Positions 1 through 64,000 of a DNA stretch of 64,000 nucleotides are shown piece by piece. Under the pieces are notes generated by a model. The model did no database searches. It was not told where the DNA came from and saw only the letters and a program-made list of their open reading frames with translations. Both the position numbers and the translations under genes were made by a program. Origin of the DNA: Nitrospirota bacterium (GTDB lineage: Bacteria; Nitrospirota; Leptospirillia; Leptospirillales; Leptospirillaceae). Location of the stretch: contig JAMCWM010000026.1 of the NCBI GenBank assembly GCA_023481175.1, positions 124,001 through 188,000 on the forward strand. Reading direction: 5' to 3'. Every line of letters starts with the position of its first letter. The stretch's first letter is position 1.

Positions 1-490
1 AGGGCATGGTGGGAATCCCCAGGATGGAGGCAATGGCTCCGACCATCGCCATGTTCGTCGCAAGATCTGTTCCCCCGATTTCCCGGGCCATTGTGGTGGC
101 TGGCAGATAATGGATGCGGGCATGACGCTCTTCGAGCTCCCTGACCTCGTCGGGCTGGAGGGCGATCGGGGTGTCCGAGTTGATCAGGACGACGCCGTTC
201 GGTTTGAGTCCGGAGTAGAAGGGCATGGTGTAGGATTTGCCATGAGTGATAACCTGGGGATGGAAAATCATGATGACATTCGGGTAGATGATTTCGCCGA
301 TCTCGTAGATCCTGTCGATGGCGATGCGCACGTAGGATTCAACCGGCGCCATCCGTTTTTCGGATCCGAAGAAGGGCACCAGCGTGCTCTCTCCTCCGTT
401 GATGACCATTCCGTTGCTCAGGATATGGGAGGCCGTGACGACACCCTGTCCCCCGATTCCCGCCATGCGAATGTTGTAGCGCTTGAGCAT
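1..490 (-). CDS. 2-oxoacid:ferredoxin oxidoreductase, gamma subunit (3' end cut by window)
   Basis: This is the gamma subunit of a pyruvate or 2-oxoglutarate:ferredoxin oxidoreductase, part of a cytoplasmic complex that in autotrophs carboxylates acyl-CoA with reduced ferredoxin. The N-terminus reads MLKRYNIRMAGIGGQGV, and the GxGGQG motif is the hallmark of the family; FFGSEKRMAPVESYVR follows and closely matches the second copy at 42224. The start is the ATG at 490, preceded by AAGGAG seven bases upstream. The reading frame is open to position 1, so about 160 of roughly 230 residues are seen. It is the third gene of an alpha-beta-gamma operon reading leftward. A small ferredoxin-like delta subunit, as found in the second cluster, may lie just outside the window. 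The substrate cannot be told from sequence alone. Confidence 0.9.
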   Translation of the reverse strand, partial: MLKRYNIRMAGIGGQGVVTASHILSNGMVINGGESTLVPFFGSEKRMAPVESYVRIAIDRIYEIGEIIYPNVIMIFHPQVITHGKSYTMPFYSGLKPNGVVLINSDTPIALQPDEVRELEERHARIHYLPATTMAREIGGTDLATNMAMVGAIASILGIPTMP

Positions 491-547
491 GAGTTTTCTC
501 CTTGATTGGCGGGGCCAGAGACTGGCCCCGCCGGATTTTCGCAGTCC

Positions 548-1411
548 TTATTTCTTGACCTTTTTCGATGTGTCGATGGAGTCGAGGTAGGCCTTCGCCT
601 CGTCGGAGATGATCTCCATGAATCCGTAACGCTTGGATTCGATCTCCCGGGCATCATCGAGGACCTTGGGAGTCGGAATCGCGTATTCGATGTTGCAGGA
701 GGTATAGGCCTGGATAAAGGTCGGTCCCACTTCCCTGGCGATCAGGACGGCTTTGCGGACCACCGAGGCCACGCGCGTCGGGTTGGTGGGGGTGAGACGG
801 GCGATATAGGCCACTCCGGAGGTCTGGGCAAGCCCGATCATGTCCATCTTTTCGAACATCTTGCCTTTAGGAGCCATCTTGAGAAGCGCTCCCCTTTCGG
901 TCATTCCGCTTTCCTGGCCGCCGGTGTTTCCATAGACTTCGTTGTCGAGCATGATGGTCGTGAATCGCTCCTTCCGGAACCAGGAGTGCATGACCGCGCT
1001 GAAGCCAATGTCGGCCAGGCCACCGTCGCCCGCCATGACGACCACATCCTTGGCCTGGTCTTTGAAGCGGACTTCGAGCCCTCGCTTCAAGCCAGACGCA
1101 ACGGCGTTGGTGTCGCCGTAGTTGCCGTATATAAAGGGAATGGATGTCTGTGTGAGAGCAAGTCGCCCGCATCCGGCCGTACCGATCAGGACGGTGTGTT
1201 CCGGATTGGGGAGTCCCACCATGGTCAGACGGATGAAAAGGGTCATGGCGCACCCGGCACACATGGGATGTTCTTCGAGGACCTCCTTGAAGGAGCCCAT
1301 TTCCGAGACCTTTTTCTGTTTACCGTAGGGGCCGCGTTCCACGAGGTCCACGTATTCCTTGGTCATGTACTTTTCCCATCCGGGAGTGATCGAAATATTC
1401 TTGAGGCTCAT
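548..1411 (-). CDS. 2-oxoacid:ferredoxin oxidoreductase, beta (TPP-binding) subunit
   Basis: This subunit binds thiamine pyrophosphate and usually one 4Fe-4S cluster. The CAGC motif near residue 50, TAGCG near 80, and a later SCN cysteine are candidate cluster ligands. The AGDGGLADIG stretch followed by YGNTGGQESG is the TPP/Mg signature. A TTG at 1423 would add four residues, but the ATG at 1411 has GGAG six bases upstream and is preferred, giving 287 residues. The next gene (gamma) starts 57 bases downstream and the alpha gene ends 87 bases upstream, so the three form one operon. It is about as long as its paralogue at 41315 and shares the HSWFRKE/QSWFRKE block. Whether it serves pyruvate or 2-oxoglutarate is unresolved. 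Confidence 0.92.
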   Translation of the reverse strand: MSLKNISITPGWEKYMTKEYVDLVERGPYGKQKKVSEMGSFKEVLEEHPMCAGCAMTLFIRLTMVGLPNPEHTVLIGTAGCGRLALTQTSIPFIYGNYGDTNAVASGLKRGLEVRFKDQAKDVVVMAGDGGLADIGFSAVMHSWFRKERFTTIMLDNEVYGNTGGQESGMTERGALLKMAPKGKMFEKMDMIGLAQTSGVAYIARLTPTNPTRVASVVRKAVLIAREVGPTFIQAYTSCNIEYAIPTPKVLDDAREIESKRYGFMEIISDEAKAYLDSIDTSKKVKK

Positions 1412-1498
1412 GGTCGACTCCAATATGTCCTGGTTATGTGTCGTTATCGTCTTCTCCGCAACGATCGGGCCGCCGCGGATGAGTGTCCCATATCTAGT

Positions 1499-2734
1499 CT
1501 AGAATACGAATTTCTTGTCCGGAAAGATGGTCTGGAGGATCATTTCAGTGGGCATCGACATTCCTCCGTACACTCTCGGACCAGGAACGATTTCGGCCTT
1601 GCAATGGCCGTAGAGGGCCGTCACGATTTCGCGGTGGAGCCACCCCATATAATTGAATTCAGGGACGAGAATGCGCTTTGCATGCTTGCATGCCGCTCGC
1701 AGTTCCGGGGTGGGGAAGGGCCGGATGGAGCGGACCTTGATGAGCCCCACCTTGGTGTTGTGCTCTTCCTCCGCCTGGCGGACGGCTTCGCGAGACTGGG
1801 AAACGGCGCTTCCGGAGGCGATCAGCATGATTTCCGCATCGGGGTTCACGACCTCGATCAGTCCTCCCATGTACTTGTTGATGTAGCGCCGGGCCCGCTC
1901 GTTGGCGGCCCAGACCTCCTGCTGCCAGGAGGCATGGACCTGATAGCTGATGAAGTTGCTTTTCTGGATCGGCGCGTCACGGGAAAGACGTGCCGGCGGA
2001 TTTTCGTTGTCCATCGCCGGGACGGCTTCGGCATAGGGATCCCTGGGCTGAAGCTTGATATCCTTCGAGGGGAGATTCACATATCCCCGGGCGTGGGTGA
2101 CAAAGAAGCCATCGACGGCCACCGCCACCGGGAGGGTGACTTCCGGACGTTCCGAGATGATGAAGGCCTTCATGGTGTAGTCGAAGAAATCCTGCTGGTT
2201 TTCTCCGTGGAGGAGGATGATTCCGCAGTTCAGAAGATAGGCCAGCTCGACGTTGTCCGGCTGGATGGCCAAGGGGGCATTCACCACCCGGCACATGATG
2301 AGGAGTACGGCGGGAATCCGGCCACCCGGCCAGGATGCGATCACTTCCATGCCCCGCATGAGTCCCGGACCTGCCGTGGCGGTCATGGACCGGGCTCCGG
2401 CCCGGGAGGAGCCGGCGATCGCGGACATCACGCCGATTTCTTCCTCTCCCCGGTAGTATTCCTTGACATATCCTTCCGCCCAGAGGGATCCGACCTGCTG
2501 CATGGTTTCGCTCTGGGGGGTAATGGGGTAGGAGATGGCCACATCGACATTGGAGCGGCGGATCGCCTCCTTTGCCGCCTCCGAACCCGTTATGAAGGCT
2601 CGTTCGCGGGGGGCTTCGAAGAACATGTATTCAGGGGTCACGACCTTCTGGCGGTCCCCTGCGGTCAGTTCGACCTCCTTCGTCTCCGCCGGCTTTTCTG
2701 CCGTGACGTCCTTAACTCCTGCCGAATCAGACAT
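1499..2734 (-). CDS. 2-oxoacid:ferredoxin oxidoreductase, alpha subunit
   Basis: The 411-residue protein carries the pyrimidine-binding domain (SYPITPQSETM near residue 68), the TATAGPGL block near residue 118, and a C-terminal transketolase-type domain (SRDAP to the end). An N-terminal extension of about 45 charged residues precedes the conserved core and is longer than in the paralogue at 40102. The start ATG has AAGGAG just upstream. It is the first gene of the leftward operon alpha-beta-gamma. In families described from Hydrogenobacter and other reductive-TCA organisms such five-gene or four-gene enzymes act as pyruvate or 2-oxoglutarate synthases. The role in carbon fixation is inferred from that knowledge and the PEP carboxylase at 13979. 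Confidence 0.92.
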   Translation of the reverse strand: MSDSAGVKDVTAEKPAETKEVELTAGDRQKVVTPEYMFFEAPRERAFITGSEAAKEAIRRSNVDVAISYPITPQSETMQQVGSLWAEGYVKEYYRGEEEIGVMSAIAGSSRAGARSMTATAGPGLMRGMEVIASWPGGRIPAVLLIMCRVVNAPLAIQPDNVELAYLLNCGIILLHGENQQDFFDYTMKAFIISERPEVTLPVAVAVDGFFVTHARGYVNLPSKDIKLQPRDPYAEAVPAMDNENPPARLSRDAPIQKSNFISYQVHASWQQEVWAANERARRYINKYMGGLIEVVNPDAEIMLIASGSAVSQSREAVRQAEEEHNTKVGLIKVRSIRPFPTPELRAACKHAKRILVPEFNYMGWLHREIVTALYGHCKAEIVPGPRVYGGMSMPTEMILQTIFPDKKFVF

Positions 2735-2905
2735 TGAAAGACTCCTTAGGTGAGGATAGTTTTATAGAAAGTGCCGGACAGATATCCGAAAAAAGTCCGA
2801 CAGGTCCGGGGGCTGGTGAGGTGCGCTCCGGTCCCCCGCTCCCTTCGTTTCAGCCGCTTAAGGCAAAGAGGGAGCCCAACTTCGAAACAGTCACGATTTC
2901 CCAAT

Positions 2906-2935
2906 ACACTACCATCAGTTTCCGAATCAAGTCAA
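2906..2935 (-). promoter_or_regulatory. Candidate sigma70-type promoter for the first oxidoreductase operon
   Basis: On the minus strand TTGACT (2930-2935) is followed after 18 bases by TAGTGT (2906-2911). The -35 box is good and the -10 box weak. It would give a leader of about 165 bases that contains CCGGAC/GTCCGG inverted repeats (2774-2779 and 2804-2809). The remaining space between 2735 and 2955 holds no gene. Confidence 0.3.
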
Positions 2936-2955
2936 ACGGGGAGATCCGGCAAATG

Positions 2956-3567
2956 CTACTCCGCGTGTTCATCGAGGCCGGCGGCGAGCTCATGACGAAA
3001 TTCCTCCGGGATGTTGACCGCCTTCGTTTCGTCCCAGCTCCAGTCGGACCGGGCCGGCGAATTCTTTTCTCTCATGTGCTCGATGTGGGCCTTCCCTTCC
3101 GGGGTGTTTCCCCACGGGGTCACGGACCGCTCCTTGAGAACTTTCTCGATCCGGTCCAGCAAGGCCTCGAAACGGGAGGGATCCCGGACATCGAAGTTCT
3201 CGCAGGAGGAATGGGAACGGTCACCGTCGGCAAGAACAACGACTAGCCCTCCGCGGCTTCTTTCGGCATCGAGATGGGCGAGGACCGCTTCGAGGCGTGA
3301 TTGCGGTACCCCGGCAAGAATGGAGATGCCCGGAGAAAAGGTCATCGTGTCGAGGGGCTTCCAGTCGGGAATGTGGCCCTGGTCCAGTCCGGGAACAAGC
3401 TCCCGAAGTTTTGATAAAAGGCGCTTGCGGACCGGGTCGGTGTCGTTCCATCCCCATTGCTGGCTGGAGCCCAGGTAAAGCGTGGGTCGCTCCCGCGTCA
3501 GGAGCTCCCGGACAAGCCTGTCAGTATCCGGGGTCGAAGGATGTTTTCGGGTGTCATTGTGGTCCAT
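2956..3567 (-). CDS. Hypothetical protein, 203 aa
   Basis: I do not recognise this protein. It is soluble, charged and has no signal peptide or membrane segment. Residues about 70-115 (DTMTFSPGISILAGVPQ, then GGLVVVLADGD) look like a Rossmann-type alternation of strands and helices, ending in an acidic loop. It contains one cysteine and no obvious metal site. It is 166 bases downstream of the Hyf-like operon on the same strand and could be its last gene, but the gap contains a small CCGGA-TTCG-TCCGG hairpin (3604-3617) and may hold its own promoter. AAGGAG lies 12 bases before the ATG. No function is proposed. Confidence 0.6.
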   Translation of the reverse strand: MDHNDTRKHPSTPDTDRLVRELLTRERPTLYLGSSQQWGWNDTDPVRKRLLSKLRELVPGLDQGHIPDWKPLDTMTFSPGISILAGVPQSRLEAVLAHLDAERSRGGLVVVLADGDRSHSSCENFDVRDPSRFEALLDRIEKVLKERSVTPWGNTPEGKAHIEHMREKNSPARSDWSWDETKAVNIPEEFRHELAAGLDEHAE

Positions 3568-3733
3568 GGGTCGAGGCCACTCCTTTCGGGTGTTCGGGTG
3601 TTTCCGGACGAATCCGGTATAGGGGAGGATCTCTCACGTTCCTTTTCCATGAGGTAGTCTATTGATCCTACGATGGGGCAGAGTGTGAACGCAACAGGGG
3701 AAGGGGAGTCCCTGGCATTTCCCGGAAAGAGGA

Positions 3734-4228
3734 TCACTCGGGGGCGTGAAGGGGGGAACGGAAGATCCGCTCCAGTGCCTCGAGGAGGTCGTCAGGCGAT
3801 GGCGGACAGCCCGGAAGGTGAAGGTCGACGGGAACTACCGAATCGACCCCTCCCAGAACGGCGTAGCTGTCCCGGAAGATTCCTCCGTTCAGGGCACAGT
3901 CTCCGACGGCCAGGACCTTCTTCGGGCAGGGAACGGCGTCGTGGCTCCGGAGAAGGGCCTCCTTCATGGCCAAGGTCACGGGACCGGTGACGAGGAGAAC
4001 GTCGGCATGGCGGGGGGAGGGGACAAACTTCACGCCTCTTGCGGAGAGGGCGTAATAGGGGTTTTCCAGGGCTGTGAGTTCGAGTTCGCATCCGTTGCAG
4101 GAACCGGCATCGACATGGCGAATGGCCAGGCTTTTCTCGAATCCCGGGGGAGAGGTCGGAGATCGGGGCCCGTCCTTTTTTTCGGTCAGGATGCCGGTCC
4201 GGAAAATTTTCCGGAGAAGTTTCCACAT
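3734..4228 (-). CDS. hyfI: NuoB/HyfI-like small subunit of a group 4 hydrogenase-related complex
   Basis: This is the subunit that carries the proximal 4Fe-4S cluster (N2-type) next to the large subunit. Four ligand cysteines are in place: C44 and C47 in SCNGCE, C111 in GDCALNGG, and C141 in GCPPSP. The length of 164 residues is typical of NuoB/HycG/HyfI. It has a strong AAAGGAGG site and starts 15 bases after the large-subunit gene stops. It is the last gene of the set hyfB-C-E-F-G-I. The intact cluster site contrasts with the missing nickel ligands of the partner subunit, so the complex probably still moves electrons. The name is by homology to E. coli Hyf; it is not evidence for hydrogenase activity. 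Confidence 0.9.
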   Translation of the reverse strand: MWKLLRKIFRTGILTEKKDGPRSPTSPPGFEKSLAIRHVDAGSCNGCELELTALENPYYALSARGVKFVPSPRHADVLLVTGPVTLAMKEALLRSHDAVPCPKKVLAVGDCALNGGIFRDSYAVLGGVDSVVPVDLHLPGCPPSPDDLLEALERIFRSPLHAPE

Positions 4229-4243
4229 GACGTACGGCCTCCT

Positions 4244-5803
4244 TTAGAGGTCATTGCCGCTGTAACTCAGGTTGAAGGACTTGTTGATCAGGGGGAAATC
4301 CGCCACGAGGTTCCCCGGGACGGCCATTTCCAGGGCCGGCCACAGAAGGGCGGAGGGATCCTGGAGGTGGGCCGCCTCGATGATTCCGTGGGGGGCCAGA
4401 CGGACCCAGGCCAGAACTTCTCCCCTCGATCCCTCAACGATGCCCAGCCCTTCGGAAGGGCCGGAATTGTCGGGCAGGGATTCCGCGATGGAGTGTTCGG
4501 GGAGGTGTTCGAGAAGGGCCCGTGAAAAGGACAGCGACTCCTGGATTTCGAGAAACCTGATCCGGACACGGGCGGCGACGTCTCCCGTGTGGGCAAGCGC
4601 CAGGGCCGGGGGAAAGCGCCGGTAGGGATCTCCTCCATGGTCGGCCCGGAGATCCCAGGCCTGGGCACTGGCCCGGCCGACAACCCCGCCCAAGCCAAGC
4701 CGATGGGCGACTTCGGGAAGAAGGACGCCCGTGTTCTGGAAGCGGTCCTGGAGGCCGCCATGGTCGTCGAAAATCTTTTGGAGTTCGAGGATTTCCTCCG
4801 TGAGTCTCCTGTTTTCCTCCAGCAGATCCAAAATGGCCTCATCCTCCAGGGAGGTCCGGACACCGCCCGGTATGACCAGGTCGAAAAGAAGGCGGATGCC
4901 GAAATGCTGCCGATTATTCCGGAGGAGATTCTCCCTGAGAAGGCCGAACTGTGACAGGGCAAAGGCCAGTCCGGCATCGTTTCCGATGGCACCCAGGTCC
5001 CCCATGTGATTGGCGATCCGTTCCCGTTCGAGAAGCAGGGCCCTGAGAGAGCGGACACCGGCGGACGGGGAAAAGTCCAGGGCCTGCTCGACACCCTGGG
5101 CGTAGGCGATGGAGAAGGCCACCGTGGAGTCTCCGGATATGCGGGCGGCCAGACGGGCCCCCCAGGAGATGCCCCGATTCCGGAACAGACTGTCCACCCC
5201 CTTGTGGGTGTACCCCAGAAGCTCTTCGAGGCGGAGAACCTTTTCTCCCACCACCTGAAAACGGAAATGTCCGGGTTCGATAATTCCCGCATGGACCGGT
5301 CCCACGGGAATCTCATGGACCCCCGGTCCGGTGACCCGCACAAAGGGGTAGTCCGATCTTCCGGCCTCCGGGTTTTCCGGGACGGGGGAGCCGGGGGGGA
5401 GCGTCAGGGGGGGGACGGCCCAAAGGTCGTGTCCGATCCAGGGACGGAGGTCTTCCAGCCCTTCCGGCGTATATCCGAAAAGATCCCGGACGGTCCGTTC
5501 GAAGCGGTTTGCTGCCGGAATGAACGGAGAGAGGGAGGGAAAACTCCGGGGAATCTCCCCCTCCGGCAACGGAAGGACGAGGACAAACAGGCCCTCTCTC
5601 AGGAGAAAGGCCGCCAGGATTTGCGGTCCGGGATCCCCGGTCGCCCACAGTCCAAGAAAACGCCCTCCCGACGATTCCAGGATCCGGGCCTGTTCGAGAT
5701 AGCCTTCGGCTGTCTTCTGGGGGAAAAGAGCGCGGGGGATCCCGTCCTCGCGTGGGATGAGGCAGAGTCCGGGGGGTGGCCGCCGCGTGATTCTACCGTC
5801 CAT
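4244..5803 (-). CDS. hyfG: NuoCD/HyfG-like large subunit lacking NiFe-binding cysteines (Ehr type)
   Basis: The 519-residue protein fuses a NuoC-like 30-kDa domain (about 1-150, including RFERTVRDLFGYTPEG) with a NuoD/hydrogenase-large-subunit domain (about 165-519). In true group 4 hydrogenases the first motif is RxCGxC and the last is DPCxxC. Here the first position reads ARISGDST (near residue 222) and the C-terminus reads KSFNLSYSGNDL, so all four nickel-binding cysteines are absent. GYTHKGVDSL and the GPVHAG block are otherwise conserved. Such cysteine-less relatives are known as energy-converting hydrogenase-related (Ehr) complexes, and Complex I NuoD is similarly nickel-free. It overlaps the upstream antiporter-like gene by 11 bases. 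The electron acceptor or donor is unknown. Confidence 0.9.
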   Translation of the reverse strand: MDGRITRRPPPGLCLIPREDGIPRALFPQKTAEGYLEQARILESSGGRFLGLWATGDPGPQILAAFLLREGLFVLVLPLPEGEIPRSFPSLSPFIPAANRFERTVRDLFGYTPEGLEDLRPWIGHDLWAVPPLTLPPGSPVPENPEAGRSDYPFVRVTGPGVHEIPVGPVHAGIIEPGHFRFQVVGEKVLRLEELLGYTHKGVDSLFRNRGISWGARLAARISGDSTVAFSIAYAQGVEQALDFSPSAGVRSLRALLLERERIANHMGDLGAIGNDAGLAFALSQFGLLRENLLRNNRQHFGIRLLFDLVIPGGVRTSLEDEAILDLLEENRRLTEEILELQKIFDDHGGLQDRFQNTGVLLPEVAHRLGLGGVVGRASAQAWDLRADHGGDPYRRFPPALALAHTGDVAARVRIRFLEIQESLSFSRALLEHLPEHSIAESLPDNSGPSEGLGIVEGSRGEVLAWVRLAPHGIIEAAHLQDPSALLWPALEMAVPGNLVADFPLINKSFNLSYSGNDL

Positions 5804-7265
5804 GGGTGAGTCCGATCGACAAAAGCGCCGAATGGTAAAGGCGGCCGATTGTTTCCGGAAAGAAAAGCCCGATGAAAAGGGCCAGTCCGTAGTGGATCCA
5901 TACCGGGAAAAATGTCAGGACGTGGGAATGAAGGGGCCGGGGAACCGGATGGCCCGATCCTCCGTTCATTTCCTGGATCCGGCGGAAGATGACCCCGAAG
6001 GTGACAAGAAGAGCCAGGAGGAGGGGGAGAAGGGTCCAGGGGGCCCGGTTTACGGCCGATGACAGGATCATAAATTCGCTGGCGAAGATCGCGAAGGGGG
6101 GGAGGCCCGTGATGGCCAGTCCTCCCACCAGGAGGCCCTTGGCCAGGTCCGGTGTCCTTTCGGCGATATTTCTGATTTCCGGGATTTTCTGGGTGCCGGA
6201 GGTCTGGACGACATGGCCGACCACGAAAAAGATCGCGGACTTGATCAGGCTGTGGGCCGTCATGTGGAGCAGTCCCGCGAAGGTTGCGACCGGTCCTCCC
6301 AAGCCAAAGGCGAACGTTGCGAGCCCCATGTGTTCGATGGAGGAATAGGCGAAGAGACGCTTGATGTCCTTGCGATTCCACATCGACAGGGAGGCCAGAA
6401 GAACCGAAACCAGGCCGAATCCCATGAGGAGATGGGAGGTCAGGGCATTGTGAAGCGATCCGTCTGCCAGGACCTTGACCCTCAGGATGGCGTAAAGGGC
6501 CACATTCAGGAGAAGGCCGGACAGGACGGCCGAAATGGGCGTGGGCCCTTCGGCATGGGCGTCGGGAAGCCAACTGTGGAGAGGAACGAGTCCCACCTTC
6601 GTTCCGTAGCCCACGATGAAAAAGATGAAGGCCAGGCCGATCACGGTGGGCTCGAGGGAGGTCTTGACCGCATCCAGGTGTGTCCAGAGAAGGGCTGTAC
6701 CACCCGGGCCCAGGGTTTTTTCGGAGGCGAAGTAGAGGAGGATCGTCCCGAAGAGGGCCAGGGCGATGCCGACCCCGCAAAGAATGAAGTATTTCCATGC
6801 GGCCTTGACGCTGGCAGGGGTGCGCGTCCAGGCCACCAGGAGGACGGTGGCCAGAGTGGCGCCTTCCAGCGAGACCCAGAGAAGGCCCATGTTGTTGCTG
6901 ACCAGCACGACAAGCATCGTCAGGACGAAGATCTGGTAGAGGGCCAGATAGAGGCGGGTCCGTTTGGGACTCAGGTGGCCGCGGGCCTTTTCGATGGCCA
7001 TGTACCGGAGGGAGAAGAGAGAGGTTGTGGCTCCGACACCTCCGGTGATGACGACAAAGATCGCCGAAAATCCGTCGGAAAACAGCTGCTCGGAGACCCC
7101 GGTGACAGGTCCGGTCGTGAAGACCTGCCGGGCCAGAATCAGGGAGAGCCCGAATGTGAGGAAGGAGATGAGGACATTTGCGTGTGCCGCGCCCCTGCGA
7201 TCTCCGATTGCGCCCAGAACGAGCGCCCCGGCCAGGGGACAGAGGACCGTTGCCAGAAGAATCAA
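5793..7265 (-). CDS. hyfF: HyfF-like antiporter-type membrane subunit (NuoN/M family)
   Basis: This integral membrane protein of 490 residues has about fourteen predicted membrane segments. It contains the ion-channel signatures of Mrp/NuoLMN subunits: a glutamate in SLEGATLATV, GYGTKVGLVPLHSWLPDAH near residue 235, and AYSSIEHMG near 305. The start is TTG, three bases after the hyfE stop, with GGAG overlapping the end of hyfE, which suggests coupled translation. It overlaps hyfG by 11 bases. It probably forms one proton or sodium pathway of the complex together with the HyfB-like subunit. The naming follows gene order with E. coli hyf. Confidence 0.88.
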   Translation of the reverse strand: MILLATVLCPLAGALVLGAIGDRRGAAHANVLISFLTFGLSLILARQVFTTGPVTGVSEQLFSDGFSAIFVVITGGVGATTSLFSLRYMAIEKARGHLSPKRTRLYLALYQIFVLTMLVVLVSNNMGLLWVSLEGATLATVLLVAWTRTPASVKAAWKYFILCGVGIALALFGTILLYFASEKTLGPGGTALLWTHLDAVKTSLEPTVIGLAFIFFIVGYGTKVGLVPLHSWLPDAHAEGPTPISAVLSGLLLNVALYAILRVKVLADGSLHNALTSHLLMGFGLVSVLLASLSMWNRKDIKRLFAYSSIEHMGLATFAFGLGGPVATFAGLLHMTAHSLIKSAIFFVVGHVVQTSGTQKIPEIRNIAERTPDLAKGLLVGGLAITGLPPFAIFASEFMILSSAVNRAPWTLLPLLLALLVTFGVIFRRIQEMNGGSGHPVPRPLHSHVLTFFPVWIHYGLALFIGLFFPETIGRLYHSALLSIGLTHGR

Positions 7266-7268
7266 GGC

Positions 7269-7946
7269 TTACTCCATCGAAGTGGTGTCCATGTGCTTGA
7301 GATCGAGGCTTTCGAAGGTTTCCCGGATCTGGAAAAAGAAGATTCCGAAGACAAAAGTTCCCACGAGGACGTCAAAAGCGACCCCGAGCTCCACGACCAT
7401 AGGCATGCCGTAGGTGGCATTGATGGCGGAGAAGAAGAGCGCATTTTCCATTCCAAGAAATCCGAGGACCTGCGTCAGGGCTTTTCTCCGCGTGATCATC
7501 ATGAGGAAGGAGAGGAGAAGGGAGGCCAGGCCAACCCCGATCAGCCCCTTCGAGACGGTGCTGGCCAATTCCGAAATGGGGGCGGCGAGGGTGAAGGAAA
7601 AGACCACGATGCCAAGCCCCAAAACCATGGTGGAAGGAACATTGACGAGGGCCTCCACCTCTCCCTGGATATGAAGCCTGTCCAGAAGGCGAAACAGGAT
7701 GGCCGGAAGCAGGACGACCTTGAAGGCGAAGGTGAAGAGGGCCGAAAAGAGGAGATGGGATTCGGAGGAGAGGATGGCCACGGCAAGGGTACTGAGCGTC
7801 AGGAGAATTCCCTGGAGTGCGAAGATCCGGACGAGAGAGGTCATGCGCCGCATGGCGAGCATGGCAAAGGCGGAGAGAAGGAGCGCACTGCCCAGGAATC
7901 CGACCAGATGATTGGCCAGAAGGTGCTGTGGAAGGGGAGGGGGCAT
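7269..7946 (-). CDS. hyfE: HyfE-like membrane subunit
   Basis: The 225-residue protein has about six membrane segments in two halves; HyfE is a fusion related to NuoK. Typical features are a short N-terminal lead, the AFKVVLLPAILFRLL stretch near residue 75, and GFLGMENALFFSA near residue 160, where a membrane glutamate is conserved in the NuoK fold. It starts four bases after the hyfC-like gene ends and is followed at once by the TTG of hyfF. It should sit in the membrane arm between the HyfC-like anchor and the antiporter subunits. Confidence 0.82.
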   Translation of the reverse strand: MPPPLPQHLLANHLVGFLGSALLLSAFAMLAMRRMTSLVRIFALQGILLTLSTLAVAILSSESHLLFSALFTFAFKVVLLPAILFRLLDRLHIQGEVEALVNVPSTMVLGLGIVVFSFTLAAPISELASTVSKGLIGVGLASLLLSFLMMITRRKALTQVLGFLGMENALFFSAINATYGMPMVVELGVAFDVLVGTFVFGIFFFQIRETFESLDLKHMDTTSME

Positions 7947-7949
7947 GCG

Positions 7950-8918
7950 CTAGACCTCGAGGACGAAGTGGATGAGGAAGCCCATGCTCGCCAGGAGGTA
8001 AGCCAGGGCCGTGAACTCGGGAACACGAAAAATGCGGAGCTTTGCAAAAAGGGTCTCGATCACGGCCAGGGCCCCTCCGGCCACGAGGAGCTTCAGGGAA
8101 AGAATCAGGATGCCTCCGGCCAGGGCGCCGGGAGAGAGAACGCCGGGCAGACCCGCCGGAAAAAAGAAGTCGATCCCGATGAGAAGGTAGAGAAGAAGTT
8201 TGAGCTGAGCCGCCCACTCCATCATGGCCAGGAGAGGTCCGGAATATTCCAGGATCATCGCCTCGTGGATCATGGTGAGTTCGAGGTGGGTCGCCGGGTT
8301 GTCGATGGGAAGACGTCCGTTCTCCGCCAGGAAGACGAGAATGAAGGCCAGGAGGGCAAAGAGAAGGCTCGGATGGAACGGGTCGGCGGAGTCAAGAAAA
8401 GAGTGAATGATGGCCGGAAGCGAGGTCGACCGCGACCAGAGGGAGGCCGTGAACAGGATCATGAGCGTGGCGGGTTCCGCCAGAAATCCGACCATCATTT
8501 CCCGCCGGCCTCCCAGGTCCCCGAAGGGGGTGCCGGCATCCATGGCCCCGAAGGCCATCATCATCCGGGCCAGGGAAAAAAGCCCGACGAGGACCACCGC
8601 ATCGGCCACGGGAGCGAGCGGCGGGTCGGTGTTGAGAAAGGGAATGAAAAGGGTGCTGGCGGCGAGGGTTCCAAAAACCACATAGGGGACGGCCCGGAAG
8701 AGAAAGGATGTTCCCTCCGGAAGGAGGGTTTCCTTCCGGAAAAGGCGGGCCAGGTCTCTCCATGGCTGAAGGATCCCTGCCGGAGAACGGTTCGAGAGGA
8801 CGGCCCGGACGGCTCCGACCCATCCGGCCAGGAGCGGGGCTCCGAGAAGGGCCAGGAGAAGCTGGGCCCCCTCGAGAAAGGTCCCATGTCCTGGGGAAAA
8901 GAGGTTTACACCATCCAT
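7950..8918 (-). CDS. hyfC: HyfC/NuoH-like membrane anchor subunit
   Basis: The 322-residue protein is the NuoH-family subunit that links the soluble redox arm to the membrane. Diagnostic motifs are ENGRLPIDNPATHLELTMIHE (near 200-220; the E of the last triplet is conserved) and the earlier GRREMMVGFLAEPATLM loop. I chose the ATG at 8918 because the longer open frame upstream is the antisense reading of hyfB. The start overlaps the hyfB stop by 13 bases (RWMV-stop), which implies coupling. It carries about eight membrane segments. Confidence 0.9.
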   Translation of the reverse strand: MDGVNLFSPGHGTFLEGAQLLLALLGAPLLAGWVGAVRAVLSNRSPAGILQPWRDLARLFRKETLLPEGTSFLFRAVPYVVFGTLAASTLFIPFLNTDPPLAPVADAVVLVGLFSLARMMMAFGAMDAGTPFGDLGGRREMMVGFLAEPATLMILFTASLWSRSTSLPAIIHSFLDSADPFHPSLLFALLAFILVFLAENGRLPIDNPATHLELTMIHEAMILEYSGPLLAMMEWAAQLKLLLYLLIGIDFFFPAGLPGVLSPGALAGGILILSLKLLVAGGALAVIETLFAKLRIFRVPEFTALAYLLASMGFLIHFVLEV

Positions 8919-10957
8919 CTGAAAACCGAGAGAAGAAGGATCAGAGTCCCGAAGCTGTATACCAGGTAGACGGAGATCCGTCCGGTCCGCACCCTTTCCG
9001 CGAGGGAGGCAAGCGCTTGGAATAGGCGGAAGACCGGGCGGTAAAGGAAGGCCCAATGGGGATCCTCGACCGTCAGTTCGAAGACCGGATCCTTTTCGGT
9101 CGGCTCCGGAAGATGGCGTTTCATCAGAAAGAAGTCGGCAAAGAAGTGACGGATCGGCTGTCCGAAGGATCCGGCAGAGTCTTGCATGCGGGGTGTCCGG
9201 ATTTCGTAGCCGCATCCCCAGACCGGGGCCCTCCGGGAGGAACCCCGTCCGAAAAACCGGGGAATCAGCCAAGCCAGGGGAATGAGGAGACACAGAAGTC
9301 CGAGAAGGAGAGCCGGAGTGTAGCTCGCTCCCTGCGGAGAGAGGGGGAGAAGCTGCATCCACCCCGAGGAGAGGGTCGCCTCGGAAAACGAGCTCCCCGT
9401 CAGGGGGCGGAGGACCCGGCCGATCCAGGCCAGCATCAAAACCGGCAGAAGGGCCAAAAGAAGGCATCCAGCCACGAGCCAGGCCATCCCGAGCCTTTCC
9501 GGAAGGGAGACTTCGTGGGCTTTTTGGGCTCCCTCCGAACGGGGAATCCCGAGATAGCCGATTCCGTAGAATTTGACAAACCCCATTGCGGCCAGGGCCG
9601 ATGCCAGGACAAGGAGGGCCGCCCCGAGAAGGACGGCGCTGCGGAAGAGGGTCCCGGAAAGAGTTCCCGCCTGGAGGGAGGCCTGCAAAAGGAGCCATTC
9701 GGAGACGAAGCCGTTGCCGGGCGGAAGACCCGAAATGCAGAGGACCCCGAAAAGGACGAAAACCCCCGAATAGGGCATTCGTCGAAGAAGGCCCCCCATT
9801 GTGTTCAGGTCGTTCGTTCCGGAGGCATGGGCCATGGTTCCCGCACCAAGAAAAAGGAGGCTTTTGAAAAAGGCATGGTTGATGGCGTGATAGAGCGAGG
9901 CTCCGAGGGCAATGTCTCCGGCGATGGGGTGACCCGAGCGGAGATAGAGGATCGAGAGGCCGATCCCGAGAAAGATGATGCCGATATTCTCGATGGAGGA
10001 ATAGGCCAGGAGTTTCTTGGGGTCCGACTGGAGCAGGGCATGGAGGATGCCGAACAGGGCCATGAACCCTCCGGCCAGCAGAACGGGAATACCAAAGGAA
10101 TAGTTCAGATGATCCGGTCCCAGGAGTCCGAAGAATACGCGGAGGAGACCGTAGATGGCGGTCTTGAGCATGACCCCGCTCAATAGGGCCGAGGCCGGGG
10201 ATGGCGCGACCGGATGGGCTTCGGGGAGCCAGACATGAAGGGGGATCAGCCCTGCCTTGGCCCCGAATCCCAGAAGGGCGCACACAAAGACGAGAAGGGC
10301 CACGCCGGGAGACGGGAGGCTTTTCCCCATGGACTCGAAGGTAAAGGACTGAAGTCCTCCCGCGAACCCGGAGGGTTCGCGGGAGGCCAGGAAGAAAAAG
10401 GCCACCAGGATCAGGAGACTCCCGAGATGGGCCATCAGAAGGTAGAGAAAGCCGGCGTTTCGTACCTCCTCACGGTCGTTTTCCGTTACGACGAGGGCGT
10501 AGGAGACGAGGGCCATGGTTTCCCAGAAGACCATGAAGACATAGGCATCGTCGGCCAAAAGGACCCCCTCCATGGAGGCCATGAAGAGAGCGGTTCTGAA
10601 AAAAAAGGAGGGAAGCCTCGGAGAGGGGAGACTCCGGAGGTAGCCGGCGGCAAAGATCAGGATTCCCGTGCCCGCTCCTCCCAGAAGCAGGAGAAAGAAG
10701 CTTGAAAGGGGATCCTGGCGAAAATGGAAGGGGAGACCGGGAAGACCTCCGGGGAGAATCCGGTGAAGGTCTGTCGAGTCGGCGAGCCCCCAGATTCCGG
10801 AACAGGAAAGAACGGCGGCACCCGAGGCGAGCAGAAACAGAAGGGGGCCCAGAAAGGCACGGGATCTTCGAAGAAGAAAAAAGCCCAAGGTTCCGGTGAT
10901 TCCCCAGAAGGACAGGACGAACAGGCTGATATCGAGGGGACCGGTCAAAGAGGTCAT
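8906..10957 (-). CDS. hyfB: HyfB-like antiporter-type membrane subunit (NuoL/M family)
   Basis: First gene of the leftward operon; 683 residues with 14 to 16 membrane segments. FWETMALVSYALVV (near 145), GFGAKAGLIPLHVWLPEAHP (near 227) and AYSSIENIG (near 310) are the channel signatures of the family. The C-terminal 100 residues carry the GCGYEIRTPRMQDSAGSFGQPI block typical of HyfB/HycC. No good ribosome site is visible in front of the ATG. No HyfA, HyfH/NuoI-type ferredoxin subunit or HyfD is found nearby, so the operon is shorter than E. coli hyf. The 254-base gap to the divergent gene at 11212 should hold the promoter. Confidence 0.9.
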   Translation of the reverse strand: MTSLTGPLDISLFVLSFWGITGTLGFFLLRRSRAFLGPLLFLLASGAAVLSCSGIWGLADSTDLHRILPGGLPGLPFHFRQDPLSSFFLLLLGGAGTGILIFAAGYLRSLPSPRLPSFFFRTALFMASMEGVLLADDAYVFMVFWETMALVSYALVVTENDREEVRNAGFLYLLMAHLGSLLILVAFFFLASREPSGFAGGLQSFTFESMGKSLPSPGVALLVFVCALLGFGAKAGLIPLHVWLPEAHPVAPSPASALLSGVMLKTAIYGLLRVFFGLLGPDHLNYSFGIPVLLAGGFMALFGILHALLQSDPKKLLAYSSIENIGIIFLGIGLSILYLRSGHPIAGDIALGASLYHAINHAFFKSLLFLGAGTMAHASGTNDLNTMGGLLRRMPYSGVFVLFGVLCISGLPPGNGFVSEWLLLQASLQAGTLSGTLFRSAVLLGAALLVLASALAAMGFVKFYGIGYLGIPRSEGAQKAHEVSLPERLGMAWLVAGCLLLALLPVLMLAWIGRVLRPLTGSSFSEATLSSGWMQLLPLSPQGASYTPALLLGLLCLLIPLAWLIPRFFGRGSSRRAPVWGCGYEIRTPRMQDSAGSFGQPIRHFFADFFLMKRHLPEPTEKDPVFELTVEDPHWAFLYRPVFRLFQALASLAERVRTGRISVYLVYSFGTLILLLSVFRWMV

Positions 10958-11211
10958 GCGAAATGGTCACAGAACAGGAGAGATTCCTTGGCCGGGAAGG
11001 ATCGATGGGGGGAAGCTTCGCTTGTCGCGCTGCCGGGGATCGGATTCCCGTCTTTCACGGACCCTCCGTTCTTTATTTGGTCCACGTGTATGCAGTATAA
11101 CATTCGCTTCGGGGAGATGTGCAACGGGTGGGAGGAGGAGGGGGGGAGTGAGGATTTCTTGAATTATTGCTGCTGAAGCGAATAGGATGGAGAGGAGGCA
11201 GGAGGACAAGA

Positions 11212-11538
11212 ATGCGAGAGGATCCAAGAGAAATCCAGCAAAACGAGGTGGCCCGGGAAATCGAGCGAAGCCAGGGACCGATTCCCTGGTGGATGGTGAT
11301 TCTGATCGTCATCGTCTATGCGACGGCCATCATTCTGTCCCTCCCCATCCTGGGGAACCGGACCGGCCAGAACATCAATACCTTTTTCAGCGACACCCAC
11401 AAGAGGGGAACCTTCGACTTCGGAACGGTAGGCGGAGGAGCTTACCTGGCTGGAGGGTTTTTCGTGATCTATTACGTTTTCATGATCCGGCCGCGGCGAA
11501 AGAACAAAAAAAATCCGGCCATTCCTCCCGGATCCTGA
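11212..11538 (+). CDS. Small membrane protein, 108 aa, unknown
   Basis: The protein has a charged N-terminus, a membrane segment at about residues 23-43 (WWMVILIVIVYATAIILS), a soluble loop with FFSDTHKRGTFDFG, a second membrane segment at about 75-95, and a basic tail. Both ends are therefore on the same side of the membrane. AGGAGG lies six bases before the ATG. The general layout recalls small oxidase- or cytochrome-associated membrane subunits, but I cannot assign it to a family. It is followed after three bases by the M50 protease gene and is probably co-transcribed with it. Confidence 0.65.
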   Translation: MREDPREIQQNEVAREIERSQGPIPWWMVILIVIVYATAIILSLPILGNRTGQNINTFFSDTHKRGTFDFGTVGGGAYLAGGFFVIYYVFMIRPRRKNKKNPAIPPGS

Positions 11539-11541
11539 CCC

Positions 11542-12384
11542 TTGGTCACCCTCCGGGGAAAGATTCTGGCCGCCTTTCTTTTTTTTCTGACCTGTCTTAC
11601 CACCACAGGAGCGGGCGCAATCCTTGCGGGGCAGGATCCGCTGACGTCCCTTTCCGGATTTTTATCCGGTCTTCCCTATTCCTTCACGCTCATGTTGATC
11701 CTGTCGGCCCACGAGGCCGGGCATTACTTTGTCTCCAGGAGGTATGGCGTTACATCTCCTCTTCCCTGGTTCATTCCGGCCCCGACCCTCATCGGGACCT
11801 TCGGGGCGGTCATCCGTCTGCCCCGTCTTCCCGGAAGCCGTCTGGCCCTCTTCGACATCGCCCTGGCGGGTCCGATCGCAGGACTGATTCCCTCCGTCAT
11901 CGCCCTGGCCGTCGGTATCCGTCTCTCCTCCATTCTTCCCGGTGGAGCTCCCCCCGCATCGGGAATGGAAATCGGCGAATCGCTGATGTTCCGATTTCTG
12001 GCCTGGGCCTTTTCGACGGGGACCTCCGGAGATTCGACCCTTCTTCTGTCACCCGTCGGATTCGCGGGGTGGGTGGGACTTCTTGTCACGGCCTTAAACC
12101 TGATGCCGGTCGGCCAGCTTGACGGGGGGCATCTGGCCTGGGCTCTTCTTGGACGAAAGGCGAGACGAATCCTGTGGGGAATCTTCCCCCTTCTGCTCAC
12201 CCTGGGGTATCGGGGGTGGCGGGGCTGGTGGATCTGGGCGGGCCTTCTTCTTCTCATGGGCGTCTCCCATCCGGAGCTTCCCGACGGGGAGACCCGGCTA
12301 CCTCCCTCCCGGGTCGTCTGGGGAGGGATCGCCCTTCTCATCGAGGTGCTTGTCTTTGTTCCGGATCCTCTCCGATTTGTCTGA
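11542..12384 (+). CDS. Site-2-protease-family (M50) membrane metalloprotease
   Basis: The 280-residue membrane protein contains HEAGH at about residue 57, the zinc site of M50 peptidases, and NLMPVGQLDGG at about residue 185, which supplies the third ligand (D) in a membrane segment. About six membrane helices are predicted. No PDZ domain is present. The start is TTG directly after the preceding stop, so translation is probably coupled. Such enzymes cut within membranes, often releasing transcription factors or processing exported proteins; the substrate here is unknown. Its 3' end overlaps the convergent SuhB-like gene by 47 bases. Confidence 0.85.
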   Translation: MVTLRGKILAAFLFFLTCLTTTGAGAILAGQDPLTSLSGFLSGLPYSFTLMLILSAHEAGHYFVSRRYGVTSPLPWFIPAPTLIGTFGAVIRLPRLPGSRLALFDIALAGPIAGLIPSVIALAVGIRLSSILPGGAPPASGMEIGESLMFRFLAWAFSTGTSGDSTLLLSPVGFAGWVGLLVTALNLMPVGQLDGGHLAWALLGRKARRILWGIFPLLLTLGYRGWRGWWIWAGLLLLMGVSHPELPDGETRLPPSRVVWGGIALLIEVLVFVPDPLRFV

Positions 12385-13213
12385 TGGTCTCCAGCATCCA
12401 GCGATGGACATGGCCGTTGCTGGCAATCACCAGGGGGGCGTCAAGACGGAAGGGGTTTCCCTGGCCGTCGGTAACCGTTCCTCCGGCCTCCCTGACGATC
12501 AGAGTGGCCGCCGCGGTGTCCCATGGAGAAAGAGACCTCTCCCAGAATCCGTCCAGGACCCCCATGGCCACATGGCAGAGATCGAGGGCGGCCGACCCGG
12601 AGCGCCGGATTCCCTGAACTTCGCGCGAGAAGCCCTCGAAGGTCGCCATGTTGTTGAGGCGAGGGGTATCGGCATGGGTGTAGGAGAAGCCGGTGGCCAG
12701 GAGACTCCGTTCGGGAAAAGTCTCCTCCGAAACGGCCAGAGGCTGGCCGTCGAGGGTCGCTCCCCGTCCGGCCGCGGCTTCGAACCACATCTTTCTGAGC
12801 GGATCGACGACCAGGCCATAGAGGACGGTCCCCGCGGCCTCGAAGGCGATGGAGACGCAGAAGCAGGGGTAACGATGGGCGTAGTTGGTCGTTCCGTCGA
12901 GGGGGTCGATGATCCAACGGAGAGGGCTCTCCTCTTTCGGCATGGTCCTGCCGCTTTCTTCGGCAAGAAAGCCGTGGCCGGGAAATTCCCGGGAGATCGT
13001 TTCGATGACGGCCCGCTCCGAAGCCAGGTCGATCTCCGTGACCAGGTTGATGCGGCCCTTGAATCCGACCTCGATCTTTCGTGTCAGACCCTCGAGAAGG
13101 ATGGTCGAGGCGATTTCCGCCGCCTTGCGGGCTGTCGCGGAAAGCCGTTCGGGTGGGCAGCCGTCCGGCCAGGGAAGACCGCCGGGAGAGGAAAGTTTCC
13201 GGGAAGGAGTCAT
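12338..13213 (-). CDS. suhB: Inositol monophosphatase family protein (SuhB-like)
   Basis: The protein has the two metal-binding signatures of the family: EESG near residue 85 with WIIDPLDGTTNYAH near 100, and WDTAAATLIVREAGG near 230. These bind Mg ions and position a sugar or inositol phosphate for hydrolysis. The 291-residue length includes about 20 extra N-terminal residues; a later start is possible. The gene is convergent with the M50 protease and divergent from the membrane protein at 13391. Members act on inositol phosphates, fructose-1,6-bisphosphate or other phosphates, so the substrate is not fixed. Confidence 0.87.
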   Translation of the reverse strand: MTPSRKLSSPGGLPWPDGCPPERLSATARKAAEIASTILLEGLTRKIEVGFKGRINLVTEIDLASERAVIETISREFPGHGFLAEESGRTMPKEESPLRWIIDPLDGTTNYAHRYPCFCVSIAFEAAGTVLYGLVVDPLRKMWFEAAAGRGATLDGQPLAVSEETFPERSLLATGFSYTHADTPRLNNMATFEGFSREVQGIRRSGSAALDLCHVAMGVLDGFWERSLSPWDTAAATLIVREAGGTVTDGQGNPFRLDAPLVIASNGHVHRWMLETIRQIGEDPEQRQAPR

Positions 13214-13283
13214 GGAGTGCTTTCGTGATGGGGATTCGGGTGGTCCATTCTGTCAGAACTGGCCCCATATTACCAGATTCCTT

Positions 13284-13320
13284 CCCGGATTCCACTCATT
13301 CACGGTCAGTGGAATCCGGG
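13284..13320. repeat. Perfect 13-bp inverted repeat between divergent genes
   Basis: CCCGGATTCCACT at 13284-13296 is mirrored exactly at 13308-13320 with an 11-base loop. No T-run follows on either strand, and both flanking genes point away, so it does not look like a terminator. It could be an operator or a leader hairpin for the gene at 13391; a GATAAT box at 13347-13352 lies just downstream. Confidence 0.5.
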
Positions 13321-13390
13321 ACTATCCAGAGGGAGGGATCTTGTACGATAATGAAAAGATGAAACCTGAATTTCGGGAGGGAGGCATATC

Positions 13391-13933
13391 ATGTTTGTGA
13401 CGATCACATTTATCCGGTGGCTCCACCTCGTGGGCGCGGCGGCGCTGGTGGGCGGCATGGTTCTCCAGCTCTTCGTCGTGAGCCCCCTCCTGTCCTGGGT
13501 CGATCCCTCCATCCGCGGGAAGCTGGCAAAAAAGGCGACCGACTTCTATCTTCCGGTCTTTTGGGTGAGCCTCTCTCTCCTCATCATGACCGGGGCCTTC
13601 GTCATTTTCGACCGGCTCGTCTCGCTCGAGAACATGGTCTTCCCCTACAAGAACTCCTATGAGACATTCTGGCTTCTGAAGCTGAGTTTTGTCGGTGGCA
13701 TCGCCCTTCTCGGGATTCTGATCGCCCGGATGTCGGGAGAAATCCGGGCGACCACACGCCAGCAGCTGGCCTCGGGTCCGGATTCGGAACAGGCCGTGAA
13801 GCTCGAGGAAAAAAAGAGCCGGCTCCGACAGACGGTGGGACTTCTCCGGAACCTGAATGTTGTCCTCGGGATCTTCGTTCTTCTGTGGGCTGCCGTTCTC
13901 CAGAACATTTTCGGACTTCTGATTCTCCGATAG
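13391..13933 (+). CDS. CopD-like four-helix membrane protein
   Basis: This 180-residue protein has four predicted membrane segments and begins with FIRWLHLVGAAALVGGMV, a histidine-containing first helix typical of CopD/DUF-type membrane proteins. A charged cytoplasmic stretch (about 120-150, rich in K, E and R) separates helices three and four. GGGAGGGAGG precedes the ATG. Family members are linked to copper import or are of unknown role; no other copper gene is close. It sits 45 bases before the PEP carboxylase gene and could share its transcript. Confidence 0.65.
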   Translation: MFVTITFIRWLHLVGAAALVGGMVLQLFVVSPLLSWVDPSIRGKLAKKATDFYLPVFWVSLSLLIMTGAFVIFDRLVSLENMVFPYKNSYETFWLLKLSFVGGIALLGILIARMSGEIRATTRQQLASGPDSEQAVKLEEKKSRLRQTVGLLRNLNVVLGIFVLLWAAVLQNIFGLLILR

Positions 13934-13978
13934 TCCCGCGCGGATCGCATCGCGCCCTACCCAAAGAGAGGAGCCTTC

Positions 13979-15541
13979 TTGGCGTATTTTCTCAAAAAGA
14001 ACGACCGTCCGAAAAATTCGGCCGACCGCAAGATTCCCACGACAATGGCCACCCAGCATCCGGACAATGCGGCCGCTCCCTACTGGAAATCGAACCAGGA
14101 GCCCTTCATCAGCACGCTGGACGAGATCGAGGAGTGTTACCGTGCCTACATCGACATCGGCTGCCAGGAATACATGTGGGACTGGGAGGGGAAATACGTC
14201 GACGAGGGAGTGGTCGAAAAGCTTTTCTCCTCCCATTATGATTATTTCAAGGAGAACCAGATCGGAAAGGACGTCTTCCTGACCTTCCGGCTTCCGAATA
14301 TCTGGTACGAAAAGGAATACCGGATCGCCCGGGCCTACATCGGAATCCTGACCTTTGAGGACCTGGCCCGGGATCTGGGGCTCAAGACACCTCCTGTCTT
14401 CGAGGTCATCCTGCCCATGACCGACGAAGCCCAGAAGATGATCTATCTCCAGCAGACATTTCGCAAGATCGCCCGGCTCAAGCACCAGGTCTTCGACGAG
14501 GAGGGGACGGTCCGGGAGTCCTCCTACCTGCAGGTCATACCGCTCGTCGAGGGGGTGTCGGAACTCACGGTCTCCCGCAAGATCCTTCACGACTACGTCG
14601 ACCTGCATGCCGCGGAATACGGCTCGAAGCCTCTTTACCTTCGTCCCTTCATCGCCCGCTCCGACCCCGCTTTGAATGCGGGCATCGTTCCCGCGACCAT
14701 TGCCGCCAAAGTGGCCCTGTCGGAGTATTTCCGGTTCGAGGAGGAATCGGGGATTCCGGTCTATCCCATCATGGGGGTCGGCTCCCTCCCCTTCCGGGGG
14801 GGGCTTTCTCCCTGGAACGTTCCCCATTTCATCGAGGAGTACCCGGGCGTCCGGACGGTCACGGTCCAGTCGGCCTTCCGCTACGACTATCCCCAGGAGG
14901 ACGTGCGGGAGGCCATCAATCTCCTCAACCGTTCCCTGCCGGGCACGGTCCCGCTGGCCTACACCCCGGAAGAGGTCTCGGCAGGGGAAAGGCTGGTCGC
15001 GATCTTTTCTCTGCACTACCAGAAAACGGTCGAGGAGGTGGCGGACATGATCAACCGGGTCTCCGCCAGCATCCCGCCCCGCCGGGAAAGAAAGCTCCAT
15101 ATCGGGCTGTTCGGCTATTCCCGTGGAATCGGCCAGAAACATCTTCCCCGGGCGATCGGATTCACCGCCTCTCTTTATTCCCTGGGGATTCCTCCCGAAC
15201 TGATCGGGACGGGCCGGGGGATTGCCCAGGCGATCAGGGAGGGTTACGCCGAGCCCCTCTCCCTCTTCTACCGGCGACTGAAGGACGACATGCAGGATGC
15301 GGGCCATTACCTGAACAAGGAAAACCTGACCTTCCTGGCCTCGGAAAATCAGGCCTGGATGTCCGTCAAGGAGGACATCGAACTGGTGGAGGACTTCTTC
15401 AAGATCGAACTAGGTCCGGTGACGATCGAGCATTATCTCCACAGGAACTTCGTGTCCAGCATCTACTTCCTGATGCAGGAGGAGAAGGATTTTTCGGACT
15501 ATCTTCTCAAGGCGGCCCTCCTCCGGCGCTCCCTCGGCTGA
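13979..15541 (+). CDS. ppcA: Phosphoenolpyruvate carboxylase, archaeal type
   Basis: The enzyme carboxylates PEP to oxaloacetate. It belongs to the compact archaeal-type family (about 500 residues), not the 900-residue bacterial family. Landmarks seen are KIPTTMATQHPDNAA near the N-terminus, YMWDWEGKYVDEG near residue 60, VFEVILPMTDEA near 140, FIARSDPALNAG near 225, MGVGSLPFRGGL near 260 and KLHIGLFGYSRG near 375. The start is the TTG at 13979 with AGAGGAG upstream; an ATG at 14044 would cut into the conserved N-terminus. The length of 520 residues is normal. In this organism it likely refills the reductive TCA cycle from the PEP made after pyruvate synthesis. Confidence 0.93.
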   Translation: MAYFLKKNDRPKNSADRKIPTTMATQHPDNAAAPYWKSNQEPFISTLDEIEECYRAYIDIGCQEYMWDWEGKYVDEGVVEKLFSSHYDYFKENQIGKDVFLTFRLPNIWYEKEYRIARAYIGILTFEDLARDLGLKTPPVFEVILPMTDEAQKMIYLQQTFRKIARLKHQVFDEEGTVRESSYLQVIPLVEGVSELTVSRKILHDYVDLHAAEYGSKPLYLRPFIARSDPALNAGIVPATIAAKVALSEYFRFEEESGIPVYPIMGVGSLPFRGGLSPWNVPHFIEEYPGVRTVTVQSAFRYDYPQEDVREAINLLNRSLPGTVPLAYTPEEVSAGERLVAIFSLHYQKTVEEVADMINRVSASIPPRRERKLHIGLFGYSRGIGQKHLPRAIGFTASLYSLGIPPELIGTGRGIAQAIREGYAEPLSLFYRRLKDDMQDAGHYLNKENLTFLASENQAWMSVKEDIELVEDFFKIELGPVTIEHYLHRNFVSSIYFLMQEEKDFSDYLLKAALLRRSLG

Positions 15542-15578
15542 CCGGGCATTAAAGACATAAAACCTCAGGAGTGTGGTC

Positions 15579-15887
15579 TTGGCCAAGTCCCTTGAGAAAA
15601 GGCTTTTTTTAAAAATCATCATGCCGGTCCTCGTCTTGATCGTCATCTCCTGGGTCCTGTATACCGTCAAGGACCCGCTGATGAAGGGGGCGGCTTCCGT
15701 GGCCCTTCTTTTTTTCGTCTCCTTCGTCATCTTCATCCTCCGGAAGCAATGGCAGGAAAGAGAAGACTTCAAGGTGCCCATCTGGCTTTTCGTGGTCCTG
15801 ATCTCGATCCTGATCCTTTTTCTCACCCTGGTGGGGGTTCTTCCCATCGTCACGATGTTCACGAAGCCTCCGTCGTCGTATCCATAG
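15579..15887 (+). CDS. Small membrane protein, 102 aa, unknown
   Basis: The protein has three hydrophobic segments: about residues 10-28, 38-56 and 70-92, the last being IWLFVVLISILILFLTLVG. I chose the TTG at 15579 because AGGAG lies seven bases before it; the in-frame GTG at 15573 would be only one base from the ribosome site. It lies 37 bases after the PEP carboxylase stop and is followed by a hairpin, so it probably closes that transcript. No family was recognised. Confidence 0.55.
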   Translation: MAKSLEKRLFLKIIMPVLVLIVISWVLYTVKDPLMKGAASVALLFFVSFVIFILRKQWQEREDFKVPIWLFVVLISILILFLTLVGVLPIVTMFTKPPSSYP

Positions 15888-15922
15888 AGGCCGATCCCCC
15901 GGGCTCCCCATGGTCGAAGGTG

Positions 15923-15961
15923 GCATTTTTTCCACAGATCCGGAAAAAATGCGACACTTTT
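15923..15961 (+). terminator. Rho-independent-like terminator
   Basis: GCATTTTTTCC (15923-15933) and GGAAAAAATGC (15942-15952) form a perfect 11-bp stem with an 8-base loop, followed by a T-rich stretch. It ends the unit of PEP carboxylase and the small membrane protein. The symmetric stem could also work in the other direction. Confidence 0.55.
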
Positions 15962-16156
15962 ATTTTCGATTTTCCTCGGCCAGCTGGTAGAGCCCTGACT
16001 TAAACCCTTCATGCATAACAAGATGGGATGCTGTCTTTTTGTTGGCATGCCCCTTGCTTAGAATCTTAAAGAGGCGATGATGCCAGATGGGATCGAGGAC
16101 GGACAGGACCAACGGATAACGGAATCAGCTCCCCAACAAGGGGGAAGGGGAAAACG

Positions 16157-17071
16157 ATGAGGTGGCAGCGTACGCTGGAAAAATCGGTCGAGATCCGCGG
16201 AGCAGGCCTTCACTCCGGAAGGGAGGTCACGCTGATCCTTCATCCGGCTCCGGAAAATCACGGGATCGTCTTTCACCGGTCCGACCTGGGAAGCGTCTAT
16301 ATTCCGGCTCATGTCCGGTTTGTCTCGGCGGAGCGGTCGACCCTCTCCACCGTTCTCTTCGACGGGCAGGCGACAGTCCAGACGATCGAGCATCTTCTCT
16401 CCGCCCTGAACGGACTCTACCTCGACAATCTCGTCGCCGAGATCGACGGGGCGGAGCTTCCGATCCTGGACGGTTCTTCCCGGAATCTCGTCAGTGCCAT
16501 TTCCGAGGCAGGCATAGCCGAGCAGAAGAAGGTCCAGAAATTTTACCGCGTGGTCCGTTCGGAGGAATTCGTCTCCGGAAACAAATACCTCTCGGTCGAA
16601 CCGTCCGATCGCTTTGAGGTGGACTATGAGATCGACTTCGGCCCCGACCTTGTCCAGCGATATCACTTCACGCTGAGCGAAGCCTCCTACGAGTCGGAGA
16701 TCTCCCGGGCCAAAACCTTCTGCTTCGAATCGGACATCCACAAGATGCGCGCCATGGGCCTGGCCCGAGGGGGGAGTCTCGCCAACGCACTCGTGATGGG
16801 CAGAAATTCCCTTTTAAATCCCGACCAGCAGACCTATGCAGACGAGTTCGTCCGCCACAAGATCCTCGATTTCCTTGGGGACTCGAGGCTTCTTGACCGC
16901 CCGGTCGTCGGACGATTCGTCGTCAGACGGGGAGGCCATGCCTTTCACACCGAATGTCTTCGTTCGCTCTGGGAAAAGGGATCCCTCGCCCTCTCTGTCC
17001 CCAAACCCCTATCGACTTCCGCCGACCAGGCCCAGGTTTCCGGAAAGAACCTCCTTCCCCTCGGCCAGTAG
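16157..17071 (+). CDS. lpxC: UDP-3-O-acyl-N-acetylglucosamine deacetylase
   Basis: LpxC removes the acetyl group in the committed step of lipid A synthesis. The zinc ligands are visible: H79 in TIEHLLSAL, and H234 and D238 in VRHKILDFLGD; the catalytic histidine lies in GGHAFHTE near 261. GLHSG near residue 17 and AELPILDGSS near 99 are family blocks. The 304-residue length is standard. The ATG has GGGGAAAACG in front, a weak purine-rich site. The gene stands alone in the plus orientation between a terminator and convergent genes. Confidence 0.95.
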   Translation: MRWQRTLEKSVEIRGAGLHSGREVTLILHPAPENHGIVFHRSDLGSVYIPAHVRFVSAERSTLSTVLFDGQATVQTIEHLLSALNGLYLDNLVAEIDGAELPILDGSSRNLVSAISEAGIAEQKKVQKFYRVVRSEEFVSGNKYLSVEPSDRFEVDYEIDFGPDLVQRYHFTLSEASYESEISRAKTFCFESDIHKMRAMGLARGGSLANALVMGRNSLLNPDQQTYADEFVRHKILDFLGDSRLLDRPVVGRFVVRRGGHAFHTECLRSLWEKGSLALSVPKPLSTSADQAQVSGKNLLPLGQ

Positions 17072-17107
17072 CCCCTCCCTCCGATTCGGAATCCCGGGAT
17101 CCGGCGT

Positions 17108-17416
17108 TCAGGCGCGCTCTCCCCGGGCCATGGAAACGATTGAAATGACGAGGGGGGCGGAAGAGACCTCCGTCTGACATCCGAGACGGAATTCGGAGTC
17201 GAGCATCATGGCCTTGGCCAGAAAGTCCTCCTTGGGATTCCGTTTGCCCAGGGAGTCCAGCCCTTCGAGGACCTTTACGAGGCAGGTCCCGCAAGCCGCA
17301 TTTCCCCCGCAGACGAAACCGAAGGCGATTCCGTGGGCCATGGCACCCTGAAGAATGGTCTGTCCTTCCGGGATATCGATCTCGCGATCAATCTCGATGA
17401 TCCTGACTGTGGGCAT
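17108..17416 (-). CDS. 2Fe-2S ferredoxin
   Basis: This 102-residue plant/adrenodoxin-type ferredoxin has cluster ligands C36, C42 and C45 (CGGNAACGTC) and C80 (LGCQT). It is a soluble electron carrier. The C-x5-C-x2-C spacing fits the 2Fe-2S class. It lies 30 bases downstream of the lipoprotein gene on the same strand. The partner enzyme cannot be named; Hyf-like or oxidoreductase complexes elsewhere in the window use 4Fe-4S ferredoxins instead. Confidence 0.88.
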   Translation of the reverse strand: MPTVRIIEIDREIDIPEGQTILQGAMAHGIAFGFVCGGNAACGTCLVKVLEGLDSLGKRNPKEDFLAKAMMLDSEFRLGCQTEVSSAPLVISIVSMARGERA

Positions 17417-17445
17417 AGGGAGTCCCTTCCGTTTGCAGGTAAAGA

Positions 17446-18069
17446 TTACCGGCCATAAAGACGCGTGACCAGTCCCTTGACGGCGGTCTCGGCGACGACA
17501 TGGAAGGTCGCCGGCGTCGAGGGAAAGACGAGCTTCTCGTACCCCCGCCCTTCTCCTACGCCTTCCCAGACGATCCGATCCTTGTCGGTATCGTAAATTC
17601 TGGCATAAATCCGGACCTGTTCGGCCCCCCCCGCAATTTCAGCCATCTGGATCTCGGTTTCCAGAAGAAACCGGACACCCAGACGGCGTCCGAAGGACCG
17701 TGTGGCGGTCATGCCGCGGATGCTGTGCGCCGAAATGTGGGGGGCCATCTTTTCCCAGAGGGAGGCGAGAACGGCGTCGCCTTTCAGGCGATTTCCGACG
17801 GCGCTCTCACCTTTCAGGCGGTCTGGCGGGATCATGCGGGAAGCCAGGGTCCTGTCGAGCAGTCTGCCGATCGTCGCCGCCTCTTCTTTCGATCCCGAAC
17901 CGGCCACGGTCGGGGTGACGGCCAGGCCTCCCCTGGCGAGAGACGCGGGAGAGAAGCCTTCTGCAGAATATATTTCCTTTGAAAGATTGTTGATCGATTC
18001 GGCACATGATGAAAGCAGGAGAAGAAGAGCTGGAAAGACCAGACTACGTGTTCGGTTTTTCAGGGTCAT
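17446..18069 (-). CDS. Putative lipoprotein, 207 aa
   Basis: The N-terminus has a basic start, a leucine-rich core and the lipobox LLSSC at about residue 22, so it should be a lipid-anchored envelope protein. The mature part contains RIYDTDKDRIVWEGVGEGRG near residue 155, a pattern common in CsgG- or DUF-type lipoproteins that oligomerise, but I cannot place it firmly. Its start overlaps the end of the bifunctional-nuclease-domain gene by 26 bases, which suggests coupled translation. Confidence 0.7.
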   Translation of the reverse strand: MTLKNRTRSLVFPALLLLLSSCAESINNLSKEIYSAEGFSPASLARGGLAVTPTVAGSGSKEEAATIGRLLDRTLASRMIPPDRLKGESAVGNRLKGDAVLASLWEKMAPHISAHSIRGMTATRSFGRRLGVRFLLETEIQMAEIAGGAEQVRIYARIYDTDKDRIVWEGVGEGRGYEKLVFPSTPATFHVVAETAVKGLVTRLYGR

Positions 18070-18493
18070 CAGATTTGTCCGTCAATTGTGAAAAATCCAT
18101 GTTGGGGGGCGTCTTCTTGAGAATGTTGTCCTTGACGAAAATCGGAACCTGGCCCCGGACGGCAATGGCCACGGCATCGCTGGGACGGGAATCGATGGAA
18201 AACTCCGAATTTTCCGAGAAGAGATGAAGGGAGGCGTAGTAGGTGTCCCCTTCAAGCTTGTTGATGACCGCCGAGAGAAGCTTCACGTTGATTGACGAGA
18301 GAAGGGAAATGAAAAGATCGTGGGTCTGGGGACGGTCGGGATGGGATCTGGCCAGCCCCATCGAAATGGCCTGGGCTTCGAAAGGGCCCACCCAGACCGG
18401 AAGTGTCCAATCCCGGCTTTCGTCCTGAAGGATCAAAATGTAGGACTGGTTGGTGGCGTCGAAGAAAATTTCCTTGACGAAGACCTGGATCAT
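18044..18493 (-). CDS. Bifunctional nuclease (BFN/DUF151) domain protein
   Basis: The 149-residue protein matches the BFN fold in full: LPVWVGPFEAQAI near residue 30, RPQTHDLFISLL near 54, and DSRPSDAVAIAVRGQVPIFV near 100. Family members have been reported to act as nucleases or to bind DNA, but the role in bacteria is unclear. AGGAGCG lies before the ATG. It heads a three-gene leftward unit with the lipoprotein and the 2Fe-2S ferredoxin. Confidence 0.85.
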   Translation of the reverse strand: MIQVFVKEIFFDATNQSYILILQDESRDWTLPVWVGPFEAQAISMGLARSHPDRPQTHDLFISLLSSINVKLLSAVINKLEGDTYYASLHLFSENSEFSIDSRPSDAVAIAVRGQVPIFVKDNILKKTPPNMDFSQLTDKSDDPEKPNT

Positions 18494-18606
18494 GGAAGCG
18501 CTCCTTTCCGGAAAGAATTTTCCGGATTGTTTCTGTTATAGGATCTTATTCTATCACTGAATCTTTCAGGATGAAAAATGTGATCACTGTTCCTATACAA
18601 GTCGTT

Positions 18607-18624
18607 TGAAACAGAAATGTTTCA
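18607..18624. promoter_or_regulatory. Palindrome TGAAAC-N6-GTTTCA, possible operator
   Basis: A perfect 6-bp half-site pair lies between the divergent BFN gene and the 44-residue peptide gene. GTGATCAC (18580-18587) is a second short palindrome nearby. Both are consistent with protein binding sites in a shared regulatory region; no regulator is known. Confidence 0.3.
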
Positions 18625-18664
18625 TAGTTGAAGCATTGATAAATCTGTGGTAGGGTTTGCCCAC

Positions 18665-18708
18665 GGGAGGTTCGGAAATCCTCCCATAATAGGAAATAGT
18701 CCTGAACC
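18665..18708 (+). promoter_or_regulatory. Leader with two mutually exclusive hairpins before the 44-aa peptide
   Basis: GGGAGG (18665-18670) can pair with CCTCCC (18680-18685). Alternatively GGTTCGGA (18669-18676) can pair with TCCTGAACC (18700-18708). The two pairings share bases and so compete. This is the arrangement seen in switching leaders, but no ligand or known riboswitch class is recognised. Confidence 0.3.
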
Positions 18709-18763
18709 ATGGCCTGTTCCTTCAGGGGAACTAGGGGTTCGAAAAAACGACGGGAGGACGATT

Positions 18764-18898
18764 ATGAAAAAGATTTCAGATCGTGGAGAATCCAAGGGAA
18801 TGTTGGCGGTGGCGATGGTGGCCGGCCTCTGGTTCGGACTTATCGCCGTCTTCGACCATATTTCCATGCTTCAGAATCACTGGATGGGATCCTGGTGA
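18764..18898 (+). CDS. 44-residue single-span membrane peptide
   Basis: The peptide starts MKKISDRGESKG, has one membrane span (about 13-30, MLAVAMVAGLWFGLIAVF), and ends in a short HISMLQNHWMGSW tail. GGAGG sits seven bases before the ATG, and a strong terminator follows 22 bases after the stop, so it looks like a real stand-alone small gene. The layout suits a membrane-complex accessory peptide (for example of an oxidase), but that is a guess from size only. Confidence 0.6.
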   Translation: MKKISDRGESKGMLAVAMVAGLWFGLIAVFDHISMLQNHWMGSW

Positions 18899-18920
18899 TT
18901 CCTTTTTCGCAAGATTCATG

Positions 18921-18953
18921 AAAGGGGTAGCCAATCGGTTACCCCTTTTTTTT
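18921..18953 (+). terminator. Rho-independent terminator after the 44-aa peptide
   Basis: AGGGGTAGCC and GGTTACCCCT form a near-perfect stem with an AATC loop, followed by eight T residues. It also insulates the convergent rnc gene, which ends at 18968. Confidence 0.85.
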
Positions 18954-18967
18954 GTGGAAAATTCCTG

Positions 18968-19975
18968 TCAGGTTTCCACCGCCTTTTCCTCTTCCCGGTT
19001 ATTCTTTTCGGAAACAAAGGTCAGGACTGGCAACGACGAAGAGTCCGGCAATAAATCGTGGGACTCTGCCGAAGCCGGAATCTCCTGCGGGAGAGCCTCT
19101 CCGGTCTCGGTCGGGGAGGTCTCCCGGGCGGTCGGCTCCTTCGGGAGGGATCTCTGGGGCAAGTCGGGCATGAAGCCGTCCTCTATCTTCTGCCAGAGAT
19201 TCTCCATGGCGGCAAAGCCGGCCCCTCTTTTTGTTCCGGCCGTCGCCTGTTCAAGCAGGAGTTCTCCCAGAAAAACGCCCATGACAAACCGTTTCTGGTG
19301 GGAAGGACCGGATTCTTCGATCAGGCGGACTTCGGCTGTCTCTCCGAAATGCTGCTGAGCCCACTTCTGGAGAAGAAGCTTGTAGTTCGGGGGATTTCTT
19401 CCCCGTTCGCGGGAGCGGGGGGCCTCCGGTTCGGGAGTCACAGGCGGCCGTCTGGGTTCGCGGGGAGGAGCGGCCTCCAGGCTTCGGAGAATTTCCTGGA
19501 GCGGCTGGGCGAACCAGGGAATCAGGACCTGACGGGCGGTCTCCAGGCCATATTCGCAGTATATGGCCGCGGCGAGGGACTCGAAGGTATCGGCAAGGAG
19601 GGAATGATTTTCCCGTTCTCCGGAAGAATGACTTCCCTTCCCGAGGATCATGTAGGACCCGAGATCCATGCGTCGGGCGATCGAGGCAAGGGTCTGGGTA
19701 CTCACGATGGTTGAAAAGACCTGTCCTACCTCTCCTTCGGTGGCCTGGGGCCACATGTTGAGAAGGTATTCGCTGACAATGAGTCCGACGACCCGGTCTC
19801 CAAGGAATTCAAGGCGCTCATAGTTGGGAATGGGTTTTTTTCGGCCCCGCTCATGAGAGGCGGAGCGATGGGTCAAGGCCTCTTCGATGCGGAGGCTTTC
19901 CTTGAATGGAAGGCCGAGCATCCGGATCAGAGTCTCCGCTGATTTGGGCGTGTTCCCCTGTCTGACTTCTCCCAA
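18968..19975 (-). CDS. rnc: Ribonuclease III with long linker and tail
   Basis: RNase III cuts double-stranded RNA in rRNA and mRNA processing. The catalytic signature NYERLEFLGDRVV is near residue 50 and the second acidic motif LLADTFESLAAAIY near 125. A proline- and arginine-rich linker (about 167-192) separates the nuclease domain from a double-stranded RNA-binding domain (about 195-262). A 70-residue acidic tail follows. At about 335 residues it is some 100 longer than E. coli RNase III. The TTG at 19975 has GGAGGG five bases upstream and is preferred over the TTG at 19987. Confidence 0.9.
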   Translation of the reverse strand: MGEVRQGNTPKSAETLIRMLGLPFKESLRIEEALTHRSASHERGRKKPIPNYERLEFLGDRVVGLIVSEYLLNMWPQATEGEVGQVFSTIVSTQTLASIARRMDLGSYMILGKGSHSSGERENHSLLADTFESLAAAIYCEYGLETARQVLIPWFAQPLQEILRSLEAAPPREPRRPPVTPEPEAPRSRERGRNPPNYKLLLQKWAQQHFGETAEVRLIEESGPSHQKRFVMGVFLGELLLEQATAGTKRGAGFAAMENLWQKIEDGFMPDLPQRSLPKEPTARETSPTETGEALPQEIPASAESHDLLPDSSSLPVLTFVSEKNNREEEKAVET

Positions 19976-20242
19976 CGGACCCTCCAATCTAGAATTTTCG
20001 ATGCGTATGCCACCCGTCTTGGCTGGCCTGATGAATTTATGAATGATGCCGTTTCAGGAAGGGATATTCTGTCCCTGACCGAAGATGCTGGATTTCATCA
20101 TAGCATATTTTTTTCAGGGGGGGAGTGTGTTTCGGATCACGCCATCCGATGAGAGCCTGCGAAGAGGCGGAATCAGGAAAAACCGCGTCCCTTGCCAATC
20201 TATGAAAAATATTGTAAATATCTTTTATTTTTTGGGAGGAGT

Positions 20243-20887
20243 ATGGCTGACAAAAGGATTATTGTGGACCGGGAATTCGAGAACCTGCTCTCCGATCTCT
20301 CCGGATGCTGGATCCTGTCCAGAGGGATGGAGGAGGTGGCCGACATTCTCAGAGCCTGGGCCTGTGACCGGGCGTTCCTCCCCTGTCGGTACGTCGGGGC
20401 CCTGGAGGCCCTTCCCTCCCTTCCACCCCTTGTCCTTGTCTTTGACCGCGAGGAATCCCCCCCGCCGCTTGAGCATATCTTTCCTCTCCTGGGACGGGTG
20501 GATATCGTGATCCCCCGGGAGCTTCTCGAAAGGGAGATCGGAGAGATCCTTGCCTCTCCGCCCTACCTGTCCCGATGGTCACAGTCATGGGGCGAATACT
20601 ATCCGGAGGGCCTTCGGGGGTTCCTGTCGATCTACCGGACCCTTCTTGTCACGCGAGAACGGGTGGACAGGCGCCACTGGCGGGTCTTCCAGGAATGGGC
20701 CGACGATTACGGGAGCATATCGGATGTGGCCCGGACGATGAAGCGCCACCCGAAAACGGTTCGGCACAGTCTTGGGGTGGTCTCAGAACACCTGGGGGTC
20801 AGCCGGATCGATCAGTTTTCCAGGGGATCTCTCCGGGAACTGCTCCGGATGGTGGATCTTTTCGGGGGCTGGCAGGAAGGGCAGTAA
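20243..20887 (+). CDS. Hypothetical protein with C-terminal HTH-like segment
   Basis: The 214-residue soluble protein begins MADKRIIVDREFENLL and has a central VDIVIPRELLEREIGEIL stretch that recalls receiver-like folds in spacing only. Residues about 165-200 (YGSISDVARTMKRHPKTVRH) look like a helix-turn-helix with a recognition helix. It may therefore be a transcription regulator, but no conserved phosphorylation site or partner kinase is seen. GGGAGG lies just before the ATG. Its last 76 bases overlap the convergent mutM gene. Confidence 0.6.
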   Translation: MADKRIIVDREFENLLSDLSGCWILSRGMEEVADILRAWACDRAFLPCRYVGALEALPSLPPLVLVFDREESPPPLEHIFPLLGRVDIVIPRELLEREIGEILASPPYLSRWSQSWGEYYPEGLRGFLSIYRTLLVTRERVDRRHWRVFQEWADDYGSISDVARTMKRHPKTVRHSLGVVSEHLGVSRIDQFSRGSLRELLRMVDLFGGWQEGQ

Positions 20888-21714
20888 TAGAGGGATCGGG
20901 CTTCAAGCGTGACTTTCCGGACCGGAAGTCCGCAACGAGGACAGGGCTGTCCCTCCCGGCCATAGACCAGATGGAGTTTCTGGTACCCGCCGTTCCGTCC
21001 GTCCTCCCGGGCGAAGGAGTGGATGGTGGACCCTCCCTCGGCAATCGCCGCACGGAGAACGGAGTGCATGCTGGCGTGGAGGACCCGGACTTCTCTGAAA
21101 AGAAGATCTCGTCCCTCCCTGAAGGGCGAAAGGCCGGCATCGAAGAGAATCTCGGCCATGTAGATGTTCCCGATTCCCGCCAGCAGGCCCTGATCCATGA
21201 GCGCCGACCTGAGAGACCGCGATGTGGAGCGGAGGATTTCTTCGAAGACGCTGGCGGAGACCGAGAGGGCATCGGGGCCGACACGGGAGAGAAGGTTGGA
21301 AGAGAAGGGAACTGTCGCGAATTCGATCCGGCCGAACCGCCGGGGATCAACCCAGACAAGACGCGAAGTTCTGTCGGAGAACCGGATTTCAAGGTGAGTA
21401 TGGGGAGGATTCAGGCGGGCGTCGACCCGGCGCCAGCTTCCCGACATTCCGAACCTCGACAGAAGAAAGAAGCCTTTTTCCCCTTTCCCGGAATGCTCCG
21501 TTTCTTCTTCTTGGTTTTGGGAAAACCCCATGATCAGGGTTTTGCCGTGGCGCTCGATTCCGGTGCCCACCCATTGGCCTCTCCGGAAGAAGGGGGGGGA
21601 GGGGTGTCCCACCCGAATTCTCGGATCGAGGACCCGGCAATCTCTGACTGCGGCTCCGGTAAAAAAACCCTGAAGATCCATCCGGGAGGTTTCGACTTCG
21701 GGGAGTTCCGGCAT
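20812..21714 (-). CDS. mutM: Formamidopyrimidine-DNA glycosylase
   Basis: MutM removes oxidised purines such as 8-oxoguanine. The N-terminus is MPELPEVET with P2 as catalytic amine and E3; the conserved lysine is in RHGKTLI near 58. GLLAGIGNIYMAEILF near 180 is the helix-two-turn-helix. The C-terminal zinc finger reads CPRCG and, 14 residues on, CPSC. A 20-residue basic tail after the finger is extra. The gene starts 25 bases after the YeiH-like gene and shares its orientation. Confidence 0.94.
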   Translation of the reverse strand: MPELPEVETSRMDLQGFFTGAAVRDCRVLDPRIRVGHPSPPFFRRGQWVGTGIERHGKTLIMGFSQNQEEETEHSGKGEKGFFLLSRFGMSGSWRRVDARLNPPHTHLEIRFSDRTSRLVWVDPRRFGRIEFATVPFSSNLLSRVGPDALSVSASVFEEILRSTSRSLRSALMDQGLLAGIGNIYMAEILFDAGLSPFREGRDLLFREVRVLHASMHSVLRAAIAEGGSTIHSFAREDGRNGGYQKLHLVYGREGQPCPRCGLPVRKVTLEARSLYYCPSCQPPKRSTIRSSSRRDPLEN

Positions 21715-21739
21715 AGAGGCGTGATCCTTTCACCTCCCA

Positions 21740-22786
21740 TCATACTCCCGTCGTTTTCGGGTGGCCATAGAGCAGCATGGCGAGAGCCAGACCGACCACG
21801 GTCACGAAAATCCACAGCATGAATCCCAGACCCACGGGTCTCCAGCCGAAGCGCACAAGCCGGGAGAGATGGGTTTCGAGTCCCATCGCCGCCATGGCCA
21901 CCGCCAGGATCCCGGCGTCCAGCTTCTGCAGAAGAGAGAGGAGGGAAGGGGGCAGGGCGACAATGAAATTCAGGAGGACGACCCCGGCGAAGGCCGCCAC
22001 AAACCAGGGAAAATGCCGGGCATGATGGCCCCGGGCTCCCTCACTCTGCCGGCGTCTTAATAGGAGCATTCCCTCCAGAAGCAGAACCACCGGGAGAAGG
22101 AGGGCCACCCGGGTCAGCTTCAGGACCGTTCCGATCTGGAGGGATTCCTGGGAGTAGGGAAGGGTGGCGCCGATGACCTGACCGACCTCGTGGATGGAGG
22201 ATCCTGCCCAGGCCCCGTACACCGCGTCCGGCAGATGGAGGAGGCGATTGGCCAGGGGAAAGAGAAACATCGAGAGAGTCCCGAATATCGTCACGGTGGC
22301 GACAGAAAAGGCCACTTCCTCATCCCGGGCCCGGATGACGGAGTTTGCGGCGACGATCGCAGAAGCCCCGCAGATCGCCGTCCCCGTTCCGAGAAGAAGC
22401 GAGAGGCTCTCCGGGAGATCCCTCCGCCGTCCGATCCAGAGCGCGACGCCGTAGACAAGGAGAATCACCGCGATGTCGAGAAGGAACCCGCGAAGTCCGA
22501 CGGAGAGGATCTCCCGGGCGGAAAAGTCGAAACCCAGCCCGATGACTCCGAGACGGAGAAGTCGGCGGAATGAAAACTGGATTCCGGGATCGAACCGGCC
22601 GTGAACGGGGAGGAGATTCCGGACCACAACTCCAAGAAGAATGGCCAGAAGAATGGGACCCGCGAGGACACTTCCGGTCAGGTGGCGGGAAAGGAGACTT
22701 CCCTCGTAGGCAAGAGCCGCCAAAAGGACGCAGAGGAGGGTTCCTGGAACAAGACCGGAAAGCCGGGAAGGCGATTTTGTCTCCAT
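21740..22786 (-). CDS. YeiH/UPF0324 family membrane protein
   Basis: The 348-residue integral membrane protein has ten or eleven predicted spans and the family blocks GTGTAICGASAIVA near 150 and AWAGSSIHEVGQVIGA near 205. Family members are described as putative sulfate or sulfite exporters; the substrate is not proven. I chose the ATG at 22786, which has AAGGA six bases upstream, over the ATG at 22834, which has none. It is divergent from the AmgK-like gene. Confidence 0.85.
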   Translation of the reverse strand: METKSPSRLSGLVPGTLLCVLLAALAYEGSLLSRHLTGSVLAGPILLAILLGVVVRNLLPVHGRFDPGIQFSFRRLLRLGVIGLGFDFSAREILSVGLRGFLLDIAVILLVYGVALWIGRRRDLPESLSLLLGTGTAICGASAIVAANSVIRARDEEVAFSVATVTIFGTLSMFLFPLANRLLHLPDAVYGAWAGSSIHEVGQVIGATLPYSQESLQIGTVLKLTRVALLLPVVLLLEGMLLLRRRQSEGARGHHARHFPWFVAAFAGVVLLNFIVALPPSLLSLLQKLDAGILAVAMAAMGLETHLSRLVRFGWRPVGLGFMLWIFVTVVGLALAMLLYGHPKTTGV

Positions 22787-22909
22787 GAGAAATCCTTCGG
22801 GGAAAAGAGGTGTTGGAACCCGGGACGTGGCCATGTAGGATACCTATTGTACCGGGTTGAACCTGAAGGCCGGCATTGTCATTTCTAATCAAAACGAAAA
22901 GGAATACGA

Positions 22910-23974
22910 ATGGGCGGTGACTGGAAGGCGTTTGTCGGAGAATGGGTCGCAAGGCAGGGCGCTACTGGAGGCTTCGACCGGACGCCTCTGGCGGGCGATG
23001 CCTCCAACCGGCAGTACTTCCGGGTGCGTTTTTCGGACCCTGACCTTCCGACGGCCATCCTGATGCAGAAAAACGCCGGCGAGGGGTTCAAGAAATCGGA
23101 GGAGGCGGTCTCGGCCACCGGGGAAGGCCCTCCGGGAGATCCGTTCATCCTGGTCGGAAGGTTCCTTAGGGAACGGGGTCTCCCCGTCCCGGCCCTTTAT
23201 CATGTCCGGGAGGACGGATCCCTCCTGCTCCAGGAGGATCTGGGGGACCATACCCTCTTCGGATGGCTGGCCTGCGACCCCGAAGAAACGGACACCCTGA
23301 CCGACAAGGCCCTCTCCCTCCTGGTCAGACTCCAGAAGATTGCCTGGCAGGAGGGGTTGCCCTGGATTTCCGGACGAACCTTCAATCGGGAACTCATCCG
23401 CTGGGAATTCGAGCACTTTGTCGAGTACGGTCTGGCCGGGGTCTCCGGCGAAGCCCAGGCCAGGATCCGGGAGGACTTCGATCGGGAATCGGAGCTTCTG
23501 GCCAAGGTGGACCGGCCGGTTCCCGTCCACAGGGACTATCACTCCCGGAACCTCATGGTCAGGGAGGACGGGGAACTCGGACTGATCGATTTCCAGGACC
23601 TTCTGCTGGGATCCCCTTTCTACGACCTGGCCTCCTTTCTGTTCGACGCCTACCGGACGCTTCCGATGGAGAGAATCCGTCACGGGCTCTCCCTTTATCG
23701 TGACATGGCGATCAGGGAAGGGGTCCTTCCCCCTGTCCTGTCTCCCGACGCCGCGGCGGCTTCTCTTTTCAGGCACGCCTTCCAGCGCAATCTCAAGGCT
23801 TGCGGCCGCTTTTTCTACATCGCGGATGTCAAGGGAAATCCCTCCTTTCTTTCCTCGGTGGACGGCACCCACAAAAATCTCGAAAGGCTGGCCGGAGCCT
23901 TTCCCGATCTCGCCCCGGTCTACGAGCGTCTCCGTCCTTTTCTTCGGATGCCTCCCGAAGGACAGAAGGTGTGA
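22910..23974 (+). CDS. amgK: N-acetylmuramate/N-acetylglucosamine 1-kinase (AmgK-like)
   Basis: This is an aminoglycoside-phosphotransferase-fold kinase. PLAGDASNRQYFRVRF near residue 26 is the glycine-rich ATP loop of the AmgK group, VHRDYHSRNLM near 205 is the catalytic loop with the base aspartate, and IDFQDLLLGSPFYDLAS near 227 the metal site. AmgK phosphorylates MurNAc and GlcNAc at the anomeric position in cell-wall recycling. The next gene starts within its stop codon (GTGA overlap) and is a MurU-type nucleotidyltransferase, which supports the assignment strongly. The length of 354 residues is typical. Confidence 0.85.
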   Translation: MGGDWKAFVGEWVARQGATGGFDRTPLAGDASNRQYFRVRFSDPDLPTAILMQKNAGEGFKKSEEAVSATGEGPPGDPFILVGRFLRERGLPVPALYHVREDGSLLLQEDLGDHTLFGWLACDPEETDTLTDKALSLLVRLQKIAWQEGLPWISGRTFNRELIRWEFEHFVEYGLAGVSGEAQARIREDFDRESELLAKVDRPVPVHRDYHSRNLMVREDGELGLIDFQDLLLGSPFYDLASFLFDAYRTLPMERIRHGLSLYRDMAIREGVLPPVLSPDAAAASLFRHAFQRNLKACGRFFYIADVKGNPSFLSSVDGTHKNLERLAGAFPDLAPVYERLRPFLRMPPEGQKV

Positions 23975-24705
23975 GGATCTGTGGATTCGTCCTGGCGGCG
24001 GGTCTCGGGACGAGGCTTCGTCCCCTGTTTCCCGACCATCCGAAGCCTCTGGTCCCCCTGGGCGGCCGTCCCGCCATATCCCGGGCCTTCTCCTTGCTGG
24101 ACAATCTGGGGGCCTCGCGGGTGATTGTCAATATCCATTACCGGAGGGAGATGATGAGGGAGGCCCTCCCCCGCCTCGTCGCCCCGGGGACCGACCTGGT
24201 TCTTTCGGAGGAGGAGACACTTCTGGGGACGGGGGGCGGTATCCTGAACGCCAGAGACTATTTCCGTGGATTCGACTGGCTGGTGATCGTCAATGCGGAC
24301 ATTCTTACAGATCTTCGTCTTGGACTCCATCTCGAACGGGCGATGAAGGATCGTTCCGACGTTCATCTGGTCCTTTCCCCCCGAGGGCCTGAGACGGAAA
24401 AGGGGCGGATCGGACGGCGTCCTTCGGGAGATCTCTGGTTTCGGGGGGAGGAGAGGGAGCCGGGGATCCGGCCGGGGGTCTTTCTGGGGGTCCATTTTGT
24501 TCGTCCCACGGTGTTCGATGGACTCGTTCTCGAGGGAACCCCGGCGATCGTCGACCTTTACCGGACCATGAGACGGGAAGGCCGAAGGGTCCGGGGAAGT
24601 TTTACCCGGGCCTTCTGGGTCGATCTGGGGACGGAAGATGGATTCCGGCGAGCGATCGAACATCTCGCAACGCCTCCGGGGAGAGACCTCCGGGCGGAGG
24701 GGTGA
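23971..24705 (+). CDS. murU: N-acetylmuramate 1-phosphate uridylyltransferase (MurU-like)
   Basis: The 244-residue nucleotidyltransferase starts at a GTG that overlaps the AmgK stop. LAAGLGTRLRPLFPDHPKPL near residue 8 is the nucleotide-binding signature, VIVNADILTD near 105 carries the metal-binding aspartate, and FWVDLGTEDGF near 212 closes the domain. In Pseudomonas the AmgK-MurU pair makes UDP-MurNAc from free MurNAc and so bypasses de novo synthesis. The last 104 bases overlap the convergent AnmK gene. Confidence 0.83.
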   Translation: MRICGFVLAAGLGTRLRPLFPDHPKPLVPLGGRPAISRAFSLLDNLGASRVIVNIHYRREMMREALPRLVAPGTDLVLSEEETLLGTGGGILNARDYFRGFDWLVIVNADILTDLRLGLHLERAMKDRSDVHLVLSPRGPETEKGRIGRRPSGDLWFRGEEREPGIRPGVFLGVHFVRPTVFDGLVLEGTPAIVDLYRTMRREGRRVRGSFTRAFWVDLGTEDGFRRAIEHLATPPGRDLRAEG

Positions 24706-25885
24706 TCTGTCCCAGGACCACCTCCTGGCTGGCTCCCGTGACGGTCCGGATCGAGCCCGGGCGGCCGGAGAGGGTCAGAAGCGCCAGATAGGCAAAGGCC
24801 ACCGACTCGATGGCCTGGGAGGGAAGACCGAAATTCCCCGAATCCCGGACCGGCATTTCCGTGAGGGCGGCGATCCGCTCCATCAGGAAACGGTTCCGGA
24901 CTCCTCCGCCTCCCGCGATCATGAGCTTTGGAGGAGAAGGGAGAAAGGCGAGGGCGCGCCGGATCCCCCAGGCGGTGAGCTCGGCCAGCGTGGCCAGGAT
25001 GTCGTCCGTCCGTCCGGAAGGATCGATTCCCTGCGACTGGAGCCTGTTCATGACCTCCGACAGTCGTCCTTCTCCCCATTCCTCCCGGCCGGTCGATTTG
25101 GGGGGGGTCCGGCAAAAATAGGGATCGGCCGCCAGGGCCTCGAGCAGGGGCCGGATCACGGTCCCTGCCCGGGCCCGTCTCCCGTCGATATCGACGTGTT
25201 CCCGGTTCGAGGTCAACGCCAGAATGGTCAGATCGAGGAGCATGTTCCCCGGGCCGGTATCAAAGGCGATGACCGGACTTTCCGAGCTTGAGGCCGGAAG
25301 GAAGGTGATGTTGGCGATCCCTCCGAGATTCAGGAAGGCCCGGTCCTCGGAGGCGCTGAAGACGGCCCGGTGAAGAATGGGGGCCAGCGGGGCTCCGGAT
25401 CCTCCGGCGGCGACATCCGCCCCCCGGAACTGGGAGACGACCGGAACGCCGAAGGCCCGGGCCAGGGAAAAGGGATCGGAAAACTGGTAGGAGACCCCGT
25501 CCGCCGTCGGGCTTCCGGAGAGAAAGTCCAGGCGATGGGGGTCCGGGTGGTGTCTGAGCGTGACCCCGTGAGTGCCGACGACGTTCACGGCGCCGTGAGT
25601 GATCCCGGCCTTCCTGAGGAGGCGCTCCCCCAGACGGATCTCCGTCCGGGAGAGCAGGGTCGCGAGATCGGGCATGAACCGGGAGGGGTCGGGCAGGGGG
25701 TCTCTGGCGGCGATCCAGCGTTTCATGTCCTGCCGGAAAGAGGCGTCAAAGGGAGACTCTTCAAAGGCCAGAAGACGGATTTTGCCATGCTCGACGGAAA
25801 TCAGGGATCCGTCGATTCCATCAAGGGAGGTTCCACACATGAAACCCAGGGACAGAAGGGGTGGCCTTCCGGAATTCCCGTCCAT
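24602..25885 (-). CDS. anmK: Anhydro-N-acetylmuramic acid kinase
   Basis: AnmK opens the 1,6-anhydro ring of anhydroMurNAc and phosphorylates it to MurNAc-6-phosphate. The N-terminal GFMCGTSLDGIDG is the family signature, with GTHGVTLRHHP near 105, FRGADVAAGGSGAPLAP near 150 and AFDTGPGNMLLD near 205. The ATG at 25885 has AGGAG four bases upstream and gives the usual short lead before the signature. This start lies inside the divergent engB gene, so the two 5' ends overlap by 47 bases. No MupP phosphatase, needed to link AnmK to AmgK, is seen in the window. Confidence 0.92.
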   Translation of the reverse strand: MDGNSGRPPLLSLGFMCGTSLDGIDGSLISVEHGKIRLLAFEESPFDASFRQDMKRWIAARDPLPDPSRFMPDLATLLSRTEIRLGERLLRKAGITHGAVNVVGTHGVTLRHHPDPHRLDFLSGSPTADGVSYQFSDPFSLARAFGVPVVSQFRGADVAAGGSGAPLAPILHRAVFSASEDRAFLNLGGIANITFLPASSSESPVIAFDTGPGNMLLDLTILALTSNREHVDIDGRRARAGTVIRPLLEALAADPYFCRTPPKSTGREEWGEGRLSEVMNRLQSQGIDPSGRTDDILATLAELTAWGIRRALAFLPSPPKLMIAGGGGVRNRFLMERIAALTEMPVRDSGNFGLPSQAIESVAFAYLALLTLSGRPGSIRTVTGASQEVVLGQITPPPGGLSPEALRDVRSLAGIHLPSPDRPRRPG

Positions 25886-26513
25886 CTTTCTCCTCTCCGT
25901 TGCCAGTCCGTCCCAGATGCCCTCTCCCGGAGGCTTCGGGATCATAGGTCTTGCCGGGCGGTCCAATGTCGGCAAGTCCTCCCTCATCAACCGCCTGGCG
26001 GGGGCCCATCGCCTCGCCAGGACGGGAAAGCGACCGGGGGCGACCACCCTCCCCAATCTCTACCGGATTCTTTCGGGAGGATACTTTCTGGATTTTCCCG
26101 GCTACGGGTACATGAACCGGAGCCAGGGCATAAAGAAGAGCTCCCAGGACATCTCGACAACGCTTGTGGAATCCCGTCCGGACATCTCGGCGATACTTCT
26201 TTGTGTCGACATCCGTCGCGAGGTTCTCCCCGCAGACCAGGAGGCGGCCCGGTGGTTTTTCTCCAGGGGGCTTCCGGTTGCGGTGGTCCTGACAAAGCTC
26301 GACACCCTGTCGGGAAACGGCCGCACGGCCCAGATCCGGAACTGGAAGCGGTGGATCGAAGAGGAGGAGGCCGAAGGCCTTCTGGGCCTTTATCCCGTCA
26401 GTGCCAGGAGCGGAGAGGGGATCCCGGAGGTCGCCGCCCTCGTCGGAAGGATCCTTTCCGGTTTTCCGGGGGGCGGACGGGAGTCTACCGGGGAAGAATG
26501 TCCCCCGGTGTGA
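25839..26513 (+). CDS. engB: Ribosome biogenesis GTPase EngB/YsxC
   Basis: EngB is a small GTPase needed for 50S subunit assembly. G1 is GRSNVGKSS near residue 40, the G2 threonines are in GATTLPNLY, G3 is DFPGYG near 83, G4 is TKLD near 145, and the G5 region is VSARSGEG. The ATG at 25839 has GGGAGG eight bases upstream and gives the FPSIFLLSVASP lead seen in the family; the ATG at 25917 lacks a ribosome site. The first 47 bases overlap anmK head to head and the last 29 overlap the convergent SurA-like gene. Confidence 0.92.
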   Translation: MKPRDRRGGLPEFPSIFLLSVASPSQMPSPGGFGIIGLAGRSNVGKSSLINRLAGAHRLARTGKRPGATTLPNLYRILSGGYFLDFPGYGYMNRSQGIKKSSQDISTTLVESRPDISAILLCVDIRREVLPADQEAARWFFSRGLPVAVVLTKLDTLSGNGRTAQIRNWKRWIEEEEAEGLLGLYPVSARSGEGIPEVAALVGRILSGFPGGGRESTGEECPPV

Positions 26514-27552
26514 CGCCGGTTCCGTTGTTCCGCTTGGCATAGATGGCGACGTAGGAATGGGCGCGGAGCTTTTCGAGCCAGAGCCGTATTCGTTTTTCCG
26601 TCGTCTTCTTCGTCAGTTTGTTCAGGATGGACTGCTTGATGGCGTCGAATTTCTGATAGGGCTGGTCCTCCCGTTTCAGGACTTTGATGATGTAAAAGCC
26701 CCGGGAGGTGGGGATCAGGCCGCTGGTGTGGCCGACAGGGAGCGAAAAGGCCGGTCCGATGAGTTCCGGAAGAAGCTGGTCCTTGGTCAGGTCTCCCAGA
26801 AGTCCTCCCGATTCGGCGTTCGGACCCTGTGATTCCGAACCCGCAAGCATTTCAAAATCATCCCCCCGTCCGATCTGGCGAAGGATGTGCTGCCCTTTTT
26901 TCTCGATCGCGGCGATCTGGGCCGGAGTCGCTCCCTCGGGAAGGGAGAGAAAGATGTCGGCCAGGGTGACGTGCGCGGGAAGACGGTAGTTGTCCCGATG
27001 CTTGAGAAAATAGTCCCGAACCTCGTCGGGGCTGATCACAACCGTCGACCGGACCTCCTGGTTTACGAGTTTCATGACCGTCAGCTGTTTCTTCAGCTTG
27101 TGCCGGTATTGGCGGAAGGTCAGTCCCTGAGAGGCCAGGGCGTTTTCAAGTTGCCATTTTGCGGTGATGTTGTTTTTTTGCATGATGTCGTTGATGGCCC
27201 GGTCCACCTCGTCGTCGGTCACGGAAAGGCCGATCCGGTCGGCCTCTTCGAGCTCGAGGCGCTCATTGATCTTTTTCATCATGACGTTGTATTCGAGCGA
27301 GGCGATCAGCTGGCGGTAGGCCTTCCCCTGATAGGCGGCATGGAGCTTTTCGAAGGTGGGTTTGAGCTCCCGGTCGATCTCGCTTTTCGTGATGGAGTGG
27401 TGGTTGACGACGGCCATGACGCTGTCGATCAGGACCCCTTCGGCGGCCAGGACGCTCCTCTCCCAGAAAACCAGGAGGAAACCGGAAAGAAGCGAAAGGA
27501 TCAGAAATCTGCCGGGGGAAAATCTTTTTTGGTCGGAGCGGGGCTGGTTCAA
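26485..27552 (-). CDS. SurA-like periplasmic peptidyl-prolyl isomerase
   Basis: The 355-residue protein has a signal peptide (about 15-37, FLILSLLSGFLLVFWERSVLAA), a SurA N-terminal chaperone domain (about 40-185, with DSVMAVVNHHSITKSEID), and one parvulin domain (about 195-305, with GGLLGDLTKDQLLPEL and GFYIIKVLKRE). SurA proteins help outer-membrane proteins fold. There is one parvulin domain instead of two. It lies in the same orientation as two further chaperone-like lipoprotein genes and Mfd. Confidence 0.87.
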   Translation of the reverse strand: MNQPRSDQKRFSPGRFLILSLLSGFLLVFWERSVLAAEGVLIDSVMAVVNHHSITKSEIDRELKPTFEKLHAAYQGKAYRQLIASLEYNVMMKKINERLELEEADRIGLSVTDDEVDRAINDIMQKNNITAKWQLENALASQGLTFRQYRHKLKKQLTVMKLVNQEVRSTVVISPDEVRDYFLKHRDNYRLPAHVTLADIFLSLPEGATPAQIAAIEKKGQHILRQIGRGDDFEMLAGSESQGPNAESGGLLGDLTKDQLLPELIGPAFSLPVGHTSGLIPTSRGFYIIKVLKREDQPYQKFDAIKQSILNKLTKKTTEKRIRLWLEKLRAHSYVAIYAKRNNGTGVTPGDILPR

Positions 27553-27633
27553 TGGGGTCCTCGAAAAAAACGTGTCAGGAAAAGATGTTTCCAGGATTAT
27601 ACCCGAATGCCGTCCCCCTGCCTATGGGACGGG

Positions 27634-28566
27634 TCAGATTCCGTTTTGAGAAAACAATGCCCGGTACCGCGGAAGAATCACCAGCGGATGGTGTTGAAGC
27701 TCTTTTGAAATCCAGTCTCCGAGCTCCTTCTTCCTGATTTTCCGGATGAGGCGTTTCCGGATCGACTCCTTTACGGAGGAAAAGGTCCGGACCCGGGCGG
27801 GACGGATCGAGACGAGCTTCAGAATGTGGTATCCGTAGGGAGAGGAAAGCAGGGGACTCACCTCCCCCGGCTTCATCGAAAAGACCCGGTTGAAAGGGGG
27901 GGGCATCTCTCCCATGGAGAAGGGGGGGAGAAGACCTCCCTTTTTTCCTTCGGGGGAGAGAGACTTGGCCTTCGCAAGGGCAGAAAAGGAATTTCCGGCG
28001 GCGAGGGCCGCGAGAATCGCCTTTCCCTCGTCCTCAGAACGCACGACAATGTCTTTGGCAACGGCGCGCTCCGGAAGCGTATAGTGAGCAAGATCCTGCC
28101 TGTAAGCCGTCCTGAGCTCCCTTGTCGTGATTTTTGGCGCCGGCGCCTCCTCCTCCGTCACCTTTTCCAGCAAAAGCTTTCTTCGGATCAGGGTCTCCGG
28201 GGGCAGGTAGGGGGATCGGGAAGGGGAGGGCGCACTGATCCCCGCCAGCCGTTTTCTTTCTTCGTCGACCTCCCCGGGGGAGACGTCCAGGCCGGCTTTT
28301 TTCGCCTTTTCATCCAGAAGACGGTCATAAACCGTTTCCCGAAGCACCAGGCTTGCCAGGACAGGTGACCAAGTGTCGAGAGGACGGGAGGACAGCGACT
28401 CGAGACCGATGAAGCGTGCCGTCTCCCTGAGCTCCTCCGACGAAACAGGTGTTCCGGAAAGGGTGGCCACCACTCCTTCCGGAGAGTGGTTTTCCCGATT
28501 GCAGGACGGGAGAAGAAGGAGAAAAAGTCCCGTCAGAAAGAGATGCCGGCATCTTCGGGGGGTCAT
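27634..28566 (-). CDS. Parvulin-type peptidyl-prolyl isomerase lipoprotein
   Basis: The N-terminus has the lipobox LLPSC at about residue 22. A SurA-like helical region (about 30-160) precedes a parvulin domain (about 165-270) with ALAAGNSFSALAKAKSLSPE, KKGGLLPPFSMGEMP and SSPYGYHILKLVS. The C-terminal helix resembles that of SurA. It overlaps the next upstream gene by four bases (ATGA), so it is translated as a pair with it. The function as an outer-membrane-protein chaperone is inferred. Confidence 0.82.
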   Translation of the reverse strand: MTPRRCRHLFLTGLFLLLLPSCNRENHSPEGVVATLSGTPVSSEELRETARFIGLESLSSRPLDTWSPVLASLVLRETVYDRLLDEKAKKAGLDVSPGEVDEERKRLAGISAPSPSRSPYLPPETLIRRKLLLEKVTEEEAPAPKITTRELRTAYRQDLAHYTLPERAVAKDIVVRSEDEGKAILAALAAGNSFSALAKAKSLSPEGKKGGLLPPFSMGEMPPPFNRVFSMKPGEVSPLLSSPYGYHILKLVSIRPARVRTFSSVKESIRKRLIRKIRKKELGDWISKELQHHPLVILPRYRALFSQNGI

Positions 28567-29477
28567 TTTGATCCTGGGTCGGCTCCGGTCGATGCGGTTG
28601 TTGCGGCACCCATCACCTCGCCAAGTCCCTTCTGGTCGATCGCTATCTTGGTCTTGGCTCTGAGGGAGTTCAGGAAGGCCTGGTAGCGCTCCTGCTTCTG
28701 CTGGGAGGTCAGAAACTGGGAGATCCCGCTCCTGGCCTCATCAAAGGAGAGAAGTTTTCCGCGTTCCACCTTGTCGATCTTGAAGTAGTGCACCCCGTCC
28801 TTGAGGGCAAGAGGACCGGTCACCTTGCCCGCCGGGAGACCGAAAAAATACTTGGCAAACTGGGGGGGGACCGTTCCCTCGAAGATCTTTCCCACGGGAC
28901 CGCCATTGTACCGATGGATGGCCTTGCCGAATCCGTGGCTTTTCCTGAGGGTTTTGGCGACGGCCTGGGCCGTTTTCATGTCCGGAAGGATCAGCTGGCG
29001 GACGACGACGAAGCCCGGCTGCTTGATTTCGTTTTTATGCTGGTCATAGTAGGTTTTGACGTCGGCATCGGTCACATGGACCTGGGAGTCGACCTTTTTC
29101 TGGATGAGGGCCTGGCGAAGAATCCGTTCCCGGCTGTTCCGGATCTTCCGGCTGATGGAGGGCTCCGTGGCCAGTCCTTCCCGTTCGGCCTCCTGGTTTA
29201 TCAGGGCCCGGTCAATCAGTCGGTTCAGGACATCGCTCGGCACGGAGGCCGGGACCTTGGAGGGAAGCTTCATGGCCGAAATGGTTCGGACAAGTTCTTC
29301 CTTCGAGATTTTCTGGTCGCCGACGGTGGCGATGATTCCGGTTCCGGATGTTTTGTGGCAGGCGGCCAGAAGGACGAGGGCAAGGACGAGGGCCCCGGCC
29401 TTGCCGGTCCGGCAGGGGGCTCCTGAGGTCAGTGGTTCCGGGGGGGACGTCCGGGCACAGTGTTCGGTCTGGTTCAA
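28563..29477 (-). CDS. SurA/PrsA-like lipoprotein with degenerate parvulin domain
   Basis: The start is the TTG at 29477, seven bases after AAGGAG; an in-frame TTG at 29525 has no ribosome site. The lead is long, with the lipobox LLAAC at about residue 40. Helical SurA-like segments follow (DQKISKEELVRTISAM, and PSDVLNRLIDRALINQEAE). Residues about 150-235 resemble a parvulin domain (VVVRQLILPDMKTAQAVAKTL and KDGVHYFKIDKVERG) but it is less canonical. It forms a chaperone pair with the following gene. Confidence 0.75.
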   Translation of the reverse strand: MNQTEHCARTSPPEPLTSGAPCRTGKAGALVLALVLLAACHKTSGTGIIATVGDQKISKEELVRTISAMKLPSKVPASVPSDVLNRLIDRALINQEAEREGLATEPSISRKIRNSRERILRQALIQKKVDSQVHVTDADVKTYYDQHKNEIKQPGFVVVRQLILPDMKTAQAVAKTLRKSHGFGKAIHRYNGGPVGKIFEGTVPPQFAKYFFGLPAGKVTGPLALKDGVHYFKIDKVERGKLLSFDEARSGISQFLTSQQKQERYQAFLNSLRAKTKIAIDQKGLGEVMGAATTASTGADPGSK

Positions 29478-29529
29478 GAAAAAACTCCTTCGTTGAGGAG
29501 GATCGCGGGCGACCTCCAGTGTCAATGGG

Positions 29530-32500
29530 TCATGAATGGTTGGGCGAAGATCCTGATCCGGACAGAAATCGTTTGAGGTCCTCGATCAGGATCCCGGGAA
29601 GGGTCCGGACAATTTTCCACGAGCCGTCCGCCTGAAAGGAGAGGCGGTCGCCAAAGAGATCCATGGCCCGGGTCAGACGGTCCTGGGAAAACATTCCGGC
29701 CCGCTCCTTCAGGACGACCTCTCGCTCCCTGAGGGAAACCTCCGTGAATCCGGAGTTTGTGGCGAGGACGCGGATCCGGGCACCGGCGAACAGGTGGCGC
29801 GTCGTTCGGGGAGGGGGTCCGAATCTGTCGCCAAGCTCATCTTCAAGACGTTCAATGGCCTCAAGATTGTCAGCATGAGCGAGGCGGCGGTAAAAGTCAA
29901 TTCTTTCGGAGGGATGGTCGATATAGTCCTCCGGGATCCTGGCCTCGATCTTCCATTCGACGCGGGCTTGCTCTGTCCTGGGCGGGGTCCCGGAGGGCTC
30001 GGTCAGGTGGCCGATGGCCTCTTCCACCATTTCGAGGTAGAGATCGAGCCCAACCATGGCCACCTGGCCTGTCTGCTGGTGGCCGAGAAGGCTTCCGGCA
30101 CCGCGGATTTCAAGATCTCTCATGGCAATCTGGTATCCCGATCCCAGCCCCGAATGCTCCTGGAGCGTGTGGAGCCTTTTTTTCGCCAGGTCGTTCAGGC
30201 TGTCTTCGGCCCCTGTAATGAAGTAGGCATAGGCCTGCTGTCCTCCCCGGCCGACTCGTCCCCGGAGCTGGTAGAGCTCGGCGATTCCGAAGAGGTCGGC
30301 CCGGTTGACGAGGATGGTGTTGGCCCACGGGATATCGAGACCCGCCTCGACGATCGTCGTGGAGACCAGAATGCGGCTGTCCCGCCGGATGAACCGGGCC
30401 ATGACCTCCTCGATCTCCCGTTCCTGCATCTGGCCATGGGCATAGGAGACATTGGCTTCAGGAAAAAGGGTTCCGAGGTAGCGGGCCCACCGGGCGATGG
30501 AGGAGACCCGGTTGTGGATGAAAAACACCTGTCCTTCCCGGGCGAGTTCCCGGTCGATGGCCTCCCGGATGCGCTCCCGGTCGAAGCGGATGATGGAGGT
30601 CCGGATGGACTTCCGTCCCGGAGGAGGGGTCATGATGAAGCTGATGCCCTTGAGGCCGGACATCGCCATCTGGAGTGTCCGGGGAATGGGGGTTGCCGAC
30701 AGGGTGAGCCGGTCGACATGGGGAAAACGTTCGGTCAGTTTTTCCTTCTGCCGGACCCCGAACCGCTGTTCTTCATCGATGATGAAAAGGCCAAGGTCCC
30801 GGAAGGAGATCTGGGAGGACAGGAGGGCCGTCGTCCCGACGACGATGTCCGTCTCCCCCCGGGAGAGGCGCTCCCTGACGGACTTCTGCCCGGAGGCCGA
30901 CAGCATTCGGGAGAGGCTTTCGATGCGGACCGGGAATCCCGCGAAGCGGTTCCGGAAGGTTTCATGGTGCTGGAGGGCCAGGAGAGTGGTGGGAACGAGA
31001 ACGGCGACCTGCTTTCCGTCGGCGACGGCACGGAAGGCCGCGCGCATGGCGACCTCCGTCTTTCCGAAACCGACATCTCCCAGAATCAGGCGGTCCATGG
31101 GGGTCTCCGATTCCATATCCTGGGAAACGGCCCGGATGGCCTCCTCCTGGTCGGGTGTCAGGTCGTAGGGGAAGGCTTGGTCGAACTCCCGGGTCATGAG
31201 GGATTCCCCCGAAAAGGAAAAACCCTTCGCCGTTTTTCGCCGGGCATAGAGCTCGACGAGTTCGGCGGAGACCTTTTCGATCTGTTTTCTGACCCGGGCC
31301 CGGGTCAGACTCCAGGATTTCCCACCGAGACGGTCGAGACGGGGTTCGACCCCCTCCGGACCCTGATAGGGGAGGACCTGGTCCATCTGGTCCACCGAGA
31401 CGTAGAATCGGTCTCCTCCCTGGTATTCGATCACGCAGAATTCTCCCGAAACGGCTCCGACTGTGACTTCCTGGAGCCCCCGGTAACGGCCGATCCCCTG
31501 GTGGAGATGAACCACGAAATCCCCTTCGGAAAAAACGGGATGGTCCCGACGATAGGCCTGGGTTCGTGTGGAGAAGGAGCGGAAGGGGGGTCTCGAGACG
31601 GTTTTCCGGAAGAGCCAGGTGTCGGAGAGGACCAGGAGTCGGTCGCGGACGACCTCGAAGCCTTCCTCAAGGTCGCCCAGCAGAAGGGACACCGGTCGGC
31701 GACCCTCGTCTCCCGGGGCGTCTTCAAATGTGGTCAGGTAGGAAAGTCCTCCGGTCTCGAGAACGTCCTTCATCCTGTCCCGCTGGCCCCGTGTCCGGCA
31801 GAAGACGACAATTTTCATGGAGTCGGACAATTCCTCGAGAGCGGGGAGCCAGGAACGGGTCCGGTCGATACGGGAGGTGGCCGGAGCCAGGATCCGTGTC
31901 TCCGGGGATTCCCGGAGCACGGAAAGAGAGAGACAGGGACGCGACCTTTCCCAGTCCTCCCTTTCCCTGAGGTCGAGGAAGGCTCTGTCGGGAGAAGGCA
32001 ACACCTTCTTTTCCGACTCGGACAAGGATTCCCAGCCTTCCGCAATTCTGGAGGACCAGTCCTGGATTCTTGCCAGGAGGGGCGTCCAGTCGTCCACCAG
32101 GACGAGGAGGTCGTTTCGTGAAAAGACGGGCGATCCGGCCTCCGGGAAGAAAAGCGGAAAATGGCGTTCGATGCCGGGGGAATAGGGAGGGGTGGCATTC
32201 TGGAGAAGCCATTGTTCCAGCTCCGGAGCGCGTTCCCGGTCGGGGAGGGGCGTGAGCCATTCATGGCTGGGGAGAAGGTCGGCCGACGACACGGGACCCA
32301 GCGAACGCTGGGTCCCGGGATCGAAGACTCGGATGGACCGGATTTCAAGGTCGTCCCACTCGAGCCGGACCGGCGTTCTCCGGTCGGTCGAGTAGAGGTC
32401 GATCAGGGCTCCCCGGACGGAGAATTCTCCGGGGGCCGTGACCTGGGGAACGCGCAGGTAGCCGTAGGAGAGGAGGGTGTCGATGACCGACTGCGGGTCG

Positions 32501-32970
32501 ACCTCCTGGCCCGTCGACAGGGAGCGTCTTTTGTCGTGAAGCAAGGTCGGGGAGAGGGTCTTGCGGAGGATGGCCGCGACCGGGGAGACGACAAAATCCG
32601 GGGGAGCGGGTCCGGCAAGCCGGTCGAGGGCATGGATTCGTTCGGCCCGGATGAAGTCGGCGGGACTCTCCCGTTCGTAGGGCAGGGTTTCCTCCTCCGG
32701 GAAGAGAAGTCCTTCAAAGGGGCGGTCGAGAAGGGCGGCCGTTGTCTGGATCTCTTCGAAGAGGCGCTGGGACCGCTCGGGGGTTGCGGTCAGGATCCAG
32801 AACATCTCCCTCCGGCCCGCCTCCCTGAGAAGGGCCGGAAGGAAGGGAAAGGCCTCCCGGTCCACGCCTCGCAGAGTCCCGGAGGTCAGGGGCGCCCCGG
32901 GGGACGGAAGCTGTGTCCGGAGGGAATCTAGTGTCTGGCGAAGGGGATTTCGGGATGGGATGTCAGCCAC
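29530..32970 (-). CDS. mfd: Transcription-repair coupling factor
   Basis: Mfd pushes stalled RNA polymerase off damaged DNA and recruits UvrA. The 1146-residue protein has a UvrB-like N-terminal region, the RNA-polymerase-interacting domain (near 480-550, with [17 protein letters not shown]), and an RecG-like motor with [16 protein letters not shown] near 632, DEEQ near 730, and [13 protein letters not shown] near 755. The C-terminal TRCF domain starts near 1000. The start is a GTG that overlaps the heptose gene by eight bases. All motor motifs are intact. Confidence 0.95.
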
Positions 32971-33484
32971 GGTCTCGCGAATACCGATCGATGATCCGTT
33001 CGATCAGCCCTGTCGTGGAGGAATCCGGAACGAGGGGGATGGAGCGGACCTCCCCCCCCCGCTCCAGAACCATTCGCCCTCCCACGATCCTGTCGATACT
33101 CCAGTCTCCGCCCTTGACAAGAACATCGGGAAGGATCCGGCGGATCAGATCCTCCGGAGTCTCGGAATCAAAAAAGGTGACATAGGAAACGCAGGCGAGG
33201 GAGGCCATGACCCGGGCGCGATTGGCCTGGGGAACGATGGGCCGGAGGGGTCCCTTGAGTGTCGCAACCGACCTGTCGGTGTTGAGGGCGACGACGAGGA
33301 TGTCCCCAAGACTGCGGGCCTGCTCGAGAACTTCCACATGGCCCGCATGGAGGAGGTCGAAGCATCCGTTGGTAAAGACGATCTTTTCCCCCTGGAGCTT
33401 GTGGCGCTCCAGGACCGGAAGGAGGGATTCCGGATCGAGGATTTTCGAGGAGGAGAAAAGGGGGGGGCGAGGATCCATCGGCAT
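32963..33484 (-). CDS. rfaE2: D-glycero-beta-D-manno-heptose 1-phosphate adenylyltransferase (RfaE2/HldE C-domain)
   Basis: The nucleotidyltransferase signature [20 protein letters not shown] lies near residue 36, followed by [13 protein letters not shown] and LVKGGDW. This activates heptose phosphate with ATP for LPS core synthesis. It is a stand-alone version of the C-terminal domain of E. coli HldE; the kinase half is not in the window. The ATG at 33484 is chosen from two close ATGs and lacks a strong ribosome site. It is 14 bases after gmhA, which makes the substrate, so the operon order supports the role. Confidence 0.9.
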
Positions 33485-33498
33485 ACCGGAAGCGGGCC

Positions 33499-34092
33499 TC
33501 AGTGTTTTTGCGGGAACAGGATTTCTTCGACCATTTCGCACAGGACGTGACCCAGTGTGATGTGGGTTTCCTGGATCCGGGGGGTCAGGGGGGAAGGGAC
33601 GATGAAGGCGAGATCGACCAGCTCCTTCATCCGTCCTCCGGAGCCGCCTCCGAAGCCGATGGTCTTCATTCCGGTTGCCCGGGCCTTTTCCAGGGCCAGA
33701 AGGACATTTTTCGAGTTTCCGCTGGTGCTGATGCCGATAGCCAGGTCGCCCGGACGTCCATAGGCCTCGACCTCCCGGGCAAAGATGTGTTCGTACCCGT
33801 AGTCATTGCCGATGCTGGTCAGGGTCGCCAGTCCCGTTCCCAGCGCGATGGCCGGAAGGCCCTTCCGGTTGATGTAGAAGCGGCTGACAAGCTCGCCGGC
33901 GATGTGCGAGGCGTCCGTGGAGGAGCCCCCGTTTCCGAATATCAGAAGCTTCCCGCCGTTCTGGAAGGTCTCGACCATCATGCGGGTGGCTCGCTCTATC
34001 AGGGGAAGGGAACTTTTGAGGAAGTCTTCTTTTGTACGAATGCTGTCCCGGAAGATCGACTCGATCCTGGAAGAAAGGGTGGCGCTGTCCAT
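33499..34092 (-). CDS. gmhA: Phosphoheptose isomerase
   Basis: GmhA converts sedoheptulose 7-phosphate to D-glycero-D-manno-heptose 7-phosphate. The SIS-fold signatures are [22 protein letters not shown] near residue 46, [11 protein letters not shown] near 120 and a C-terminal [15 protein letters not shown] with the active-site histidine. The length of 197 residues is normal. The start ATG at 34092 follows GGGAG. It is the first of the two LPS heptose genes. Confidence 0.93.
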
Positions 34093-34117
34093 GAGACGAA
34101 AACTCCCGGTTGTGGCC

Positions 34118-35404
34118 TCAGATCTGGGCCCGTGTTTTTTCCAGGGCCCTCTTGAAACGTTCCAGGGCCATGTTGACGATCTTGTCGTCGTGGCAAGTTG
34201 AGAGAAAAAGGGCCTCGAACTGCGAAGGGGGGAGAAGGAGCCCCTCTTTTCGGGCTTCCTGATGGAAAATCGAGAAAAGGCGGAGATCGGACCGCTCTGC
34301 ACTTTCAAGATCGACCACGGGATGCGAGCTGAAAAAGAGGGTCATCATCGATCCCATGCGGTTCAACTGGAGAGGAAGACCGAGGTTCCGTGCGGTCGAG
34401 AGAATCCCGTCAGCCAGGATCCGGCTTTTTTCCTCGAGGAGAGAGTAGAGGGCCGGCGTCCGGAGTTTCGTGAGCGTGGCCAGTCCCGCGGCCATGGCCA
34501 CCGGGTTTCCGGAAAGGGTTCCCGCCTGATAGACCGGACCCTCGGGAGCGATCATCTTCATGATGTCCGCCCGCCCTCCGTAGGCTCCCACCGGCATGCC
34601 TCCCCCGACGATCTTGCCCAGGAGGGTCAGGTCGGGTTCCATCCCGAAAAGGACCTGGGCTCCCCCGTAGGTCAGTCGGAAGCCGGTGATGATCTCGTCC
34701 GCGATGAGGAGAGCTCCGTTTTCTTCGGTCACGGTCCGCGCCGCGAGAAGGAACTCCTCGTCCGGGGGGACGACCCCCATGTTGCCGGCAACGGGCTCCA
34801 GAATGAGGGCCGCGACCGTCTTGCCCTCGCGTTTGAAAAAATTCCGGAGACTTTGGGTGTCGTTGTAAGGGAGGACGATGGTGTCCTGAATGACCGCCTC
34901 GGGAACTCCGGCGCTTGTGGGGATCCCGAAGGTCGTCCCTCCGGATCCGGCCTTGACGAGGAGGGCATCGGAGTGGCCATGGTATCCTCCGGCGAACTTG
35001 ACGATCCGGTTTCGACCGGTAAAGGCCCGGGCCAGACGAAGGGCCGACATGGCGGCTTCGGTGCCCGAGTTGACAAACCGGATGCGGTCGAGGCCGGGAA
35101 CGGCGCGCGTCAGGACTTCGCCCAGATGGATCTCGGTTTCCGAAAGCCCCCCGAAGGAGAGACCCTTTGCGGCCGTCTCCGTGATGGCCGCCAAAACGTC
35201 AGGATCGGCATGGCCCAGAATAAGAGGGCCGAAGGAGAGGACGAAATCGATATACTCCCGTCCGTCGACGTCGGAAATGAAGGCTCCTTTGCCCTGGCGG
35301 ATGACGGGTGGATTTCCGCCGACGGCCTTGTAGGCCCGGACCGGACTGCTGACGCCGCCGGGAAAGATCCCGCAGGCTTTTTTGAAACCGTCTTCAGAGT
35401 TCAA
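34118..35404 (-). CDS. hemL: Glutamate-1-semialdehyde 2,1-aminomutase
   Basis: HemL makes 5-aminolevulinate for tetrapyrrole synthesis by the C5 route. The PLP lysine is in LLGKIVGGGMPVGAYGG near residue 265, with the aspartate in LIADEIITGFR near 237 and YQAGTLSGNPVAMAAG near 295. I choose the TTG at 35404 with GGGAG seven bases upstream; it gives 428 residues and the same N-terminal length as E. coli HemL. The ATG at 35437 lacks a ribosome site. The organism is thus expected to make heme from glutamyl-tRNA, consistent with gltX at 44838. Confidence 0.93.
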   Translation of the reverse strand: MNSEDGFKKACGIFPGGVSSPVRAYKAVGGNPPVIRQGKGAFISDVDGREYIDFVLSFGPLILGHADPDVLAAITETAAKGLSFGGLSETEIHLGEVLTRAVPGLDRIRFVNSGTEAAMSALRLARAFTGRNRIVKFAGGYHGHSDALLVKAGSGGTTFGIPTSAGVPEAVIQDTIVLPYNDTQSLRNFFKREGKTVAALILEPVAGNMGVVPPDEEFLLAARTVTEENGALLIADEIITGFRLTYGGAQVLFGMEPDLTLLGKIVGGGMPVGAYGGRADIMKMIAPEGPVYQAGTLSGNPVAMAAGLATLTKLRTPALYSLLEEKSRILADGILSTARNLGLPLQLNRMGSMMTLFFSSHPVVDLESAERSDLRLFSIFHQEARKEGLLLPPSQFEALFLSTCHDDKIVNMALERFKRALEKTRAQI

Positions 35405-35729
35405 TCTGACGCTCCCGAATGGTGGGTTGTGTGGCATAGCCAGGATTTTTTGTCCAAGACTAAGGACGAAGATCCAACAGACTATCATGTTTTCCGGTCG
35501 GAAGGAAATGCGTCCGGTTTTCCGCACAACCGGAGTCCAGGGAACTGGAGCGCTCCCATCCCCATGTTTCTGCGCTGATACAAAATCCTTGCCGAATGTT
35601 TCCTTTGGCACCGTTTTTAATTTTTGACAGAAGAGAGTTGCAGGTTGAATCAGGAGTGGTATCTTTCTTGCGATGCCGGTCAAGATGCCGAAATCATGTT
35701 CTTCATTTGTTGAAGGAGGTGATTTGACG
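35405..35729. other. Intergenic region between divergent hemL and a small membrane gene
   Basis: No convincing gene is present. TTGACA at 35624-35629 is a perfect -35 box for the plus strand, but the best -10 (TTGAAT at 35645-35650) is only 15 bases away and weak. The perfect ribosome site AAGGAGGTGAT lies at the right end. Confidence 0.4.
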
Positions 35730-35963
35730 ATGACTGAAAAAGGAATCGTGGGGTATTGGCTGAACGCGGCCTTTTCTGCGGTCGGGTCCGGATCGGTGGT
35801 GGGTTTTTGTCTTCAAGAGTGGTTCGGCGCCCATCGGTTCGAAACCTGGAGAGAATCCTACGTGTGGATCTACTGGATCATGGTTCTTTCGACGATCGCA
35901 GGGGCGCTGATAGGCCTCTATTCCTACTCCTATCACAAGAAAAAAGAAAACTGGACCTGGTGA
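35730..35963 (+). CDS. Small two-span membrane protein, 77 aa
   Basis: Two membrane spans are seen, at about residues 7-27 (YWLNAAFSAVGSGSVVGFCL) and 45-65 (WIYWIMVLSTIAGALIGLYS), joined by a short charged loop with WFGAHRFETWRESY. The tail is basic and aromatic. AAGGAGGTGAT, a near-perfect anti-SD match, is seven bases before the ATG, pointing to high expression. The function is not known. Confidence 0.6.
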   Translation: MTEKGIVGYWLNAAFSAVGSGSVVGFCLQEWFGAHRFETWRESYVWIYWIMVLSTIAGALIGLYSYSYHKKKENWTW

Positions 35964-36053
35964 GTATCCCGTCCGGCAGGGCTTGAGGCCGGGATCACAA
36001 GAAAAAGGGACCTTTCCGGGGGGCTGTCCGGCATCGAATCCTCTCCTCGTGAA

Positions 36054-36227
36054 ATGTCCCTTTATGTTTTTTTCTTGTTCTCAAGGCATCTTCTCTTCCC
36101 GATCGACGGCATCCGGGGGACGTGGCGCATGGTCGGAGACTGGAAAAAACTTTGGATCATCGTCGCGGCCGCCTCTGCGGTGGGAGCGGCCATCGGCTTT
36201 TTTTTCGGGCTGCGCGGCGGGGGGTGA
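36054..36227 (+). CDS. Possible small glycine-zipper membrane peptide
   Basis: An open frame of 57 codons ends in WIIVAAASAVGAAIGFFFGLRGGG, a plausible membrane span with small residues at four-residue spacing. Internal ATG at 36129 would give 32 residues. Neither start has a clear ribosome site, so this may be a chance frame. Confidence 0.25.
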   Translation: MSLYVFFLFSRHLLFPIDGIRGTWRMVGDWKKLWIIVAAASAVGAAIGFFFGLRGGG

Positions 36228-36242
36228 AGGCGCCCTCCCTGC

Positions 36243-37106
36243 TCAGTAACCTCCTCCCTGGTTTTTGAGATTTTTCAGAGCGACAAGGATTCCGGCAACA
36301 AGCGGAAGACAGGAGAATCCCGCCACGAAAACGGTTTTTCTCCATTCCCCTCCCCCCCGGAATCGCTTCGAGAATCGTCCCGCCAAGGCCCCGAAGAACA
36401 GGGACCCCGCAAGGCAGGAAATGATTTCCGCAGAAATGTCCGCATACGCAAGACCGATCACGAGAAGGGCTCCCAGCATCCACCCGGGTTCGATCGCGGA
36501 GACCCGGATTTTTCCCGTCCAGGAGGCCAGAGCCATCGCTCCGAAAACTGAGGCGAGGCCGCCTGCCAGTTGTCCGATCAGGAGACTTCCCGAAAGAGGT
36601 GAAAGAAAGGAAAAGGCCGCGGCCGTGAAAAAGGGCGGGAGCAGGAAGGTTGTATCGAGCCCTTTGGCTCCGTCGGCGGGGTAAAGGGCTCGGATCCCGA
36701 TCCATGGGCCATAGATCCAGGCAAGGCTGGCCAATCCTTTGAACAGGGGTTCCTGTCTCAGCAGCGGGAGCATCAGGAGGAGCAGGGACGCCAGAAGGAG
36801 GAGCGCCTGGGAAAGGAGGGTCCTGGCCGGCGGGAGAATTGTCCTGAGAAGAAATGTAGCCGTGGCCAGAAGGGGAATCCAGTCCATCGGGCGGGCCGGA
36901 TTGAAAAAGTTCTCGATCGAGCCAGGATCGAAGAGGAAGAAGGAGAGCAGAAGTCCCGACAGGACGACAAGATCCGGGAGAAGAGCCTGCGACCTCAACC
37001 TTTCCGGGAGAAACCCGGAAAGAATCAGAAAGGCAAGAACGAGAAGAAAAGGAAAGAGGGCCGGACGCATCAAGGCCACAGCCGGAGCAATGGAGAGTGA
37101 TTCCAT
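36243..37106 (-). CDS. Integral membrane protein, 287 aa, unknown
   Basis: Nearly the whole protein is hydrophobic, with nine or ten predicted spans. FNPARPMDWIPLLATATFLLR near 70 and WIYGPWIGIRALYPADGAKG near 130 are the main loops. The C-terminus is short and glycine-rich. I recognise no transporter family. AAGGA lies ten bases before the ATG. It reads in the same direction as yceI but is separated from it by 90 bases. Confidence 0.65.
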   Translation of the reverse strand: MESLSIAPAVALMRPALFPFLLVLAFLILSGFLPERLRSQALLPDLVVLSGLLLSFFLFDPGSIENFFNPARPMDWIPLLATATFLLRTILPPARTLLSQALLLLASLLLLMLPLLRQEPLFKGLASLAWIYGPWIGIRALYPADGAKGLDTTFLLPPFFTAAAFSFLSPLSGSLLIGQLAGGLASVFGAMALASWTGKIRVSAIEPGWMLGALLVIGLAYADISAEIISCLAGSLFFGALAGRFSKRFRGGGEWRKTVFVAGFSCLPLVAGILVALKNLKNQGGGY

Positions 37107-37196
37107 AAGGGTATCGATCCTTTTTGATCCCGGGCGTCGGGAGGACCGGGTCGGACCGGGAGAGGAGGATTCCCCCTCTCCTGCCGGTCTCCCCGT

Positions 37197-37826
37197 TTAT
37201 TTTTTGACCCGGATGCCTTCGACGCTGATATAGAGCTGGACTTTATCCCCGATCATTCCAGGGTAAGTCGTGATTCCGAAGGCACTTCTGCTCAAAGACC
37301 CCTCGGCGTCGTATCCGGTCAGGTATCCTCCCCAGGGTTTCGGGAGGGCCGACACGTCGGCGGCTCCCACCTCGTGAACCCTGAGCGAGAGGGGACGGGT
37401 CTTTCCGTGGATGGTCAGTGTCCCGCTCAGGATTCCCGAATTCCTGCCTGTTTTTTTGTAGCGGGTCGCCACGAACCGGATGGTGGGGAAGGTTTTGGCA
37501 TCAAAAAAATCCGGTCCTCTCAGATCCTTGTCGCGCAAGACTTGATTCGTGTCGATGCTTTTTGTTGCGATTTCGATGAGAACATCGGTCTTTCCGGGGT
37601 CGAGCCTGTAATGGCCCTTGATGCTGTCGAATCGTCCCACCGCCGTCGCTACGCCCGCATGGCCGACGGTAAAGGTCACCGAGGTGTGGTCGGGATCGAT
37701 CTCGTAAAGTCCAGAAGGGTCGCTGTGGCCGGTCTTGTAGGAGGCCGCCTCTGCGGAAGAAACTCCTGCAGGGGCCATGGGCAGCAGGGAGAGGGCGACA
37801 ATGGCCAATCCGAAGATTCGTTTCAT
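37197..37826 (-). CDS. YceI-family lipid-binding periplasmic protein
   Basis: The protein starts with a signal peptide ending near AEAA (residues 1-28). The mature part has the YceI lipocalin-like core: YEIDPDHTSVTFTVGHAGV near residue 42, FDSIKGHYRLDPGK near 67, FFDAKTFPTIRFVAT near 107, and GTLTIHGKTRPLSL near 136. YceI proteins bind polyisoprenoid lipids in the periplasm. It is divergent from the J-domain operon. Confidence 0.9.
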   Translation of the reverse strand: MKRIFGLAIVALSLLPMAPAGVSSAEAASYKTGHSDPSGLYEIDPDHTSVTFTVGHAGVATAVGRFDSIKGHYRLDPGKTDVLIEIATKSIDTNQVLRDKDLRGPDFFDAKTFPTIRFVATRYKKTGRNSGILSGTLTIHGKTRPLSLRVHEVGAADVSALPKPWGGYLTGYDAEGSLSRSAFGITTYPGMIGDKVQLYISVEGIRVKK

Positions 37827-37955
37827 CGTGACTCCTTTCGGAAGTTCGTGTTTGGGAAATCGTCAACGGTGCCGCCTGATCTTTCCTGGGGAAAGCGAAC
37901 GGATTCGATCTTCCCACAATTTTTGTTTCAATGCAAACTTATCCAGGGAATCCAT

Positions 37956-37984
37956 TTGATCATCCCGGACAATGGCCTTAAAAT
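37956..37984 (+). promoter_or_regulatory. Candidate sigma70 promoter for the J-domain operon
   Basis: TTGATC (37956-37961), a 17-base spacer and TAAAAT (37979-37984) are a good match to the consensus and stand about 55 bases before the ATG at 38039. Confidence 0.5.
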
Positions 37985-38038
37985 AAAAAAACCCAATATT
38001 TTGTGACAGTGACATTTTCCTGGACGGAGCGGGGCAAT

Positions 38039-38638
38039 ATGGAGAGGACTCCCGAGGAGATCAGGCGGGAATTGGCCGGCCACATCGGGCGCATGGTGTG
38101 CCGTTGCCAGGAATCCTCCTGGTTTTCGATCGAACGCTCGCTTGAGCTGGATTGGGCCGTGGGCGGCTTCGGTGAAATGGAGGAACGATTTGCCGAGCTG
38201 GACCGCCTTTTCAGCGGCCTTTTGGAGGAGGTGGCCCGGGAAACCTCCCGGGCGGGTCTTGCCAAGATCGCGAGAAAGTCCGAATTTCTCGAGGACCGCT
38301 TCGAAGAGCTGGACAGTCTTATGAGAAATCGTCCGAGGCGCAAGCGGGCGGCCTTTCCCTGGGAAAAATTTTTCCGTATGGGGATGGGGGAGGAAGGGCA
38401 GGCGCCGGGAACCGGGCGGGAAGAACGTCTTCGCGCGGCCTGCCGGGCTCTGGGGCTCCCCGAATCCTCCCTTTGGGATGAGATCCGGAAAAAGGTCCGC
38501 TCTCTTCTGAAGGAGATGCACCCTGACATGCGTTCCGGAGACAGAAGCCAGGAGGGACGGATGCGAGAGATCCTCGAGGCATATTCTTTTTTGAAAGAGT
38601 ACCACGGAATGGATCGGCAGACGGGAAAAAAGGCCTGA
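38039..38638 (+). CDS. J-domain protein with unusual N-terminal region
   Basis: The C-terminal 65 residues form a J-domain: ALGLPESSLWDEIRKKVRSL, the HPD triplet in KEMHPDMRSGD near residue 160, and REILEAYSFLKEY. Unlike DnaJ, the J-domain is at the end and preceded by about 130 residues of acidic, probably helical sequence with two cysteines near 20 (MVCRCQ). J-domains activate DnaK-type chaperones, so this may recruit a substrate or site to DnaK. GGAG lies nine bases before the ATG at 38039. It heads an apparent operon with the next two genes. Confidence 0.7.
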   Translation: MERTPEEIRRELAGHIGRMVCRCQESSWFSIERSLELDWAVGGFGEMEERFAELDRLFSGLLEEVARETSRAGLAKIARKSEFLEDRFEELDSLMRNRPRRKRAAFPWEKFFRMGMGEEGQAPGTGREERLRAACRALGLPESSLWDEIRKKVRSLLKEMHPDMRSGDRSQEGRMREILEAYSFLKEYHGMDRQTGKKA

Positions 38639-38661
38639 AGCCAGGAGGGACAGGACAAAGC

Positions 38662-38946
38662 ATGGATCCAGTGGAAATCAATGATCCTGAAAAGATTCAG
38701 GAAATCCTTAAAGGAATCACGCTTTCGGGGACGGGTTTCGTGACCGGCTGTCTTCTTGAGGATGTGTGGGATGCGGGTCTGACATACCCGGATTATTTCA
38801 AGGCGGCCGGAGAGGATCCGACGGCCTCCCTCAACGGGGTGTCTCCGGCGTGGGAAACCTACCATCTCCGCCAGGGAAAGAAAGTTGTGAATGTCTACGG
38901 ACTGGGAACGAAGGGGCGAAGGATTCATGTGACAGAGACTCCGTGA
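38662..38946 (+). CDS. Hypothetical protein, 94 aa
   Basis: This small acidic protein has GKRRIHVTE-like basic end and the segment LSGTGFVTGCLLEDVWDAGLTYPDYF. I recognise no family. It lies between the J-domain gene and the DUF1841-like gene with short gaps, so it is probably co-expressed with them. Confidence 0.6.
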   Translation: MDPVEINDPEKIQEILKGITLSGTGFVTGCLLEDVWDAGLTYPDYFKAAGEDPTASLNGVSPAWETYHLRQGKKVVNVYGLGTKGRRIHVTETP

Positions 38947-38982
38947 GTCCAATCCGATACGAAGACGATACGGGAGAGAGCG

Positions 38983-39387
38983 ATGCTTTTTGACGCGGAT
39001 TTGCTTGAACATATCCGGCTGGTTGCCCGGGAAGGAGATGTGTCCGGGGACGACCGGGAAATCGCGGACATTCTTGAATTGCATCCTGAGCTGGCGAGAG
39101 TTTGGAACGATCCTGGTCTGGATCCGGCAAGACCTCTCGAAATCGAGGGCCAGACGGTCAATCCGTTTGTCCACATCGCCCTGCACCTGATCATAGGGCG
39201 GCAGATCCGCCAGGGGGTCCCTTCCGAGGTCAAGAAAGCCTACCTCCATCTTGTGGAGAGAGGGGAGAGCGAGCATCAGGCGCTGCATTTGTTGATGGGA
39301 TGGTACGGAAAGCTCTATTTTGAATCCGTCCGGAAGAGCGATGCCTTTGACGAGTCCCGGTATGTCCAGGGACTGGCCTTTCTCTAG
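38983..39387 (+). CDS. DUF1841-like protein
   Basis: The 134-residue protein has the conserved block NPFVHIALHLIIGRQIRQGVP near residue 60 and SEHQALHLLMGWYGKLYFE near 95. These paired histidines are the feature of the DUF1841 family, whose function is unknown. GGGAG lies before the ATG. It is the last gene of the J-domain operon. Confidence 0.7.
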   Translation: MLFDADLLEHIRLVAREGDVSGDDREIADILELHPELARVWNDPGLDPARPLEIEGQTVNPFVHIALHLIIGRQIRQGVPSEVKKAYLHLVERGESEHQALHLLMGWYGKLYFESVRKSDAFDESRYVQGLAFL

Positions 39388-39697
39388 CGGTTAAGTCCCT
39401 TCGGGAAAGAAGGGGATCCTCTCCCGGAATTTTCGAGGGCATCCTTGACTTTAGCGGTGCCGGGCCTTTAGAATTGACGGACCGTTTCCCCCTTGTCGTT
39501 CTGCCGGACCAGAGAGGTTGAGCTGGTTTCCTGGCCAGATCGGCCGTTATCCTGTCTGGATGCTCTCCGATGACTTTCGATTTCAGGAGGGCCTAGGGGG
39601 GGAATATGTCCGGGTTGACGGTTTTCAGAAGGTCTTCGGTTCGCTGACCCGGCGGAAAAGCATCCTGCCTGGTCCCCTTGCGGATATGCTCGTACGA
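39388..39697. other. Intergenic region upstream of the IS200/IS605-like element
   Basis: No supported gene is present, although several short frames exist. The only structure of note is the boundary with the palindrome at 39703. The 17 bases just left of the element boundary would be the guide of an omega-RNA if the element were transcribed on the minus strand. Confidence 0.4.
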
Positions 39698-39995
39698 TTG
39701 ACATCCTCCCCTCCGTAAACGGAGAGGATTCCTTCCTGCCATCTCCTCTCTTGTTTATGAGGATAGATTGACGGGATGGAACGATCCACCCGCCAACTCG
39801 GAACCTTCGGTTCCGAACAGGCGCTACGGGTCTGCCCGACCCTGAATGTTATCGCCCGGACGTCGAGGATTTTACGGTCCCGACTTCCGGGACCAACCCG
39901 ATATCTTCGGTTGTCAACGAGCTAAAGGAATATAAGCATGTCGGAAAAAGAAATTCAAGATCGCGCTATCCTTCCCCGCCCAGAAAGGCGAGGTT
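39698..39995 (-). mobile_element. IS200/IS605-family remnant (PATE-like) with structured omega-RNA-like body
   Basis: Read on the minus strand the left part (39698-39730) ends in GGGGAGGATGTCAA, preceded by the hairpin CTCCGT-TT-ACGGAG; this is the known right-end layout of IS605-type tnpB elements. Near 39971-39995 a second hairpin (CCTCGCC pairing with GGCGGGG) resembles a left end. In between are four more hairpins: 39773-39791, 39798-39816 (8-bp stem, 3-base loop), 39828-39842 and 39876-39894 (GGTCCCG/CGGGACC). There is no tnpA or tnpB gene. The minus strand retains a short fragment (RVGQTRSAC) that may be a fossil TnpB end. The exact left limit is uncertain. It lies directly before the oxidoreductase operon. 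Confidence 0.5.
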
Positions 39996-40101
39996 TGCCG
40001 CGCATCTGGTCAACCGGGCCTCCCGAAAAGTTGAAGGTTGTACGGCTTGCGGTTTCCGTGGCAGGCCCTTTTCGGATAGCACACAACTAAGGAGTAGAGA
40101 C

Positions 40102-41322
40102 ATGGCGACAGCGACGAATTCGAAGGTTCCCCAGATCGGCCAGAGAAACAAGAAAGGTCAGTTGATCACGGATCCGAACGAGATTTTCTTTCTTTCACCA
40201 AGAACTCCCTCATTCCTGACCGGCTCTGAGGTCATCCGCGAGGCCATCCGACGTGCCAGTGTGGATTTTTCGGTGGCCTATCCCATCACCCCCCAGTCAG
40301 AAGCCTCGTCTCTGGTGGGAGAGCTTTTCGCAGAAGGATATGTGGGCGACTACATGCGCGGTGAGTCGGAATTCGCCGTCATGGGCCAGTGCGCCGGGGC
40401 GGCATTCGGGGGCGCCAGGGTCTTTACGACGACGGCGGGTCCGGGAACGCTTCGTGCTTTTGAAAATTTCCCGATGTGGGCCGGAAGCCGGCTGCCGATC
40501 CAGGTCGTCTTCACTGTCCGTGGCGTGAATTCTCCGCTGACCATTCAGCCGGATACGCTTGAAATTGCCTTCATGCTCGAGACGGGCATGCTTCTCTGGC
40601 ATGCGGAAACTGCCCAGGATCTCTTCGATTTCATGCTCAAGGGGTATTATGTGGCGGAGCAGCCGGAAGTGCATCTTCCCATCGGCGTCATCTGCGACGG
40701 GTTTTTCGTGACGCATACCAAGGACATGGTCATGATGACTCCCGAGGACATGGCTCTGCCCCATTACGATCCTTACAGGAGTCCCGTTGTCTGCATGGAT
40801 ATGGAAGTGCCCCCTGTCCGGATGATGAGGGATCCCTTCGTCATGAAGTCGAATTATATCAGCTACATGACCCATGCCAGCTGGCAGCTGGAGATCAGGG
40901 CGGCCATCGAGCGCTCCCGAAAGCATACCATTCCGCTTCTCGATGGTCTGATCGAAGTGGAAAACTCCGATGCCGAAATCATGATGGTGGCCTCGGGAAC
41001 AGCGGTTTCCCAGGCTCGTGAAGCCATCCGGCTTTTCCGGGACAAGGGGGTCAGGGTCGGTCTGGTGAAGATCAAGACTCTCCGCCCCTTCCCGACGGAA
41101 GAGGTGAAAAAGGCAACGGAGCATGCAAAGCACATCTTTGTTCCCGAATTCAATGTGGCCGGTTGGCTCGCCCGGGAAATCAAGTCCACGATCGACCGCA
41201 ACAGCCGAGTCGTAGCCGGCCCGCACGTCGCCGGCGGAATGACCATGCCGCCGGAAATCATTGTCGAAGAGATCGAAAAACATCTGGCTCACCGCCGGAA
41301 TAAGGAGCTCGTCCATGGGTAA
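40102..41322 (+). CDS. 2-oxoacid:ferredoxin oxidoreductase, alpha subunit (second copy)
   Basis: The 406-residue protein matches the alpha subunit at 1499 throughout: AYPITPQSEASS near residue 65, TTTAGPGTLRAFE near 113, and VASGTAVSQAREAIRLF near 295. The N-terminal extension is about 30 residues. AAGGAG lies upstream of the ATG. It is followed with an 8-base overlap by the beta subunit. The differences between the two alpha copies are spread over the whole protein, so this is an old duplication, fitting two enzymes with different substrates (pyruvate and 2-oxoglutarate). Confidence 0.92.
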   Translation: MATATNSKVPQIGQRNKKGQLITDPNEIFFLSPRTPSFLTGSEVIREAIRRASVDFSVAYPITPQSEASSLVGELFAEGYVGDYMRGESEFAVMGQCAGAAFGGARVFTTTAGPGTLRAFENFPMWAGSRLPIQVVFTVRGVNSPLTIQPDTLEIAFMLETGMLLWHAETAQDLFDFMLKGYYVAEQPEVHLPIGVICDGFFVTHTKDMVMMTPEDMALPHYDPYRSPVVCMDMEVPPVRMMRDPFVMKSNYISYMTHASWQLEIRAAIERSRKHTIPLLDGLIEVENSDAEIMMVASGTAVSQAREAIRLFRDKGVRVGLVKIKTLRPFPTEEVKKATEHAKHIFVPEFNVAGWLAREIKSTIDRNSRVVAGPHVAGGMTMPPEIIVEEIEKHLAHRRNKELVHG

Positions 41323-42208
41323 GAAAATCCAGATAAACAAGGAATTCGTCGATATCATGCCGCAAGATTACCTTGATCTTGTGGAAACAGGAACCTATGA
41401 TTCCCCCAATCGTGGATGGAAAGACTTTGGAACGGCGACAGAGCTGATTGCAGAACATTCGCTCTGTGCGGGATGTCCGGAGTCGATCGCCTTTCGCCAT
41501 ATCATGGCGTCCATTCCCAACCCCGAGGATACGGTCATGGTGGGGTCGACAGGCTGTACCAGCCTGGTCTTCCCCATGATCGCCGTCCATAACATCCATT
41601 CGCTTTTCGGAAACCAGAATGCGATTGCGACCGGTCTGAAAAGGGCCCTGGCTGTCCGTTTCCCGGACCGGGTCAAAGACGTGATTGTGCTGGCCGGTGA
41701 CGGGGCCACGGTCGACATCGGCCTCGACATGACGCTTCAGTCATGGTTCCGGAAGGAAAAATTTACGACGATCTGTTTTGACAACGAGCTTTATGCCAAT
41801 ACCGGCGGACAGGAATCCGGGCTTATGCAGAAGGGCTTTTTGGCAAAGATGGCTCCCGTCGGAAAGAGATTCGAGAAGGTGCGTCTTCCCGAGATCGCGC
41901 GCGAGTCGGGATGCGATTACGTGGCCATCATGACGGCGAGCAAGCCGAGTCTTGTGGAAAAAGTCATCAAGCAGGCTGTTCTTATTGCCCGCGAGGTGGG
42001 TCCGACCTATATCCAGATCTACACTCCGTGCATTCTGGAAATCGGAAAGCAGAGCATGGAAGGACTTCAGGAGATGCGGACCTCGGAGGCCCCCGGCGAA
42101 CGCTTCAAGTTCAGGGAATTCATTTCACCCGAGGCCCAGTCCTTCCTCGACGGACTCGCTGAAAAGAAAAAAGCCGAGAAACTGGCCACGAGTGGAGCCA
42201 CATCCTAA
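41315..42208 (+). CDS. 2-oxoacid:ferredoxin oxidoreductase, beta subunit (second copy)
   Basis: The TPP-binding subunit has CAGC near residue 49, STGCTS near 79, AGDGATVDIG near 125, YANTGGQESG near 160 and YTPC near 235, so the candidate 4Fe-4S ligands and TPP site are in place. The ATG at 41315 follows AAGGAG and overlaps the alpha stop. The C-terminal tail is longer and more charged than in the copy at 548. It works with the alpha, gamma and delta subunits coded around it. Confidence 0.92.
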   Translation: MGKKIQINKEFVDIMPQDYLDLVETGTYDSPNRGWKDFGTATELIAEHSLCAGCPESIAFRHIMASIPNPEDTVMVGSTGCTSLVFPMIAVHNIHSLFGNQNAIATGLKRALAVRFPDRVKDVIVLAGDGATVDIGLDMTLQSWFRKEKFTTICFDNELYANTGGQESGLMQKGFLAKMAPVGKRFEKVRLPEIARESGCDYVAIMTASKPSLVEKVIKQAVLIAREVGPTYIQIYTPCILEIGKQSMEGLQEMRTSEAPGERFKFREFISPEAQSFLDGLAEKKKAEKLATSGATS

Positions 42209-42223
42209 CAAAAGGGAGTTCCG

Positions 42224-42916
42224 ATGAAAGCGCGTGTCAATATTCGCATGTCGGGCCTCGGGGGGCAGGGGGTTGTGACCTCTGCCCACCTGATGGCCAT
42301 GGCGGCGTCCCATGAAGGGAATTTTGCGATTTCCAATCCGTTCTTCGGCGCGGAAAAGCGGATGGCTCCTGCGGAGTCCTATGTCCGGATCGGTCCTGAA
42401 AAGATCTACGACCGGGGGGAGCTCGTGTTTCCCCATGTCGTCATGGTTTTTCACCCCCAGGTGATCACCATGGGAAAAAGCTACACCATGCCTTTTTATT
42501 CCGGAATCAAAGATGGCGGGCTGATTATCATCAACGACGATATCGAGCTTCTGACCGATGAAGAACGGGAGGACCTGGCCAAGAAAAAGGTGACGGTCTA
42601 TTATGTTCCCGCGACGAAGATTGCCCTCGAACTTGCCGGAACCGAACTGGCGACGAACATGGGAATGCTGGGAGCTTTGGCCGGACTGACTCATGTCGTG
42701 ACCATGGATGGTCTTGACAAGGCCCTCCAGGACCGCTTCGGGAAGAAGTATGTCGCTTCAGGCGGAACGGCCACCCTTGACGAGGCTATCAAGAAAAAAT
42801 TTGCCAAAAAAGAAATGCTTCTTCAGAAAAACCTGGATACCATTCGCAGGACCTATGACGAGGCGGCAGCGTTTACGGCAAAACATCCCGCGATCAGCGC
42901 GGGCGTGGGCATGTAA
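42224..42916 (+). CDS. 2-oxoacid:ferredoxin oxidoreductase, gamma subunit (second copy)
   Basis: GLGGQGVVTSAHLM near residue 11 and FFGAEKRMAPAESYVR near 40 match the partial gamma gene at the left edge. The 230-residue length is typical. It starts 15 bases after the beta gene. The C-terminal 50 residues are helical and charged. Confidence 0.92.
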   Translation: MKARVNIRMSGLGGQGVVTSAHLMAMAASHEGNFAISNPFFGAEKRMAPAESYVRIGPEKIYDRGELVFPHVVMVFHPQVITMGKSYTMPFYSGIKDGGLIIINDDIELLTDEEREDLAKKKVTVYYVPATKIALELAGTELATNMGMLGALAGLTHVVTMDGLDKALQDRFGKKYVASGGTATLDEAIKKKFAKKEMLLQKNLDTIRRTYDEAAAFTAKHPAISAGVGM

Positions 42917-42943
42917 CCCTCAAAAGAATCAGGAAGGGCATCA

Positions 42944-43156
42944 ATGTACAATGTGGCTGAGGTGAATTCGGAGGAGTGCGTCGCCCAGAAAGGATGCCGG
43001 CTCTGCATCATGTATTGTCCGGAGGCCAACTGCATTCAGATGGATACATCGAAGATGGTGGCAGTCATTGTCGAATCCCGTTGCAAGGGGTGCGAACTCT
43101 GCGTCGTCGTCTGTGATGCGGCAAAGCACAATGCCATAAAAATGGTGGCTCGCTAG
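42944..43156 (+). CDS. Ferredoxin-like delta subunit, two 4Fe-4S sites
   Basis: The 70-residue protein has two cysteine groups: C12, C18, C21, C25 followed by P, and C47, C50, C53, C57. The second is a standard CxxCxxCxxxC; in the first the initial gap is five residues instead of two. It is the electron-transfer subunit of the oxidoreductase and lies 27 bases after gamma. A perfect hairpin follows. No equivalent is seen with the first cluster inside the window. Confidence 0.88.
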   Translation: MYNVAEVNSEECVAQKGCRLCIMYCPEANCIQMDTSKMVAVIVESRCKGCELCVVVCDAAKHNAIKMVAR

Positions 43157-43170
43157 CCTACAGAAAGGCC

Positions 43171-43195
43171 GGGGCGAAGAAGTTTTCTTCGCCCC
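43171..43195 (+). terminator. Perfect 11-bp hairpin at the end of the oxidoreductase operon
   Basis: GGGGCGAAGAA and TTCTTCGCCCC pair fully with a 3-base loop. The tail is pyrimidine-rich (CTCTCTCCTT) instead of a clean T-run, so termination may be partial and allow read-through to the next gene. Confidence 0.55.
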
Positions 43196-43205
43196 CTCTC
43201 TCCTT

Positions 43206-43493
43206 ATGACAAAAGAACCGTTCAACGAAAACCCCGAATGTGATGACTCGCTCTTGGCCGAGGCCTTTCAGAAAGTCGAGGAGTCCATCAAATCCTTCCA
43301 TGCCCTGCTTGACACCGTCAACCAGGAAGTATCTGACGCCTCTCTTCCAGAGGAAGACCGAAAATCCCGACTTGTTGCCTCCCAAGCCCTGCGTGACAGT
43401 GCCACGATCTACCTGGACTGGGGCTGGCACTATCTAAGCCGCCTGTATGCGGTTCCGAATCCCCACAATCAAGAGGAAGAACTCCTGGACTGA
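43206..43493 (+). CDS. Conserved-looking small protein, 95 aa
   Basis: A helical, acidic protein with VEESIKSFHALLDTVNQEV and YLDWGWHYLSRLYAVPNP. No metal motif or membrane segment is seen. It has no ribosome site apart from a pyrimidine-rich stretch, and the operon hairpin ends just 10 bases before it. It may be an accessory gene of the oxidoreductase operon, but the function is not known. Confidence 0.55.
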   Translation: MTKEPFNENPECDDSLLAEAFQKVEESIKSFHALLDTVNQEVSDASLPEEDRKSRLVASQALRDSATIYLDWGWHYLSRLYAVPNPHNQEEELLD

Positions 43494-43535
43494 AGGCCGG
43501 AAGGCCCGAGACCTGTTTTTCGTCTTGCCCGATTT

Positions 43536-44315
43536 CTAGAAAAACCCGTGAAGGATCTCCATAAGAGGATTGACTTGGGATTTCTTCTTGGAGGTCAGTC
43601 TGACCGAGACAAGGAGAATCCGTGGCGGGGATTTCTTGGACAAATCCGTCTCCCGGAGCTGAAAAGAGAGCCGGGTACGCGAGAGAAGTTTTTCGTTGAA
43701 GGGCAGGTGAAAATAAAAAAGACCTCCCGCACTGCCTTGATCGTAGAGTGTCGCCTTTTCGGGAAAGGCCTTGTAGGCCAGATCCCGGCCAAAGGGAGTC
43801 TGTGCGGGAATGGGCTGGGAAAACGGAGAGGGAAGAACCCAGATCATGGATCCGAGACCCAGTGTCGCAATAGTGAACAGGAACAGGCCGGTGTAGTAAA
43901 GAACCTGTTCGACATTCTGGTAGGGAACTTTGGCCTGCCATGCAATATCATAGGCTTCGGAAGGCGAGATGTTATGATAGTTCTTCTTGAGGACAGAGAG
44001 AAAGACGGAGTCCGGAACAAGTTGGATCTCGACATTGGACCCCTTATCGACTAAAGCGACCTGAACGGGGATGACATGTTCCCTCCAGAGTCCCTGGTGG
44101 CCGAAAAGGTTATGGGTATCCTGGGCGGTGTGATAGGTCCTGATCCCGACCATGAGGCCGGAGGCGGGTATTTTTTCGACAATAGGCATCGTGGCAGGAT
44201 CGGGATGGGAGAGCGGACGGAAGTGATAGAAGGAGGCGCAGGAGGAGACCGTAAAAATGGTTGCAGTGGCCAGGGCAAGAGCCGGAAGGCGCCTCAGGCG
44301 CGATTTGTCAGTCAT
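43536..44315 (-). CDS. Putative lipoprotein, 259 aa
   Basis: The lipobox VSSC lies near residue 26, followed by a domain with FRPLSHPDPATMPIVEKIPA. A hydrophobic stretch near 140-162 (YYTGLFLFTIATLGLGSMIW) may be a second membrane segment. The C-terminus has beta-rich segments. It overlaps the PsiE-like gene by eight bases. I cannot name a family. Confidence 0.65.
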   Translation of the reverse strand: MTDKSRLRRLPALALATATIFTVSSCASFYHFRPLSHPDPATMPIVEKIPASGLMVGIRTYHTAQDTHNLFGHQGLWREHVIPVQVALVDKGSNVEIQLVPDSVFLSVLKKNYHNISPSEAYDIAWQAKVPYQNVEQVLYYTGLFLFTIATLGLGSMIWVLPSPFSQPIPAQTPFGRDLAYKAFPEKATLYDQGSAGGLFYFHLPFNEKLLSRTRLSFQLRETDLSKKSPPRILLVSVRLTSKKKSQVNPLMEILHGFF

Positions 44316-44808
44316 GCTGCCTGTTCTCCGCTTCGTTGGAAACGGATATCTTCACGAGAAGGCTATAGGAAAAAACAAGAATCAGAACGATCACCACATA
44401 GAGGATCAGCTGGAGGGAATGATAGGAAAAGTCGCCGAACCGTTCGCTTTCCTTGTAGGAAGACTGGGCTTCGACCAGAAGAATTCTCCGGATGGTGGAG
44501 ATGATGCCGATCAGAATGAAGGAAGCGATGGGAAAACGGCGTCTGCCTAGATAACTCAACATGATCCAGAGGAGTTCGAGAATAATGACGACAAAGAGCA
44601 TGTCGTTGATAAGCTGGAGGACGGAATCGGTCTGGAGGCTGGTCAGGCCCATGGCCGAATGGACGAGAACAATGACGGCTCCCGACATCAAAAAGATCGC
44701 GACGATGAGATGGATGATATCGTCGATACGGAGAAGGACCTTTCTGAGCCTCTGGACAAATTCCATGTGACTGTCTTGACGGGGAGAGGGGGAGACAGGA
44801 TCAATCAC
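44308..44808 (-). CDS. PsiE-like membrane protein
   Basis: The 166-residue protein has four membrane segments and the PsiE-type block YLGRRRFPIASFILIGIISTIRRILL near 85-110 (shown in parts as RRRFPIASF and ISTIRRILL). PsiE is a phosphate-starvation protein of unknown biochemical role. The GTG at 44808 has a purine-rich site (AAGGAAGG) and is preferred over the ATG at 44766, which has none. It is translated with the lipoprotein gene that follows. Confidence 0.7.
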   Translation of the reverse strand: MIDPVSPSPRQDSHMEFVQRLRKVLLRIDDIIHLIVAIFLMSGAVIVLVHSAMGLTSLQTDSVLQLINDMLFVVIILELLWIMLSYLGRRRFPIASFILIGIISTIRRILLVEAQSSYKESERFGDFSYHSLQLILYVVIVLILVFSYSLLVKISVSNEAENRQHD

Positions 44809-44837
44809 AGGGCACCTTCCTTGTAAGGTCAGAGAGC

Positions 44838-46274
44838 CTAAACATCGGACAGGGGTTCCCGCGAGAGACGAAGAGCCTCGTCCATTCGCGCAAGGGTGGC
44901 CTCCCGTCCTGCCAGGAGGAGAACGTCAAAAATCCCGGGACTGACGGTTTTTCCCGTAATGGCGACACGAACGGGCTGGGCGATTTCGCCAAGCTTCAGA
45001 TGGAGGGCTTCAGAAGCCTGCGAGAAGACATTTCTCAGATTCTCCCCCGTCCAGTCGGAGAGGGACCTGAGGGTCAACGTGAGATGTTCGAGAACAGGAA
45101 TATTGGCGGGTGTGAGAATTTTTTTCCGGGCCTCCGGATCAATGGCCCGGGATTTGTCCAGAAAGGGGCGGGCAAACTGCGCGAGTTCCACAAGGGTTTT
45201 GGAGCGCCCCTTGAGTTCTTCCGCGACGCGGGTCCAGTGGTCGGGATCGGACGCTTGGGGAAGAGGGTCGGTCAGGGGGCCCAGCTGTTCCTTGACAAGA
45301 GGAACGAGATCTTTTCCTGAAGAGTTTTTGAGATAATGGCCATTCAGCCAGAGAAGTTTTTCAGGATTGAAGACCGAGGGAGAGGAGCCGACATGATCGA
45401 GGTCGAAATACTGGATCAATTCCTCCCGGGAGAAAATTTCCTGGTCCTTGTGGGACCATCCGAGCCTGACGAGATAATTGACGAGAGCCTGGGGAAGGAA
45501 ACCCATGTCCCGGTAGGCCATGACGGAGGTGGCTCCATGGCGCTTTGACAGTCGCGTCCGGTCCGGGCCGTAAATCATCGGAAGGTGGGCGAAATCAGGC
45601 AGGGGAGCCCCCAGGGCCCGGAAGATGGGAATTTGCCTTGGGGTATTGTTGATATGGTCGTCCCCCCGGATGACGTGGGTGATTTTCATGTCGACGTCGT
45701 CGACCACAACGGCGAAGTTGTAGGTGGGCATTCCGTCGGTTCTGAGGATGATGAGATCGTCGAGGACGGCGCTGTCGAAGGAAAGTTGTCCGCGGATCAG
45801 ATCGTCAAAGACGATCACTTCACCCTCGGGGTTCCGGAACCGAAGGACATGGGGGGTGGCGGGATCGATCGTGCGATCCCGGCACCGTCCATCGTAGCGG
45901 GGGGGAAGTCCCTTCTTGATCGCTTCGTCTCGCCTCGATTCGAGACTCTCCGCGGAACAGTCGCAGCGGTAGGCGAGGCCCTTGTCGAGCAGGTCCAAGG
46001 CCAGCTGTCTGTATCTGTCGAGCCGTTGGGTCTGGTAGAAAGGGCCTTCGTTCCAGTCGATCCCGAGCCAGGAAAGTCCGTCCAGAATGGCCGCGATGGA
46101 TTCCTGGGTTGAGCGTTCGCGGTCGGTATCCTCGATTCTGAGGACGAGCGTCCCCCCGAAGTGTCGGGCGAGAAGAAAATTGAAGAGAGCTGTTCTTGCT
46201 CCCCCCAGATGGAGGTGGCCTGTGGGGCTAGGAGCAAAGCGGACGCGCAGGGAAGAATCTTTTGGCAAGGGCAA
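44838..46274 (-). CDS. gltX: Glutamyl-tRNA synthetase
   Basis: The class I signature HLHLGGAR (HIGH) is in SPTGHLHLGGART near residue 16 and the KMSKS equivalent RLSKRHGA near 247. A cysteine pair in CDCS near residue 103 and another C near 130 (GRCRDR) could hold the zinc of the bacterial enzyme. The 478-residue length is standard. The start codon is TTG at 46274 with no clear ribosome site. It charges tRNA-Glu, also the substrate for the heme route through HemL. Confidence 0.94.
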   Translation of the reverse strand: MPLPKDSSLRVRFAPSPTGHLHLGGARTALFNFLLARHFGGTLVLRIEDTDRERSTQESIAAILDGLSWLGIDWNEGPFYQTQRLDRYRQLALDLLDKGLAYRCDCSAESLESRRDEAIKKGLPPRYDGRCRDRTIDPATPHVLRFRNPEGEVIVFDDLIRGQLSFDSAVLDDLIILRTDGMPTYNFAVVVDDVDMKITHVIRGDDHINNTPRQIPIFRALGAPLPDFAHLPMIYGPDRTRLSKRHGATSVMAYRDMGFLPQALVNYLVRLGWSHKDQEIFSREELIQYFDLDHVGSSPSVFNPEKLLWLNGHYLKNSSGKDLVPLVKEQLGPLTDPLPQASDPDHWTRVAEELKGRSKTLVELAQFARPFLDKSRAIDPEARKKILTPANIPVLEHLTLTLRSLSDWTGENLRNVFSQASEALHLKLGEIAQPVRVAITGKTVSPGIFDVLLLAGREATLARMDEALRLSREPLSDV

Positions 46275-46487
46275 GGGGAGAGTCCCGGGTTAGACGTGGG
46301 GTCTTCTGGGTCGACTGTTAAAGAATACCATGGAACGGTCGCGCCGGACAATCCAAGTCGACCTTGAAAACCATTGCAGGCCGAATGGGCGGCACTTTTG
46401 ACCTGCCGGGAAAGGGGGACTATAATTCGATCGCGAATGCCCGGAAGGGCCGGAGAGGACGGGTCAGGAAAAGGGACTGGGGTGAGG

Positions 46488-47033
46488 ATGGAAGAAAAAG
46501 GAATGGCCGGATCGGGGCCAAAAAAGAGGGCTGAAGGCAGGAATTTCCCTATCCGGTCCGGAATGATCGCATTCGCCTTATTGGCAACCCTGGTTTCGGC
46601 CGGATGCGGGGAGGTCAAGCCGTTGACCCCGGAAGAGCAGTCGCTGGTCTCGGCATGGAAGGTCAGCGAATCGCTCCAGAAGGCCTTTGACAGGGAATCC
46701 GTCGATGAGGTCATGGGCCTTCTGGCTCCGCCCCTCTCGGTGCGTCCGGATACCAGGATCCAGCTGGAAAGGCTGTTCGGGATGTTCAAAAGGATAAACC
46801 TGACCCTGGTCATGGACTCCGGTGAAGTCGATTCCGCGACCCATTCGATCACTTTCAGTGCTCACTGGACATTGACGGGTCTCCCCAAGATCGGCTCCGG
46901 CCCACGCTATTTTCAGACGGGAGAGTGCCGGATGGTCACCTCGATGAGGAAGGCTCCGGCCCCATCCCGCCTCGAAGACATTTCGGGAGATACCTTCCTC
47001 GTGGCTCCCGCCAAGGCCAGACCGGCCCAATGA
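46488..47033 (+). CDS. Putative lipoprotein, 181 aa
   Basis: The signal region MIAFALLATLVSAGC has the lipobox VSAGC near residue 40 of the chosen start. The mature part (EVKPLTPEEQSLVSAWK onward) is soluble, with a beta-rich region that contains LVMDSGEVDSATHSITFSA, reminiscent of small NTF2-like folds. Several starts are possible (GTG 46482, ATG 46488). It overlaps nadB by four bases. Confidence 0.65.
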   Translation: MEEKGMAGSGPKKRAEGRNFPIRSGMIAFALLATLVSAGCGEVKPLTPEEQSLVSAWKVSESLQKAFDRESVDEVMGLLAPPLSVRPDTRIQLERLFGMFKRINLTLVMDSGEVDSATHSITFSAHWTLTGLPKIGSGPRYFQTGECRMVTSMRKAPAPSRLEDISGDTFLVAPAKARPAQ

Positions 47034-48604
47034 GCGTAAGCCCGGAGCGACGCCGGATCAAGGCAGACTTCCTGATTGTGGGGGGTGGGATCGCCGGTTA
47101 CCAGACGGCTCTGGACCTTCTGCCACACGGGAGCGTCGCTCTCGTGTCCCGGGGATCGATCGCTTCCGGAAGTTCTTACTATGCCCAGGGAGGGCTTGCC
47201 ATTCCCTGGAGATTCGACAGGGACGCCATCGACTCCCATATCGAGGATACGATCCGGGCCGGGGCGGGTCTCTGCGATGCAGACAGGGTTCGCCTCCTGA
47301 TCGAGGGGGCAGAGGAGGCCTTTGCCACCTTGGTCTCCTACGGCGTCCCCTTTGACAGAGACGCGTCAGGGGAGATCCTTTTCACGAGGGAAGCGGCCCA
47401 TTCCCGTCCCCGGATCGTCCATGCCGGGGGGGACAAGACCGGGTCCTTGATCCTGAAGACCCTGGCCCAGAATGTGCATGGCCATGAGCGATTCACCTTT
47501 CTGACCCCCTATCGCCTCACCCGGCTCGTCAAGGAGGAGAACCGGGTTTTGGGTGGGCTCTTCATGGATGAAAACGGAGAAGGGTGGCTGGAGGTTCTGG
47601 CGAAGGCCACGATCATGGCCACCGGGGGGTTTAGCGCCCTCTTCGCCCGGACGACCAATCCCCCGTCCCAGGTGGGGGACGCCGCGGCGGTATGCCACCG
47701 GGCCGGCGCCGTTCTCGAACGGCTGGCCTTCACCCAGTTTCATCCGACGGTCCTCGACCTGCCTGGGGGGACGCCCTTTCTTCTCACCGAAGCCCTTCGG
47801 GGAGAGGGGGGACATGTGGTCAACGGCGCGGGAGAACGAATCCTGTTCCGGTATCATCCGGAAGGGGAGCTGGCGCCCAGGGATGTCGTCTCCCGGGCCC
47901 TCTGGCTGGAGGCCCGGGCCAATCCGGGATCGGGGCTCTACCTTTCGGTGACCCATCTTCCGGGGCCCTATCTCAAAAGTCGTTTCCCCCAGGTCTACAG
48001 CCACTGCCTCTCCGTCGGCATCGACCTTTCCAGGGACCGGGCTCCGATCCGGCCGGCCGCCCATTTCCAGATGGGGGGAATCCGGACGGACATGGAGGGC
48101 CGGACCTCGCTTCCCGGTCTGTACGCCGTGGGGGAGGTCGCGAGTACCCGGGTTCACGGGGCCAACAGGCTCGCCTCGAACTCCCTGCTCGAGGCGCTGG
48201 TGATGGGGCACCGGGTCGTCCGGGGCCTTGTTTCCGAGCCGGCAACAAGAGAATCGGTGGGAGAGCCAACGTCCCGCGAAGCGCGCGAGATTCCGCGGAC
48301 CATGGTCACCGTGCCTCCTGGCAGGGTCACGATGAAGATGATCCAGACCCTCCTCTGGGAAAGGGCGGGGATCGTCCGCTTCATGCCTCAGGTTCTCTCC
48401 GGAAGGGAGGAGATCCGGTCCTGTCTGGCCATGATGCGAGAAGGACCCGTCACATCCGAGGGCGCCCTGCTTCGAAATGCGCTCGAGCTTTCGCATGAAA
48501 TTTTCGAAGACCTGCTTGTCGCTCCGCACATGGGGGCCAATTATTTTCTTGAGGACAAGCCGGCGGAACCCGGACCGTCGGTCCAGGAGAAGGGACAGGA
48601 CTAG
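47030..48604 (+). CDS. nadB: L-aspartate oxidase
   Basis: NadB oxidises aspartate to iminoaspartate in NAD synthesis. The FAD loop is GGGIAGYQTALDL near residue 18; SSYYAQGGLAIPW near 47 and HFQMGGIRTDMEG near 345 are substrate-site blocks; and VHGANRLASNSLLEALVMG near 380 is the C-terminal signature. The C-terminal helical domain of succinate dehydrogenase type is shortened. The ATGA overlap links it to the upstream lipoprotein gene. No nadA or nadC is near. Confidence 0.92.
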   Translation: MSVSPERRRIKADFLIVGGGIAGYQTALDLLPHGSVALVSRGSIASGSSYYAQGGLAIPWRFDRDAIDSHIEDTIRAGAGLCDADRVRLLIEGAEEAFATLVSYGVPFDRDASGEILFTREAAHSRPRIVHAGGDKTGSLILKTLAQNVHGHERFTFLTPYRLTRLVKEENRVLGGLFMDENGEGWLEVLAKATIMATGGFSALFARTTNPPSQVGDAAAVCHRAGAVLERLAFTQFHPTVLDLPGGTPFLLTEALRGEGGHVVNGAGERILFRYHPEGELAPRDVVSRALWLEARANPGSGLYLSVTHLPGPYLKSRFPQVYSHCLSVGIDLSRDRAPIRPAAHFQMGGIRTDMEGRTSLPGLYAVGEVASTRVHGANRLASNSLLEALVMGHRVVRGLVSEPATRESVGEPTSREAREIPRTMVTVPPGRVTMKMIQTLLWERAGIVRFMPQVLSGREEIRSCLAMMREGPVTSEGALLRNALELSHEIFEDLLVAPHMGANYFLEDKPAEPGPSVQEKGQD

Positions 48605-48607
48605 GAT

Positions 48608-49477
48608 ATGGCAAAGAATTATTACGACCGTCTTGGAGTGACCCGGAAGGCGACTCCGGAGGAAATCAAGAAAGCCTACAGGAAACTCGCCCGCCAGTAC
48701 CATCCGGATGTCAACCCGAACAACAAGGAGGCGGAACTCCGTTTCAAGGAGATCAATGAAGCCTATGAGACGCTTTCCGACGAAGCCAAGAGAGCCGAAT
48801 ATGATGAAAGTCTCGAAGGGGGAGGGACGGGACATCGAAGAACGGCCGCGCCCGGGGGGGAAGGATCTCCTTTCGGGGATTTTTCCGGGGAAGGGATGGG
48901 CGATTTCTGGGATCTCTTCGGAGGGATGGGCCAAGGAAGGGGAGGAATGGTCACCGAGGTCCATCTGACGCTGACATTTCGCGAGGCGGCTCTCGGGTCC
49001 GAAAAAACGGTCCTCCTGTCGGATTCGATGGGAAAGACCCCTGAAAAGGTCACGATCAGGATACCCTCGGGGATCGAAGCGGGGATGGCCTTTACCGTCG
49101 GGTCCGGATCAGGTCCCCGAACACGGATCATCCGGGTGGTCATCGACGACATCCAGCCGGATACAATCTTCCGAAGACAAGGGGCGGACCTTCTCCTCGA
49201 CTGTCCGGTCAAGCTGTCCGAGCTCCTCTACGGGGCGACGGTCGCTGTTCCGACACTCGAAGGAGAAGCCCGTCTCAAAATTCCCCCCGGGACGAAGGCT
49301 GGCCAGACGTTCCGGCTGAAGGGAAAAGGGGTGGTCTCCCCGGTGGACCACGAGCGGGGACATCTGTATGTCAAGATTCTTCCGGTGCTTCCGCCCCATG
49401 TCCCTTCGTCCCTGGAGTCCTGCATCCGTGAGCTCGATAGCCACTACCCGCCGGACTTTCGCTGGAAGTCACGGTGA
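48608..49477 (+). CDS. cbpA: CbpA-like DnaJ co-chaperone (no zinc finger)
   Basis: The N-terminal J-domain has HPD in [12 protein letters not shown] near residue 32, followed by a glycine-rich linker (about 72-115) and two beta-sandwich substrate domains (about 115-280, with [13 protein letters not shown] and [15 protein letters not shown]). There is no CxxCxGxG zinc finger, so it is CbpA-type. It lies three bases after nadB and is followed by its modulator-type gene and clpB, a typical stress unit. Confidence 0.9.
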
Positions 49478-49524
49478 TTCCGGGAGAATTTTAAGGATCC
49501 CGGCTGCGGAAGGAGACAAGCTCG

Positions 49525-49845
49525 ATGGTCGAAAAGAAGACATTCCCCGTCCCTCCCCGGTCCATGCCGGTCGAATGGGTTTCCGAAACCTATTCCGTGT
49601 CCCGGAGAACACTGGCCATTCTCGTGAGGGAGGGCCTGGTCGAAATCGAACGCGATGGTTCTGTGACCGCACTGAGTCCGGAAATGATCGAACGCGTCCG
49701 GATGATCATGGCTTTAAGGAAAGATCTGGGGGTGAACATGGCAGGAATCGAGATCATTCTTCGCCTCAGGCACCAGCTTCTCTGGTACAGAAACCGTTCC
49801 CGCGGCCAAACCGGAGAGTCCTGCATCGATATCGATCTGTCGTGA
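49525..49845 (+). CDS. MerR-family CbpM/HspR-like modulator
   Basis: A 106-residue protein with an N-terminal helix-turn-helix ([19 protein letters not shown]) and the [17 protein letters not shown] helix that is diagnostic of the HspR/CbpM group. These proteins either repress heat-shock genes or inhibit the CbpA J-protein. Position right after cbpA supports both possibilities. There is no HAIR-type inverted repeat visible upstream, so regulation by it is not shown. Confidence 0.8.
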
Positions 49846-49900
49846 TGCCGGCAGAATCCGAAACCATGACCGGAAGCCTCGTCATAAGGGAGGATCGACA

Positions 49901-52508
49901 ATGGATGTGAACAAGCTGACCCAGAAGTCCCAGGAAGCACTACAAAAGGCCGTCGACCTGGCCCGGCAGAAGGGGAATACCGAGGTCGAGCCCATTCATC
50001 TTCTCAAGGCCCTGCTGGAGCAGGAAGGAGGGATCGTTCCCGCCATCCTCCTCAAGATGAATGCCTCCCCCGAAGAGCTTCTCCGGAAGACCGATGAACA
50101 GATCGGGCTTCTTCCGCGCGTCGAGGGAGGCTCGGGAGGGCCCTACCTCTCGCGGAATCTCTCCTTCCTGCTCGACAAGGCCCTGGAAGAGACCCGTCCC
50201 TTCAAGGACGATTATGTCAGTACCGAGCACATTCTTCTGGCCATGACCGAGAGCACCGGACCCGAAAGCCGGATCTTCAAGTCCTTCAATCTGACCCGGG
50301 AAAAAACCCTGGCGGCCCTCACCGAGGTCCGGGGAAATCAGCGCGTCACCGATCCCAATCCGGAAGAGCGCTACCAGGCCCTCGAGAAGTTCGGGAAGGA
50401 TCTGACGGCCCTGGCCCGCCAGAACAAGCTCGACCCCGTCATCGGCCGAGACGAGGAGATCCGCCGGGTGATCCAGGTCCTGTCCCGCCGGACAAAGAAC
50501 AACCCCGTCCTGATCGGAGATCCGGGCGTCGGGAAGACCGCCATCGTGGAAGGCCTGGCCCTTCGCATTGTGGCCGGGGACGTTCCGGAAGGCCTCAAGG
50601 ACAAGACGATCTTTTCCCTCGACCTGGGAGCGCTTCTGGCGGGAGCCAAATACCGGGGAGACTTCGAGGAGCGTCTCAAGGCCGTCCTGAAAGAGATCAC
50701 CGGGGCGTCGGGGCGGATCATCCTGTTCATCGACGAGCTTCACACGATCGTCCGGGCCGGGGCGACGGAGGGAGCCATGGATGCCTCCAATCTTCTCAAG
50801 CCGGCCCTGGCGCGGGGGGAGCTCCGGGCGATCGGCGCCACAACCCTGGACGAATACCGCCAGTATATCGAAAAGGATGCCGCTCTCGAACGGCGTTTCC
50901 AGCCGGTCTTCGTGGGGGAGCCCTCCGTGGATGACACCATTGCCATTCTCCGGGGGCTCAAGGAAAAGTATGAAATCCACCACGGAGTCCGGATCAAGGA
51001 TTCGGCGATCGTGGCGGCCGCGCTCCTCTCTCACCGGTACATCACCGGCCGCTTCCTTCCGGACAAGGCGATCGATCTCATCGACGAGTCGGCCAGCCGT
51101 CTCCGGGTGGCGATCGACAGCATGCCGCTTGAACTCGACGAGGTGGACCGGAAGATCCGTCAGCTCGAAATCGAAAAGATGGCCCTTTCCAGGGAAGAGG
51201 ACGAAGAGAGCCGGGGAAAGAAGGCCGGTGTGGAAAACGAGCTCGAGGAACTCAAGGCGCGATTTTCTGCGCTCAAGGCCCAGTGGGATACGGAAAAGTC
51301 CCGGATCCAGGAGATCCGGGAGCTCAAGGAGAAGATCGAACAGGCCAAGATCGACGCCGATGCGGCGCTCCGGGAAGGACAGTACGAAAAGGCCTCCCAG
51401 ATCACCTACGGGACGATTCCCAATCTCCAGAAGACACTCGATGCCGCCCAGACGGCCATGGAGAAGGAAAGCCAGTCCGAAGGCCGTCTCCTGAAGGAAG
51501 AGGTCTCCGAGGAGGATGTGGCCCAGGTGGTCTCGAGCTGGACAGGAATTCCGGTGACCCGGATGATGGAAGGGGAACTCCAGAAGCTCCTGAAGATGGA
51601 GGAGAGACTCTCCCAGCGGGTCGTAGGCCAGAAGGAGGCGGTCATGGCCGTCTCGAATGCGATCCGGCGCGCCAGGGCCGGGATCCAGGATCCGAACCGC
51701 CCGCTGGGATCCTTCTTTTTCCTCGGTCCCACCGGCGTCGGAAAGACGGAACTTGCAAAGAGCCTCGCCGAATTCCTTTTCGACAACGACCAGGCCATGA
51801 TCCGCATCGACATGTCGGAGTATATGGAGAAGCACTCGGTGGCGCGCCTCATCGGCGCCCCGCCCGGATATGTCGGGTACGAGGAAGGGGGGCAGCTCAC
51901 GGAGGCGATCCGGCGGCGCCCTTATTCCGTCATTCTCCTCGACGAGATGGAAAAGGCCCATCCCGACGTCTTCAATGTGCTTCTCCAGGTTCTGGACGAC
52001 GGACGGCTCACCGATGGACAGGGGCGGGTGGTGGACTTCAAGAACACCGTCATCATCATGACCTCGAACATCGCCTCGGATGTCATCCGGGATTCGTCCG
52101 GAGTCCCCGAGCCGGAGGTCCGGCGCCGGGTGATGGACATCCTGGCGCGATCCCTTCGTCCGGAGTTTTTAAACCGGATCGACGAAATTATCCTTTTCCA
52201 TCCCCTCACCATGGTCGAGATCATGCAGATCGTCGATATCCAGCTTTCGTCGATCAACAAAAGGCTCAAGGACCAGAATATCGTCCTCGTCCTGACGGAC
52301 CGGGCAAGGGAGGAGCTGGCCCAGGTCGGCTTCGATCCGGTCTACGGGGCACGCCCTCTCAAGCGGGCCATCCAGCAAGCCATCATGAATCCTCTTGCCC
52401 AGCAGATCCTGGCCCGGACGGTCCAGAAGGGGGGGGGCGATCGAGGTCGACTGGGACGGGGCCAGCTTCGTCTTCGGTTCCGCCGGAACCTCCGGGGGGG
52501 GGCCGTGA
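49901..52508 (+). CDS. clpB: ClpB disaggregase, frame shifted at a 9-G tract near the C-terminus
   Basis: ClpB rescues aggregated proteins with DnaK. The N-terminal repeat domain, Walker A1 GDPGVGKT near 205, the coiled-coil middle domain near 410-520 and Walker A2 GPTGVGKT near 610 are all present, with the C-terminal D2 small domain ending in [15 protein letters not shown] tract of nine G (52429-52437) then puts the reading frame into the next gene. With eight G the protein would end [19 protein letters not shown] and stop at 52506-52508, as expected for ClpB. The stop would overlap the GTG start of the next gene. A sequencing error is the simplest cause; slippage is the alternative. Confidence 0.9.
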
Positions 52509-53062
52509 CCGATTTTTCCTTTCCGATAAGGGACGGACTTCTTTTTACAAAAGACGGATCCCTTGCGGACCGCGTCTCCCGGTGCGTCCTTCACTGGCCC
52601 CTTTCGATCACGGTCCGGGATTCCTGGACCGACTGGGAGGATGTGTCCCCCGAATGCCGTCTCCTTCTCTTCGACCGGGCCACCATGCCGACGATTCATC
52701 TGGCCGACGGCCACTTCCGGATCATCCTTGCGGGAGAAGGCGAGATGCTCGTCCGGGCTCTGGAAGAGTTCCTTTTTCTCCGGGAGCCTCTCTCCTCGGC
52801 CGTGGGGATCGAACATCTCCTTCAGGCCAAATGCCGTCAGTACCTGAAGTCCGTGGCCAGCCTCCGCGAATCGGATTCGGCCTATTCCTTCTTTTCCGAC
52901 CTTCTGGACCGGATGCTGATTCCGACGGCTCTGGATGTGACCGAGGGAAACCAGCACCGGGCCTCCCGGATCCTGGGGATCAGCCGGACAACCTTCCGGA
53001 ACAAGATGAAATCGATCGTGGAGGGAGACCGTTCTCCCGACAACGAAAAATCATCTAAATAA
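52505..53062 (+). CDS. Fis-family HTH protein (NtrC-type DNA-binding end)
   Basis: The 185-residue protein starts at a GTG that overlaps the clpB stop. The last 45 residues ([20 protein letters not shown] near 145, then [10 protein letters not shown]) form the HTH_8 motif of Fis and of the C-termini of NtrC-type activators. The first 130 residues have no known receiver or AAA domain. With the observed nine-G tract it is fused in frame to ClpB. It is probably a regulator linked to the chaperone operon. Confidence 0.75.
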
Positions 53063-53147
53063 CTGTCTTAATTTTAAATTCATGACTGTTTATTTCTGTC
53101 GGAAAGATTTCGCTTGAGGAATTCGGCAAGAATTCCGGGCAGGACGC

Positions 53148-53174
53148 TTGACAGATCTGTCTGTTCAGTGTAAT
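53148..53174 (+). promoter_or_regulatory. Candidate promoter of the HU gene with embedded palindrome
   Basis: A perfect TTGACA (53148-53153) is followed after 15 bases by TGTAAT (53169-53174). The spacer is short. GACAGATCTGTC (53150-53161), a perfect 12-base palindrome, overlaps the -35 box and could be an operator. Confidence 0.45.
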
Positions 53175-53230
53175 TTCCCCGATGGACGTTCTATTTTTCC
53201 TATAAAAATGCGAAAGGGGGGAAGAAAACG

Positions 53231-53506
53231 ATGAAAAAATCGGAACTCGTGGACAAGATCTCCCAGTCTGCAAAAATCAACAAGACCCAGGCCAACGAAG
53301 CACTGAACGCCGCCGTCGATGCGATCAAGAAGGCCCTCAAGAAGGACACGGAGCGCGTGACCCTTCCCGGTTTCGGCACCTTCTCCACGGTGAAGAGAAA
53401 GGCCCGCACCGGCCGGAACCCCCGCACTGGCCAGGAGATCAAGATCCCTGCCATGCGCGTTCCCAAGTTTACTGCCGGCAAAGCCTTTAAGTCCGCCATC
53501 AAGTAG
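53231..53506 (+). CDS. hup: HU-family DNA-binding protein
   Basis: The 91-residue protein has the HU signature FGTFSTVKRKARTGRNPRTG near residue 50 with the DNA-contact arm around GRNPRTGQEIKIPA. It compacts DNA and helps in many DNA transactions. A purine-rich stretch (AAGGGGGGAAG) precedes the ATG, and a terminator follows. It stands alone as a single gene. Confidence 0.95.
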   Translation: MKKSELVDKISQSAKINKTQANEALNAAVDAIKKALKKDTERVTLPGFGTFSTVKRKARTGRNPRTGQEIKIPAMRVPKFTAGKAFKSAIK

Positions 53507-53521
53507 TTTGTCCCGAAAATG

Positions 53522-53551
53522 CGGGGCCATGGTCTCCCGTGGTCCCGTTTT
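53522..53551 (+). terminator. Terminator after the HU gene
   Basis: CGGGGCCA (53522-53529) pairs with TGGTCCCG (53540-53547), with one G-T pair, and TTTT follows. It ends eight bases before the tRNA gene. Confidence 0.65.
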
Positions 53552-53558
53552 ATCCTGC

Positions 53559-53633
53559 AGGCACGTAGCTCAGGGGTGGAGCGCTACCTTGACACGGTAG
53601 AGGTCGGCGGTTCGAGACCGCCCGTGCCTACCA
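53559..53633 (+). tRNA. tRNA-Val (anticodon GAC)
   Basis: All stems fold: acceptor AGGCACG (53559-53565) with CGTGCCT (53623-53629), D stem GCTC/GAGC, anticodon stem CTACC/GGTAG with loop TTGACAC (anticodon GAC at 53591-53593), and T stem GGCGG/CCGCC with loop TTCGAGA. The discriminator is A and the CCA end is encoded (53631-53633). The DNA changes to a lower GC content right after it, as at a tRNA used as an integration site, but I found no repeat of its 3' end on the right side. Confidence 0.97.
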
Positions 53634-54064
53634 TATTGCAAGTTATTCTCAGAACGTCCTCTCAAAAACCCATCTCCGGAATTTCTCGGATCGTGACAGC
53701 AATCCGGTGATTATCGGTAACGTTGTCCAATTGCATTTCCATTGACTCTCCCCCCGATTTTCACCGACAATTTCTTTTATCAGAGATATATGCCTAATAA
53801 TAATAAATTTTAAACAACCAAGATGGTTCATGTCTGAATCGATTCACACGCTCGTCAGGGATCTGTAAAGTGCTCCGACACGACAAATTTGAAGAAATAA
53901 ACGCACGAATAAACACACGCGTGTGTTTATCGCGCGTTTTCGAAATTTGGGAAATTCCCTGTGGACGGAAAGAGTATCGGCCATTCACGCTCTCCCATGT
54001 ATGAGGGATAGTCCGTTTTTTTGTGGCCGCTTGATTGTAGTTACGTTTGGAGGTATTATTTTTT
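53634..54064. other. AT-richer region between tRNA-Val and the toxin-antitoxin genes
   Basis: No gene is supported. It contains AT-rich stretches, poly-T patches and the 22-base palindrome at 53909-53930. GGAGG at 54049-54053 serves the BrnT gene. The composition differs from the rest of the window. Confidence 0.5.
53909..53930. repeat. Perfect 22-base palindrome upstream of brnT
   Basis: The half-site ATAAACACACG is followed directly by its exact mirror. Toxin-antitoxin operons are usually controlled by the antitoxin binding such palindromes, so this may be the BrnA operator. The distance of about 135 bases to the brnT start is longer than usual. Confidence 0.45.
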
Positions 54065-54391
54065 ATGGAGTTCGAATGGGACGAAACAAAGAGAATGACG
54101 AATATTTCGAAGCATGGGCTTGATTTTGTTGATGGTCTGAAAGCGTTCCGAAATCGCCTTCTCGTTCGGAAGGATTCCAGAAAGGAATATGGCGAAGATC
54201 GATGGCAGGGTATCGGAGAGATTGAAGGTCAAATCGTTGTTCTTGTTTTCACGGAGCGTTCTCCCAAGAGAATTCGCATCATCTCTCTAAGAAAGGCCAA
54301 CAAATATGAGCGTCAAGGTTACGAAAGATTCCGGGATGGAAAAGATTCCCTCGAAGACTCAATGGGACAGAGTTCGGAAGATGCAGGATAA
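54065..54391 (+). CDS. brnT: BrnT-family toxin
   Basis: BrnT is an RNase-type toxin with a RelE-like fold. The start MEFEWDETKRMTNISKHGLDF is nearly the family consensus (MEFEWDE...KHGxxF), followed by the IVVLVFTERSPKRIRIISLRKA segment with conserved R residues. At 108 residues it has a longer tail than normal, since the antitoxin gene begins inside it. GGAGG is present about 11 bases before the ATG. Confidence 0.9.
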   Translation: MEFEWDETKRMTNISKHGLDFVDGLKAFRNRLLVRKDSRKEYGEDRWQGIGEIEGQIVVLVFTERSPKRIRIISLRKANKYERQGYERFRDGKDSLEDSMGQSSEDAG

Positions 54392-54596
54392 TGAGATCGA
54401 CTACTCCGACAATCCTCCGCTGGATGAAGCTTTTTTCGAGGAGGCTGTGGTTTGGAAGGGGATCAAAAAGCAGATCACGCTTCGTATCGATCCGGATGTG
54501 ATCGATTTTTTCAAGAAGCAGGGGAAGGGATATCAGACAGTGATCAACGAGGTTTTGAGGAAATATGTGGAGGCCCAGAAAAAACATGCCGTGTAG
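54306..54596 (+). CDS. brnA: BrnA-family antitoxin
   Basis: The 96-residue protein ends in a ribbon-helix-helix segment (KQITLRIDPDVIDFFKKQGK and YQTVINEVLRKYVEA) that binds DNA. The middle EIDYSDNPPLDEAFFEEAVVW contacts the toxin in this family. It overlaps brnT by 86 bases with the ATG at 54306, or 56 bases with the ATG at 54336. The overlap is larger than usual. Function: neutralise BrnT and repress the operon. Confidence 0.88.
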   Translation: MSVKVTKDSGMEKIPSKTQWDRVRKMQDNEIDYSDNPPLDEAFFEEAVVWKGIKKQITLRIDPDVIDFFKKQGKGYQTVINEVLRKYVEAQKKHAV

Positions 54597-54600
54597 AGAT

Positions 54601-54831
54601 TCATCGGACGGCGAGCCGGAGAGGGGGGCGTTCCGTGGGATGAAGCCGTTCGACGATGTGGGGGCCGGTACAAGAGAGATTCGCATCAAAGACGCGAGCG
54701 GTATCTATCGCGTGATGTGCGTTGCCAAGTTCGAAGATGTCATCTATGTCCTGCACTGCTTCCAGAAAAGGACCCAGACGACCGGGAAGCAGGACAAAGC
54801 CATTGCCAAGGCGTGCTACCCCGCGCCATAG
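54601..54831 (+). pseudogene. 5'-truncated HigB/Gp49-like toxin remnant
   Basis: The recognisable part (GAGTREIRIKDASGIYRVMC and VIYVLHCFQKRTQTT) matches the C-terminal two thirds of HigB/Gp49-type toxins. The usual 40 residues at the N-terminus are missing; the space is taken by the end of brnA. An ATG at 54640 could make a short product, but it would lack the first strands of the fold. It probably is a dead toxin left from an earlier module. Confidence 0.65.
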
Positions 54832-54853
54832 TCACTGCGAGAAAGGCAAAGAG

Positions 54854-55184
54854 ATGACGATCGATACCGAAGTGCGCCACATAACGAAGCCGGGGGTGAA
54901 CCTCTTTCTGGAACTGGGTTTTGAGCCGGACGAGGCCGAGCGTCTTCAGGCTGCGTCCCTCAAACAGATCAATGATACGCGGCTTCTGAAACAGCAATTG
55001 ATGGAAGAACTCTCTTCCTGGATTTCGGACCACCACTTGAAACAGGCTGAGGCCGTCGAGATTCTGATGGTCTCCCGTCCGCGCGTGTCCGATGTGGTCA
55101 AAAAAAACGGCCAAGTTCACCATCGACACTCTGGTGGAAATGCTGAGCCGCATCGGTAAACCGGTCAAACTGGCCATCGGTTGA
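54854..55184 (+). pseudogene. HigA-like HTH antitoxin, frameshifted at an 8-A tract
   Basis: The start MTIDTEVRHITKPGVNLFLE and the HTH LKQAEAVEILMVSRPRVSDVV are typical of the HigA partner of Gp49-type toxins. At 55100-55107 there are eight A; seven would give VVKKTAKFTIDTLVEML and continue to LAIG with a stop at 55182-55184. In the observed frame the end is replaced and stops at 55159. Either a real +1 mutation or a homopolymer error is possible. Confidence 0.7.
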
Positions 55185-55436
55185 TGCCGATGTACGGATG
55201 TCGTATGCAGCCATCATGGTCAAAAACGCGTGGTCTCCCGGTAAGAGCGATGGTGATATCGGGCTGACGTATTGAAGGTCACGATCAGATTTTCACCGCT
55301 ATGGAGAGCAGTCGCGAGACTGAGCAGCGATATCGTTCACTGACGCATAGGCGGCTCGGAAAACCGCTCCCAGGCATCGGGGGCGGCTTCTTTCCATTTT
55401 TGACTGACTCTGTTTCCATCGGGAAGGTCCCGGAGA

Positions 55437-58400
55437 TCACCCGATGAGGGCGATCAGCTCTTCGTTCGAGAGCTTACCCGACATCTCCGCCCCTTCCAGG
55501 AGATCGTTGGCCAAGTCCCGTTTTTTTCCGTGGAGTTCGAGGATCTTCTCTTCGATGCTGCCGGTGGTGATGAGCCGGTAGACGGTGACCGGCCGCAACT
55601 GTCCGATCCGGTGGGCCCGGTCGGAGGCCTGGTCTTCGACGGCGGGATTCCACCAGGGATCGAGATGGATCACGTAGTCGGCGGCCGTCAGATTGAGCCC
55701 CGTTCCGCCCGCCCGGAGGCTGATCAGGAAAAGATCCCCCTCTCCCCCCTGAAAGGCCTCCACCCTCTTTTCCCTCTCCTTCGCAGGGGTGCTTCCGTCG
55801 AGATAGTGATAGGAAATTTTTCGATGGTCCAGGGCCTTTGCGACCCGTTCCAGATGACCGGTGAACTGGCTGAAGACCAGGGCCCGGTGCCGGTTTTCCC
55901 GGAGTTCGTCGACCAGACCCAGAAAGGTTTCGAGCTTCGCGCCGGAAAGCGGCGTCTCCGGGTCCACCAGGGCCGGATGGCACAGAGCCCTCCGGAGGCG
56001 GGTAATTTCGGCCAGGATGTGGATCCGGGAGTCCTTTCTGTCCGCGAGGCCGGCGATCTTGTCGAGGGCGTTTCTCCGGAGGGCTTCGTAGAAGGCCCGC
56101 TCGTCGGGAGGAAGCTCGACTTCGAGGGTGATCTCCGTCCGGGGCGGAAGTTCGGAGAGGACCGCGCTCTTTGTTCTCCGGAGCATGAAGGGCCGGATCA
56201 GGGAGCGGAGGGAGGACAAAATCCGGGTGTCCCGGCTCCTTTCGATCGGACCGGCGAAGCGGTTCGCAAAGCGTTCACGGGATCCCAGGAGCCGGGGATT
56301 GACGACGCTGAAGAGGCTCCAGAGCTCGTCGAGATCGTTTTCGACCGGGGTCCCGGTGAGGGCCAGCCGGAAATGGGCGTTGATCTTCCTGGCCGCCTGG
56401 GCCCGTTTGGTTTCGGCGTTCTTGAAGGCCTGGGCCTCGTCGAAGACGGCCATGCGCCAGGAGATTCCCGAAAGGAGCGCCTCCTCCTGGGCGAGAAGGC
56501 CGTAGCTTGCGACCAGGACGTCCCGGGGAGCGAGGGATCCGGCCAGTTCCCCCCGGTCCGCGGCCTCCCGAAGCGGGTGGACACGGAGGGTCGGGGCGAA
56601 CCTTCCAAGCTCCGACACCCAGTTGTGGCAGACGGAGGTCGGGGCCACGACCAGGAGGGGCCCTTCGGAGGCCTGCTCGAGCATCACGGCAATCGCCTGG
56701 ACCGTTTTCCCGAGCCCCATGTCGTCGGCCAGACAGGCTCCCGCACCCCAGCGGGCGAGCCGGCTCATCCAGGAGAATCCCTCCGTCTGGTAGTCCCGGA
56801 GCTCGGCCTGAAGGGTCGGAGGGATGGAGGGGCGATGGTCGGCCGCCTCCCGGAGGCGTTTCCGGAACTCCTTCCATCCCTTGTCCCCCGTCACCCCCCC
56901 GGCTTCGGAGAGGAGATCCTCGATGGCAAGGGTTCCCGGGAGCGAGATCCGGGCGCCCGATCCAGAATCCTCGGACACGGACTGGAGGCGCTCGAGCCTC
57001 TGGCGGAGTTCGTCCGCCAACGCGAGGAACCTCCCGTCGGAGAGGGGAATGTAGCGTCCTTTCGCCCTGGGAAGGGCGGACAGGATCTCTTTCAAGTCCA
57101 GAACCAGATCCTCGTCGACAGCGACCTTGCCCTCGATCTCGAACCAGTCCCGGGACTCCCGGACGGCGATCCGGAGCTTTTTCGTGGCCACGGGGGAGGT
57201 GACGCGAAGCGTCTCTCCCTGGGGCCACTCGATCTCCTTCGGAAGGGCGGTCTCCCGAAGCTCGAGCAGGAGATCGAGGGCGTCTTCGGGGTCGTCGACG
57301 AGCCAGGTGTTGTGCTCCGGCGGAATTCCCGCGAGAACCGGCAGGGCGGCGACCAGCTCCGAAAGGAGGTTTTTCTCGGCGTCGAGGTCCCGCCGCGCAT
57401 GGAGGGTCTGTCCCCCGATCGTGGCCGTGACGAGCCGGCCGCCCTTTCCGGTGGGGAAAAAGGGGCCCGACGGACCGAAGGGGCGGACGCCGGAGGTCAC
57501 GAGAAGCCCCTCCTGGAAAGGGGCGAGCTGGAGGACGGGGAGGGGTCGTCCTTCCAGCGCGGGAATGTCGGCCTCGGCGATCTCCGCGCGCAGGGCCAAA
57601 AAGGGGGCCTGGCGCCGCAATAGTCCCAGGATCCGGTCCCGGGCCTCCCGCGGGACGGACAATCCCTTGGGAGGGATCCGGGCTCCCAGGGCGACGACGG
57701 GCTTCGAGATGTCGATGACCCGGTAGCGGGAGGGCGAGTCGGATTCGAGGATGGCCCGGGGAGTCTCCGCGCGGTGCGACAGTTCGATCCGGTATCCCTC
57801 GGGCGTCTCGCTGAGAACGAGTTCGGGAAGGGCGGCCGCGAGCTCGAGGCGCTGTCCGGGATGGTCCCGGTGAAAGACGGCGGGATGGCCCGAAAGAGCC
57901 AGCGGCGTCCTCCGGGAATCGGGCTGGTAGACGGCGCGATTCCCGTAATAGATCTCGACGTCGAAGGAGTCCACGACCGCCCGGTCGGCTTCGGTCAGGG
58001 GAAGGGAGGGGTCTCCGCCGTGGAGCCGCTTGAAGGCGATCTTCTTCGTCCCCCGCCATTCGCCGCCCTTCAGGGTCTGTTCCACCGCCTCGGTCTCGAA
58101 GGTCTTGGGGTCGAAGAGCCAGGCGATCCGTTTTTCCCGGGAGGACTCCGCTTCCGGAGAGGCCGTCGCCAGAAGATCCTCGAGCCCCGCGAGGGAGCGC
58201 TCCCAGGGGGCCTCCTGGACCAGGAGGCCCCGGAAGGGCCGGAGAAGGGAGGGGAGGGGTTCCCGGGAGAGATAGGAGAGCGCCTCCGGCGGCGGATTCT
58301 CCATCCGGGAGAGAATCCCGGCGTACAGCCCGGCTTCCAGGGGAAGGACGGTCTTGAACTCCAAAAACCGGTCGAGAAGCGCCGGGCGGGATTTGGAGAG

Positions 58401-59576
58401 AAGGTCCGGCGCCAGGATCTCCCGGGCCAGCATGACGAGGAGGCCGGCCAGGGGGGAGAAGCCACCGGAGCCTTCATCGAGGTACATGAGTGCCTGCCGG
58501 CCCTCGCGGTCCATCCCCTGCCGCAAGGTGTCGAGGGCGGAAAGGGCCTTGTATCCGGCAAAGTTCCAGGTGCTGGAGGGGTAGGCCACGGCCAGGAGCT
58601 TATGGAGATCCTCCCGCCGCCGGTCGGTGCGGTCCAGAAGGAAGAGGGTCAAGGCGTAGAAAAGACCGAACGGCTCCTCGGGCGGGACCCTCCGTCTTGT
58701 CACGGACTTCCTGAATTCGGCCTGCATCTTTTTGAAGAGGGTGGCGGCCTCTCCGAACTCTTCCCGGAAGAAGGCCTCCCATCCCTGGATGCCCAGGAGG
58801 ATGTAAAGATCGCACTTGGGATTCCTGTCCACGAATTCCTTGACGCCGGAGATGTTTCCGGCGATCAGGTCGAGTTTCAGAAAATAGTCGGACAGGGTCT
58901 TGTCGGGCCGGGGGGAGCCCAAAAGGCGCCGGCCCAGGGGAAGGAGCTCCGGAAGGTCGGTCGTCATCTGCCCCGTCGAGAGGAGGAGCGAAATCTTGGA
59001 GGAGAGGAGATCCGAGAGAAGAGGCGGGGGGAGCGATTCCGCCAGGTCGGCCGGGATCACCGCCCACAGGAGATGTTCCAGGAAGGACTGGAGGAAATGC
59101 TTCCCGCCGTAGGCTTTTTGGGTCAGGGTCTCGATCTCCTGGAGGGTCTGCGTGTCCTGGGCGTAAAAGGCTGTCAAATACCGTCTCAGGTAGGCCGGAT
59201 CGTAGATGTTGATGTGGCGCGGGTCGCTCGGGGTGTAGGCGGGGACCAGCCTCTCCAGAACGGTCCGGGCGCGCTTGATTCCGTCGGGTCCCGAGAGGAG
59301 GTCCCGGAGGGCTTGCGAGGTCAGGGTGGGGTTCCAGCGGTTTCCCGAGGCGGAGTTCCATTTGCCGGGCGCGAGCTTCTGGAGAATCTCCTTCACCATA
59401 GTCGCGGACCAGCCCTCTCCCTCCGGATCCCGGAAGAGATCGCCTTTGGTCAGGAAGGAGGCAAGGTCTCTGGCGTATGTCACATTGGTCGCGATCATGA
59501 CGCCCAGGACCAGACGCTCCCGGGGGGAGAGGTCCTTGTAGAAGGGGAGGGCCGCACTATCGGGTCGGAAGGCCAT
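55437..59576 (-). CDS. SNF2/RapA-family DEAD-like helicase, 1379 aa
   Basis: A large ATP-dependent DNA translocase. Walker A is DDMGLGKT near residue 950, motif II is DEAQ near 1042, SALTG-type motif III is ALTGTPVEND near 1065, and helicase C motifs are FSQFTGHLERV near 1250, YLDGSTPAKER and DQASDRAHRIGQLRP near 1322. The first 850 residues have no zinc-SWIM cysteines and no clear domain; they are rich in leucine and alpha-helical. Such proteins serve in chromatin-like remodelling, transcription recycling or in defence systems. It faces the broken toxin-antitoxin island. AGGA lies before the ATG. Confidence 0.88.
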   Translation of the reverse strand: MAFRPDSAALPFYKDLSPRERLVLGVMIATNVTYARDLASFLTKGDLFRDPEGEGWSATMVKEILQKLAPGKWNSASGNRWNPTLTSQALRDLLSGPDGIKRARTVLERLVPAYTPSDPRHINIYDPAYLRRYLTAFYAQDTQTLQEIETLTQKAYGGKHFLQSFLEHLLWAVIPADLAESLPPPLLSDLLSSKISLLLSTGQMTTDLPELLPLGRRLLGSPRPDKTLSDYFLKLDLIAGNISGVKEFVDRNPKCDLYILLGIQGWEAFFREEFGEAATLFKKMQAEFRKSVTRRRVPPEEPFGLFYALTLFLLDRTDRRREDLHKLLAVAYPSSTWNFAGYKALSALDTLRQGMDREGRQALMYLDEGSGGFSPLAGLLVMLAREILAPDLLSKSRPALLDRFLEFKTVLPLEAGLYAGILSRMENPPPEALSYLSREPLPSLLRPFRGLLVQEAPWERSLAGLEDLLATASPEAESSREKRIAWLFDPKTFETEAVEQTLKGGEWRGTKKIAFKRLHGGDPSLPLTEADRAVVDSFDVEIYYGNRAVYQPDSRRTPLALSGHPAVFHRDHPGQRLELAAALPELVLSETPEGYRIELSHRAETPRAILESDSPSRYRVIDISKPVVALGARIPPKGLSVPREARDRILGLLRRQAPFLALRAEIAEADIPALEGRPLPVLQLAPFQEGLLVTSGVRPFGPSGPFFPTGKGGRLVTATIGGQTLHARRDLDAEKNLLSELVAALPVLAGIPPEHNTWLVDDPEDALDLLLELRETALPKEIEWPQGETLRVTSPVATKKLRIAVRESRDWFEIEGKVAVDEDLVLDLKEILSALPRAKGRYIPLSDGRFLALADELRQRLERLQSVSEDSGSGARISLPGTLAIEDLLSEAGGVTGDKGWKEFRKRLREAADHRPSIPPTLQAELRDYQTEGFSWMSRLARWGAGACLADDMGLGKTVQAIAVMLEQASEGPLLVVAPTSVCHNWVSELGRFAPTLRVHPLREAADRGELAGSLAPRDVLVASYGLLAQEEALLSGISWRMAVFDEAQAFKNAETKRAQAARKINAHFRLALTGTPVENDLDELWSLFSVVNPRLLGSRERFANRFAGPIERSRDTRILSSLRSLIRPFMLRRTKSAVLSELPPRTEITLEVELPPDERAFYEALRRNALDKIAGLADRKDSRIHILAEITRLRRALCHPALVDPETPLSGAKLETFLGLVDELRENRHRALVFSQFTGHLERVAKALDHRKISYHYLDGSTPAKEREKRVEAFQGGEGDLFLISLRAGGTGLNLTAADYVIHLDPWWNPAVEDQASDRAHRIGQLRPVTVYRLITTGSIEEKILELHGKKRDLANDLLEGAEMSGKLSNEELIALIG

Positions 59577-60019
59577 GCACTGTCCTCGGATCGAAGGATG
59601 AAGGGCGGAAGTCCCGGGAGAGGCCTCACGACAGGATGCGTCGGGAGCCTCGGCCCCTTGTGGGTCGGGAATCGGCTTCGAGGATCGAAATCCTCCCGGT
59701 CATTTTAGAGGATCCGGGAGCTTTTTTGAAGCTTGGGGAAATCCTCTTCGTTCCCGACGTGGACCTTCCGAAGCATCCTGCAACATTCTGAAACACCCGA
59801 ATGATTCACCCAAGCAACAAACATCCCCCGGAGACGGCCGGGAAGACGGTTTGAAAATGAACGGTTATTCGTTCCGTCACAATTCCTTGATCGTTTTGTC
59901 ACGGTCCGCCCCTCTCCCTGGCACGCCGGATGCAGGAGAGGAGTCGGAACCCGCCCGGTCGGAAGGGCGGGACAAAGGGAGGGATGCTCCCGTTTACGGT
60001 TATTTAAGGAGGTTTCGTT
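59577..60019. other. Intergenic region between the helicase and the barrel-like protein gene
   Basis: No supported gene. A hairpin CCCGCCC (59950-59956) with GGGCGGG (59965-59971) lies 50 bases before the start of the next gene and could form a leader structure. The right end carries the good ribosome site AAGGAGG. Confidence 0.45.
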
Positions 60020-60862
60020 ATGGCAAAGCAGGGATCTGTGTCCGTCGCCCGGGCTCTCACCCGGTCGCTCCTTTCCACGTCCGTTCTCTCCGCGGCCCTT
60101 CTCTCGGCCGTCCTGGTCTCTCCGGCCTTCGCAGGCGAAGCCCTCCCGCCGCCCACCCCCTCGTCCGCAGCCTCCCTGCCCGCCTCTTCCAATCCGGCCA
60201 ACAACTCCACTGCGGGCCAGATGATGGCGATGCAGCAGGCGGCGATGGGGCAGTCGGCCAATACGTCGACCGATCCCTTCCAGGGGAATGTGCCCAAGTC
60301 CACCTCGCTTTCCGCGAACTTCGCGTGGGCCGATACATTTAATGCTATGGCACTAAATGGCGGCTATGGAGGAGGAGTCACGGTGACCCGGTGGATCACT
60401 GCAAACAGTGGCATCAACATGAATGTCGAGATTTTGTCTTTCGGTTTGGGAAATCTTAATAACACTTTATCTCAATCTTATCCAGCTGTTGGTCATCAGG
60501 CTGGCACTCCGATCATTCCGATCACTTTGGGATATGTGTACGATGTGACAGGTGGAAAATCGTGGATCAATCCCCAGGTGTTTGCCGACGGCGGTTTGGC
60601 AGTGACCCTAAACGGTGAGTCGGCTCCGCTCGTAATGGATGCGGGTTTCGGTGTTGTCGCTCCCATGGCCAAGCTGGCCGATGCCTTGGCTGGAATCGAT
60701 CTGTTTGCCAACATCCGCTGGGCCTATATCAGCAACATCGGCGGATTGGCTGACACGGCTGTTGGGGCTGACTTTAATGCTGATGGAACAAACATTGTTC
60801 GTGCCAGTGGAGGAGCCCTCAACTACATGCCCGTCGAGTTCGGCGCCACCTTCGTATTCTAG
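60020..60862 (+). CDS. Exported beta-barrel-like outer-membrane protein, unknown
   Basis: The signal peptide (about 1-38) ends in SPAFA-GEA. A low-complexity region rich in A, S, P and N follows (about 39-90). Residues 95-280 alternate like beta strands with glycine turns, and the C-terminus is FGATFVF with a final F, as in outer-membrane barrels. The middle part (roughly 60340-60560) is AT-richer and uses different codons than both ends. No family was recognised. AAGGAGG stands before the ATG. Confidence 0.65.
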   Translation: MAKQGSVSVARALTRSLLSTSVLSAALLSAVLVSPAFAGEALPPPTPSSAASLPASSNPANNSTAGQMMAMQQAAMGQSANTSTDPFQGNVPKSTSLSANFAWADTFNAMALNGGYGGGVTVTRWITANSGINMNVEILSFGLGNLNNTLSQSYPAVGHQAGTPIIPITLGYVYDVTGGKSWINPQVFADGGLAVTLNGESAPLVMDAGFGVVAPMAKLADALAGIDLFANIRWAYISNIGGLADTAVGADFNADGTNIVRASGGALNYMPVEFGATFVF

Positions 60863-60880
60863 ACTCCGTTTCAACCCGGA

Positions 60881-60914
60881 GAGGGGGGAAAGTGCAACCT
60901 CCCCCCTCCCTTTT
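60881..60914 (+). terminator. Terminator after the barrel-like protein
   Basis: GAGGGGGG (60881-60888) pairs with CCCCCCTC (60901-60908) over a 12-base loop, then CCTTTTA. The T-run is short. Confidence 0.5.
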
Positions 60915-61095
60915 ATCCCTTCCCGCTTCTTCCTTACCGTCTGTGACCGTCCGGAAACCTCCAGGGGTGCACCATGATCTCCGTCATACTCCCCCTCGCC
61001 TCTGTCGTGCCAGAATTTCCCTTCCGGATCCCCGGGGAAGGGGAACGGAGGCCGTCCCGGGCGTGTTCGGACCGGGATGAAGGAGACGAGGGAGC

Positions 61096-61650
61096 ATGAC
61101 GCGGGAGGAATTCCTACGGGATCTGGAACTCGGGCGCCGGGATTTTTTCGGCGAAGAGCTGTCGGACCTCGACCTGTCGGGGCTTGAGCTCTCGGGCCTG
61201 GACTTTGTCGACGCCAACCTCTCCGGATGCCGGCTTTCGGGAACACGCTTCGTGAAGGCGGGTCTCTCCCGCTCGAAACTCTCCGGCGCCACGATGGTCG
61301 AGTGCGACCTGACGGGCGCCAAGCTCTCCCGGGCGGATCTTTCCGGGGCCGACCTCTCGGGGGCCCACCTCTACGAGGCCAATCTCACCCGGGCCCGGCT
61401 CGCCTCCGCGCGGTTTTCGGGGGCCAATCTCACCCGGGCCCGCCTCCGGAGAGCCGATCTCACCCGGGCCAACCTCTCCGACGCCGTCCTGGTCGACGCC
61501 GACCTGTCCCGGGCCAACCTGACGGGGGCGGTGGTCTTCGGGGCCTGTTTCACCCGGGCCAACCTCGAACGGGTGATCCTGGTCGACGTCTGTCTCCTGA
61601 AGGCCCGCTTCGGGGGGCTCCGGCCCCCCCGTCCGAACATTCCGGGATGA
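61096..61650 (+). CDS. Pentapeptide-repeat protein, 184 aa
   Basis: Residues about 20-170 are continuous A(D/N)LxX repeats, for example LSRADLSGADLSGAHLYEAN. These form a right-handed quadrilateral beta-helix that mimics DNA in MfpA/Qnr-type proteins. No signal peptide is present, so it is probably cytoplasmic. The repeats have high GC and strong codon bias. Whether it protects gyrase is unknown. Confidence 0.92.
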   Translation: MTREEFLRDLELGRRDFFGEELSDLDLSGLELSGLDFVDANLSGCRLSGTRFVKAGLSRSKLSGATMVECDLTGAKLSRADLSGADLSGAHLYEANLTRARLASARFSGANLTRARLRRADLTRANLSDAVLVDADLSRANLTGAVVFGACFTRANLERVILVDVCLLKARFGGLRPPRPNIPG

Positions 61651-61747
61651 CTCGTCTTCCGAAGCGGATTTCCTGTTGTATTTTGCTGTTTTCAGGTCCA
61701 GAATCGAGAGGTTAACTTTGTCCGACAACGCCAAAAGGGAGGATGCC

Positions 61748-62134
61748 ATGAAATCGGTCAGCGTACTTCTGGTGGGTCTGGGACGTGTGGGGAGCCGGTT
61801 CTACGACAAGCTCCATGATGTGGGAAGGGAGCGGGTCCGGATCGTGGGGGTCTGCGAGCGGGATCCGAAGAACCCTCATCTCGCCCGCGCCCAGAAGGAC
61901 GGCATCGCCGTCTATGCCGACTACCGGGAGGCGGTCCGGACCCTGGGAAGCACCGTCGACATCATTCTCGACACCACCAACGTCTCCGCCGTCAAGCAGG
62001 ATCTCCGGACGCTCCTCCAGGAGACCGCGAACCACCACACCGTTCTGCTTCCCCTCGTGGTCTCCTACCTCATTTGGTACCTCTCCGACCAGCGGGAGGA
62101 GATGGTCCAGGACCACACCGACACGGGGTATTAG
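61748..62134 (+). CDS. Small Rossmann-fold NAD-binding protein
   Basis: The protein begins with SVLLVGLGRVGSRFYDKL, a dinucleotide-binding loop, followed by the VRIVGVCERD strand with an acidic residue typical of NAD use, and VDIILDTTNVSAVKQDL. At 128 residues it stops where homoserine-dehydrogenase- or Gfo/Idh-type enzymes start their catalytic domain, so it is only the cofactor half. GGGAGG precedes the ATG at 61748. Confidence 0.65.
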   Translation: MKSVSVLLVGLGRVGSRFYDKLHDVGRERVRIVGVCERDPKNPHLARAQKDGIAVYADYREAVRTLGSTVDIILDTTNVSAVKQDLRTLLQETANHHTVLLPLVVSYLIWYLSDQREEMVQDHTDTGY

Positions 62135-62254
62135 AAGTCCTGCGCCGGCGCCTCCCCTTGGGCCGGACTCAAAGGCCGTTCTCCTTGTTCTTTTCCTGCG
62201 AGGCCCCCTTCGGGGGACTTTCAGCCGCGTTTTTCCTCCCCGAATCGGGTCGGT

Positions 62255-62770
62255 TCACGACGGGGGAGGGTGAACGCGGGCCTTGGATTCCCCGGGCCGG
62301 GACCGGGTCGCCCGGTCGAGAAGCCGGTTCAGCGCGTTGGCGAAGCGCTCGCGGTCGGCGGGAGAAAAGGGGGCGGGGCCCCCTGTCGAAACCCCGCCGC
62401 TTCTGAGCTCCTGCATGAAGTTCCGCACGGAGAGACGCTCACCCACCGTTTCGCGGTCGAAGATCTCCCCGTGGGGAGAGAGCGCGAGCGCGTTTTTGTC
62501 GACGACCTTCGCCGCGAGGGGAATATCGGCCGTGACGACAAGATCCCCGGCTTTGGCGTTCTCTTCGATCCACCGGTCGGCCACGTCGAGACCCGCTCCC
62601 ACCACGACCCGTTCGAAGAGGGGGGAGTCGGGGAGGAAAATCGCGCGGTTGGCGACCTGAACCAGGGGAACGGAGGTTCTGATCGCCGCCCGGAAGAGAA
62701 TCTCCTTGGCCGCCTTCGGACAGCCGTCGGCATCGACATAGATTTTCAAGACAGGAGGCTCCTTGGACAT
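62255..62770 (-). CDS. YaiI/YqxD (UPF0178, DUF188) family protein
   Basis: The 171-residue protein has KIYVDADGCPKAAKEILFRA near residue 10 and VVTADIPLAAKVVDKNALAL near 78, the signature of the family. The fold is PIN-like with conserved acidic residues, so it might be a nuclease, but no activity is proven. It stands alone on the minus strand. Confidence 0.9.
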   Translation of the reverse strand: MSKEPPVLKIYVDADGCPKAAKEILFRAAIRTSVPLVQVANRAIFLPDSPLFERVVVGAGLDVADRWIEENAKAGDLVVTADIPLAAKVVDKNALALSPHGEIFDRETVGERLSVRNFMQELRSGGVSTGGPAPFSPADRERFANALNRLLDRATRSRPGESKARVHPPPS

Positions 62771-62900
62771 CGAGGGGCAAGCCGGACCGGGGAATCGTCT
62801 CTCATTCGCCCACGATACAGGAGCGGTGTCCTTTCGGCAAGACCCGGAAGGGATGAGAGGCGCGGCCGGAGGAGCGATCCTCCGGCCGGTGAGGGGAGGG

Positions 62901-63410
62901 CTACCGCGCGGCCCAGACGAGATCTTTTTGCGAGCCGATGCGGGCGGTGAGGAGGGAGAGGGCCCGGTCGAGGGGAAGATCCAGGGTCTGTCCCGAGGCG
63001 AGGCGGCGGATGCGAAGGACCCTTTTCTGGTCCTTCCGGAAGATCCCCAGAATCTGGATCCGTTCCTCCCGGTGGAACAGGGCCCGGGAAAGGACCTCGT
63101 CGATCGGACCCTGGTCGAAGAGGCCGTGGTGGAGCAGGTTCCCTTTGGCGTCGTAGCTCTGGACGATCACCCCCACGAAAAATTTCGGGGTTCCGAGGAA
63201 GCGGAAGACCATCCGCCGGCTTCCGGCAAAAGCCGTCGTCCGGGGAATGGGGATGTGGACTCCGGGAGCGCCTGTTTTGACCACCAGGGTCCGAAGGTCC
63301 ACCGGCGTCCCGGGGCCGGTCGAGGCGGAGGCCTGAGCGGCGGCCGGAAGGCCCGCGAGACTTGACGACAGGAGTAGCGCCGACAGGCGGACGGTGGGAC
63401 GAGAGATCAC
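62901..63410 (-). CDS. Exported protein, 169 aa, unknown
   Basis: The start is the GTG at 63410, six bases after AAGGAG. A signal peptide follows (LSALLLSSSLAGLPAAAQA). The mature protein has FRFLGTPKFFVGVIVQSY and RALFHREERIQILGIFRKDQ, a layout like chalcone isomerase-type exported proteins, but this is only a resemblance. It is divergent from the protease gene at 63707. Confidence 0.55.
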   Translation of the reverse strand: MISRPTVRLSALLLSSSLAGLPAAAQASASTGPGTPVDLRTLVVKTGAPGVHIPIPRTTAFAGSRRMVFRFLGTPKFFVGVIVQSYDAKGNLLHHGLFDQGPIDEVLSRALFHREERIQILGIFRKDQKRVLRIRRLASGQTLDLPLDRALSLLTARIGSQKDLVWAAR

Positions 63411-63579
63411 GGAAAGCTCCTTTCGGATCGTTTGAGGGGTGTGCCCGTTGGCCAGTCCATACTCTAGCAAGCTCCGTGCCGAAAGGATTCTGGGACCGTT
63501 CCTGCGGCGGGAGCCTTGTCTTTCGGCCCCGTCGGCGACGGGGAGCCGTCCGCTCCCCCGATCTTCGTGTTCCTCCCGG

Positions 63580-63606
63580 GAAACCTCCCCCCTTCCGGGG
63601 GGTTTC
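63580..63606. repeat. Hairpin in the divergent region 63411-63706
   Basis: GAAACC (63580-63585) with CCCC pairs to GGGG and GGTTTC (63601-63606) with one bulged T. Both genes read away from it, so it may be a leader hairpin of the protease gene. The region has no coding sequence. Confidence 0.35.
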
Positions 63607-63706
63607 ACGGGGGTGTCGCTCTGCAACTTTCGTAAAGGGGGGGCGGCATTTTTCCGGGCAGAAATCTGGTGTATGGTGTGACCGGGAGATCGAGCCAGGG
63701 GAAGAG

Positions 63707-64000
63707 ATGCGGGAGCGGAACGCCGTGAAGGGTTTGGCAGGAAGGATCGGGGGAATCATTCTTTGTCTGGCCTGTCTTTGGGAGATGGCGAAAGTGCCGG
63801 AGGCCCGGGCAGACTGGACCCTTGTCGGGCCAAAGACCTATCTCGTGGGGATCCCCCGGGAGTATGTCCTGGCCTGGGCGCATCCCAGGGATCTGGGCCG
63901 CCAGCAGGAAAGCAACTGGTGCTGGGCGGCTTCGGTGGCCATGGTGCTGAACTTTGCCCATGTCCCGGTGACGCAGGACCAGATCGTCGCACGCGTCTTC
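63707..64000 (+). CDS. Secreted papain-like cysteine protease, N-terminal part
   Basis: The signal region (GLAGRIGGIILCLACLW) runs to about residue 35. The motif QESNWCWAASVAMVLNF near residue 72 has the glutamine and catalytic cysteine of papain-like C39/C70-type enzymes. The window ends after 98 codons, so the histidine and the rest are not seen. GGGGAAGAG precedes the ATG. Confidence 0.75.
   Translation, partial: MRERNAVKGLAGRIGGIILCLACLWEMAKVPEARADWTLVGPKTYLVGIPREYVLAWAHPRDLGRQQESNWCWAASVAMVLNFAHVPVTQDQIVARVF

Follow-up and report, generated by a model that had tools for sequence, protein, structure and literature searches.

A transposase-free IS200/IS605-type element in a Leptospirillum-like Nitrospirota bacterium and its probable role as a mobile guide-RNA gene

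An intergenic stretch in front of a carbon-fixation operon of a Leptospirillum-like Nitrospirota bacterium resembles an IS605-type transposon that has lost its genes. It lies in the window, by which we mean the whole piece of DNA analysed (64,000 nucleotides of contig JAMCWM010000026.1). The initial annotation of this DNA read the stretch either as a mobile non-autonomous element or as a stand-alone guide RNA with an omega-RNA-like fold. We asked which of these readings holds and what occupies the middle of the element. Its features, in the order in which they follow one another on the minus strand, are:

40009-40013, minus strand: target or TAM-like pentamer TTGAC, left of the left end (LE); TTGAT at the second copy and in the empty relatives, TTGAT being also the TAM of ISDra2 TnpB (PMC8612924)
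39698-40008, minus strand: whole element of 311 bp, from LE (40008) to the right end (RE, 39698); second copy 97% identical, empty sites in three relatives
39963-40008, minus strand: LE, an imperfect hairpin, GCGCGGCAAACCTCGCC..GGGCGGGGAAGGATAGCGC; the same LE stands beside tnpA-bearing copies of the same genome (81-91%)
39953-39958, minus strand: -35-like TTGAAT, 18 bp before the -10-like box, a match to the consensus only
39929-39934, minus strand: -10-like TATATT; 19 of 38 homologues have, no more than 23 nt upstream, a hexamer with at least 5 of 6 letters of TATAAT, where shuffling leads one to expect 6.3
39910-39922, minus strand: boxA-like GCTCGTTGACAAC, resembling GATCATTGACAACT of the rrn leader and ITS of the same family
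39864-39909, minus strand: 5' domain with P1 (39909-39903 with 39870-39864) enclosing GGTT and the hairpin P2 (39894-39888 with 39882-39876); 85.1 bits with covariance model R2, and covariation
39698-39842, minus strand: omega-RNA (putative TnpB guide scaffold) including RE, with a remnant of the tnpB C-terminus; aligned to tnpB 3' ends, covariation 0.263 against 0.125 +/- 0.011 when shuffled
39681-39697, minus strand: putative guide TCGTACGAGCATATCCG in the flanking DNA, placed by the TnpB guide rule (PMC8612924)

Borders, target site and mobility

On the minus strand the element ends in GGAGGGGAGGATGTCAA on the 3' side of a hairpin, with its last base at 39698, exactly as first described; its final letters are ...GGAGGATGTCAA, a TCAA terminus. 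The hairpin proposed for the left end is also real, but the border itself lies at 40008, just after TTGAC and 13 bases further out than the 39995 given originally, as the second copy and the empty sites show. This second copy is located on another contig of the same genome (G000:C15:45744-46059) and matches with an E-value of 1e-152; its left junction reads TTGAT|CAAATGCGC. G005, G007 and G013, three genomes from this genus, have the intergenic region without the element, and the joined flanks of the window align to these without a gap across GGTTGA(C/T) with 76-77% identity, so that a target duplication is absent. Our search for further copies retrieved copies or relatives in 18 of 61 genomes, the similarity to another genus having an E-value of 1.9e-28. 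The genome is a draft, with estimates of 89% completeness and 6% contamination; since the locus is orthologous to that of the relatives, the window is not a contaminant at this place.

A TTGAY target, a TCAA right end, hairpins close to the termini and the lack of a target duplication are together the signature of single-strand transposition in the IS200/IS605 family. ISDra2, for which TTGAT is both target and TAM (PMC8612924), may be compared with the TTGAY found left of LE in the present element. As the initial annotation had stated, neither tnpA nor tnpB is present, profiles PF01797 and PF07282 having no match in the window; both profiles match elsewhere in the same genome, with nine Y1_Tnp places, and the LE of about 45 bases also adjoins Y1-transposase genes of this genome, which read toward it. 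The element thus shares its LE and RE with autonomous copies, occupies a fixed short target with no duplication and with an empty site in relatives, and has no internal transposase gene while tnpA is encoded elsewhere in the genome, all of which place it among the non-autonomous IS200/IS605 elements. Its mobility, one of the two original readings, is supported by the ends, the second copy and the empty sites. Transposase-free IS605 elements (PATEs; PMC3119063) are already known, as are omega-RNAs. The PATEs of Haloquadratum are similar in their IS605-like ends, near-terminal palindromes, lack of target duplication and large number, but the accessible part of that account (PMC3119063) describes them as deletion remnants, with neither a promoter, nor a boxA-like motif, nor a conserved 5' RNA domain.

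The right part and its tnpB relatives

Over its right ~145 bases the element aligns (about 67-79%) with many elements of this genome and of its relatives, in each case with the stretch that reaches from the end of the tnpB TNB domain to the right end. An omega-RNA core that overlaps the 3' end of tnpB is the usual arrangement, and in the intact relative L088 (genome G016) this core begins 38 nt ahead of the stop codon of tnpB. The minus-strand RNA from 39921 to 39698 folds with -100.9 kcal/mol, compared with -77.3 +/- 4.7 kcal/mol for shuffled sequences (z = -5.0). From 15 aligned right ends we obtained a multibranched fold, closed by CCTGTT/(GG)CAGG, with compensatory, two-sided changes in 13 of 37 pairs and pairing in 97.6% of cells; its covariation score of 0.263 exceeds both that of shuffles (0.125 +/- 0.011) and that obtained with slid partners (at most 0.089). 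Because of this covariation and the alignment of the right ends, the omega-RNA-like fold is real and common to tnpB-linked omega-RNAs. Covariation of the fold and homology to the 3' tail of tnpB lend support to a putative stand-alone guide RNA, and the two readings first offered as alternatives fit the data together. Further copies and covarying pairs, on the existence of which the initial annotation had staked its case, both exist.

Within Rfam, HEARO, RAGATH-18 and the group I intron have no match on the element even at relaxed E-values, and an identity as IStron (group I intron) or HEARO was dropped as no model matched. Only HgcC (RF00062) comes close, with a score below threshold (24.2 bits against a gathering score of 50, E 0.0027), its model aligning to the RE hairpin and the GGAGGA.GUCA end and matching poorly in its 5' part. 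These sub-threshold matches are found at 39685-39793 of the window (minus strand) and at 1637-1746 of locus L120 (minus strand). It is possible that HgcC, which is archaeal, is in fact an omega-RNA of TnpB. Altae-Tran et al. are said to have reported, in 2021, stand-alone omega-RNAs for IscB-type systems, in which the guide RNA is separate from the nuclease gene. The guide RNA is separate here too; the IscB scaffold is different, and HEARO has no match on this element. A further likeness is to the omega-RNA or reRNA of TnpB (ISDra2, PMC8612924; AmaTnpB, PMC10278001), which combines a scaffold from the tnpB 3' end and RE with a guide from flanking DNA. In contrast to these, the putative RNA of the element lies outside any tnpB mRNA, with a leader domain and a promoter-like sequence of its own.

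A TnpB in trans, sought following the initial annotation, is encoded elsewhere in the genome and also in all 13 carrier genomes checked, which weighs little because tnpB is common. The tnpB genes found in this genome with a matching right end are all partial, some stopping at contig edges and the copy on C5 being truly short, and longer open frames are present in G009 and G016. In G100 the only tnpB found (L181) has a right end unrelated to that of the three stand-alone RNA copies of the same genome, a sign that a cognate TnpB cannot be seen in every case.

The centre of the element: a promoter-like sequence and a 5' domain

Between the element ends, in the place usually taken by tnpB, are the promoter-like pair TTGAAT-18-TATATT, the motif GCTCGTTGACAAC and a compact P1/P2 fold. 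This conserved 5' domain, overlooked by the initial annotation, is the most unusual part of the element. P1 (CGAAGAT/ATCCTCG, with one mismatch) surrounds GGTT and P2, a hairpin of the form GGTCCCG-GAAGT-CGGGACC that is followed by GTAAA. At other loci of the same family the stem letters of the P1/P2 block differ and the pairing is intact. In an alignment of 34 diverse sequences, built without structural guidance, 13 of 14 pairs have two-sided changes and 94.4% of the P1/P2 cells pair, with a covariation score of 0.632 as compared with 0.193 +/- 0.016 for shuffles and at most 0.162 for slid partners. The domain matches no family in Rfam 15 at curated or relaxed thresholds. An alternative fold R1, with an outer stem GTTG/CGAC and an AACC/GGTT hairpin, was rejected, its outer helix having no two-sided change where P1 has five in the same alignment. 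The centre is also neither a tnpA-tnpB intergenic region nor a tnpB 5' UTR, as no tnpB element examined carries it, and a reading frame beginning MSEKEIQDR... (39938, plus strand) was discarded as a gene start, since it lies within the element, overlaps the promoter-like sequence and is not conserved as a frame. The -10 match is weak or missing in several Leptospirillum-type copies.

The motif that precedes P1 is similar to boxA in the rrn operons of the respective host lineage and appears to track it: the rrn leaders and ITS of the window's family contain GATCATTGACAACT and the 5'-domain RNAs there CTCATTGACAAC or CTCGTTGACAAC, and the Bacillus rrn ITS contains TTGTTCTTTGAAAACT and the Bacillus element copies GTTGTTCTTTGAAAACT. 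What the element shares with boxA leaders is the motif itself, rrn-boxA-like and near the 5' end of a presumably untranslated RNA. CRISPR arrays preceded by boxA are known, and in an engineered array boxA raised the precursor crRNA about ten-fold (PMC7862264). In such CRISPR leaders (Stringer et al. 2020, cited in PMC7862264), as in rRNA leaders, a boxA-type motif likewise precedes an untranslated (guide) RNA, but the motif studied here is found inside a transposon-like element and is followed by P1/P2. By analogy, the leader may act in antitermination. TnpB trims the 5' side of its omega-RNA (PMC10278001), for which reason a leader ahead of the omega core would not necessarily interfere with guide loading.

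We consider it probable that the element is a mobile stand-alone guide-RNA gene of PATE-like kind, moved by TnpA, used by a TnpB made elsewhere and provided with an rRNA-type leader that sustains its transcription. The element could be of this kind and its 5' domain could nevertheless act in cis as a sensor or in processing (riboswitch, ribozyme or RNase site), its likeness to boxA being incidental. The compactness of P1/P2 is compatible with such a function, as is the AAC before P1, which can pair with GTT inside the domain to give a possible pseudoknot; the letters of this pairing hardly vary, for which conservation of boxA could be the explanation. However, there is no matching Rfam class and the motif varies with the rrn boxA of the lineage, and we regard a sensor or processing role as unlikely.

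Occurrence in other genomes and possible maintenance

A pattern scan of GTDB for the 5' domain returned four loci in Nitrospirota MAGs and, unexpectedly, one in a Bacillus (L116), which a covariance model built from Leptospirillum-type copies recovered with E = 6e-9 within its own genome. The same model found ten more copies in two genomes of the family of L116, and model R2 detected the domain in 31 of 399 genomes of the order Bacillales (E <= 1e-3), with up to 12 copies per genome and several genomes having 5-12. A phylum-wide sample for this Bacillus gave 9 positive genomes out of 399 (E <= 1e-4), one of them already known. Within the window's phylum the domain occurs in 7 of 396 genomes, all among the 21 of its own family; the other 375, in none of which the covariance model found it, double as a control of specificity. 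Five plasmid records have DNA similarity to parts of the Bacillus element, the best places bearing no annotated feature. One carrier with a plasmid copy is Peribacillus asahii.

Most copies read in Bacillus-type genomes lie in elements of ~400 bp that follow TTTAT and consist of an LE hairpin, a -10-like box, the boxA-like motif, P1/P2, an omega-RNA core (GTAGAGCCTGC...GCAGGAATC) and an RE hairpin such as AAGTGGTGGGTAGTTCAA, after which the flanks are unique. For the LE and RE of these elements there are matches, at ~70-92%, in tnpB elements of their own or related genomes; the promoter and 5' domain have no counterpart in those tnpB elements. Other copies have quite different right ends (GTGGGAGTGTCAA, ATGTGAGGTTCAA, GGGGAGGTTCAC), and because of these differences the leader looks like a module that is combined with different omega-RNAs. 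By description, the repeats bcr1-bcr18 of Bacillus cereus (PMC6542083, PMC3446304) may be likened to the Bacillus-type elements, as they are small, dispersed and linked to TTTAT, and some are transcribed and structured.

A passive deletion derivative, in which fused IS605 ends are moved by TnpA and the omega-RNA fold is left over with no RNA function, would fit the way in which PATEs are known to arise by deletion of the core (PMC3119063), and the RE part indeed still encodes the tnpB tail. The centre, however, does not consist of residual tnpB or tnpA sequence but forms a domain of its own, conserved by covariation between two phyla and in most cases combined with a promoter-like sequence and an omega-RNA end. 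Retention of such a centre is not what one would expect of a passive remnant, and we find this origin quite improbable.

If the element is instead the mobile guide-RNA gene that we favour, the tnpA and tnpB of an IS200/IS605-type element would have been replaced by a stand-alone omega-RNA gene. A TnpA from elsewhere would recognise the LE and RE hairpins and move the single-stranded DNA to the 3' side of TTGAY, a step for which the ends and empty sites are observed here and the mechanism is borrowed from the IS200/IS605 family. We infer that the element is transcribed and that TnpB loads its RNA: RNA polymerase may start at the promoter-like sequence at 39958-39929 and read away from the carbon-fixation operon, and the boxA-like motif and P1/P2 at the start of the RNA could protect the untranslated transcript from early termination and perhaps decay, as in rRNA and CRISPR leaders. 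To judge from known TnpB, a protein supplied from elsewhere would bind the omega-RNA core, remove the leader and draw its guide from the ~16 nt of flanking DNA next to the element. After excision the RNP could then cut the empty site, TTGAC followed by the guide, and repair from the sister copy would restore the element, which would in this way hitch-hike on both TnpA and TnpB.

The same RNA could serve other ends, as a decoy that loads or titrates TnpB, or as a regulator that, by way of its guide and a dead TnpB (TldR-like), silences a host gene, with no part in maintaining the element. Two stand-alone copies in different Leptospirillum-type species, L119 (G009:C38) and L122 (G003:C43), apparently occupy one and the same locus, their flanks being alike on either side, and would suit a regulator, as would G069 and G071, which retain the domain before a host gene with no RE. 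Most copies of the 5' domain are nonetheless dispersed, with unique and unrelated flanks after RE, and therefore have no common guide; a decoy or regulator, too, has little probability in our estimate. Chance hairpins in GC-rich DNA, for which nothing but the GC content speaks, are refuted by the copies, homology, empty sites and covariation.

Returning to the mobile guide-RNA gene, we tentatively propose, as a possibility, that it represents an uncatalogued class in which transposon ends, a promoter, an rRNA-type antitermination leader with the conserved P1/P2 domain and an interchangeable omega-RNA are combined and in which TnpB in trans keeps the element; the class would extend over Leptospirillum-like Nitrospirota and Bacillota and include several different RE types. 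The leader domain, its spread across phyla and the rRNA-like motif were found neither in Rfam nor in the open literature; most subscription papers lay outside this search and we claim no priority. TnpB guide RNAs are normally regarded as by-products of tnpB mRNA. If the proposal is true, selfish elements can live off the RNA-guided nuclease of another element, as MITEs live off transposases, and such RNAs would represent a step between omega-RNA and the separately transcribed guides of CRISPR-type systems. The likeness of the leader to that of rRNA points to a common way of producing long untranslated guide RNAs, and the covariance model is a direct route to collecting many natural copies.

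The neighbouring operon encodes a 2-oxoacid:ferredoxin oxidoreductase (POR_N, TPP_enzyme_C, POR); its start codon (40102) lies 94 bases from the corrected LE. An effect of the element on its expression, raised in the initial annotation, is possible; the putative promoter of the element is directed away from the operon, and ~90 bases beside the operon start codon are conserved in relatives that lack the element. A small gene of the DUF1841 family is also located beside the element (38983-39387 of the window, plus strand).

Several copies elsewhere deserve mention in their own right. The locus shared by L119 and L122 looks like an old insertion that has been retained. At L164 (~1501-1568, minus strand; G069) and L165 (~1501-1571, plus strand; G071) the 5' domain lies directly before a small host gene (MKVMFFVDRYFFLEKQ...), for which it may have been co-opted as a leader. 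An enlarged P2 hairpin in L155, L157, L158 and L224 bears GCGAAAACCAAGC or a close variant, a mobile sub-motif that in other copies (for example, L140 and L142) is present in the next hairpin downstream. L126 and L121 (G016:C57 and G016:C54) represent another kind of tnpB-less element, present in two copies, in which the same leader is combined with a different LE and an RE ending in GAGCCGTGAGGAGCAGTCA; the flanks of the two copies diverge at both ends. Finally, L124/L089 (G002:C9) is a degenerate copy followed by a tandem repeat with a unit of ~15 nt (CCGGCTTATACGGGT), to the left of the domain as printed.
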